A stretch of 39,594 bases of DNA from contig JACRGF010000001.1 in NCBI GenBank assembly GCA_016212395.1, forward strand, positions 1 to 39,594, read 5' to 3'. Made by a program: the position numbers and the translations under genes. Shown here in pieces: positions 1 through 39,594 of the stretch. The notes under the pieces were generated by a model. That model made no database searches. It was given only the letters and a program-made list of their open reading frames with translations, and was not told where the DNA came from. The DNA is from Microcaldota archaeon. GTDB lineage: Archaea; Micrarchaeota; Micrarchaeia; Burarchaeales; JACRGF01. How positions within the stretch are numbered: the stretch's first letter is position 1; every line of letters begins with the position of its first letter.

Positions 1-6
1 AAAGCA

Positions 7-732
7 GTGATAAGGAAAGTGGCAGTCGAGACTCCGGACGTAAAAACGTTTTCGCTCGAGATGGAAGAGAAAATGCGCTTCAAGCCAGGCCAGTTTGTCG
101 AGCTTTCAATTCTCGGAATTGGCGAAGCGCCAATCTCGATTTCCTCTTGCCCGCGAGACGAACTGCTTGAATTGTCGGTAAAGAGAGTGGGCGATGTTAC
201 GAACGTGCTGCACGAGCTGAAGCTTGGCGACAGCGTTTGGGTGCGCGGGCCTTACGGAAACGGGTGGCCTGAAGTTGAAGAAAACGACTTGGTGGTAGGA
301 GGAGGGATTGGAATCGCCCCGCTCAGGCCAGTAGTGAGAAGAGCTGGAAAAATAAGCGTGTATTACGGCGCGCGCACTCCTGAAGACTTGTGCTTCAAGA
401 AAGAATTGAAAGAATGGGGCAAAAAAATGAAAGTTGAGGTGACTGTAGACAGTGAGGGGGCAGGCTGGAACGGAAGCGTGGGGCCTGTGACGGCGCTCAT
501 CGAAAAAGCAGGGCGGCTGGATGGAAAAGCTCTTATTTGCGGGCCTCCAATCATGATAAAATTCGTTGCAGACGCGCTGAAGAAAAAAGGAGTGAAGGAA
601 GAAAACGTGTTCGTTTCTCTCGAGAGAGTGATGAAGTGCGGGTTCGGAAAATGCGGCAGGTGCATGCTCGGAGGAAAATACGTGTGCACGGACGGGCCGG
701 TGTTCAAATACTCTGAAATGCCGAGAGAATAA
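7..732 (+). CDS. Sulfhydrogenase/cytosolic NiFe-hydrogenase gamma subunit-like FAD/NAD(P)-binding oxidoreductase (5' end may be cut by the window edge)
   Basis: FNR-like motifs (KPGQFVELSI, VGGGIGIAPLRPV, ALICGPPIMI) and C-terminal Cys motif MKCGFGKCGRCMLGGKYVCTDGPVF; directly upstream of hydrogenase subunits. The frame is open to base 1. Confidence 0.88.
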   Translation: MIRKVAVETPDVKTFSLEMEEKMRFKPGQFVELSILGIGEAPISISSCPRDELLELSVKRVGDVTNVLHELKLGDSVWVRGPYGNGWPEVEENDLVVGGGIGIAPLRPVVRRAGKISVYYGARTPEDLCFKKELKEWGKKMKVEVTVDSEGAGWNGSVGPVTALIEKAGRLDGKALICGPPIMIKFVADALKKKGVKEENVFVSLERVMKCGFGKCGRCMLGGKYVCTDGPVFKYSEMPRE

Positions 733-734
733 GA

Positions 735-839
735 ATGGTTTTGCAGTGGTTTCGAGTTGAGTCAACTGCAGTTGACTGCTCGACAACACTCTGGTTGTCG
801 ATGGTTTTGCAGTTGTTTTGAATGGTTTTGAGGTTGTTG
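735..839. repeat. Structured intergenic element: three ATGGTTTTG-type direct repeats flanking an 18-bp perfect palindrome and an 8-bp stem-loop
   Basis: AGTCAACTGCAGTTGACT at 760-777 is its own reverse complement; TCGACAAC(780-787)-ACTCTG-GTTGTCGA(794-801); ATGGTTTTGCAG at 735 and 801, AATGGTTTTGAGG at 821. Confidence 0.7.
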
Positions 840-1618
840 CCGTGAAAAAGAAAAAACTGAGGATTGGAATTTACTCGCTTACTTCCTGTTCCGGCTGCCA
901 AGAGCAGATAATGGACTTGGAGGAAGAACTGCCGGAAATAGTCAAGGCAGTGGACATCGCGAATTTCGAGATGGTGAAAAAACTCGACGAGAAAGCGAAA
1001 GTGGACGTGGCGTTCGTTGAAGGGTGCGTCGCGAAAGCAGAGGAAATAGAGCGGGTGCGCGAGATCAGGAGGAAATGCGGCTTTCTCGTGTCAATGGGCA
1101 CGTGCGCGACTTACGGAGGCATTCCGGCAATCCGCAACCTGCATGAAGGATGGAAATTCGAAAAACTCGTTTACCCGGACGACTCGATGAGGCTTTCAGC
1201 CATCAAAGCGTCTCCTTTGAGCGACTATGTGAAAGTAGATTATTTCATACGCGGGTGCCCGATGAACAAGCTGGAGTTTCTTGAAGTGCTGAAAAGCCTC
1301 GCTGCAGGAAAAAAACCGCGCGAACTGAATTACGCAGTGTGCGTAGAGTGCAAAAAAAGGCAAGTGCCGTGCCTGCTCGTAAAGTTTCTGAAAGGCGAAG
1401 AAGGAGGAGGAATATGCCTCGGCCCAATCACGTACGCAGGATGCAATGCGATATGCCCGGCAAACGGAGTGCCTTGCCTGGGATGCAGAGGCCCGTTCGA
1501 AGACAGCAATGTTGAAAGCTACGTTCAAATGCTTGAAAAACACTTGAAAGGCGAGGACGTGAAAAGAATGCTTTCAACGTTCGCGGGAACGTCAAAAAAA
1601 CTCATAAAATTCGTGTGA
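818..1618 (+). CDS. Sulfhydrogenase delta-like NiFe hydrogenase small subunit
   Basis: SCSGCQEQIMDLEEELPEI proximal cluster motif, GTCATYGGI, GCPMNKLEFLEVL, and Cys-rich C-terminus (GPITYAGCNAICPANGVPCLGCRGPFED). The true start may lie downstream of 818 (e.g. GTG near 842). Confidence 0.9.
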   Translation: MNGFEVVAVKKKKLRIGIYSLTSCSGCQEQIMDLEEELPEIVKAVDIANFEMVKKLDEKAKVDVAFVEGCVAKAEEIERVREIRRKCGFLVSMGTCATYGGIPAIRNLHEGWKFEKLVYPDDSMRLSAIKASPLSDYVKVDYFIRGCPMNKLEFLEVLKSLAAGKKPRELNYAVCVECKKRQVPCLLVKFLKGEEGGGICLGPITYAGCNAICPANGVPCLGCRGPFEDSNVESYVQMLEKHLKGEDVKRMLSTFAGTSKKLIKFV

Positions 1619-2931
1619 ACTCAGAGTTGGTGAAAATGAAGGCTGGAAAAAGAAAAATAACGCTCGAACACTTGTCTAAAATAGAAGGCCACGCCAAACT
1701 GCGGGTGAAAGTAGAGAACGGAGTAGTTGAAGAGTGCGAAGTGCAAGTGGTTGAAGGCGCGCGATTTTTTGAAGCAATATTGCGCGGAAGAAAGTTTCAC
1801 GAAGCCCCGTCGCTCACTTCCCGCATTTGCGGATTGTGCTCGGTATCGCATACCATTGCAGCGCTCGAAGCAGTAGAAAACGCCTGCAACATTAAAATGA
1901 ATTACACTACGATGCTCTTGCGCGAGCTCATGCACGCAGGCGAGTTTATCCAAGACCACACGCTTCACACGTGCTTCCTCGCGCTTCCGGACTTTCTCGG
2001 GTTTGAAAATGCGATTGAAATGGCGCAAGCAAACAGGGAAGAAACTAAAAAAGCGTTGCACGTGAAAAAAATAGGCAACGACATGGTGGAAATGATAGGA
2101 GGCAGGGAAGTCCACCCCATGACCGCGCTCGTGAACGGATTTTCAAAGCTTCCAAGCAGAAAGGAATTACAGCAAATGAAGGAAGCGCTCGAAGGCGCGA
2201 AAGAAGACGCGATGGCAATAGCGAAAGTAATGGCGCAACTGCCTTACCCTGAATTCGAGCGCGAAACTCAATACGTTTCAGTAGTAGGCTCTTCGTATCT
2301 AGGCGACTTGATTGCAACATGCAAAGGCAACGAGTGCTTCCCGCAGAAAAACTTCGCGGATTACTTGGACGAGTGCATGAACCCGGAATCAACAGCAAAA
2401 TACGTAGTGCGCGAAAACAAGGAGTTCATGGTAGGCTCGCTAGCGCGCTTCAACGTAAACATGCAGCACCTGAGCAAGAACGCGAAAAAAATAGTGCGCG
2501 AAAGCAAAATCAAATTCCCGAACTACAACCCGTTCTACAACAACTTCGCGCAGGCAGTGGAAACAGTGCACTGCATGGACAAAGCGCGGACAATAATAGG
2601 AGAACTTGAAGGAATGGAAATGGAAAAATACGAGGACGTATGCATAGACGCTGAAGACAAGCGCGCGAAGAGAGGCATTGGAGCAATAGAAGCACCGCGC
2701 GGAACGCTATACCACGACTACACTATCAGCGGAAACGCGATACAAAGCGCGAACATCATCACGCCAACAGCGCAAAACCTGAAAAACATAGAAGAAGACG
2801 TCAAAGCATTCCTGCCAACGCTCCTCGAAAAAGACAAGAAAGAAATAATCAGGAATTTGGAAAACCTCGTGCGCGCCTACGACCCGTGCATATCGTGCTC
2901 AGCACACTTCCTCACAGTAGAAGGAATTTAA
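1615..2931 (+). CDS. Sulfhydrogenase alpha-like NiFe hydrogenase large subunit
   Basis: N-terminal RICGLCSVSH (RxCGxCxxxH) and C-terminal DPCISCSAH (DPCxxCxxH) Ni ligand motifs; short tail FLTVEGI after the final His. A later start at ATG 1636 is possible. Confidence 0.95.
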   Translation: MNSELVKMKAGKRKITLEHLSKIEGHAKLRVKVENGVVEECEVQVVEGARFFEAILRGRKFHEAPSLTSRICGLCSVSHTIAALEAVENACNIKMNYTTMLLRELMHAGEFIQDHTLHTCFLALPDFLGFENAIEMAQANREETKKALHVKKIGNDMVEMIGGREVHPMTALVNGFSKLPSRKELQQMKEALEGAKEDAMAIAKVMAQLPYPEFERETQYVSVVGSSYLGDLIATCKGNECFPQKNFADYLDECMNPESTAKYVVRENKEFMVGSLARFNVNMQHLSKNAKKIVRESKIKFPNYNPFYNNFAQAVETVHCMDKARTIIGELEGMEMEKYEDVCIDAEDKRAKRGIGAIEAPRGTLYHDYTISGNAIQSANIITPTAQNLKNIEEDVKAFLPTLLEKDKKEIIRNLENLVRAYDPCISCSAHFLTVEGI

Positions 2932-2949
2932 ACAAGAAAAAAAAAGTGC

Positions 2950-2970
2950 AATAATTTCTACAAAATTATT
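2950..2970. terminator. Possible bidirectional hairpin between convergent hydrogenase and rib operons
   Basis: AATAATTT(950-957)-CTACA-AAATTATT(963-970) in the convergent gap, overlapping the ribD stop codon. Confidence 0.35.
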
Positions 2971-4054
2971 TCTTTGCAACAGCCTCAACCAGCAAATCGC
3001 TTCCCATTCTTTTCACGCGCGTTATCTCCAATTCCTTCGCTTCGCTCATCTTGTCTATTCCATTCCCGCCAACCGCACTCTTCGCGTTTCTCCCGCCAAT
3101 CAGCTTGGGAGCAATGAAGAAAACGAACGTGTCAACAGCAAGCGCTTGAATGAAGCTTGCGTTTACTTCACTTCCACCTTCCACCAACACGCTTGAAACC
3201 TCCAGTTCGCCCAAGCGCTTCAGCAAATCGCGCACATCAACCTTTCCATCTTCATTCTCTTTGCAAACAACAACATTAACGCCTTTTTCTTCTAGTTGCT
3301 TTTTCTTTTCCGAGTCATGCCTGGGGGTAGTTGCAATCACAACTTTGCCTTCCTCGAAAACTTTTGCATCAAGAGGAACGCGCAAGCACGAGTCTAGAAC
3401 TACTCTCGTCGGGTTTTTTTTGTTTTTTATTCGCACGGTGAGCTGGGGGTCGTCCTTCAAAATCGTTTCAACTCCAACGAGAACTGCATCATGCTCTGCC
3501 CGCAGTTTTCTTGCAAACGCGCGAGATTTTTCACACGTAATCCACTTCGAATCTCCGGAATTGCACGAGGTTTTTCCGTCCAAGCTCTCCGCGCACTTGA
3601 GAGTTACGAACGGCAAGCGAGTGGAAACAAATTTGAAAAACTTTTCGTTAAGCCGAACTGCGCCTGTTTCACAAACTCCGAATTCAACGAGTATTCCTGC
3701 TTGCTTCAATTCGCTTTCTCCATTCACGCTTGGGTTTGCATCTTTCACTGCGCAAACCACTTTTTTTATTCCTGCTTGAATTATCGCAGGCACGCAAGGA
3801 GGAGTTTTCTTGCTTGAATGCGAGCAAGGCTCGAGCGAAACGAAAAGCGTTGCGCCACGCGCGAGTTCGCCTGCCTGCTTCAACGCGTTAATTTCAGCAT
3901 GAGGCCCTCCGAAAAACTCGTGAGCTCCCTCGCCGACTATCTCACCGTCCTTTACAACCACTGCGCCAACCCGCGGGTTAGGGGAAGGATTAAATTTTCG
4001 CGCGAGTTTGAGCGCCCGCAACATGAATTTTTCGCCTTCAACCTGCATAAACAA
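2966..4054 (-). CDS. ribD: Bifunctional diaminohydroxyphosphoribosylaminopyrimidine deaminase / 5-amino-6-(5-phosphoribosylamino)uracil reductase
   Basis: HAEINAL and PCSHSSKKTPPC deaminase zinc motifs followed by a RibD-C reductase domain (TLKCAESLDGKT...). Confidence 0.93.
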   Translation of the reverse strand: MFMQVEGEKFMLRALKLARKFNPSPNPRVGAVVVKDGEIVGEGAHEFFGGPHAEINALKQAGELARGATLFVSLEPCSHSSKKTPPCVPAIIQAGIKKVVCAVKDANPSVNGESELKQAGILVEFGVCETGAVRLNEKFFKFVSTRLPFVTLKCAESLDGKTSCNSGDSKWITCEKSRAFARKLRAEHDAVLVGVETILKDDPQLTVRIKNKKNPTRVVLDSCLRVPLDAKVFEEGKVVIATTPRHDSEKKKQLEEKGVNVVVCKENEDGKVDVRDLLKRLGELEVSSVLVEGGSEVNASFIQALAVDTFVFFIAPKLIGGRNAKSAVGGNGIDKMSEAKELEITRVKRMGSDLLVEAVAKK

Positions 4055-4110
4055 AACACCAAAACCACAAAACTCCTAAACCCCAAAACTACAAAAATAC
4101 CAACGTACAT
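4055..4110 (-). repeat. Octamer-type G/T-rich repeat, (TTTTGNNG)n on the minus strand
   Basis: Minus strand reads TTTTGGGG TTTAGGAG TTTTGTGG TTTTGGTG TTTTG; similar arrays at 5272-5325 and 26522-26560. Confidence 0.6.
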
Positions 4111-4132
4111 TTTCGTTCCAAAACATCCTCAT

Positions 4133-4729
4133 TCATTCAAGCAAATGGTTCAGTTTCGTTTTCTTCGTTTCAAGGTATTTGAAATTGTGCTCGTTCGGGG
4201 TTATTGAAAGCGGGACGCGTTCAACTACGCTTATTCCGCTTCCGTTCAGCCCGATTATTTTCTCAGGATTGTTCGTGAGCAGGCGCACGCTCTTCACTCT
4301 CAAATGCTTGAGAATTTCCGCAGCAGCCTCGTAAGAACGCAGGTCTTTCTCGAACCCGAGCTGTTTGTTCGCCTCAACAGTATCCAAACCTTGCTCTTGC
4401 AAAGAATACGCCTTGATCTTGTTCGCCAACCCAATGCCCCTGCCTTCCTGCCTCAAGTAAACAAGCACGCCCTTGCCCTCGCAGTCAATCAACTTCAGCG
4501 CTTCTTCAAACTGCTGTCGGCAGTCGCACTTCAGCGAGCCGAGCGTGTCGCCAGTCAGGCACTGGCTGTGAAGGCGCACTAAAACATTTTCACAATCAGA
4601 CACGCTGCCCTTGACGAGCGCCAAATGCTCTTCATTCGAACCATCGGAAAAAGCAAAAACAGAAAACGCTCCGAACAAAGTAGGCAAGCTCGAACTGGCA
4701 ACGAAATTTAATTGTTTTTGTTGTTTCAT
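4133..4729 (-). CDS. ribA: GTP cyclohydrolase II
   Basis: Zn motif CLTGDTLGSLKCDC, RQEGRGIGLANKIKAY, NNPEKI. Confidence 0.93.
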   Translation of the reverse strand: MKQQKQLNFVASSSLPTLFGAFSVFAFSDGSNEEHLALVKGSVSDCENVLVRLHSQCLTGDTLGSLKCDCRQQFEEALKLIDCEGKGVLVYLRQEGRGIGLANKIKAYSLQEQGLDTVEANKQLGFEKDLRSYEAAAEILKHLRVKSVRLLTNNPEKIIGLNGSGISVVERVPLSITPNEHNFKYLETKKTKLNHLLE

Positions 4730-4777
4730 GGCAACGACTCTATAACTTGCCCGCGCATTGCTTTCTGTTTTCTGCGT

Positions 4778-5191
4778 TTACTGCAATCTCTGGCAGAGCT
4801 TGACTGCAGACTCTACTGCCCTGCGCGCGTACTCGTCAATGCGCGCCTGAGCATGAGCCCTGCTCGCGCCAGGCCCGATAATTCCAAGCGAAACAGGCTT
4901 TCCCTTCTCAACACTCAAGTCAATAGCCTTGCGCGCAGCATGCTGCGCGACAACCTCGTCATGCTGAGTCTGGCCTTCAAGCACAGCACCCAAAGTAACA
5001 ACTGCATCCACCTTGTCGCTTTCAAGCAGTTTCTTTATAGCAAGCGGCATGTCAAACGCGCCGGGAACGCGCAAAGTCTGCACGACCTCAGCACCGAGAA
5101 AACCAGCGTGCTCCTTCGCCCGCTCTTCCATCAAACGCGTAATCTCAGAGTTAAACTCTGAAACCACTAAACCCAACCTCACCATGCACAC
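4778..5191 (-). CDS. ribH: 6,7-dimethyl-8-ribityllumazine synthase (archaeal-type)
   Basis: [39 protein letters not shown]; in the rib operon. Confidence 0.88.
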
Positions 5192-5241
5192 ACCTCCAAA
5201 AATAACTGTTTCCAGTTTCGAGTTTTCAGTCTTGAATTTTT

Positions 5242-5263
5242 AGTTTCGGAATATTTCGAAACT
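5242..5263. other. 7-bp stem-loop in the ribC-ribH spacer
   Basis: AGTTTCG(5242-5248)...CGAAACT(5257-5263), loop GAATATTT. Confidence 0.4.
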
Positions 5264-5271
5264 CGCAACAA

Positions 5272-5325
5272 ACAAAACCCCAAAACTGCAAAACCGCAAA
5301 ACTCCTAAACCCCAAAACCCCCAAC
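5272..5325 (-). repeat. Octamer-type G/T-rich repeat, (TTTTGNNG)n on the minus strand
   Basis: Minus strand reads GGGGG TTTTGGGG TTTAGGAG TTTTGCGG TTTTGCAG TTTTGGGG TTTTG. Confidence 0.65.
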
Positions 5326-5326
5326 G

Positions 5327-5809
5327 TTAATGAACGATAGTTTCTATTCCTCCAACATCCTGCTTTCCCTGCCTCGCGCCAGTGCCAGCGCGCTTTGAAA
5401 GCTCTTCAGAATTTCCAGCGAGCAGAACCGCATTCCGCGCGTGCTTCGTGCACCTGTCAAAGCAAATTTCCGCAAGCTCTTTCTCGTCCTTCGCCTCGCT
5501 CTCGTGCACGAACACTTCAACAATGTGCCTGCTGCACAACAACTGCGCGAGCATAATGCCCTGGCTTGCCTCGTGCGCGCACTGCTCGTCAATCGCTTCC
5601 TTTCCAGGCATTGCAAACGCAACGCACACGTCGCAACCCTGTTCCTCAAACAGTTTCTTGCAAGCAACAGCCAAGTCTTTCATGCCTGGAACAGTCCGGC
5701 GGACTATTGAAACACTCTCGAAATTATCACGCAATTCACTCGTGGCAATCTTGCCCATGTCGATCTTGGCGAACGTCGTATCAACAATCCCAATCTTGAC
5801 ATCACGCAT
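5327..5809 (-). CDS. ribC: Riboflavin synthase, archaeal (lumazine-synthase-fold) type
   Basis: Start KIGIVDTTFAKIDMGKIA, RRTVPGMKDLAVACKKL, AFAMPGKEAIDEQCAHEASQGIMLAQL, all typical of the archaeal family; no bacterial-type RibE lumazine-binding repeats. Confidence 0.92.
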   Translation of the reverse strand: MRDVKIGIVDTTFAKIDMGKIATSELRDNFESVSIVRRTVPGMKDLAVACKKLFEEQGCDVCVAFAMPGKEAIDEQCAHEASQGIMLAQLLCSRHIVEVFVHESEAKDEKELAEICFDRCTKHARNAVLLAGNSEELSKRAGTGARQGKQDVGGIETIVH

Positions 5810-5882
5810 TCAACCACCAAATAAACAATCCCATTAAAACAAACTAAGAAGCGCGCAAAAAAAACAATTGCAACGCGAACAA

Positions 5883-6542
5883 TCATTTTGCAGAAATTAT
5901 TTCTTCAGCTTCAACGAACGTGAATTTGTTTTCCTGCGCATACTTCATTGCTTCAATTTTCGACAAAGCCCTGCCAGTCCCAAGCATTTCGCACAAGACG
6001 ATGGCAGGAGGCAATGAGCCAGCCAAGCGCGAAAGCTCTACAGCCATTTCAGTATGCCCGCGCCGTTGCTTCAAGCCACGGGAAACGAGCAGGTGAACGT
6101 GGCCCGGAGCGCGGAAACTGCCTGCAAATTCTCCTTGCACGCCGTTGTTCAAGCCGCGCGAAACAAGCTTTTCAAACTCGCGTATAGTCAAAGAACGGTC
6201 GCAATCAGAAATTCCAGTGAACGTATCCTTGTGGTTGACCGAAACTGAAAACGCCGGCTTGTCGCCGTAAGGAGTCTTTGAATAATTCAAGCGCTTCAGC
6301 GTGTCGCTGCCCGACTGCGCGAACAAGTCAGACAAGAACGGCAAGCCTAACTTAACTGCAACTTCGCTGCTCGTAGCAAGGCAAATCAACCCGCCGCACT
6401 CCCTGCGAATCTTTCCAACCATTCCACTATCGACAAAACGAGCGTGAACGAGAAAATCAGCCTCGCCCTCGCGCTCCTCGCCATCGAATAGAATAACAGG
6501 CTTGCCTGAACGCAAGCACTCTACAGCCTCCACAACGCCCAT
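5883..6542 (-). CDS. ribB: 3,4-dihydroxy-2-butanone 4-phosphate synthase
   Basis: LFDGEEREGEADFLVHARF, GGLICLATSSEVA, FSVSVNHKDTFTGISDCDRSLTIR, APGHVHLLVSRGL, RRGHTEMAVELSRLAG. Confidence 0.94.
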   Translation of the reverse strand: MGVVEAVECLRSGKPVILFDGEEREGEADFLVHARFVDSGMVGKIRRECGGLICLATSSEVAVKLGLPFLSDLFAQSGSDTLKRLNYSKTPYGDKPAFSVSVNHKDTFTGISDCDRSLTIREFEKLVSRGLNNGVQGEFAGSFRAPGHVHLLVSRGLKQRRGHTEMAVELSRLAGSLPPAIVLCEMLGTGRALSKIEAMKYAQENKFTFVEAEEIISAK

Positions 6543-6594
6543 AACCGAAAAATAGCGCGAACAACATTAAAATAGATTACTCAAAAACGAATAA

Positions 6595-6972
6595 TTACTC
6601 TTTTTCGAGTAATTGTTTTGCTTGTTTTTTCGCTTCCCTTAACTTCATTCCTGAAGGCAGGCCGATTATTTTCACGTTTTTCATTCTGCTCAAAAGAAGG
6701 AACGTGCCTAAATCATAGTCGTGCCCGGAGAAAATGCTTCTGCCCTTAAGCTCGTCCACTTCAACGAACCGAACGCAGTTTATCCCGCGCACTACGTCCA
6801 AGATGAAAATCTGCTTTTCTTTCTCGTAGTTCAACAGCGCTTCAGGATTGCGCGCGAAAAAGAATTCGAAGCAGCGCATTTCTTTCTGCAGCGCTTTCCC
6901 CACGTCCAGCGCCAGGCGGTCTTCTTCAAGCAACTCGTTTCCGAAACACACCACTTTCCTCAAAAAAATCAC
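6595..6972 (-). CDS. Hydrogenase maturation protease (HycI/HyaD-like) candidate
   Basis: VVCFGNELLEEDRLALDVGKAL matches the GN-L--D--G motif; IFILDVVRG; SGHDYDLGTFLLL matches the S-HD-----L motif; near the NiFe hydrogenase genes. Confidence 0.75.
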   Translation of the reverse strand: MIFLRKVVCFGNELLEEDRLALDVGKALQKEMRCFEFFFARNPEALLNYEKEKQIFILDVVRGINCVRFVEVDELKGRSIFSGHDYDLGTFLLLSRMKNVKIIGLPSGMKLREAKKQAKQLLEKE

Positions 6973-7022
6973 CGCAGAAAGATTAATGACGGTTTATATT
7001 TTTTGCTTGTTATTTAAAAGGC

Positions 7023-7514
7023 ATGGATGCAGTCACAGAGTTTGTAGCAGGCTTGAATATACAAATCGTTTCAGATGTTTCAATCGCCTTCCACTATTAT
7101 ATCTACCCGCTTATGCTCGTGCTGCTCGTGCTCACGCTCCCGTTCTTCAAGGAAAAGAAAAAGTTTCTCGCACTCGTCGTGTCGCTTTTCCTTATTTTCA
7201 TAGTATTCACTTCGCTGAAAGCATACTACCACGAGGCAAGGCCGTGCGCAGTGGGCAGTGAAATATCTTCAAAAGTGCCGTGCCCTGACGAGTACTCTTT
7301 CCCAAGCGGGCACACTGGATTCGCGTTCCTGTTTGTCGCAGCAACAATAGGCTCTGCAGTGTTCCCAGCGTATTTCCTGATTGCAGTGTTCACCGCGTTC
7401 AGCAGGATTTATTTGGGCATGCACTACTTCAACGACGTGGCCGGCGGAATGGTGCTGGGCATGCTGTGCTACGCGATAGGGGAAAAAATTGTTGACAAAC
7501 TGATAAAAAAATAA
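7023..7514 (+). CDS. PAP2-superfamily membrane phosphatase
   Basis: KAYYHEARPC...SFPSGHTGFAF...SRIYLGMHYFNDVAGG, i.e. the three PAP2 motifs; several TM segments. Confidence 0.93.
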   Translation: MDAVTEFVAGLNIQIVSDVSIAFHYYIYPLMLVLLVLTLPFFKEKKKFLALVVSLFLIFIVFTSLKAYYHEARPCAVGSEISSKVPCPDEYSFPSGHTGFAFLFVAATIGSAVFPAYFLIAVFTAFSRIYLGMHYFNDVAGGMVLGMLCYAIGEKIVDKLIKK

Positions 7515-7525
7515 GAGGCAGAAGC

Positions 7526-8131
7526 ATGGCAAGAAAACAACAGTTCAGCTTGAAAAAATACTTGTTCGAATCCCGCAGGCAGTTCGCGCACATGGCATTC
7601 GGCCTCGCGGTGATAGCAATGCTGAAAGCATTCGAAGCGCTTTACTTTGAAAACGCACGCTTTTACGCAACATACGTCTTGACAGTAGCATTCATGGCAG
7701 GCCTGATAGTGCTTGACTTGAAGATAAAAAACAGGAAAATTCCGATCCTCGACGAACTGCTGAAACTGCTTGAACGCCCTCGCGCAATGCCTGGACACGG
7801 CGCGTTCTGGTTCGGGGTGGGAATACTCGCGCTGTTCGCGTTCCTGAAAAGCACTAATGAAATTTCAGCAGGAATACTCGTCCTCGCAATAGGAGACGGG
7901 TTTTCAACTCTCGCAGGCACGCTTGGGTCAAACAAGCTGTTCTACAACGAAAAGAAAACACTAGAAGGAACGCTCGCATTCTTCTTCTCTGCGTGCACGG
8001 CGATATTCTTCATGGGCTGGCTTGCAATACCGCTCGCCGCATTGTGCGCGCTAGTTGAAAGCTTTAACCTTCACTTGGACGACAACGCGCTCATTCCGAT
8101 AACGTGCATAGTATTCTTCAACGTATTTTAA
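7526..8131 (+). CDS. Dolichol kinase / CTP-dependent lipid kinase-like membrane protein (SEC59/DGK1-like)
   Basis: N-terminal RRQFAHMAFGL, AIGDGFSTLAGTLGSNKLFYNEKKTLEGTLAFF typical of the family; multi-TM. Confidence 0.82.
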   Translation: MARKQQFSLKKYLFESRRQFAHMAFGLAVIAMLKAFEALYFENARFYATYVLTVAFMAGLIVLDLKIKNRKIPILDELLKLLERPRAMPGHGAFWFGVGILALFAFLKSTNEISAGILVLAIGDGFSTLAGTLGSNKLFYNEKKTLEGTLAFFFSACTAIFFMGWLAIPLAALCALVESFNLHLDDNALIPITCIVFFNVF

Positions 8132-8150
8132 TAAAAAAATAGGTGATAAA

Positions 8151-8837
8151 ATGGCAGTGGGGGAAAAAGCGAAAATAAACGCAGCGCGGGAAGCGCTGAA
8201 ACTCGTGGAAGACAAGACGACGATAGGCATTGGCACAGGCTCTACGAGCTCTGAATTCATCAAGCTGCTCGCAGAGAAAGCAAGGAATGAAAAACTGAAA
8301 ATCGAATGCGTTTCCACTTCAAGCAAGTCAACCTTGCTCGCGCAATCCTTAGGCCTGGAAATAGTCGAGTTCGAGGAAGTTGAAGAAATAGACTTGGCAG
8401 TGGACGGCGCGGACCAAATAGACCCGCAACTGAACCTGGTGAAAGGCTGGGGCGGAGGCGCTATATACCAAGAGAAACGAGTGGACTACAAAGCAAAAAA
8501 ATTCGTGGTAATAGCAGACGAGGCGAAACTCGTGCAAAAACTCCACGGAAACGTGCCAGTGGAAGTGGAGAAAGAGAAAGCAGAGGAAGTAATGGAAGAA
8601 ATGGACGAGATGGGCGCGCTGAGCGCAAAATTCCGCGAGCAAAACGGAAAAAAATTCGTTACAGACAACGGAAACTACATTCTGGACGTAGAATTCAGGG
8701 AAGTGAAAAACCCTGTTGAACTCGAACAGCAGTTAAGCAAAGTGGACGGCGTGTTCGAAAACGGAGTGTTCACGAAAAACGTCTTCAAGGCAATAATAGG
8801 AACAGAAGACGGCGTGAAAGTGATAAACAAGAAATAA
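8151..8837 (+). CDS. rpiA: Ribose-5-phosphate isomerase A
   Basis: IGIGTGSTSSEFIKLL, DLAVDGADQIDPQLNLVKGWGGGAIYQEKRV, FVVIADEAKLV. Confidence 0.96.
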   Translation: MAVGEKAKINAAREALKLVEDKTTIGIGTGSTSSEFIKLLAEKARNEKLKIECVSTSSKSTLLAQSLGLEIVEFEEVEEIDLAVDGADQIDPQLNLVKGWGGGAIYQEKRVDYKAKKFVVIADEAKLVQKLHGNVPVEVEKEKAEEVMEEMDEMGALSAKFREQNGKKFVTDNGNYILDVEFREVKNPVELEQQLSKVDGVFENGVFTKNVFKAIIGTEDGVKVINKK

Positions 8838-8846
8838 AAAAAAAGC

Positions 8847-9401
8847 GTGAACGCTATGACAGGAATAAACAAGCGAACTATTTTGCTTCTCGTTCTAGCG
8901 CTTGCGGTTACGGCAGTTCTTTTCGTCGCAGCACCAGCAATTAAAAACATCAACTGGCTTTCGTTCGGGTACGCCGGAGTTTTTCTCGTAATGCTTGTTT
9001 CAAACGCGACCGTAATCTTTCCAGTTCCAGGCTTGGCTGTTGCATCGCTGTTCGCGTTCGCGTTGAACCCTTGGCTTGCGGGATTGTACGGGGGATTGGG
9101 CGCAGGCTTGGGCGAAATCACAGGATACCTGGCAGGCTACGGCGGAACTGCGTTTATCGAAGAAAAAAAAATCAAGCAGTACGCTAGGATAAAAAAATGG
9201 ATTCACTCGAAAAACAACGGTCTCGCAGCCATCTTCATCTTGTCCGTAATCCCGAACCCGTTCTTCGACTTGGCTGGAATAGCAGCAGGCTCTGCAAAAT
9301 ACCCGTGGCAAAAATTCCTGCTCGCGTGCATTGCAGGAAAAATAATTCAAGTGACGATAATAGCGCACGCAGTCCGCGCGGGGTATAATTTCCTGTTCTA
9401 A
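8847..9401 (+). CDS. VTT/SNARE-associated (DedA-like) small membrane protein
   Basis: TVIFPVPGLAV, GLGAGLGEITGYLAGYGG, FILSVIPNPFFDLAGIAAGSAKYPWQKFLLACIAGKII. Confidence 0.82.
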   Translation: MNAMTGINKRTILLLVLALAVTAVLFVAAPAIKNINWLSFGYAGVFLVMLVSNATVIFPVPGLAVASLFAFALNPWLAGLYGGLGAGLGEITGYLAGYGGTAFIEEKKIKQYARIKKWIHSKNNGLAAIFILSVIPNPFFDLAGIAAGSAKYPWQKFLLACIAGKIIQVTIIAHAVRAGYNFLF

Positions 9402-9517
9402 CCTGCGAAAAAAAAACAATTGCACAAGCATGCAAAAAAATAGGGGGATAAACCCCGCGAAGAACGCCACTGCCCCGCAGAACGCGTGAACAAACAAACG
9501 CTATTTTCTTTTTTCTT

Positions 9518-9703
9518 TCAACGCATTACTTTAGGAGCGTTGCTTCCACCCATTTTTCCGACCTTGCAACGCTTGCACGCTCCGCCTTGCGAGCATTTTT
9601 CGCACGCGAGCGCACCGCACAACATGCACGTCAAGGACGCCAGGTTCCTGCCGCAAATCACGCACACTCCACTCAAATCGCCCAAGCACACCACCAAAAA
9701 CAA
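9518..9703 (-). CDS. Small zinc-binding protein (four CxxC-type knuckles), unknown function
   Basis: CVICGRNLASLTCMLCGALACEKCSQGGACKRCKVGKMGG: evenly spaced Cys pairs in a 61-aa ORF. The N-terminus may be shorter. Confidence 0.6.
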   Translation of the reverse strand: MFLVVCLGDLSGVCVICGRNLASLTCMLCGALACEKCSQGGACKRCKVGKMGGSNAPKVMR

Positions 9704-9733
9704 ATTTAAATCAAGGCATAAATAAGTGTTGCT

Positions 9734-9997
9734 ATGGACAAGCCAACAGCTCTGCTCGGAGCGCTCTTCGCACTGCTCGGAGCAATAAACTTGTTCGCAA
9801 CAGGAGGCGCGTGCCCTTACTGTTACGCAGAACTCGCAGGAGGAACAGCAATCGCAGGCTATGGGCTCGTAAGAAAAACAGGCGAGTGCAAACTACAACA
9901 AAAAAAGAAAAGAGCACCAAACAAAAAAACAAGCAACATCCAAAACAGCAAACAAAAAAACAATACAACGGCAAAAACAACGAAAGAAAAAAAATAA
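9734..9997 (+). CDS. Small membrane protein with CPYC motif and Lys/Asn-rich tail
   Basis: Hydrophobic N-terminus, ATGGACPYCYAELAGGTAIAGYGLV, then a low-complexity basic tail from A-rich DNA. Confidence 0.5.
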   Translation: MDKPTALLGALFALLGAINLFATGGACPYCYAELAGGTAIAGYGLVRKTGECKLQQKKKRAPNKKTSNIQNSKQKNNTTAKTTKEKK

Positions 9998-10103
9998 GAA
10001 GTAATTTTCGTTTTCGAGCGTAAAATGCACGAGTTTTTTATGCAGATGCCGACGTGTATTTTTGTTTTTTCGTGCAGGAATTGCAATGCTGTTTTTCTTT
10101 TTT

Positions 10104-11339
10104 CTACTCGTACCTAAGCGCTTCCAGAGGCTGGAGCTTCGCAGCCCGGCGCGCTGGCAGGAAGCCTGAAATTCCTCCTACTGCGAGAGAGAAGAGTATT
10201 ACGAACGCGAGCAGTTCAATGCTCACTTTGCTCGGAACTCCGAACGCGCCCAACGCGAATGAAATCACGAGCCCTACAAGCGCGCCTGCAACTCCTCCAA
10301 CCAACCCGATGAGGCAGCTTTCCAACAGGAACAATTGAAGCACTGAACTGTTGCACGCGCCTATTGCTTTGAGAATGCCTATTTCCCTAGTGCGCTCCAT
10401 CACCGCAGTCATCATAGTGTTCGCAATTCCAATGCCTCCAACGAGAAGCGAAATTGCCGCAATGCCTCCCAGGAAAAGCGAAAGCAAGCTGGTAATCATG
10501 CTAATCTGCTCGAGCACTGAAGTGGCAGTAATAATCGTAAAGTCTTTGTCTTCAAGCGAAACATGGTGGCGGTCCAGCAGTTTTTGCTCAACGCGACTAG
10601 CAACCTGCGCCACGTCCTCGCCTTCGTTCACCAAAGTGAAAATCATGCTAACCCTGCCTTTCTCAATGCCTTCACCGCGCATTGAGCGCGCGGCATCCAA
10701 GCTCACGAAAATCGAAGAATCGAAATCAACGCCCTGACCTGCTTTTTCAATCACTCCGCTCACGCGGAACTTTCTGCCTTCAATCAAAAGCGTTTCGCCA
10801 GCGCGCACAGGCTTGTCGAAATAATCGTTCGCAACCTTATGCCCGATAACCACGCTCCCGCCATCGCCTTCCTTGAAAAAAGAGCCTGAAGAAAAATTTG
10901 CTTTCGAAGAAATGTAACGCCCGTAACCCTGCTCCACACCGCGCACAGAACCAGTAATTCCAACTCCCTTGAACTCCACAGCAGCACCCATTATTCCAAT
11001 CGCTGCGGAAACATCTTCAACCCCGTCAATCAACCGAATCGCCTCTGCATCCTTCTCGTACAACACGCCCTTGAAAGACGTCGGAATAATAGAGGAACTT
11101 CCACCCAGCGAGCCGGGAATTATTACCAAGTAATTCGAGCCGAAGCGCGCCAACTGCGCGCGAATGCTCTCATCCAAGCCCTGCGCAATAGAAATCAAAA
11201 CTACGATCGAAGCAATGCCTACAATTATTCCTAAAACAGTCAAGTAACTGCGCAGCTTCCTATGCGTCAAGTTATTGTAGGCATAACTGAACAAGTCGCG
11301 CAACACACTGCAATTCCTCTCGAAACTCTTCTCGTCCAT
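10104..11339 (-). CDS. MacB/FtsX-like ABC transporter permease (paralogue 2)
   Basis: LTHRKLRSYLTVLGIIVGIASIVVLISIAQGL and C-terminal FtsX domain (AISLLVGGIGIANTMMTAVMERTREIGILKAIGA). Confidence 0.93.
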   Translation of the reverse strand: MDEKSFERNCSVLRDLFSYAYNNLTHRKLRSYLTVLGIIVGIASIVVLISIAQGLDESIRAQLARFGSNYLVIIPGSLGGSSSIIPTSFKGVLYEKDAEAIRLIDGVEDVSAAIGIMGAAVEFKGVGITGSVRGVEQGYGRYISSKANFSSGSFFKEGDGGSVVIGHKVANDYFDKPVRAGETLLIEGRKFRVSGVIEKAGQGVDFDSSIFVSLDAARSMRGEGIEKGRVSMIFTLVNEGEDVAQVASRVEQKLLDRHHVSLEDKDFTIITATSVLEQISMITSLLSLFLGGIAAISLLVGGIGIANTMMTAVMERTREIGILKAIGACNSSVLQLFLLESCLIGLVGGVAGALVGLVISFALGAFGVPSKVSIELLAFVILFSLAVGGISGFLPARRAAKLQPLEALRYE

Positions 11340-11340
11340 G

Positions 11341-12552
11341 CTAATCTTTCCTCAATGCTTCCAAAGGCTGCAAACGCGCAGCCTGCCTCGCGGGAAAATA
11401 CCCTGAAACCCCGCCAACACCCATTGCAAAAAACAACACGAACGCAAACAATTCAACGCGAAACTCTATGGGCACTCCGAACTGCATTAGCACGAGAAGC
11501 AGGAGAATAGAAAAAATTATTCCAATAGCCCCGCCCACGAACCCAATCAACGCGCTTTCAATTAAAAACAATTCCAGAATAGAACGCGTGCTCGCGCCAA
11601 TAGACTTGAGAATGCCTATTTCCTGCGTGCGCTCCACTACTGAAGTGAACATCGTGTTCGCAATCCCAATGCCTCCAACAACAAGAGAAATCGCCGCAAT
11701 TCCTGAAAGAAACAATGAAAGCAACGCAGTAATCCCGCCAATCTGCTCCATAATGCTGTCAGCAGTCATCACTTGAAAATCCTTGTCCTCTTCAGCAACA
11801 TGATGGCGCTCCAACAGCTTCACGTTTATTTTCTCAGCAACCTTCGAAACATCAGCATCAGCACGCGTGAGCGCGAAAATAGTGAACACGCGGTCGTGCT
11901 CGTACGTCTCGCCCTGCAGAGAACGCGCTGCCTTCAAATCAACGTACATTCCATCATCAAAATCCCCGCCCATGTCACCCATTTTTTTGAAAATTCCTTT
12001 CACTTTAAACTCTTTGCCTTGAATGAACAAAGAGTTTCCAACGCGCACTTCCTTTTCAAACAAACTGCGGGCAATAGAATCGCCGATAACAACGCCTCCA
12101 ACATCACCCTCGTCAAGAGGCCCGCCTGACTGAAAGCCTGCCTGCTGTTCAGTCCACTTTCCGTAAACATTCCACCCAACGCCATTAACAGCATGACCCA
12201 CAGCCTCTCCCTTGAAAACAATCTCAGCACTGGAAAGCATTACTATTCCAGTCGCCTCGTCAACACCGTCAACAAGCTTTACAGCCTGCACGTCCGAATC
12301 ATACAACGCGCCAGTAAACTGCGGAGGCCCGCCTGAAGTGAAAGACGAAAAACCCTTTCCAGGAATGACAATAACGTAATTAGTGCCAAACCTTTCCAAC
12401 TGGCCTTTAATCTCCTTGTCAACCCCAAGCCCAAGAGAAACCAAAACAACAATAGCACTAATGCCAACAACAACGCCGATGATGGTAAGCCAGCTGCGCA
12501 AACCCTTCCGCGAAAGATTCTTCAACGCATACTCAAACAAATCACGGCGCAT
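11341..12552 (-). CDS. MacB/FtsX-like ABC transporter permease (paralogue 1)
   Basis: LSRKGLRSWLTIIGVVVGISAIVVLVSLGLG; AISLVVGGIGIANTMFTSVVERTQEIGILKSIGAS; colinear with the next permease. Confidence 0.93.
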   Translation of the reverse strand: MRRDLFEYALKNLSRKGLRSWLTIIGVVVGISAIVVLVSLGLGVDKEIKGQLERFGTNYVIVIPGKGFSSFTSGGPPQFTGALYDSDVQAVKLVDGVDEATGIVMLSSAEIVFKGEAVGHAVNGVGWNVYGKWTEQQAGFQSGGPLDEGDVGGVVIGDSIARSLFEKEVRVGNSLFIQGKEFKVKGIFKKMGDMGGDFDDGMYVDLKAARSLQGETYEHDRVFTIFALTRADADVSKVAEKINVKLLERHHVAEEDKDFQVMTADSIMEQIGGITALLSLFLSGIAAISLVVGGIGIANTMFTSVVERTQEIGILKSIGASTRSILELFLIESALIGFVGGAIGIIFSILLLLVLMQFGVPIEFRVELFAFVLFFAMGVGGVSGYFPARQAARLQPLEALRKD

Positions 12553-12626
12553 GCAAAACCAACCTTACAAACAATTATTACACAGACAAAAAAATAAATA
12601 AAAAAAAGAATAGGACAGGTTAGTGT

Positions 12627-14159
12627 TTATTGTTTTGTTTTCTTCTTCACGAACCGCTTGTACGCAAACCACGCGATTACAACTAGGATTACAAGCCCGG
12701 CGAACAACACGAGCGGGTTCGTTCCCCCGTTGCCCTTGTAGGCAGCAGCAGTTTCAGGAGAAACAACCTGCAGGAAAGCAACTCCGGACAATTGCTTTCG
12801 CGTGTTGTACGCGTCAACGTAATCAAGCGTGTAATTAACCTCGTGAGCTCCAGGCTGAACGTTGTTCTTGATGAACACTTCAAACTGCACAGTCTCAGGG
12901 TTGTCGAGAGTGATGCTTCCAATATACTCCTGCTGCGAACCAATCAAGTCAAGCGAGTCAGAAGAAATAGACGCGCTCGCGCCCCGCAACTCGTTCGTCC
13001 CAACGTTGAAAAACCTCAATGAAAGCGTGTGCCTCGCTCCTGCAACAGCAGCCTCTGGCTTTGTAGAGGAAATGACTGACACTACATCCCTGCTGCTCAC
13101 CTGCACGCCCACGCGCTTTGAAACAACAGCCTGCCTCTTGCCAGTCTTGTCGCGGTAGTCAATAGTTACAGTCAACGGGTAATAGCCTGCAGTCGCCTCG
13201 CCGTTAATGCCCAACTCGAACTCCACTTGCTTGTCTTCATTCGGGCCAAGCGCTCCGACGAAAACTTCAGACGGGCCGAGAGAAGTGAACACTGAAGAAT
13301 TCACGCTCATGCCAGCAACAGTGCCGAGCGCAGCGTCATTCCCGATATTCTTCACGTTCACTGAAAGCTTCACTACACTCCCAGGGCTGACAGCGCCTGA
13401 AACTTTGCCAGCGTCAACAAAAAAGTCAATGCTGCGCTCTTCAACGAAAATAGGAGTGATTGTTACAGTCGCAACCTTGCTTTGCCCGAACGCGTCAGTA
13501 AAATCAATCTGAAGAGGCAACTGCTGAGTTCCAGAGCCAGCGCCAGTGCTTACTGTTAAAGGAAGCTGGACTGGAGTAGACTGCGCGGCACTCAAATCGC
13601 CAAGCAACACGCGCGCCTGTCCTGTTAAAATAAAAGTAGTCGAATTAGTCGAAATCACTGCGTCACGCATTTCAGAGCCAGTATTATGCAAAACAAACGA
13701 GAGCGTAAACGCATCTCCAGGGATGAGAGGCTGTTTTGAAATCGAAACGTTCTCCGCCTGGACGATGGAAGCGCTTTCAACGTTCACAGGAATGGAAAAC
13801 AACTTGTAAGGAGACGTCTCGCCCGCGCCGCCAACCCACGTTATCCTGCCAACAACATTGTAAGAACCAGGCGCCAAGTCAGCATTCGCCTTCAAAGGAA
13901 CAGTAATAGTGCTCGTGCCACTCGCAGCCAAGTCCCCAACGTAAACATCAGGAGCGCTGATAGTAAAGCCTGAAGCAGTAAAAATAGTGCGCACTCCGCT
14001 CACCGTATCAGAGCCAGTATTCTCCAGCGAAACGATAACACTGCCGGACAAGCCAGGGCGGAGGGTAGATGGAGAAACAGAATAACTCGAAACGTCAACT
14101 CCAGCAAACGCCAAGCAACTCGCCAGCAACGCGAACAACAAAAACAAACGCATCTTCAT
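12627..14159 (-). CDS. Exported S-layer/NEW3-like repeat protein (COG1361-type) with C-terminal TM, partner of the ABC exporter
   Basis: Signal peptide MKMRLFLLFALLASCLAFA; repeated domains (SYSVSPSTLRPGLSGSVIVSLENTGSDTV..., QPLIPGDAFTLSFVLHNTGSE..., VSPGSVVKLSVNVKNIGNDA...); C-terminal TM plus KRFVKKKTKQ. Confidence 0.8.
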   Translation of the reverse strand: MKMRLFLLFALLASCLAFAGVDVSSYSVSPSTLRPGLSGSVIVSLENTGSDTVSGVRTIFTASGFTISAPDVYVGDLAASGTSTITVPLKANADLAPGSYNVVGRITWVGGAGETSPYKLFSIPVNVESASIVQAENVSISKQPLIPGDAFTLSFVLHNTGSEMRDAVISTNSTTFILTGQARVLLGDLSAAQSTPVQLPLTVSTGAGSGTQQLPLQIDFTDAFGQSKVATVTITPIFVEERSIDFFVDAGKVSGAVSPGSVVKLSVNVKNIGNDAALGTVAGMSVNSSVFTSLGPSEVFVGALGPNEDKQVEFELGINGEATAGYYPLTVTIDYRDKTGKRQAVVSKRVGVQVSSRDVVSVISSTKPEAAVAGARHTLSLRFFNVGTNELRGASASISSDSLDLIGSQQEYIGSITLDNPETVQFEVFIKNNVQPGAHEVNYTLDYVDAYNTRKQLSGVAFLQVVSPETAAAYKGNGGTNPLVLFAGLVILVVIAWFAYKRFVKKKTKQ

Positions 14160-14201
14160 TTCAAAACACCTCTTGAACGCAACAACTTCATTCTCGAATA
14201 A

Positions 14202-14951
14202 TTATTTTTTTAATGTGCGTTTCATCACCAGTTTTGAAGCATGCTTGCCCTTCCCGCCTTCTTCCACGAGCCCGTCGCGCAAGTGAATAACGCGCTCAGC
14301 GTACGACGCGATTGCCTCATCATGCGTTACCGCGACGATTGTTTTCCCTTCAGCATTCAACTCTTTAAACAAATTCATTATCTCTTTTCCAGTCTTCGAA
14401 TCAAGATTGCCAGTAGGCTCGTCAGCAAGAATAAAAGACGGGTTGGTGACTAGAGCGCGGGCTATAGCACAACGCTGGCGCTCGCCTCCAGACAATTCTG
14501 AAGGCCTGTGATGCATCCTGCCACTCAAGCCCACTCGCTCCAACGCATTCGAAGCAAGGCGCTCGCGCTCACCCCGCTCGACGTTCAAAAACATTAACGG
14601 AAGCACGACGTTCTCAAGAGCAGTAAGGCTGGGCACGAGAAAAAAAAACTGGAACACAAAGCCAATAGTGCGCGCGCGCAACAAGCTCACCTTGTCGTCG
14701 CCGAGGCTTGTCGCGTCACTGCCGTCAATAAACACTTTCCCGCCAGTAGGCTTGTCGAGCAAGCCAAGAATTCCCAACAACGTGCTCTTGCCAGAACCAG
14801 ACGGCCCCATTATAGCGACGAACTCGCCCTTGCGCACGCTGAAATCAACGCCACGCAACGCGTCAACAACAGTCTTGCCAAGCAAGTAACGCTTGGAAAC
14901 ACTCTCCAAACACAAAACAACATCATGAACAGGCATGAGAAACACTTTCAC
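14202..14951 (-). CDS. ABC transporter ATP-binding protein (LolD/MacB-like)
   Basis: Walker [10 protein letters not shown], signature LSGGERQR, Walker [13 protein letters not shown]-loop VTHD. Confidence 0.96.
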
Positions 14952-15033
14952 TGTGAAGAATAAAAAAGTTTGTAATGGCTCGAACGCAAACCCTCGAACG
15001 GTTCAGAATAATAAAAAGAAAAAAGAGAAAAAA

Positions 15034-15257
15034 AGCGTAAAGAAAAGAAACGCAAAGAAAAAAAGAGAAAAAAACAACAGGAAAGAAAAAAAAAAGAAAA
15101 AAATAGCGTAAAAAGAAAAAAAAGCGTAAAGAAAAGAAACGCAAAGAAAAAAAGAGGAAAAAACAACAGGAAAGAAAAAAAAAGTAAAGAAGAGGAAAAA
15201 AAATAGCGTAAAAAGAAAACAGCGTAAAGAAAAGAAACGCAAAGAAAAAAGAAAGGG
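15034..15257 (+). repeat. A/G-rich tandem repeat, about 2.4 copies of an 89-98-bp unit
   Basis: AGCGTAAAGAAAAGAAACGCAAAGAAAAAA begins at 15034, 15123 and 15221; AACAACAGGAAAG follows in copies 1 and 2. Confidence 0.85.
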
Positions 15258-15279
15258 AAAAAAAGAATTGCTTGTTTTA

Positions 15280-15699
15280 CTAGACGCTTATTCCTCCGAG
15301 CGAGCAAACGCGCAACGCTTGGTCTACATCGCTTCCAATTTCATATGTTCCAGTGCTTGTTCCCAACGCGAATTTAGCGAAAGTAGTGATAAAGTAAGGC
15401 GCGCTTGCTGCTAAAATCAAGCCGATAATTCCTCCGACGAGCATTGCAGTGCTCCACACGTTAGCGCGCGCTCGGGTCTCAGCGCCCATAATCTGGCCAG
15501 CAGCATAAATAGCGCCAGCAACAATAAACATGAGCAAAGCCACGATTGGAACAATAGCAACGAAATTCTTGCAAATCTCTCCGAGCTTCGTGACAATCTG
15601 CGGGACATCAGAGTCAGCTGAATCGTCAGCAGCAGAGTCAGTTGAAGCGTTAAACAGCAATACAAATGCAAACAGCAAAAAAACTATTCTCGCATTCAT
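15280..15699 (-). CDS. VirB2/TrbC-like small pilin-type membrane protein (candidate)
   Basis: Signal-like N-terminus, then two hydrophobic helices (IVPIVALLMFIVAGAIYAAGQIMG; STAMLVGGIIGLILAASAPYFITTFA) separated by a short basic loop. Confidence 0.6.
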   Translation of the reverse strand: MNARIVFLLFAFVLLFNASTDSAADDSADSDVPQIVTKLGEICKNFVAIVPIVALLMFIVAGAIYAAGQIMGAETRARANVWSTAMLVGGIIGLILAASAPYFITTFAKFALGTSTGTYEIGSDVDQALRVCSLGGISV

Positions 15700-15825
15700 G
15701 CTAAATCCCCCCTTTCACGCCAAAAGCTTCAGACACTAAAAAGAGTTAAGTGCAAACAATTATTAAAGTTTTTGCAAAACACGCTTTCCGCACGCTCAAC
15801 CAGCCTTGCGAGAAAAACTCCTGTT

Positions 15826-15893
15826 TGCAAGCGTTCAACTCGCTTCCCTCAAAAACGTTTTGCCTTTGCCGGTCAAGCGGTAGAACACGTATT
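15826..15893. repeat. Direct repeat copy A (att-like): duplicate of the 3' end of the VIT-VWA gene, distal side of the AbiE cassette
   Basis: 65/68 identical to 17901-17968 by direct comparison. Minus strand still reads YVFYRLTGKGKTFLREAS-stop; the two mismatches within the codons are synonymous. Confidence 0.9.
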
Positions 15894-15944
15894 CTTATCT
15901 TATTATTACTAAGTTACATGTTTATTTGTAGTATTGTAAGTAAT

Positions 15945-15956
15945 ATATAAATAGTT
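15945..15956 (+). promoter_or_regulatory. Putative archaeal TATA box for the AbiE operon
   Basis: AATATATAAATAG about 20-30 nt upstream of ATG 15976. Confidence 0.5.
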
Positions 15957-15975
15957 TCCGTTTTATAATAATGCC

Positions 15976-16785
15976 ATGAAGCACATGAACAAGAATGAGC
16001 AGGAGATATACTTTCGCTTGGAGAAAGAAGGATTGAAGATTTTCAACGTTGAGGATTTAATCAACTTGGATTTTAGGAAGAGAGTGGTGCACGACGCGTT
16101 GACTTCGCTAGTAAAAAAACAAATTATCTCAAGGGTTAGGAGAAACGTTTATGTGCGGGCTAGCCCGTCATTGTTATACGACGCGCTTCAGCAAGTAGAA
16201 TCTCCTTTGCTGATAGCCGCCAAAGCCGCAGGAAGGCAGTATTATTTGGGGTATGCATCCGCAATGCAGGCTTATGGGGTAAGCGAGCAAATTCCTTTTA
16301 CGGTTTACGTTGCTTCGAAACAACAGAAGCGAAACTTTGATTACGGCAGGTATAGAGTGAGATTTGCCCAGCTGAGTGAAAAAAAGTTTTTCGGGGCAAG
16401 AAAAGCATTAGTAGCAGGCCAGCAAATCTGGGTTTCTAATGAGGAAAAAACGGTTGTTGATTGCGTAGACCGCGCAGAATACTGCGGCGGAGCAAGCCAT
16501 GCGTTTCTGCTCATCAAAGAATTGGCCAGGCAAAAGAAACTGGACTGGAAAAAATTGTTGAACTGCGCTTTGAAAATGGGCGGGCAAGCCTTGCTCCATA
16601 GGCTTGGATTTGTGCTTGAAAAAGTAAACTCATCAAGCAAAAAAGAGCTAATCCCTAAAAAACTAATTGCAGCGCTTGCGAAAAAAGTAAAGCCAAGCGT
16701 TTACTATTTAGAAAAGGGAGTTAAAGGAAAATTCGATAAAAAATGGCAGTTGATTGCAGGCGAGGTTGAAAAACATGGAGCGTGA
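15976..16785 (+). CDS. AbiEi-like antitoxin / winged-helix transcriptional regulator
   Basis: N-terminal wHTH (VVHDALTSLVKKQIISRVRRNVYVRAS), YYLGYASAMQAYGVSEQIP, VSNEEKTVVDCVDRAEYCGG; overlaps a nucleotidyltransferase gene. Confidence 0.85.
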   Translation: MKHMNKNEQEIYFRLEKEGLKIFNVEDLINLDFRKRVVHDALTSLVKKQIISRVRRNVYVRASPSLLYDALQQVESPLLIAAKAAGRQYYLGYASAMQAYGVSEQIPFTVYVASKQQKRNFDYGRYRVRFAQLSEKKFFGARKALVAGQQIWVSNEEKTVVDCVDRAEYCGGASHAFLLIKELARQKKLDWKKLLNCALKMGGQALLHRLGFVLEKVNSSSKKELIPKKLIAALAKKVKPSVYYLEKGVKGKFDKKWQLIAGEVEKHGA

Positions 16786-17833
16786 ATACCTCAACCAATG
16801 GCTTTTGCGGGCAAGCGCGCAAACAAAACTCGAGCAAGATTTGCTGGAGAAAAGCGCGCGCATGAGCGAAATTCTAGAATTCATTTCACGCAACAGAAAC
16901 CTGTCAATGCTGGCATTCAAAGGCGGCAGCGCGCTAAACTTTGCCTACTTGAAACAATTCAAGAGACTCTCGATAGATTTGGACTTCAACGCGATAGGAC
17001 GCAAGGACTGGCTGATGAAAATCCGCGATGAGATGATTGAACCAGCCATATACGAGATAACGAGAGGCCTCGGCTATGACATTGAACCAGATAAGAATTA
17101 CGCGTTGTACCAATACAAATTGTACTACGATAAAATGAGCGGTGGGCGGGATTGCATAAAAATAGAAATTTCTTTCCTCGACCGAGTCGCAGTATTAACT
17201 CCGATAAGAAAACTTTTTTTCTTCCCACTCTTGAATAGGGAAAGAACGCCAATTCAGGCGCTTGCGTTCGAAGAATTGCTTGCCGAAAAACTCCGGGCGT
17301 TATACACCAGAGAAAGCGGGAGAGACTTGTTCGACGTTTACAACGCAACAAAAACGCCAATAGCCCCAGCAATGAAAACGATTCTCAGAAAAACGCTTAT
17401 ATACAAGTTGTTCAGGGCAAGCGGGCCAGTAGCCTTCAAACCGAAGAAATTCATGGAAAAAATTAGAAACTTTAAAGAAAGAGAATACGAGAATGACTTG
17501 AAGCCGTTCGTTCCGGAAGAAAACTATATTGAGTTCGAAGAAGCAAAAACAGGAGTAATCAAAGCGCTTGACTTCCTGAAACAAATGGATGAAAGAGATG
17601 AAACGTTTATTGGCCTGATGCGGTGCTGTCTAGGTGAAGACGTTTCAAAACAACGCGTGCAGGAAATACGCGGAAAAGAGTTCCACCTGCGCGAGCCGTT
17701 AAGCTATTTGTTCAATGGAAGTGGGTTGCTAAGCGAAGCAGCTAGAAACACGCCGTTAACAGAAATACTGCCAGTAAGGGAACTGCCACTGCAAAAATAT
17801 TCTTGGCTGGAAAAATTTGGCTTGAAGCAATAA
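16775..17833 (+). CDS. AbiEii-like nucleotidyltransferase toxin
   Basis: MLAFKGGSALNFAYLKQFKRLSIDLDFNAIG (GGS...RlSxDlDf NTase motif), KIEISFLDRV, ELLAEKLRALYTRESGRDLFDVYN; ATG 16775 overlaps the AbiEi stop (ORF open from 16754). Confidence 0.9.
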   Translation: MEREYLNQWLLRASAQTKLEQDLLEKSARMSEILEFISRNRNLSMLAFKGGSALNFAYLKQFKRLSIDLDFNAIGRKDWLMKIRDEMIEPAIYEITRGLGYDIEPDKNYALYQYKLYYDKMSGGRDCIKIEISFLDRVAVLTPIRKLFFFPLLNRERTPIQALAFEELLAEKLRALYTRESGRDLFDVYNATKTPIAPAMKTILRKTLIYKLFRASGPVAFKPKKFMEKIRNFKEREYENDLKPFVPEENYIEFEEAKTGVIKALDFLKQMDERDETFIGLMRCCLGEDVSKQRVQEIRGKEFHLREPLSYLFNGSGLLSEAARNTPLTEILPVRELPLQKYSWLEKFGLKQ

Positions 17834-17840
17834 AGCAGAT

Positions 17841-17894
17841 TTAACTCGCTTCCCAAAGAACGTCTTCCCTTGCCAGCCAAGCAGTAGAAACACG
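17841..17894. repeat. Degenerate repeat copy B of the same gene-3'-end sequence
   Basis: AACTCGCTTCCC-AAAGAACGTCTTCCCTTGCCAGCCAAGCAGTAGAAACACG aligns to copy C; minus strand reads FYCLAGKGR against FYRLTGKGK. Confidence 0.75.
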
Positions 17895-17900
17895 CTCGAA

Positions 17901-17968
17901 TGCAAGTGTTCAACTCGCTTCCCTCAAGAACGTTTTGCCTTTGCCTGTCAAGCGGTAGAACACGTATT
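17901..17968. repeat. Direct repeat copy C (att-like), in the intact 3' end of the VIT-VWA gene
   Basis: TGCAAGTGTTCAACTCGCTTCCCTCAAGAACGTTTTGCCTTTGCCTGTCAAGCGGTAGAACACGTATT; matches 15826-15893 with three differences. Confidence 0.9.
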
Positions 17969-20465
17969 TTTTCCCGCGTTCTTCGATTTTTTCAATCATC
18001 TGCGCTTCGCTCAGCTTGTCCAAGTGCTCGACGATGGTGGACGCGTTTTTTCCAAGGCGCGCGCTCAAAAAGCTGGGAGTCCGCTCGCCTTTGTTCAACT
18101 CGCGCAAAATTTCAATGCGCGTCTCGCTCGCCAACACCTTGTGCGTCTCGACAGCACCCTGGCCCCACAAGCCAGTGCGCGTTAAAGAAATAACGACAAA
18201 AGCAACAAGAGCAACAACAACCAAGCCGCCAATAATTTCAAACGGAACTTGAATTTGCGGTTGCACGCCAGTCCTGTTTGAAGGAGGCAATGTAACGTTT
18301 GCTTTTGGCACGATTACGCTCCCTTGCCCAAGCGTCACTTGAATAGATTGCTGGGGAGTGCACACGAACACGCTCGTGCCAGCAGACAAGAACCTCGCCA
18401 TCGAATCATCCTGCAGCAGCTCCAAATAACGCGCGCTGCCGAACTCTACTTGCTCTCCAGCCTGCGCGTCCTTGCAGGAAGTGTCTTTCCACACTCCGCC
18501 CACTTCAACGAAAGTTTTTCCTTCAATCGCCTTCGTTTGCGAAGCAGTGGAAGAAGAAGCAGTTTCAGCAGCCCCATAAGAAGCGCCGAGTGCAAAAGGA
18601 GCAGCTGCAGTCGGAAGGTTAGCCATGGCGCCCTGCGCTCCAACATCACGCGTTGCCTGCTTGCCTTCACTCGTCACTACAACGTAACTAGTGTACGGCG
18701 AAGGAATTCCGTACGCGTTCGCAAGCGTTTTCACTTCCTCAACCCACTCCGCGCTCTCTCCTTCCAAAGCAATCTCGTCAAGCAAAAACCCTACTCGCTT
18801 TACAGCCCACGCGCGCTCTACAAAAGCATTTGAAGAAGATGAAGGGAAAACAACCGGATAACTCATTTTTTCCTCCTTCCCACTAATTTTCCCGCTTATT
18901 TCAACAACAGCATCACCGCTTCCGGAATACTCGCCAGCCAACACCACTTGGCTTCCCAGGAAAACATCAGGAATTCTTTTCGGAAGAAAATCAGAAGCTG
19001 AAACGCTTGAAGAATTCGCAGCAATCGAAACGCTTGCGTCAAGCAAGAGAGGGTGAGTAATGCGCTCGAAAAACTGGGTGAGCGTTGCCTCCAGCTCTGC
19101 GTCAGTAATAATGTAAGTGGGAATTCCGTCCCCGTAATCGTTCGCGAGCCTGTCAAGCAACTCGAAGTCAACGTCAGCACCTACTCCGAACGGGAAAATC
19201 TTTCCACCAGCCCCTCTGAACGAAGCAAGAATTTCCTCCTGCGAATTGCCTGCAGTATCAACGCCGTCAGTCAAGAAAACAACAAGCTGCGCCCTCCCGC
19301 CAGCAGGCTTCAACTGCGCCTTTGCCTCCGCGAGAGCAGCGCGAATGTTCGTCGAACTGTCTGCTTCAAGCGAGTCAGCAAACACCAACGCGTCCGCAAC
19401 ATTCAGCGTATTCGCGTCCTTCAACTCCGACGCAAACGATTTCACCTCGTCAGAAAAAGAAATAATGTTGAACTTGTCTTTAGAGTCCAAGCGCTTCAAC
19501 ACGAACTTTAACGCGTTCTTCGCCTGTTCTATCTTCTGCCCGCTCATGCTCCCTGAAGTGTCAATAACAAACACGACGTCCTTAGGGGTAACGTCAACAT
19601 CGCTTTCAGCCAAAGAAGGGTAAATGAACAGCAAGAAAAAGCCTTCATCCGCGCCTGCCTGCTTGTGCGCCAGCAGCTTCACGTCGTAATCCCGCTCTGT
19701 AACCCCGTAAAACAACTGGAAGTCCTTGTCAGGAATTTCAACAGAATAATAACTCACAACCGCGTTGCTGTTGCCTGCGCGCGTTACTTCAACGTCGTGA
19801 GTAGGAGAAGAAACAAAGCCAATTTTTCCGCTCGACTGAATACCAATAGTAATATTCACAGGGTCAATAGGCTGAGTAGTATAACGCTCGGTGGAAAGCG
19901 GGTAGAAAAAGTGGACAACCCCGCCGCTCTCAGCAAGCACTTGCTCGTACTCAATGATTACCTTCACTTTCTCGCTGCGCGGAAGCACAACGCTTGCAGC
20001 AAACGTGTCTTTCCCAACGTACTCAAGCAAAGACGCTTCCTTGCGCTCCAACGCGTACTGCTGGTAAAGCTCGCGCGCCTCAAGCGCGCCAAGCATTTTG
20101 CCTTCAAACGTTTTTCCATCCACGTTCAACATGAAGTTGCGCACTCCACCAGAAGGCACAGGAAAAACATACGTGCCCTCAATGTCCCGCCAGCCGTTAT
20201 TCTGGAATTCCTGCTCGACGTGCACGCGCGCTATTGAATCAGTGATATTCACAGTAACGTAGTGGTTCAAAATCAACGGGTAAGGGTCCTCGGGAACTAT
20301 TGGAACAATCATGCCGTCAGCTGAAGCAAAACCGGAAAAAGAAAGAAAAACAACAGCAAACAAGCACAAAACAAAAACTGGAAACTGAAAACCGGAAACA
20401 GAAAACAGTGAAGCTCGAAACAATTTTTCACTTGAACTCTCGCAAACTCCAGCTCGCGCATTCAT
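17910..20465 (-). CDS. Signal peptide-VIT-VWA surface protein with C-terminal TM and cytoplasmic ArsR/MarR-like winged helix (ORF open to 20501)
   Basis: VIT domain (YVTVNITDSIARVHVEQEFQNNGWRDIEGTYVFPVPSGG...), VWA MIDAS DVVFVIDTSGSMSGQKIEQAK, TM FEIIGGLVVVALVAFVVISL, wHTH VLASETRIEILRELNKGERTPSFLSARLGKNASTIVEHLDKLSEAQMIEK. Confidence 0.9.
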   Translation of the reverse strand: MNARAGVCESSSEKLFRASLFSVSGFQFPVFVLCLFAVVFLSFSGFASADGMIVPIVPEDPYPLILNHYVTVNITDSIARVHVEQEFQNNGWRDIEGTYVFPVPSGGVRNFMLNVDGKTFEGKMLGALEARELYQQYALERKEASLLEYVGKDTFAASVVLPRSEKVKVIIEYEQVLAESGGVVHFFYPLSTERYTTQPIDPVNITIGIQSSGKIGFVSSPTHDVEVTRAGNSNAVVSYYSVEIPDKDFQLFYGVTERDYDVKLLAHKQAGADEGFFLLFIYPSLAESDVDVTPKDVVFVIDTSGSMSGQKIEQAKNALKFVLKRLDSKDKFNIISFSDEVKSFASELKDANTLNVADALVFADSLEADSSTNIRAALAEAKAQLKPAGGRAQLVVFLTDGVDTAGNSQEEILASFRGAGGKIFPFGVGADVDFELLDRLANDYGDGIPTYIITDAELEATLTQFFERITHPLLLDASVSIAANSSSVSASDFLPKRIPDVFLGSQVVLAGEYSGSGDAVVEISGKISGKEEKMSYPVVFPSSSSNAFVERAWAVKRVGFLLDEIALEGESAEWVEEVKTLANAYGIPSPYTSYVVVTSEGKQATRDVGAQGAMANLPTAAAPFALGASYGAAETASSSTASQTKAIEGKTFVEVGGVWKDTSCKDAQAGEQVEFGSARYLELLQDDSMARFLSAGTSVFVCTPQQSIQVTLGQGSVIVPKANVTLPPSNRTGVQPQIQVPFEIIGGLVVVALVAFVVISLTRTGLWGQGAVETHKVLASETRIEILRELNKGERTPSFLSARLGKNASTIVEHLDKLSEAQMIEKIEERGKKYVFYRLTGKGKTFLREAS

Positions 20466-20520
20466 TCCAAACCACCAACAAAAGTTGGGCTTGTTCAACA
20501 TTTAAAACAAGATTGTTTTC

Positions 20521-20538
20521 ATTCGGCGAACGCCGAAT
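20521..20538. promoter_or_regulatory. Inverted repeat upstream of the VIT-VWA-wHTH gene promoter, possible operator
   Basis: ATTCGGCG-AA-CGCCGAAT, about 14 bp upstream (minus strand) of TATA-like TTTTAAA at 20501-20507. Confidence 0.5.
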
Positions 20539-20574
20539 TGACGAAAAAAACCACGAACAACCTCGCACGAGAAA

Positions 20575-20763
20575 ATGGGCTCGCTTCACTTGAACTTGAT
20601 AGCACACGGAAGAAGAGCATGCAAAGCAGGAAAACCAAAATGCGCGGAATGCATGCTGAACAAATTATGCGAGTATGTAACAAACCCGTATCGGATAGAG
20701 CTGAAAACAGCGTATCCGATATCAAAGAAACAAACATTACGACGAAAGAGTAATATCGGATAG
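20575..20763 (+). pseudogene. Orphan C-terminal [4Fe-4S] loop of an endonuclease III/MutY-family glycosylase (remnant, or stand-alone mini-protein)
   Basis: LIAHGRRACKAGKPKCAECMLNKLC = HGRxxC-x6-C-x2-C-x5-C. The frame is closed by TGA at 20539 upstream, so no HhH/catalytic domain is encoded. Confidence 0.6.
20689..20762. repeat. Three copies of a 9-bp motif TATCGGATA / TATCCGATA
   Basis: TATCGGATA at 20689-20697, inverted TATCCGATA at 20713-20721, TATCGGATA at 20754-20762. Confidence 0.6.
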
Positions 20764-20856
20764 CTCTAAAAACGACTTGCTCGATATGTCGCTTGTTCTG
20801 TGGAAAAAAAAACAGGGAAAAAGGAAAAGAAAAAAAGAAGAAAAAAAAGGGGAGTT

Positions 20857-21582
20857 TTACTTTGCTTTCCACACTCTTCCTTTCATTTCTTTTACTGTTG
20901 ATTTAGCCTCTTCCTGTGCGCCTAATCCGAACGCTATGGCAAAGGCGAGTGCAACTCCGAACACTATTCCTTGGAGCAGTATAGTGTACGTGCTGATTAT
21001 CACGCCTATCTTGAATTCAGCCATTTCAAGCGCGGACAATAGAGTCACGAATACCACGAGGTACTTGCCCCATTTTCCAATGAGGTTCATTTTCGTGCTC
21101 TTCGGCTCGATTTCAACGACTTTCTCCTTGATGATTTCACCCAAGAGAGCGCCGGCAACCACCAGGAGAGCTGCGAAAATCACTTTCGGAGCATACCCGA
21201 TGAATCCCGACAAGAGCGTTGACATTTCACCTAGCTTCAGGAAGGACACTGCAGTCTGCAGGAAAATGAGCAGCACGTAATACTTCGAGAGTTTTACGAG
21301 CACGTTGCTCAGCTTGACTTTCCCCATCGCGTCCTTCATGCCATGTTGCGCCAAATGGTCTTCAATCTTTACAGCCTTCAGCAAGACTTCGACAAAGCGC
21401 GCCAGCACTGACGCGACGCCCCAGCCGAGCGCGAAAATGAGAATCGCGGCTACAATGCCCGGAACGACGGTTATAGTGTCGGTCACGACTTTCTGGACGC
21501 TGTTCGTTGCAGCCACGACGACTGCCGCGTACAAGTCCTGCGTAAATCCTGCTGCAGCGCCTGTCGCTGCTTCAGTAGTCAT
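20857..21582 (-). CDS. Conserved TM-helix (mechanosensitive-channel-related) membrane protein
   Basis: Repeated TM segments; VPGIVAAILIFALGWGVASVLARFVEVLLKAVKIEDHL; IAFGLGAQEEAKSTVKEM. Confidence 0.75.
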   Translation of the reverse strand: MTTEAATGAAAGFTQDLYAAVVVAATNSVQKVVTDTITVVPGIVAAILIFALGWGVASVLARFVEVLLKAVKIEDHLAQHGMKDAMGKVKLSNVLVKLSKYYVLLIFLQTAVSFLKLGEMSTLLSGFIGYAPKVIFAALLVVAGALLGEIIKEKVVEIEPKSTKMNLIGKWGKYLVVFVTLLSALEMAEFKIGVIISTYTILLQGIVFGVALAFAIAFGLGAQEEAKSTVKEMKGRVWKAK

Positions 21583-21700
21583 TCAAAACCACCTCTATTA
21601 AAACCACTTTCAGAACGCTTATTTAAAAACGTTGCTATCGTCGACGATATCACTGTTTATAAATATTGGAAAAAGGATTGAAAGCAAGAGCGTGAAGAAA

Positions 21701-22660
21701 ATGAAGGATGTGCTTGAAGAGTTTGTTTACTCGCTTGCAAGCAGAGGTTTAGGCTTGCCTCGCGAAGACCGCGTTGTAGAAGTGCTCGGATATTTTGTTT
21801 ACGACACGCTGAAAGTGCTCGTGCTGCTTGCAGCAATGGTTTTCCTAGTTTCAATAGTCAGGACGTTCGCAACCCCGCAGAAAGTGAAAAAGTTTTTGAG
21901 CGGAAGAAGCGAGGGAGTCGGCAACGTGCTTGCAGCTTTGCTTGGCATTCCCACTCCGTTCTGCTCTTGCTCTGCAGTGCCGTTGTTCATAGGGTTTATA
22001 GAAGCAGGAGTTCCGCTCGGAGTAACGTTTTCCTTTCTAGTCGCGTGCCCGCTCATCAACGAAGTTGCAGTAGCGCTCCTGTTCGCGTTGTTCGGGTGGC
22101 AAGTGGCAGCATTGTACGTTGGAAGCGGGCTCGCTATAGCAGTAATTGCAGGAGTGATTATTGGAAGAATGGGAATGGAGGGCGAGCTTGAAGAGTTCGT
22201 GCGCAAAAGCATTTCGAAAAAAGCCAAAGAAAAGAAAATGAAGTGGAGCGAGCGCGTAGAATTCGCGAAAATGCAGACGAACGGGATAGTGCGCAAAGTC
22301 GCGCCTTACATTGCAGTGGGAGTGGGAATAGGCGCGCTCATCCACGGCATGGTGCCAGTAGGCGTTCTCGCTGAAGTTGCTGGAAAAAACAACGCGCTTG
22401 CAGTGCCAGTAGCAGTTGCAGTAGGAGTCCCTCTCTACTCGAACGCTGCAGGAACGATTCCAATCGTCCAAGCGCTCATGAGCAAAGGAATGGCAATGGG
22501 AACAGCGCTCGCGTTCATGATGAGCGTCACGGGCTTGTCTCTGCCTGAAATAATCATTTTAAGAAGAGTGCTCAAGCCCAAGCTCATCGCCGCGTTCGTC
22601 GCAATACTCGCAGTCTCATTCGTGCTCACAGGAATTTTGTTCAACGCGCTCATCGGCTGA
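21701..22660 (+). CDS. ArsP/DUF318-family permease (ORF open from 21632)
   Basis: LLGIPTPFCSCSAVPLFIGFIEAGVPLGVTFSFLVACPLINEVA and YSNAAGTIPIVQAL, typical of the family; TTTATAAATA TATA-like box at 21655-21665. Confidence 0.88.
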   Translation: MKDVLEEFVYSLASRGLGLPREDRVVEVLGYFVYDTLKVLVLLAAMVFLVSIVRTFATPQKVKKFLSGRSEGVGNVLAALLGIPTPFCSCSAVPLFIGFIEAGVPLGVTFSFLVACPLINEVAVALLFALFGWQVAALYVGSGLAIAVIAGVIIGRMGMEGELEEFVRKSISKKAKEKKMKWSERVEFAKMQTNGIVRKVAPYIAVGVGIGALIHGMVPVGVLAEVAGKNNALAVPVAVAVGVPLYSNAAGTIPIVQALMSKGMAMGTALAFMMSVTGLSLPEIIILRRVLKPKLIAAFVAILAVSFVLTGILFNALIG

Positions 22661-22704
22661 ACGGTGCGAACAAGTTTTTAAATAACACAAGCACTTAGTT
22701 CTAC

Positions 22705-23724
22705 GTGAGTGGGAAGCAAATGGTGGAATTAGAGTTTATCGCAAAATACCCTTTTTCCAAGGAAGCGCGCGAGTTCGTGGAAGAAAAAGGAGTGAAAATA
22801 GATTTCGACAGCATTGAAAAAGGAGTAACGCGCGCAGTGAAAGCATTAGGAGACGGAGAAGTCCCAAAGCCAGCGATAGTTGCAGAGAAAGACTTGCGCA
22901 ACGAAGTCGCTTCCTACGCTGTAGCGCGCATGATAGTGTCCATTCTGGGAGGAAAATACTTGGTGAACAAGTACGCCGTTGCAGAGAGCAAGCGCGCGCA
23001 CGCGTTCCTCAAGACAGAAAAAAAAGAGGTAGTGAAAGGAATAGCTCAACAACTCGGAATAAAAACAGCAGAAGAAGGAAACGCGCTTTTAATGAACGCT
23101 TTCGACTACCTGCGAAGCACTCCGCGCGACGTTTCGTACAAACTAGTCAACAGGGACGTCAGCGCAGGGCTAGTGCGCTTGAAGGAAGGCGAACTCGCGC
23201 GCGTGATAAGCGAAGCAGTAAGAAAAAGAATAGAGACAGAATTGCCGTTGAAAGCGAAAAACTTTCCCCCTGAAGTAGTGAAGGCAGTGGAGGAAGTGAA
23301 AGAAAAACTGAAAGAAAAAATGTCTGCAGCGCCTCAAGCGCGCATTGTCGCAAGCGAAGACTACGCACCGTGCATAAAAAAACTGTTGGAAGACTTGAAG
23401 GCAAGCGAAAACCTCCCGCACACCGCGCGCTTCTGCCTCGCAGTCTACCTCTTGAACGTGACAGTGAAAGCAGAGGACGTGATAAAAATATTCGCGAGCG
23501 CCCCAGACTACAACGAGCAGACAACCCGCTACCAAGTAGAATACGCGAAAAACAAAGGCTACAAAATGCCCGGGTGCGCAATGATGGACTTGTACGGCTT
23601 GTGCACGCAAAAATGCGGAGTGAAAAACCCATTAAGCTATGGAAAGAAAAGAGAACGCTTCGTAAAACAAAACGAATCGGAAAATGCGAAAGAAAAAAAG
23701 TTTGAATGGGATGACAGGTATTGA
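22705..23724 (+). CDS. priL: DNA primase large subunit
   Basis: LTxxPF-like N-terminus (IAKYPFSKEAREFV), helical domain and C-terminal Fe-S region with YAPCIKKLLEDL, NLPHTARFCLAVYL, MPGCAMMDLYGLCTQKCGVKNPLSY. Confidence 0.9.
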   Translation: MSGKQMVELEFIAKYPFSKEAREFVEEKGVKIDFDSIEKGVTRAVKALGDGEVPKPAIVAEKDLRNEVASYAVARMIVSILGGKYLVNKYAVAESKRAHAFLKTEKKEVVKGIAQQLGIKTAEEGNALLMNAFDYLRSTPRDVSYKLVNRDVSAGLVRLKEGELARVISEAVRKRIETELPLKAKNFPPEVVKAVEEVKEKLKEKMSAAPQARIVASEDYAPCIKKLLEDLKASENLPHTARFCLAVYLLNVTVKAEDVIKIFASAPDYNEQTTRYQVEYAKNKGYKMPGCAMMDLYGLCTQKCGVKNPLSYGKKRERFVKQNESENAKEKKFEWDDRY

Positions 23725-23804
23725 AAACAAAATGATGGAAAAAACACGATTGAAAAAAAGTGGATTGAAACGAACGCGATTGAAAAAAAAAGAGTTGGAA
23801 AGAC

Positions 23805-24944
23805 ATGCAGTTGGTTGCAAGCAATGAACAGGAATTTGTTTTGAAAAAGTTTTCAGAGCATTACTCCCGCTCTGCGCAGAGTGTGAGGAAGATAAGCGAG
23901 CGCGAGTTCGGCTTCGGAGGCTGGGACAAAAAGATAGAGTCAAGGCACGCTTCGTTCATGAACAACGACGAGCTGAAATCATACTTGGTGCGCAACACTC
24001 CATTATACATTTCTTATTCAGTTGCATTCTACGAGTTTCCTGAAGCTCGGCCAATGGAGAAAAAAAACTGGAAAGGCGCAGAACTGGTTTTCGATTTGGA
24101 CGCTGACCACTTGCAGCTCGCTTGCATTGCAAAGCACGGGAAAGGCTGGGTGTGCGACGAGTGCATAAACGCAGTGAAAAGCGAGACGATGAAATTAATT
24201 GAAGAATTTCTAGTTCCTGACTTTGGTTTGAAGAAAGAAGAAATGAGCATTAACTTCAGCGGAAACAGGGGGTTTCACGTGCACGTTTCAAGCGATGAAG
24301 TTTCGGGGTTGGACGGTTATGCAAGGAGAGAAGTGGTAGACTATATCATGGGCACTGGCTTGGACGAGGCAGGAGTTTTCTACAAGGAAGGAACGAGAAT
24401 GCGCGGGCCGAAGCTCGGGGAAGGAGGGTGGCGCGGGAAAATCGCTCGAACGTTCGCGGAAAAACTCGAAGAACAAAAACTCAACGAGCTCGGGATACAC
24501 ACGCGGACTATAAACAGGTTTTACGAAAAAAAGAAAGAAGTCGCTGAAGGATTGGCGAACGGAAACTGGGATGTTATACACTTGCCAAAGCCTGAAGAAT
24601 TCTGGCGCGAAATAAGCGCGAAACTCAAAGTAAATTTGGGCGACCAAATAGACCAAATGGTAACGCCAGACGCGACGAAACTGATTAGAGTGCCTGACTC
24701 GCTTCACGGAGAAACAGGCTTGGCAGCGAGGAAAACCAGCAACTTGGAAAAATTCGACGCTTTGAAAGACGCAGCAGTGTTCGACTTGAACGGAAAAACA
24801 AACGGAGTGCGCGTGAAAGTAATGAAAGCGCCGGCATTCCGCTTGGGAGAGCAAACGTTCGGGCCTTACGAAAACTACACGCTCACGCTCCCAGAAGCAG
24901 CAGCAATATATTTAATCTGCAAAAAAGCAGCAGTACTTGCTTGA
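23805..24944 (+). CDS. priS: DNA primase catalytic small subunit
   Basis: ELVFDLDADHLQLAC (catalytic DxD), INFSGNRGFHVHVSSDEV, IRVPDSLHGETGL. Confidence 0.95.
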   Translation: MQLVASNEQEFVLKKFSEHYSRSAQSVRKISEREFGFGGWDKKIESRHASFMNNDELKSYLVRNTPLYISYSVAFYEFPEARPMEKKNWKGAELVFDLDADHLQLACIAKHGKGWVCDECINAVKSETMKLIEEFLVPDFGLKKEEMSINFSGNRGFHVHVSSDEVSGLDGYARREVVDYIMGTGLDEAGVFYKEGTRMRGPKLGEGGWRGKIARTFAEKLEEQKLNELGIHTRTINRFYEKKKEVAEGLANGNWDVIHLPKPEEFWREISAKLKVNLGDQIDQMVTPDATKLIRVPDSLHGETGLAARKTSNLEKFDALKDAAVFDLNGKTNGVRVKVMKAPAFRLGEQTFGPYENYTLTLPEAAAIYLICKKAAVLA

Positions 24945-24952
24945 AGTGAAAG

Positions 24953-25708
24953 GTGGCAAACTTGGTTGATGGAGACGCAGCTTTCGTGATTGGAATGCTG
25001 ATGCTCGTCGGCTTGAGAATGTTTCTGCACGGCATTAAAAGGCACAAGGAAAAACAGCATATTCTCAACACGCCCACGTCGAAAGTGCAAAGCGCTGCAA
25101 TAGGGTTTGGCGAAGTGAGCGGGAAAGCAGAGCCAATAGAAATAATGGAGAGCGTTATGGAAAAAAAGCCTGCGATAACGCACAAGTGGATTCTTGAAAG
25201 GTGGGAAAAAAGGGGAAAGCACAGCACGTGGGTGAAAATCGCTGAAAACGACGTGCGCAAGCAATTCTTCGTGAACGACGGCACTGGAAGGCTGTTGGTA
25301 GACGCATACGGAGCAAACATTGAAATTCCAAAAGACAAAGGCTGGGTTGGAAGCTACAGTTCAGCGCCTCCAAACTTGAAGCAGTTTTTTGACTCGAATA
25401 AAATAAGCACGAAAGGCTGGATTTTCGAGCACAAAATGCAGTTCCAAGAATGGTTCCTCTCGCCCGGAGATAACATTTACGCAATAGGAACAATTCAAGA
25501 CAGGCCTGGAGAATACGCGAAAGGAAGCGAAAACCTGATAATGACGGAAAACAAAGGGCAAGGAGCGAAAATGTTTTACATTTCAGACAAAAACGAGAAA
25601 GAAGTTTTAGACAAGTACTACAAGTTTGTAGGGCTGGAAGTAGCAGGAGGAATAGCATTGTTCGGAATAAGCTTCTTCCTCACGCTACTCAGGTTTAGAA
25701 TGCTTTAA
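24953..25708 (+). CDS. GIDE-domain (MUL1/MAPL BAM-like) membrane protein
   Basis: TM at both ends; central AIGFGEVSGKAEPI...W...FFVNDGTGRLLVDAYGANIEI...LSPGDNIYAIGTI, consistent with the GIDE domain; no RING domain visible. Confidence 0.7.
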   Translation: MANLVDGDAAFVIGMLMLVGLRMFLHGIKRHKEKQHILNTPTSKVQSAAIGFGEVSGKAEPIEIMESVMEKKPAITHKWILERWEKRGKHSTWVKIAENDVRKQFFVNDGTGRLLVDAYGANIEIPKDKGWVGSYSSAPPNLKQFFDSNKISTKGWIFEHKMQFQEWFLSPGDNIYAIGTIQDRPGEYAKGSENLIMTENKGQGAKMFYISDKNEKEVLDKYYKFVGLEVAGGIALFGISFFLTLLRFRML

Positions 25709-25765
25709 AACCAAGAGCAAAAGTATTAAAGAAGAAGGAATAAAATGTAGAAAAGGTGGTTTCGA

Positions 25766-26422
25766 ATGTTGATTATAGGCGCTGGCTTATTCGAGGGTGC
25801 GGGGCTGTTCGCAGGAGCTGGCTTTGCAGTATGCATTGGAGCAGTAGCACTGCTCGTGGCGATTGCACTGGGAGTGTACTTGTTCGGAATTTACAACGGT
25901 TTTGTTGAACTCAAGAACAACATTGATAGAGCGTGGGCAAACATTGACGTGCTTTTGAAGCAGAGGTACGACGAGCTTCCGAACATCGTGAATTCAGTCA
26001 AGGGCTACATGAAGCACGAGAAAGGCGTGCTTGAAAGCGTTACTGCAGCGCGCACCGCGTTCTTGAACGCGCAAACAATAGGAGAGAAAGCAGCTGCAGA
26101 CGCTGGAATGACTGGAGCGCTGAAAACATTGTTTGCAGTAGCAGAAAGCTATCCCCAACTGAAAGCTAATGAAAACTTTCTGCAGTTGCAGAGCAGGATA
26201 AGCGCTTTAGAAAACGAGATTGCGGACAGGAGAGAATTCTACAACAACTCAGTAATGCTGTTGAACGCCCGCATTCAAATGATTCCGGACAAAATCGTCG
26301 CAGGCATAATGGGCTTGAAAGAACGAGAATACTTCAAAGTCGCTGAAGCAGAAAAACAAACAGTAAAAGTATCATTCGAAGAAGAGGAAGAAGAAAAGCC
26401 GAAAAAGAAAAAAAAGCAATAG
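25766..26422 (+). CDS. lemA: LemA family protein
   Basis: YNGFVELKNNIDRAWANIDVLLKQRYDELPNIVNSVKGYMKHEKGVLESVTAART; ISALENEIADRREFYNNSVMLLN. Confidence 0.95.
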   Translation: MLIIGAGLFEGAGLFAGAGFAVCIGAVALLVAIALGVYLFGIYNGFVELKNNIDRAWANIDVLLKQRYDELPNIVNSVKGYMKHEKGVLESVTAARTAFLNAQTIGEKAAADAGMTGALKTLFAVAESYPQLKANENFLQLQSRISALENEIADRREFYNNSVMLLNARIQMIPDKIVAGIMGLKEREYFKVAEAEKQTVKVSFEEEEEEKPKKKKKQ

Positions 26423-26521
26423 AAACGGTTTTGCAACCCACGCGCGAGCAATCCTAATTTCTATTTTTTTTCTCTTGCAAATGCAGTTAGGTGCACCCAA
26501 CGGATACGGACAAAACAGGTC

Positions 26522-26560
26522 ATGACAAGTCAAAACCCCAAAACTGCAAAACTTCAAAAC
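26522..26560 (-). repeat. Octamer-type G/T-rich repeat, (TTTTGNNG)n on the minus strand
   Basis: Minus strand reads TTTTGAAG TTTTGCAG TTTTGGGG TTTTG. Confidence 0.5.
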
Positions 26561-26620
26561 CGCTGAAGCAAGTATTATATATGTGGAGCGGTTGAAGTTA
26601 TGCTCGTGTGGTGCGTGTGA

Positions 26621-27172
26621 ATGGATGTTGTCGACTACTCACTTTTGAGAAGGATTCAAGCAAAGGAGCGGAGCGGGGCTGAGCTTGCGGTTTTGCCTGA
26701 AGAGTTTTTCAGCGGAGTGCGCGATTTCGTGCGCGGAAGGGGCGAAAAGCTGGAGAAAACTTTTGACTTGAGCGAGGCGCGCGAGTTTGAGAACAGTTTA
26801 AAAACCCTCAGGGACATAAGTGATAGGCGCACGCACAAAATCTTGTTGAAGGCGCTGCGCTTGAAAAAATATTCCGGAGAGGAAACAGTCGGCTTGGCTT
26901 TGGAAGAGAAGAAACTGTTTCAAAGCGTCGTTGAACTGCTGAAGCAAAACGAAGAAAGGGTTGAAAACATTCTGAACAGGAAGGAAGATGCTGCCGGAGA
27001 AAAGACGGTCGTCAGCAAGCGAGAGCTTAAATTCGTCGCCGACGTTCCGTGCTTTGTCGGGTTGGACTTGAACAACTACGGCCCGTTCAAAACAGGCGAG
27101 CGCGCAGTGCTTCCTGAAAGCGAAGCAGAACTGCTGCTGAAAAAAAGAATGGCTGAAACAGCCGGTGAGTAA
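26621..27172 (+). CDS. GINS complex subunit (archaeal Gins51/15-like)
   Basis: Helical N-terminal domain followed by small beta-rich C-terminal domain KFVADVPCFVGLDLNNYGPFKTGERAVLPESEAELLLKK. Confidence 0.82.
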   Translation: MDVVDYSLLRRIQAKERSGAELAVLPEEFFSGVRDFVRGRGEKLEKTFDLSEAREFENSLKTLRDISDRRTHKILLKALRLKKYSGEETVGLALEEKKLFQSVVELLKQNEERVENILNRKEDAAGEKTVVSKRELKFVADVPCFVGLDLNNYGPFKTGERAVLPESEAELLLKKRMAETAGE

Positions 27173-27249
27173 AGCTGAAAAGCGAGCTTGCTGAACGCGT
27201 TGAAGAAAAGAGTGGCTGAAAAATGATGTTGATTGAGGGGTGTTTTGAA

Positions 27250-27531
27250 ATGAATTTTCCTAAAGAAATAAGAGTATTCTGCCCGAAGTGCAATACGCAC
27301 ACTGTCCACAAGGCGAAAACAGCGTCGAAAGGCAAGTCAAGAGGGGCGGCATGGGGAAACTTGAAGCACGCGCGAAAATTGAAGGGCCACAAGGGAAAAG
27401 TCGCTGGAGAAAAGACGGTGAGAAAGCAAGGCAAAAGGCAAGTGGTGATACTCGCGTGCGAAAAGTGCAAGAAAAGACAATTCAGAACAATAGGCACGAG
27501 GACGAAGAAAAAGCTCGAGACTAAAGTTTAA
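27250..27531 (+). CDS. rpl44e: Ribosomal protein eL42 (L44e)
   Basis: MNFPKEIRVFCPKCNTHTVHKAKTASKGKSRGAAWG...CEKCKKRQFRTIGTRTKKKLE. Confidence 0.96.
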   Translation: MNFPKEIRVFCPKCNTHTVHKAKTASKGKSRGAAWGNLKHARKLKGHKGKVAGEKTVRKQGKRQVVILACEKCKKRQFRTIGTRTKKKLETKV

Positions 27532-27546
27532 ACAGGTGAATTGATT

Positions 27547-27714
27547 ATGGCTAAAAGCAAGTTTTTGAAAGTAAAATGCGAGTGCGGAAACGAGCAAAGC
27601 GTGTTCGGATGCACTGGCACTGCAGTAAGCTGCACTGCGTGCAACAAAATCCTCGCAGAACCGCGCGGGGGACACGCGAACGTTTACGGAAAAATACTGA
27701 AAGCGAATCCCTGA
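27547..27714 (+). CDS. rps27e: Ribosomal protein eS27 (S27e), 55 aa, absent from the supplied ORF track
   Basis: Translated by hand: MAKSKFLKVKCECGNEQSVFGCTGTAVSCTACNKILAEPRGGHANVYGKILKANP; zinc ribbon CxC...CxxC. Confidence 0.93.
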   Translation: MAKSKFLKVKCECGNEQSVFGCTGTAVSCTACNKILAEPRGGHANVYGKILKANP

Positions 27715-27770
27715 GTTTCTAGAGGTTGTTTCTTTTGGAAGAAAAGAGCGCCGGCAACACCGGCAGGAAA

Positions 27771-28541
27771 ATGCCTGAACTGGACGAGTACGTTATAGCG
27801 ACTGTGAGAAAAATTTTCCCCTACGGCGCGTTCTGCTCCCTCGACGAGTACGACGGCATGGAAGCGTTCGTGCACGTGAGCGAAGTCGCCCCGCGCTGGA
27901 TTAAAAACATTCACGAGTTCTTGAGGGACGGCCAGAAGATAGTCGCGAAAGTCTACCGCTACGTTCCTGAAAAAAACTTGATAGACTTGAGCATAAAAAG
28001 AGTGAACGAAGCGGACAAGAAGAGGAAACTGGAGGGAACGCAGAGGAGAAAGAGAGGGGAAAAACTGTTGGAACTCGCAGCGAAAAGAGCTGGCTTGAAA
28101 AAAGAAGACGCTGAAAAAATCGCGGAGCAAATGAAGAAAAACTTTGAAGACGTGCTCGCAGCGCTAGAGGAGATATCGTTCAACCCTAAAGACGCGTTCG
28201 AAAAACTCGACTTGACTGAAAAATGGAAGGGCGTGCTTCAGGAAGTTGCCACGCAGAACATCAAAAAGCAGAGGATGAACGTAGGCGGAATACTGAAAGC
28301 AACATGCTACGCTTCAGACGGAGTGGAAAAAATAAAAGAAGCGCTGAAACACGCGAAAGAAACAGGCGCAGGAAAAAAAGGAGTAGAAGTGAAAGTAATC
28401 TACCTAGGCGCGCCGAACTACAAAGTGGACGTTGAAGCAGACGACTACAAAAATGCTGAAGCAGTGCTTGAAGCGTTCGTGAAGAGAATGGAAGAAAAAC
28501 TCAAGAAAAACGGGGCAGTCGAATTCTTGAAAGCAACTTGA
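27771..28541 (+). CDS. Translation initiation factor aIF2 alpha subunit (ORF open from 27726)
   Basis: MPELDEYVIATVRKIFPYGAFCSLDEYDGMEAFVHVSEVAPRWIKNIHEFLRDGQKIVAKVYR (S1 domain) and C-terminal aIF2-alpha domain. Confidence 0.95.
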   Translation: MPELDEYVIATVRKIFPYGAFCSLDEYDGMEAFVHVSEVAPRWIKNIHEFLRDGQKIVAKVYRYVPEKNLIDLSIKRVNEADKKRKLEGTQRRKRGEKLLELAAKRAGLKKEDAEKIAEQMKKNFEDVLAALEEISFNPKDAFEKLDLTEKWKGVLQEVATQNIKKQRMNVGGILKATCYASDGVEKIKEALKHAKETGAGKKGVEVKVIYLGAPNYKVDVEADDYKNAEAVLEAFVKRMEEKLKKNGAVEFLKAT

Positions 28542-28666
28542 AAAGAAGTAAAATAGCAAGCAAAGAAAAACGCGTGCAAAAAAAAGAGATTGTAAGCGTA
28601 TGCGCATTGCCAATTTATTCACGTGTTCTTCGTTTGCTTGAACAAAGTTCGCGTGTCGTGGTTTTT

Positions 28667-28819
28667 ATGAAGAAATTGTTGAAGTGCAGTGCTTGCGGCG
28701 AGTATACTTTAAAAAACGTTCACTGTGAAAGGCAGACTGCGAGCGCGCACCCGCCGAAGTATTCTCCGATAGACAAGTGGGCGAAGTACAGGCGCTTGGA
28801 AAAGTTTGGGAAAGAATAA
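28667..28819 (+). CDS. nop10: Nop10, H/ACA ribonucleoprotein component
   Basis: MKKLLKCSACGEYTLKNVHCERQTASAHPPKYSPIDKWAKYRRLEKFGKE. Confidence 0.95.
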   Translation: MKKLLKCSACGEYTLKNVHCERQTASAHPPKYSPIDKWAKYRRLEKFGKE

Positions 28820-28821
28820 GC

Positions 28822-29622
28822 GTGAAGGTGAAAAACTTGGCGAAAATTGACGTTAAGACGGTTATAGTGGAGAGAAAAACAGTCAAGCTGAGAAAACCCG
28901 TGTTGATTGAAGGCCTGCCGGGAATAGGCTTGGTGGGAAAGCTTGCTGCAGAGCATTTGCTTCGCGAGCTGAAGGCAGAAAAGATTGCGGACTTGTATTC
29001 CCCGCACTTTCCGCACCAAGTGCTCATGAAAAAAAACGGCACTATCCGCATGCTCAAGAACAAGTTTTACGCGTGGAAAAACCCGAAGAAAGACGGCCAC
29101 GACCTGCTCATCTTAATAGGGGACGTGCAGCCAATAACTTCAGAATCCCAGTACGAAGTCTGCTCGGTGATACTCGACTACTTCGAGAAAATGGGCGGAA
29201 AGACAATGTACACGCTCGGCGGGTACGGAATCGGGAAAACGAGCGACAAGAGCAGGGTGTTCGGGTGCGCGACTCACAAGGAAATAATCGCAGAGTACAA
29301 AAAGCACGGGCTCGTGTTCGGCGAGACGAACGGGTCGATAATCGGCGCTGCAGGCCTGCTTCTTGGATTGGGCAAGCTGCGCGGAATGAACGGCGTGTGC
29401 CTAATGGGCGAAACGCACGGAGGCTACGTTGACGCAAAGTCAGCGCAACACGTGCTTGAAGTGCTCGCGAAAATTATCGACGTGAAAGTCAGCATGGTGA
29501 AACTCGTTGAACGCGCGAAGGAAAGCGAAAAATTCATGAAAAAAATGGAGAAAGAAGCAGGCAAGCAAAAGCAAGTGGCTGAAGGCGGAGCGCAAGACGA
29601 GGAATTAAGCTACATACGCTGA
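28822..29622 (+). CDS. Proteasome assembly chaperone (PAC2) family protein, COG2047-like
   Basis: VLIEGLPGIGLVGKLAAEHLL, DLLILIGDVQP, GGYGIGKTSDKSRVFG, GAAGLLLGLGKLRGMNGVCLMGETHGGYVDAKSA; in the conserved eL42-eS27-aIF2a-Nop10 neighbourhood. GTG start. Confidence 0.9.
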   Translation: MKVKNLAKIDVKTVIVERKTVKLRKPVLIEGLPGIGLVGKLAAEHLLRELKAEKIADLYSPHFPHQVLMKKNGTIRMLKNKFYAWKNPKKDGHDLLILIGDVQPITSESQYEVCSVILDYFEKMGGKTMYTLGGYGIGKTSDKSRVFGCATHKEIIAEYKKHGLVFGETNGSIIGAAGLLLGLGKLRGMNGVCLMGETHGGYVDAKSAQHVLEVLAKIIDVKVSMVKLVERAKESEKFMKKMEKEAGKQKQVAEGGAQDEELSYIR

Positions 29623-29771
29623 AACGATAAACGCTTGCATGCAAAACGAGAATAGCGAATAAGCTGGAGATTTGTTCAGCTCGAATTCTTTATTTTTTTT
29701 CTCGTGCGAGATTGGCTAGTTTTTTGCTTTTCAGAAAGTAATTTATACCAGTGAGTTGAATAACTCGAGTT

Positions 29772-30596
29772 ATGAAGGCGACAACAGTCTTGTGCTTGTT
29801 TCTTGCATTCAGCATTCTCTCTTTCGCTGACCAAGTGGAAGAGATAAGCGTTCAAATTGGCACTATCTCGCAGTTCGTGAAAGTCGGGACTGACTTGAAG
29901 TTTGACGCTATGCTTCCAGGCTATTCTTATAAAGGCACGCTGAACGTGTCGTGGGCTGTTTCAAGCGACTCGCTGAAAGGCATGGAGCAGGATGAAGCGC
30001 AATTGTATTTCCTGCTCTCGTCCAGAAACAACGAGTCAGTAGTAACGTTCATCAAGGACGGCAAAAAATACGAGTCCGCATCAGGAGTTTTGAAGTGCGC
30101 AGTGAAAAACGGGGAGTGCGGGCAAGGCTCGCAGTTGAGCGAAGAAATAGGCGTGCAAATCAAAGTGAAAGAAGAGGGAAGAAGCCTTGTTGAAGTCATC
30201 GTGCTGAACGCGAGCTCAAAGCCAGTAGCTGGAGGACAAGAAAAAATAGAAGCAAGCAACAGCGCGAACGTGAACACTGCATTAGGTGAAATTGTCGAGA
30301 CAGTGCAAGAGTACGCTTCAGAAGCAGACACTTTGAATGACAGCGATACAGCTTCAAAAGGAGAATTGGAGCCAGCAGCCCAGGGAAGCGTTCAAGGCAA
30401 GCAAGCAGAAGGAGAAGCAGATTCAAACGCGTTCGCGAACGAACTGGCTTTGGGAGACGACAAAAAAAATAGTGCTTCTCTTTTAAGCGAATCAAACGCC
30501 ATTTGGATTGCACTCGCAGCATTCTTGATTCTAGCAGCAGGCTATACAGGATTCAAGATAATTACAAGAAAAAAAGGATTCGAACAGCACGAGTAA
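29772..30596 (+). CDS. Exported/membrane-anchored protein of unknown function
   Basis: Signal peptide MKATTVLCLFLAFSILSFA, beta-rich ectodomain, acidic linker, C-terminal TM (IWIALAAFLILAAGYTGFKII) and KKG tail. Confidence 0.75.
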   Translation: MKATTVLCLFLAFSILSFADQVEEISVQIGTISQFVKVGTDLKFDAMLPGYSYKGTLNVSWAVSSDSLKGMEQDEAQLYFLLSSRNNESVVTFIKDGKKYESASGVLKCAVKNGECGQGSQLSEEIGVQIKVKEEGRSLVEVIVLNASSKPVAGGQEKIEASNSANVNTALGEIVETVQEYASEADTLNDSDTASKGELEPAAQGSVQGKQAEGEADSNAFANELALGDDKKNSASLLSESNAIWIALAAFLILAAGYTGFKIITRKKGFEQHE

Positions 30597-30643
30597 CGCC
30601 TCGACTAATTCCTTCAAAGTAGTTTTTTAAATGTGTTCTTGCA

Positions 30644-31108
30644 ATGTCTTGTTCTGAGGTGGTGGCAATGGCTAAACGAAAGCCTGCACCTGCGAAGAAG
30701 GAAAAAACTGCGAAAATTCCCATCGGCGGAAGAACGCTGAGAGAATACTACAACTTAGTTGCTTTGCCGTTAGTGATTCTCGTAGCCTGGTCTGTAGTAG
30801 GCTACATGATGAACTACTTGACAGTAGGGCTCGCGAGCGGAATGACTCAAACGATTACGCTGTCAGTCCAGCTAGTTGTAGGCGTTTACATTGGGTTTCT
30901 TGCTATTGAAAAATTCAGCAACAGCAGGAAAAGCGATGCTGCAATCGCCGGAGGCTTGGCTGGCTTGATAAATGGAGTGCTCATAATGGTGTTCAACCTA
31001 GTGCGCGGTGAAAACCTCGACGCGCTGAAAGAACCGTTCATGGGCCTCGCAGTGGTAATGGTTGCAGCGTTCGTAGGCGCGCTCATCTTCAAAATATTGA
31101 GAAAGTGA
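30644..31108 (+). CDS. Multi-TM membrane protein of unknown function with basic N-terminus
   Basis: MAKRKPAPAKKEKTAK then about four hydrophobic segments; stop overlaps the next start (GTGA at 31105-31108). Confidence 0.7.
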   Translation: MSCSEVVAMAKRKPAPAKKEKTAKIPIGGRTLREYYNLVALPLVILVAWSVVGYMMNYLTVGLASGMTQTITLSVQLVVGVYIGFLAIEKFSNSRKSDAAIAGGLAGLINGVLIMVFNLVRGENLDALKEPFMGLAVVMVAAFVGALIFKILRK

Positions 31109-31962
31109 GTCGCTTGCAGAAACTCTTTCTTTTTCTGGCTTTTTTTTCCCTTTTGTTTACGTTCGCGTGCGTAGGCCTCGGAGGCGAAGCGAAAGCACGA
31201 GAATGCATTGGAACATGCCCTGCTGAAACAACGCAAACAGCATTCCCAGACTGCAAGTGCGTCGGAGTGCGCATCAACGAAACAACAAACAAGACAGAGT
31301 ACTACTACGCGAAAAAACAATGCGGGAATGAATGTTTTGAAGAAGAAAAACAAATGCCTTACCCGGACTGCGCGTGCCTGCCAACAAGCGTTTTCGGGGA
31401 AGAAAACGAGACAAGCAAAGCAAACGAAACAACTGCAACAGTGGAAGCGGAAAAAACAAGCGCGTGGAAGCAACTCTACGAATTGAATGGAGTAAAAACG
31501 TATGAGTACGAAAAAAAGAAAATGAATGGAAACGAAAGCACTGCGCTGGGAAAAGCAGGGGTGAATGTTTCAATCGTTTCATTGAATGGAAAAAGCGTTT
31601 TGCTGCTTGAAGTGAAAGACGGAGCTAGAATGTGGAAAGAATGGCGCGAACTCACGTACTACGAGTGCGTGAAAAGAGTTGAATCGAAAAAATACTTGGG
31701 AAAAAAAATAGAAGAAGAACAACCCTGCCCTTCATCGAACGAGTGCTGGAATTACTTCACTCCGGGGTACAACGCGAGCGTGCAGTTGAAGGAAGTTGGG
31801 AGAGAAAAAATGAACACGAGTTCTGGAGAAGAAACTGTTATTGTTTATGAAATTAGCGGAGTGGAAGGAGTGAAAATTTGGAAGGCAGGCAGTTCGCTCA
31901 TTCCTGAAAAAATAGTGAATGAAAACTTGAAGACAGAAATGCACCTGCTTATTCAGTCTTGA
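31105..31962 (+). CDS. Secreted lipoprotein-like protein with duplicated Cys motif, unknown function
   Basis: Signal/lipobox-like FLAFFSLLFTFACVG; ECIGTCPAETTQTAFPDCKCVG and QCGNECFEEEKQMPYPDCACLP; many N-glycosylation sequons. Confidence 0.7.
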   Translation: MSRLQKLFLFLAFFSLLFTFACVGLGGEAKARECIGTCPAETTQTAFPDCKCVGVRINETTNKTEYYYAKKQCGNECFEEEKQMPYPDCACLPTSVFGEENETSKANETTATVEAEKTSAWKQLYELNGVKTYEYEKKKMNGNESTALGKAGVNVSIVSLNGKSVLLLEVKDGARMWKEWRELTYYECVKRVESKKYLGKKIEEEQPCPSSNECWNYFTPGYNASVQLKEVGREKMNTSSGEETVIVYEISGVEGVKIWKAGSSLIPEKIVNENLKTEMHLLIQS

Positions 31963-31999
31963 AAGCTGAAAGAATTAAGCGTGCGTTGCTTTACTTGTT

Positions 32000-32266
32000 T
32001 TACTTGGTGCGTTTTATCAAGTGCCAGCCGAACGGTGTTTTCACCAACCCGCTTATTTCGCCTGGTTTCAAGCTCAAGCACGCGTCTTCAAACGGCTTTA
32101 CCATTTGGCCTTTGTCGAACTCGCCTAAGTCTCCGCCTTGCTTTCCGCTCGGGCACAAGGAGAAACTGCGCGCGGCATTCTCGAACGTCAACTTGCCGGA
32201 GTTAATGTCTGCCAGCACCTGCTTTGCTTGCGCTTCACTCTCGACTAAAATGTGGCTCGCTCTCAT
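32000..32266 (-). CDS. Single-domain parvulin peptidyl-prolyl isomerase
   Basis: MRASHILVESEAQAKQVLADI...GGDLGEFDKGQMVKPFEDACLSLKPGEISGLVKTPFGWHLIK. Confidence 0.95.
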   Translation of the reverse strand: MRASHILVESEAQAKQVLADINSGKLTFENAARSFSLCPSGKQGGDLGEFDKGQMVKPFEDACLSLKPGEISGLVKTPFGWHLIKRTK

Positions 32267-32284
32267 AATACACCTCTTTGTTAA

Positions 32285-32605
32285 TCATAAGCCCACGAAG
32301 TCCTTGCTTGTTTTTCCTTTAGGAAAAACGAACCCGTTCTTCGCTTTTATGGGCAGCTGCAGTTCTTCAGCGACTTCAAGAAGCTCGCTCAAATCAACAA
32401 ACTTGTCTATTTCCAGGAAAGCGTAAGTGCCGAACGCGGATTGAACGCGTTTTACAGCAAACTCCTGGAACTGAAGCGTTCCACTGCGCTTTACCTTAAT
32501 GTCAACCTTCCCGGCGCGCAATATTTCTTCCCTAGTCTTCTTGTTCATCTGATGAACCATAAAACCCCACCAACACTCACGCAAAAAAACAATTAATGCA
32601 AGCAA
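32285..32605 (-). CDS. Uncharacterised small protein
   Basis: Coherent ORF downstream of the IPK gene on the same strand; likely start at MNKKTREEILRAGKVDIKVKR. Confidence 0.55.
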   Translation of the reverse strand: MLALIVFLRECWWGFMVHQMNKKTREEILRAGKVDIKVKRSGTLQFQEFAVKRVQSAFGTYAFLEIDKFVDLSELLEVAEELQLPIKAKNGFVFPKGKTSKDFVGL

Positions 32606-32739
32606 GCATGCGTTGAAAATAGCCAGCCATTGCTTGCGTCAGTTCATTCTCGCTTGCTTTCTTGTTTTATTTCACTCCCGCATTCTAGTTTGTTTCACTC
32701 GCATTGTTGTTTCGTTTTACCCTCGCATTATAGTTCCGT

Positions 32740-33519
32740 TCACTCGATTATCGTGCCTATTGCTTCAAGCCCTTTCACTGCGTTCTCGACATTGTCAGGA
32801 ACATCGCCGTTCACGATAATTATTTTCGCCTTGGTTTTCTTCGCGAGCTCAAGCATAAACTCCACTTTCTGCCTCATCCCGCCGGTAACGTCAGTAGCAT
32901 CAGAGCCTTTCAAATGCTTTTTCACTTCCCCGTAATTTTCACTAGTTATTTTCGGAATAGTCTGGCCTTCCCCGTCAAGCACGCCGTTCACACGCGCTGC
33001 CAAAACTATGCGTTTCGGCTTGAGCTTCGGCGCGAGAAAACTGAACAATTCCTCTGTAGAAGCAATGCAGCAACCTTGCCCTAAATCAAACAAAACATCG
33101 CCGTAAACAACTGGAACTACCTCATGCTTCAACGCCTGCTCGATGGCTGAAACGTCCCATGAAACTATTTTCCTGTTCTTCGCAACAGCATTAGCAGAAG
33201 GCTGGACGCTTACTGCATTCAGCCCTTCCTGCAGAAAAGTTTCAACAACAATTCTGTTGAGCTTTGAAGCATCACCCTGAACTACAGCAATGCCTCGCAC
33301 GCTCTCGCCGTTTATCATACCATCGCTCGTCCGGTATTTTGCAGCGCTCGTGTGAGGAAAAGAACCGCCACCATGCCCGACAAGCAAGCGCGCGCCTTCC
33401 CACGAAGCTTCCTGCAACTCGTTCGCAATGCGCGCAATCGTCTTCAACCGCGCAGTGTAAGGCTTGCTCTTGTCAGTAATCAAACTCCCGCCAAGCTTTA
33501 CGAACACTAAATCGCTCAT
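32740..33519 (-). CDS. Isopentenyl phosphate kinase
   Basis: FVKLGGSLITDKSKPYTAR, LLVGHGGGSFPHTSAAKYRTSDG, VPVVYGDVLFDLGQGCCIASTEELFSFLA, DVTGGMRQKVEFMLELA. Confidence 0.94.
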   Translation of the reverse strand: MSDLVFVKLGGSLITDKSKPYTARLKTIARIANELQEASWEGARLLVGHGGGSFPHTSAAKYRTSDGMINGESVRGIAVVQGDASKLNRIVVETFLQEGLNAVSVQPSANAVAKNRKIVSWDVSAIEQALKHEVVPVVYGDVLFDLGQGCCIASTEELFSFLAPKLKPKRIVLAARVNGVLDGEGQTIPKITSENYGEVKKHLKGSDATDVTGGMRQKVEFMLELAKKTKAKIIIVNGDVPDNVENAVKGLEAIGTIIE

Positions 33520-33657
33520 GAAAAGATATTGGAAAAAGAGAATTTAAATAAGAGGGCGAAAACAACTCAGGCGGACAATCGCGAATAGACGAACAATCGC
33601 TTTTCAACGAAGAAAATAAGGTTGCTTGCGCGCGTTTTAAAAAGCTGGGTTTGCCTA

Positions 33658-34215
33658 ATGAAACCCATGAAAGCATGCGTGGCAATCACTGGAGCAAGCG
33701 GAACTGCCTACGGAGTCGAGCTGGTGAAAGCGCTCGCTAAAGCAGGAGTTGAAACGCACGCAGTAGCAAGCGAGGGAGCAAAAGAAGTTGCAAAACATGA
33801 GGGAGTAAAAATAACTTTTGCGAAAAACATTCGAATTTACAATGAGAAAGAGTTGGCAACAGCACCTGCTTCCGGCTCGGCGTTGTTCGACGCAGTAATC
33901 GTCTGCCCTTGCTCTATGAAAACGCTCGCAGCAATAGCGCACGGGTTTTCAGACAATTTGGTAACTAGAGCTGCAGACGTTATGCTGAAGGAAAAAAGAA
34001 TGCTCGTGCTCGTAGTAAGGGAAACACCTCTCTCGCAAATCCACTTGGAAAACATGCTGAAACTCTCGAGAATGGGCACAGTAATCCTTCCAGCAAGCCC
34101 GGCGTTCTACCACAAGCCGAAAAAAATAGAAGAAATGGTTGCATTCGTTGTTGGAAAAATATTAGATGTTTTGCGCGTAGAAAACAAACAATTCAAAAGA
34201 TGGAAAGGAAAGTGA
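33658..34215 (+). CDS. ubiX: UbiX-family flavin prenyltransferase (ORF open from 33622)
   Basis: [80 protein letters not shown]. Confidence 0.95.
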   Translation: [185 protein letters not shown]

Positions 34216-34325
34216 AAAAGCAAGCAGGAGAGATGGAAAGGAAAACGAAAAAAAAGAAGCAGTTGAGGAATGAAAGGGAAGGTAAAAAAAAAAAGCGATT
34301 GAAGAATGAAATTCGACCGAAGACT

Positions 34326-34404
34326 ACCGTCCACTTCGAACGGCGATCCGTTCGAGGGGATCCCTTCGACTTTCAGCCGAAGTGGACGCGCCAAGGCGCG
34401 CGGT
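34326..34404 (+). ncRNA. Candidate structured RNA/leader element: three-way-junction-like fold plus adjacent hairpin
   Basis: 10-bp outer stem GTCCACTTCG(34329-34338)/CGAAGTGGAC(34378-34387) enclosing AACGG-CGAT-CCGTT (339-352) and CGAGGG-GATC-CCTTCG (353-368), then CGCGCC-AA-GGCGCG (387-400). No family assigned. Confidence 0.5.
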
Positions 34405-34452
34405 ATCTCTGCCGACTTGTAGATGAAAAAAATACGAAGCGAGGTGTTGTTC

Positions 34453-35754
34453 GTGAGTTTCAGGGATTACTTGAAGAAAATCGAAGGTGGAAACAAGTTG
34501 CAGAAAGTTTCGAAAACTGTTTCAAAGCGCTTGGAAGCATCAGGCGTGCTTAAAGCACTCGAGCCAAAGCCAGTGCTGTTCGAAAAGATAGAGGGAAGCG
34601 CGTTCAAAGTCGCTGGAAACGTTTTCCCGACGAAAGACTCTGTCGCAGAGTACTTGGAATGCACTGCAGGCGAGTTGATTCCGCGCATTTCAAGCGCAAT
34701 CAAAAACATGAAGCCTCCTGAAGAAGCAAGCAAGGGCGCATGCCAGGAAGTAGTTGAAGAAACAGTAGATTCGGACAAACTGCCCATTCTATTCCACTGC
34801 GAACACGACGGCGGAAACTACGTTAGTTCAGGAGTGATGATTGCGCGCGATGCAGATTACGGGCAGAACATGGACTTTCACCGCCTCATGCAAATCGGGA
34901 AAAACAAGTTTTCAGTGCGCGTAGTAAAGGAACGGCATTTCGACAAGTTTTTGAAGAAAAATGGGCAAATGGACGTTGCAGTGTGCGTTGGAAACGGAGC
35001 AAACGTGCTCGTAGCAGCAGCAACGTCAATAGAACTCGGGCAGGATGAGTTAGGCTTGGCGAACGCGCTCAAGCAAATGAGCGTAGTGAAAGCAAAGAGC
35101 GTTGACGTTAATGTGCCTGCAGAATGCGAGTTTGTATTGGAAGGCACTGTCGCTTTGGAAGAAAAACACGCTGAAGGCCCGTTCGTAGACTTGACTGAAA
35201 CTCTCGACGTTGTAAGGCAAGAGCCTGTATTTACGGTAAAGAAAATCACTCACAGGAAAGACGCAGTATGGCAGGCACTGCTCCCAGGCGCTCTTGAGCA
35301 TAAAGTGCTCATGGGCATGCCCCGCGAGCCCACTATATTCAAGAAAGTGAACGAAGCAGGAGTAAAATGCCTGGACGTGAACGTAAACCCTGGAGGGTGC
35401 AGCTGGCTTCACGCGATAGTGAAAATAAAAAAACAAAAAGAAGACGATGGAAAGAAAGCAATTTACGCAGCGTTTGAAGGCCACAAGAGCTGCAAGCACA
35501 TTTTCATAGTGGACGAAGACATTGGCATTTACAACCCGCTCGACGTAGAATGGGCGATGGCAACGCGGTTCCAAGCAGACGAAAAGCTGGTGGTGAAGCC
35601 AAGGGAAAAAGGCTCGAGCTTAGACCCAAGCGCAGAGCCGGAAACGCACGCGACGACAAAATGCGGGTTCGACTGCACCAAGCCGCTCGTTGCAAAAGGA
35701 AAAAACTTTGAAAAAGAACAATTCCCGAAAATAGACGTGAAAAAATATTTGTAA
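34453..35754 (+). CDS. UbiD-family decarboxylase; probable trans-anhydromevalonate-5-phosphate decarboxylase (ORF open from 34423)
   Basis: SFRDYLKKIE, YVSSGVMIARDADYGQNMDFHRLMQIGKNKFSVRVV, EAGVKCLDVNVNPGGCSWLHAIVKIKKQ, FIVDEDIGIYNPLDVEWAMATRFQAD; beside UbiX and PMDh subunits. GAGGTG RBS-like motif before GTG 34453. Confidence 0.88.
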   Translation: MSFRDYLKKIEGGNKLQKVSKTVSKRLEASGVLKALEPKPVLFEKIEGSAFKVAGNVFPTKDSVAEYLECTAGELIPRISSAIKNMKPPEEASKGACQEVVEETVDSDKLPILFHCEHDGGNYVSSGVMIARDADYGQNMDFHRLMQIGKNKFSVRVVKERHFDKFLKKNGQMDVAVCVGNGANVLVAAATSIELGQDELGLANALKQMSVVKAKSVDVNVPAECEFVLEGTVALEEKHAEGPFVDLTETLDVVRQEPVFTVKKITHRKDAVWQALLPGALEHKVLMGMPREPTIFKKVNEAGVKCLDVNVNPGGCSWLHAIVKIKKQKEDDGKKAIYAAFEGHKSCKHIFIVDEDIGIYNPLDVEWAMATRFQADEKLVVKPREKGSSLDPSAEPETHATTKCGFDCTKPLVAKGKNFEKEQFPKIDVKKYL

Positions 35755-35947
35755 AAACAAAACGAGCAACACGCAAAAGAAAATAGACGAGAAAAACGAC
35801 AAACACAAGGCAATATAAAAAAAAATAAACGGAAAAAATACGAGCAGAAAACGAGCGAGTTCATTGGTTTTGTTTTTTATTTTTGTGCACGTTATTGGCG
35901 GTTTTGTTTTTGCGTGCGTTATTGCTTGAATGTTGAAGGTGGTTTTC

Positions 35948-37153
35948 ATGAAATTAACAAGCGAAGAAAAGAAAATGCTTGAAGGAAAATGTGGCAAAGC
36001 AACGCGGGAAGCAATGGAAATTATTGTTGCGTTGGGCGAAATCTACGGAGCAAAAAAACTCATTCCTGTCTCGAGCGTGCAGGTTGCCGGAGTGAGCTAC
36101 GCAAACTTGGGCGAAGCAGGCTTGGATTACTTGAAGGCAATAGCAGACGCGGGCGGGAAAGTGCGCGTGCTCACCACGTTGAACCCTGCGGGAATGGATG
36201 TTGAAAACTGGAAGACACTTGGAATAAAAGAGGATTTTGCGGAAAAGCAAAAGAGAGTGCTTGACGCGTTCAGGAGAATGGACATTACTGTAACGTGCAC
36301 GTGCACTCCTTACTTGATTGGCAATTTGCCGCGCTTCGGAGAAAGCATAGCGTGGAGCGAGAGCTCGGCAGTGTGCTTCGCTAATTCAGTTTTGGGCGCG
36401 AAGACGAACAGGGAAGGCGGGCCTTCTGCGTTGGCTGCAGCTTTAACTGGAAAAACTGCAGAGTACGGGTTGCACTTGAACGAGAACAGGCAAGCGCAGG
36501 TTGTAGTAGAAGTGAAAACGAAACTTGATGGAACGCGAGACTGGGGCGAGCTTGGGTACGCGATTGGAAAAAAGATAGGGAATAAGATTCCGTTTATTAC
36601 TGGAGTGAAGAAAGCAAGCATTGAAGAGTTGAAGAGTTTTTCAGCAAGCATTGCCACTTATGGTGGAACAGCGTTGTTTCACATTAAAGGAATTACTCCA
36701 AATAAAACAAGGAAGCCGAGTGGAGAAAAAATTGTTATTACAGATGTTGGAATGATTGAAGCGAGAATGGCGTTGAATGACGACGTGCCGGATGGGCTTG
36801 TAGACTTTGTTGCAGTAGGGTGCCCGCACGCGAGCATAAAGGAAATAGAGGAAATCGCGCGAATGGTGAGCGGAAAGAAAGTGAAAGCAGAATTCTGGGT
36901 GACTACCGCGCGCGCTACGAAAAACACTGCGGACACGATGGGTTACACGAAAACAATAGAAGAAGCCGGAGGCAAGTTCGCGTGCGACACGTGCATGGTA
37001 GTCGCACCGTTGAAAGGAAGGTTCAAAGTGCTTGCAACAGACTCGGCGAAAGCATGCTATTACGCGAGAGGAAAAAACGAGTTCAAGACTAAATTCGGGG
37101 CAATGAAAGAATGCGTGCAGGCAGCAATAGAAGGAAAGTGGATTATTGAATAA
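35948..37153 (+). CDS. Aconitase X catalytic domain; probable phosphomevalonate dehydratase large subunit (ORF open from 35930)
   Basis: PVSSVQVAGVSYANLGEAGLDYL, ITVTCTCTPYLIGNLPRFGESIAWSESSAVCFANSVLGAKTNREGGPSALAAALTGKTAEYGLH, DTCMVVAPL. Confidence 0.92.
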   Translation: MKLTSEEKKMLEGKCGKATREAMEIIVALGEIYGAKKLIPVSSVQVAGVSYANLGEAGLDYLKAIADAGGKVRVLTTLNPAGMDVENWKTLGIKEDFAEKQKRVLDAFRRMDITVTCTCTPYLIGNLPRFGESIAWSESSAVCFANSVLGAKTNREGGPSALAAALTGKTAEYGLHLNENRQAQVVVEVKTKLDGTRDWGELGYAIGKKIGNKIPFITGVKKASIEELKSFSASIATYGGTALFHIKGITPNKTRKPSGEKIVITDVGMIEARMALNDDVPDGLVDFVAVGCPHASIKEIEEIARMVSGKKVKAEFWVTTARATKNTADTMGYTKTIEEAGGKFACDTCMVVAPLKGRFKVLATDSAKACYYARGKNEFKTKFGAMKECVQAAIEGKWIIE

Positions 37154-37220
37154 AAAAAAATGTGAAAATATTTTTTGTTTTTGCGCGCTTGATTTGTGTG
37201 TTTGTTGCATGGTGGTTCGA

Positions 37221-37613
37221 ATGGAGTTGAAGGGAAGAAAAATTTGCAAGGGAATTGGAGAAGGCGAAGCGTTAGTTTCGAAAGACGCGATTAGTTTTTA
37301 CGGTGGAATAGACCCTGAAACAGGAGTTGTTGTAGAGAAAGGGCACTTGCTTGAAGGCAAAAGCATTGCCGGGAAAGTGCTTGTGTTTCCTAATGGGAAG
37401 GGAAGCACTGTCGGCTCGTACACGATGTACCAGTTGAAGAAGAACGGAAAAGCTCCAGTAGCAATTGTCGTCAAAGAGTGCGACGCTATTCTTGCAGTTG
37501 GAGCAATAATTTCAGAAATTCCGCTCGTGGACAAAGTGGAAGGATTGCTTGAGAATTTGAAGGACGGAATGAAAGTGAAAATAGACGCGGACAAGGCAAT
37601 AGTAAGCTTTTAA
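37221..37613 (+). CDS. Aconitase X swivel domain (DUF126); probable phosphomevalonate dehydratase small subunit (ORF open from 37146)
   Basis: GEGEALVSKDAISFYGGIDPETGVVVEKGHLLEGKSIAGKVLVFPNGKGSTVGSYTMYQL, AILAVGAIISEIPLVD. Confidence 0.94.
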   Translation: MELKGRKICKGIGEGEALVSKDAISFYGGIDPETGVVVEKGHLLEGKSIAGKVLVFPNGKGSTVGSYTMYQLKKNGKAPVAIVVKECDAILAVGAIISEIPLVDKVEGLLENLKDGMKVKIDADKAIVSF

Positions 37614-37636
37614 TGAAAGCACTCGAATGCCATTGG

Positions 37637-38035
37637 ATGGTGATTGAAGTGAACAAAGCGAATTTGTTTTTGTGCTTGGTTGCAGTGCTTGTTTTGATTG
37701 CAGGCTGCACTGGACAGCAAGGCAGGCAGGCAGCAGGGCAAGGACAGCAAAATGAAAGCACTGTTGCATCTGCAAGCAGTAGTGGCGCTTCTAAAACAGT
37801 TACTGTTGAAATAAAAGATTCCGCGTTCACGCCTTCAACAGCAACGATTAAAGCAGGAGGCAAAGTAAAATGGTCGAACAAAGACTCTGTTGACCACACG
37901 ATAAAAATGGGTTCGTACGAGTCAACGCGCATGAGCCAAGGGCTCTCGTTCACTTACGAATTCAAGGAAAAAGGAACGTACGATTACATATGCGGGCTTC
38001 ACCCTTCAATGAGAGGAACAATAGTAGTAGAGTGA
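37637..38035 (+). CDS. Cupredoxin (plastocyanin-like) lipoprotein (ORF open from 37613)
   Basis: Lipobox VLIAGCTG; GKVKWSNKDSVDHTIK...YDYICGLHPSMRGTIVVE with His/Cys/His/Met type-1 Cu ligands. Confidence 0.9.
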   Translation: MVIEVNKANLFLCLVAVLVLIAGCTGQQGRQAAGQGQQNESTVASASSSGASKTVTVEIKDSAFTPSTATIKAGGKVKWSNKDSVDHTIKMGSYESTRMSQGLSFTYEFKEKGTYDYICGLHPSMRGTIVVE

Positions 38036-38045
38036 GGTGAAATTG

Positions 38046-38258
38046 ATGTTTGAACAAATAGCGTACTATACGATATTCGGAAAAACGATGGTATTCAACA
38101 CTGGAGTGCTCGCACTCTCGGGCTTGATTGCAACAGCACTGCTGGGATTCCTGCGCAAAAAAAACCCTGCGTTGATAAAATGGCACATGCGAGTGGCAAA
38201 AATCACGCTATTAATTGCAATAACGCACGCAACACTCGCGCTCTCCGCATACGTTTAA
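38046..38258 (+). CDS. Small 2-TM protein with paired His, possible heme-b-like membrane partner of the cupredoxin (ORF open from 38037)
   Basis: MFEQIAYYTIFG..., KWHMRVAKITLLIAITHATLAL; two His in or near TM segments; 1-10 nt after the cupredoxin stop. Confidence 0.55.
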   Translation: MFEQIAYYTIFGKTMVFNTGVLALSGLIATALLGFLRKKNPALIKWHMRVAKITLLIAITHATLALSAYV

Positions 38259-38353
38259 ACAGAAAAAAAAAAGGAAAGAATATTCAATCACGCAGCAAAC
38301 GCTTTGAACAAAAAAGTACAGCCAACGCACTGCACGCGACGCTCAACAATTAA

Positions 38354-39289
38354 TTATCCGATAGTAGTCGCGAACGCTTCAAAACCCTGGAGTTTCACTG
38401 CGTCCAGCACTTTGTCTTGCAGTTGCTTGCCTGGAGTGAGCGCGAACATCAAGCCTCCCCTGCCGGTGCCAGTCATTTTCGCTCCGAACGCGCCTGCTTG
38501 CCTTGCAGTGTCAACAAGCAAATCCAGTTCTTTGCACGAGACAGCCAGTTGCTGCAAGAGCGCGTGGTTCTCGTCCAAAAGCCCGCCTGCTTTCTTCCAG
38601 TCGCCTTGCTCGATTGAAACGCGCGCGCTTATCAAAAGCCGCTGGTACTTTTTCACTGCCTCGTTGAACTTCACAGGGTTTTCTTCCTTCAGCTTCTTCA
38701 CTTCACCCACAACAAATTTAGTGTCCGACGTCAAGCCAGTGTTGCCGACTACTACTTCAACTGGTTTTCTCGCCTTGATTAGCTCGATAGAGTTTTTGCC
38801 TAGTTGCAAGTCTTTCTTGAACACAAGCAATCCACCGAACACTGCAGCAGTATTGTCTATTCCGCTGGGAGTGCCGTGGTAGCCTTTCTCTCCCTCGAAC
38901 GCCAACTCGTTAATCTTGCGGTTGTCAAGCTTCAACGAATACAAGTCGTTCAACGCGCGCGCAATCGCAGCACAGCTTGCAGCACTCGCGCCCACTCCGC
39001 TCGCAGCCTGCAAGTCCCCGCCTAAAACAATTTTAATGCCTTTTTTTGAAACGTCCACGCCAGCTGCTTTGAGGATTAAATCAATGGACGCTTTCTGCTG
39101 GCTGAACTTTTCCTTCTTGTAGCCGAGAGTTTCAGGCCTATTGTCCTCCACTTGCCAGCCAGGCGAATCCTTGAATTCAATGCTCGCAACAGTCTTGCTG
39201 CCAATAGCAGAAACTATCGCAGGCAACCCGAACACGACGAAATGCTCTCCGAACAAAATCAGTTTTCCAGAACCGCTTCCAACTGCCAT
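38354..39289 (-). CDS. mvk: Mevalonate kinase
   Basis: SGKLILFGEHFVVFGLPAIVSAI, GGDLQAASGVGASAASCAAIARAL, HGTPSGIDNTAAVFGG, GAFGAKMTGTGRGGLMFAL (GHMP kinase motifs). Confidence 0.95.
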   Translation of the reverse strand: MAVGSGSGKLILFGEHFVVFGLPAIVSAIGSKTVASIEFKDSPGWQVEDNRPETLGYKKEKFSQQKASIDLILKAAGVDVSKKGIKIVLGGDLQAASGVGASAASCAAIARALNDLYSLKLDNRKINELAFEGEKGYHGTPSGIDNTAAVFGGLLVFKKDLQLGKNSIELIKARKPVEVVVGNTGLTSDTKFVVGEVKKLKEENPVKFNEAVKKYQRLLISARVSIEQGDWKKAGGLLDENHALLQQLAVSCKELDLLVDTARQAGAFGAKMTGTGRGGLMFALTPGKQLQDKVLDAVKLQGFEAFATTIG

Positions 39290-39462
39290 GAAAAACCACC
39301 CTTGAAAAAAAATGCAGGAATAAACAACTCAAACAAGACAATTAAACGTTTCCAAAGGACATAGTGCAGATCGTGCAAAACAAGCAAACGCGAAACGCTC
39401 AAAAAACGAAAAACGATACTGCCAGCACGCGAGTTCCCCCACGCAAATTTCAAGGTAAGTGT

Positions 39463-39594
39463 TTAGCTGCTCCCTCGCATTGCAGCAATTAACGCAACCT
39501 GCGGGTTGATTCCCTGCAAGTTCCAAGTCGCAACCATTGATGCAAGCACTTCGTAGATTCCTGCTCCTTTCTGGTTTCTGAGAGTTCCCATGAT
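39463..39594 (-). mobile_element. C-terminal end of a probable transposase (truncated by the window edge)
   Basis: Minus-strand frame reads IMGTLRNQKGAGIYEVLASMVATWNLQGINPQVALIAAMRGSS-stop; the IxGTLRxxKG...YE......ATW...GINP pattern resembles IS66-like transposase tails. Confidence 0.5.

Follow-up and report, generated by a model that had tools for sequence, protein, structure and literature searches.

The systems described so far that come closest to the locus analysed here are of three kinds. CIMEs are integrase-less remnants which keep both att sites and often occur in tandem (PMC5704250). Prophage e14 supplies the end of the icd gene, whose old end persists past the prophage as a fragment of 163 bp (PMC6379469). 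For restriction-modification genes, insertion with long target duplication was proposed (Nobusato et al. 2000, cited in PMC3031569 and PMC1643837). The present locus resembles a CIME in being a short island with att-like repeats at a gene 3' end, without integration genes and with tandem remnants at one site. Yet neither a related ICE or IME nor a recombinase is known in the genome, the islands measure 0.3 to 2 kb and hold practically only toxin-antitoxin genes, and the host is an archaeon. As with e14, the element would provide the end of a protein-coding gene and the old end would remain past the element as a near-identical repeat; e14, however, is a prophage with its own integrase, whereas here an integrase is lacking and the repeat is 68 bp long. 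Long target duplication, as far as it is outlined in these accounts, likewise places addiction-type genes between long, variable direct target repeats without a transposase. There the host target is duplicated; the two copies at the present locus seem to be alleles of a gene end that have diverged. The kind of locus is known in outline, and its host, its size and its recurrence are new.

The features of the locus are collected in Table 1. Positions refer to the window, i.e. the whole stretch of 39,594 nucleotides that was analysed.

Table 1. Features of the AbiE island and of its host gene.
Feature	Position	Strand	Remarks
Orphan copy A of the host gene's 3' end	15826-15893	(-)	19 codons including the stop, plus tail; frame and stop kept; outer boundary of the island
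Imperfect palindrome upstream of abiEi	15904-15933		72% complementary; candidate (possible) AbiEi operator
TATA-box-like TATATAAATA upstream of abiEi	15944-15953	(+)	read off the sequence; putative abiEi promoter element
abiEi, predicted type IV antitoxin	15976-16785	(+)	269 aa; Pfam AbiEi_1 E 4.2e-8; PADLOC AbiEi E 2.9e-50
abiEii, predicted nucleotidyltransferase toxin	16775-17833	(+)	Pfam AbiEii E 4.3e-23; PADLOC AbiEii E 4.1e-44
Copy C', third copy of the same gene end	17840-17894	(-)	decayed, frame-broken; in tandem behind copy C
Copy C, intact 3' end of the VIT-VWA-wHTH gene plus tail	17901-17968	(-)	inner boundary of the island
Host gene with the duplicated end	17910-20501	(-)	863 aa; VIT, von Willebrand A and C-terminal ArsR-type winged helix

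A sequence-only reading of the window had described 68-bp repeats around an AbiE pair, the right copy being the intact 3' end of the VIT-VWA-wHTH gene, and realignment bore this out. Copies A and C are identical at 65 of 68 positions and form an att-like repeat pair at the gene end that comprises the VIT-VWA 3' end. Both encode the C-terminal peptide YVFYRLTGKGKTFLREAS followed by a stop codon. The differences are two synonymous codons (ACA/ACC and TTC/TTT), in agreement with the synonymous-only changes read before, and one base beyond the stop. The abrupt loss of homology at 15893 was found as claimed: an alignment score of 17 against a shuffle mean of 16.6 revealed no similarity to the gene body beyond copy A. 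In the 1.37-Mb genome A and C are the only full copies of the repeat, the sole further match being 16 bp long. We infer that the A/C repeat served as the recombination site. A third copy of the gene end, C', had been missed. It reached a local alignment score of 58, compared with 28 for the best of 5000 shuffles, and has TAA as a stop codon where the intact gene end has TGA. C' may record that this gene end was used once before, or that such a use failed.

Between the repeats there are abiEi and abiEii only and no integration or transfer genes. The two genes are adjacent and co-directional, with the start of abiEii overlapping the end of abiEi, which is the one-operon arrangement of AbiE. Judged by both genes, their order, overlap and family matches, the pair resembles type IV AbiE systems, and the predicted proteins are otherwise unremarkable. 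The statement that the interval holds an AT-rich AbiE pair and nothing else was substantiated by the Pfam and PADLOC matches and by a GC content of 0.428 for the island compared with 0.474 for the window; abiEi and abiEii rank at the 5th and 7th percentile of GC among the genes of the genome. No tRNA was found in the window. Protein P0001 had no relatives in GTDB genomes, and no relatives of AbiEii were found in viral contigs. Relatives of the host gene share about 50% identity and belong to the same taxonomic order, the nearest genomes being from other families of that order. None of the VIT-VWA relatives among the window proteins matched had AbiE beside it, and these relatives are too distant to act as an empty site. 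Elsewhere in the window, at 14990-15270, a purine-rich tract with repeated GCGTAAAGAAAAGAAACGC-like units lies between an ABC-transporter gene and a small pilin-like (TrbC/T4SS pilin) gene.

The source genome is a draft that is 89% complete. All its contigs were read and self-compared for flanking repeats, and the layout of the present locus (C3) recurred. At C45 a VapBC pair adjoins the 3' end of a PCC-domain gene (repeat 33/33), at C39 RelBE adjoins the 3' end of a gene named polB from its sequence (27/29), and at C1 an MNT nucleotidyltransferase gene is found in the same layout with the orphan beside RNase Z. At C46 a GNAT gene and a small ORF lie at the 5' end of a 5-FTHF cyclo-ligase gene (35/35). 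The flanking repeats of C3, C45, C39 and C46 are unique in the genome. Two of these loci have further peculiarities. The polB-like gene beside the RelBE island (C39:37018-40710) is one frame of 1230 aa with an intein-like insert, and at C46:5239-7623 the GNAT/small-ORF island and a second AbiE pair are direct neighbours.

For each of 1209 genes, a scan blind to toxins searched within 6 kb for a second copy of the 16 C-terminal residues with the stop in register. It yielded 20 matches, compared with 5 to 8 for shuffled tails. After removal of paralogous pairs and of weak matches near the threshold, four strong downstream orphans were left, C3, C45, C1 and C39, and all four enclose toxin-antitoxin-type genes. 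For two ATPase genes the scan placed the orphan copy of the gene's own end on the upstream side. With toxins defined by Pfam matches, such repeats accompanied 3 of 17 toxin loci and 16 of 832 other genes (P = 0.005). Adjustment by hand, in which antitoxin partners and the GNAT gene were removed from the non-toxin group and the C18 toxin was added to the toxin group, gave 4 of 17 and 11 of 827 (P = 1.3e-4). Direct repeats at C54 (DNA polymerase small subunit gene), C19 (rpoA1) and C30 were rejected as islands, being multi-copy interspersed repeats, and candidates at C18, C65 and C30 were excluded as tandem paralogues.

The same layout was seen in relatives. In genome G004 a RidA-RelBE cassette (L208) comes after a gene that its sequence marks as CPSF-type, and the last codons of this gene are found again beyond the cassette; in G002 RelBE (L198) lies behind a regulator gene with the same gene-end layout. 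L191 of G004 has AbiE followed by rtcB, and the 5' end of rtcB is also present before AbiE as a 32-bp repeat (32/32). G004 moreover carries a 386-aa lipoprotein gene in this layout behind another gene; the cargo is thus not exclusively of the toxin-antitoxin type. A repeat around ribosomal protein genes in G004 and one around AbiE in G003 (L186/L269) were dropped as intergenic repeats. In G004:C2:98096-98860 a repeat with inverted TTCAGGAACCAA/TTGGTTCTGAA ends stands before L39e-L31e and again before the next gene; it is possibly a regulatory RNA element.

The origin of the two copies was addressed by a pooled comparison of codons in six 3'-end cases from this genome and its relatives. The differences comprised 12 synonymous, 4 stop-to-stop and 4 non-synonymous codons, two of the latter at the edge of a repeat. 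After duplication of one host sequence at insertion, the two copies would be identical at first and the orphan would then be free to drift. If the gene copy accepts synonymous changes only and the orphan any change, the excess has a P of 2.4e-4, a value to be taken as a guide only because the cases were gathered during the work. The sequence-only reading had ascribed the synonymous divergence to past coding selection. It is the pooled cases that carry this argument; C3 by itself, with its two synonymous changes, is little proof. The stop codons at C45, C1, L208 and L198 differ, yet remain in register. At C45 the orphan ends in WKY-stop and the gene in WKP-stop. At C1 the final codons are AGT TAG in the orphan, whose stop overlaps that of RNase Z, and AGC TGA in the gene copy; here it is the orphan that resembles the original junction, and the present gene end has the look of a newcomer. 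Because the differences are mostly synonymous or stop-to-stop, the two copies were probably functional gene ends of different lineages while they diverged. If so, the element would probably have brought its own gene ending, like prophage e14 at icd.

Our preferred reading, to which we give an even chance of being right, is that the locus is an integrase-less, att-flanked mini-island of the CIME type that was integrated by recombination. DNA carrying abiEi-abiEii beside a foreign VIT-VWA 3' end would have recombined with the resident gene, which would now end in copy C, with copy A stranded past the toxin-antitoxin genes. In such a CIME-like history a tyrosine integrase, either supplied in trans or lost since, would have carried out site-specific recombination of the att type. 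An att-like island without an integrase had already been proposed from the sequence; this part of the earlier reading is retained at the strength just given, and the duplication of the tail only, the recurrence elsewhere, the mostly synonymous divergence and the lack of an integrase in the island speak for it. At C3, C39, C45, C1, L208 and L198 toxin-antitoxin cargo lies between unique repeats of a gene end, in keeping with a mini-island; C46 and L191 argue against it, being located at gene 5' ends with identical copies that are also expected from duplication in place. Repeat-mediated loss of a toxin-antitoxin pair would be costly, and this cost is the simplest explanation of why islands may persist mainly with such cargo.

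At threshold neither a tyrosine integrase nor a serine resolvase was found in the draft genome. The repeats of different islands have no shared motif or inverted arms, hence a single integrase cannot account for all of them. In three genomes of other Micrarchaeota AbiE pairs are located near a tyrosine integrase of about 400 aa (L267, L274 and L279); these integrase-linked pairs belong to a different subfamily from protein P0002. At L276 AbiE stands alone behind an intron-containing tRNA gene, read by eye and not called by ARAGORN, and part of the tRNA 3' half is repeated beyond the cassette. In a further relative three integrase matches with identical scores (G009:C1:341443, 367432 and 393421) are spaced exactly 25,989 bp apart, either as a tandem integrated element or as an assembly artefact.

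The chief rival of the mini-island, which we deem possible but somewhat unlikely, is homologous recombination between the resident gene and DNA from a related species, with no dedicated recombinase. A fragment consisting of the orthologous 3' part and the toxin-antitoxin genes would have crossed over in the gene body, and its other end would have joined illegitimately inside the tail of the recipient gene, which was thereby left as an orphan. Such a process accounts for the synonymous divergence, the many unrelated target genes and the lack of a shared motif and of recombinases, and also for cargo other than toxins, like RidA in L208 and the lipoprotein gene in G004. Yet the joint should then fall anywhere in the gene, whereas the 3'-end orphans are all about 27 to 68 bp long, and the association of AbiE with integrases and a tRNA in relatives is left unexplained. 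Duplication of the target in place during insertion has precedent for addiction-type genes, and it fits the identical repeats of similar length at C45, C46 and L191 better than the diverged ones. At C3, C1, L208 and L198 the copies differ almost only at synonymous or stop-to-stop codons, and differing stops in register, as seen at C45, C1, L208 and L198, are hard to reach by drift of a non-coding orphan; as an account of the locus we hold this duplication to be quite unlikely.

Very improbable in our view is a tandem VIT-VWA paralogue that decayed until nothing but the left copy survived, with AbiE inserted between the two by chance. The orphan tail is indeed coding-like and C' is a further decayed tandem copy. 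However, the tail alone is present, without a gene body past 15893, and no second VIT-VWA gene exists in the genome, so this alternative is not supported; moreover, the same coincidence would be required at C1, C39, C45, L198 and L208. Beyond the single locus, we put forward as a tentative and rather doubtful generalization an undescribed route in Micrarchaeota, by which small cassettes, mostly of toxin-antitoxin genes, may be inserted at the ends of numerous unrelated genes; each would rebuild its target gene with a foreign ending of about 30-70 bp, and neither an encoded recombinase nor a shared core motif would be involved.

In the islands, the entry of toxin-antitoxin genes into small archaeal genomes, with no phage or plasmid genes involved, has left a record that can be traced. 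They also suggest that core proteins, among them PolB and a CPSF-type nuclease, have their C-termini rewritten by such entries. Each displaced ending preserves the earlier gene end as a fossil, so that the events can be put in order and donors looked for, and the long-standing question of how addiction modules move without a transposase becomes testable.

Finally, two AAA_14/DUF4143 ATPase genes of the source genome (C26:30778-32101 and C51:2484-3810; L130 and L105) were kept apart from the islands, as the orphan lies upstream of the gene itself. Each is preceded by a perfect copy of its own 3' end and tail (79 and 53 bp, respectively), as if single-gene units had been inserted behind an earlier copy.
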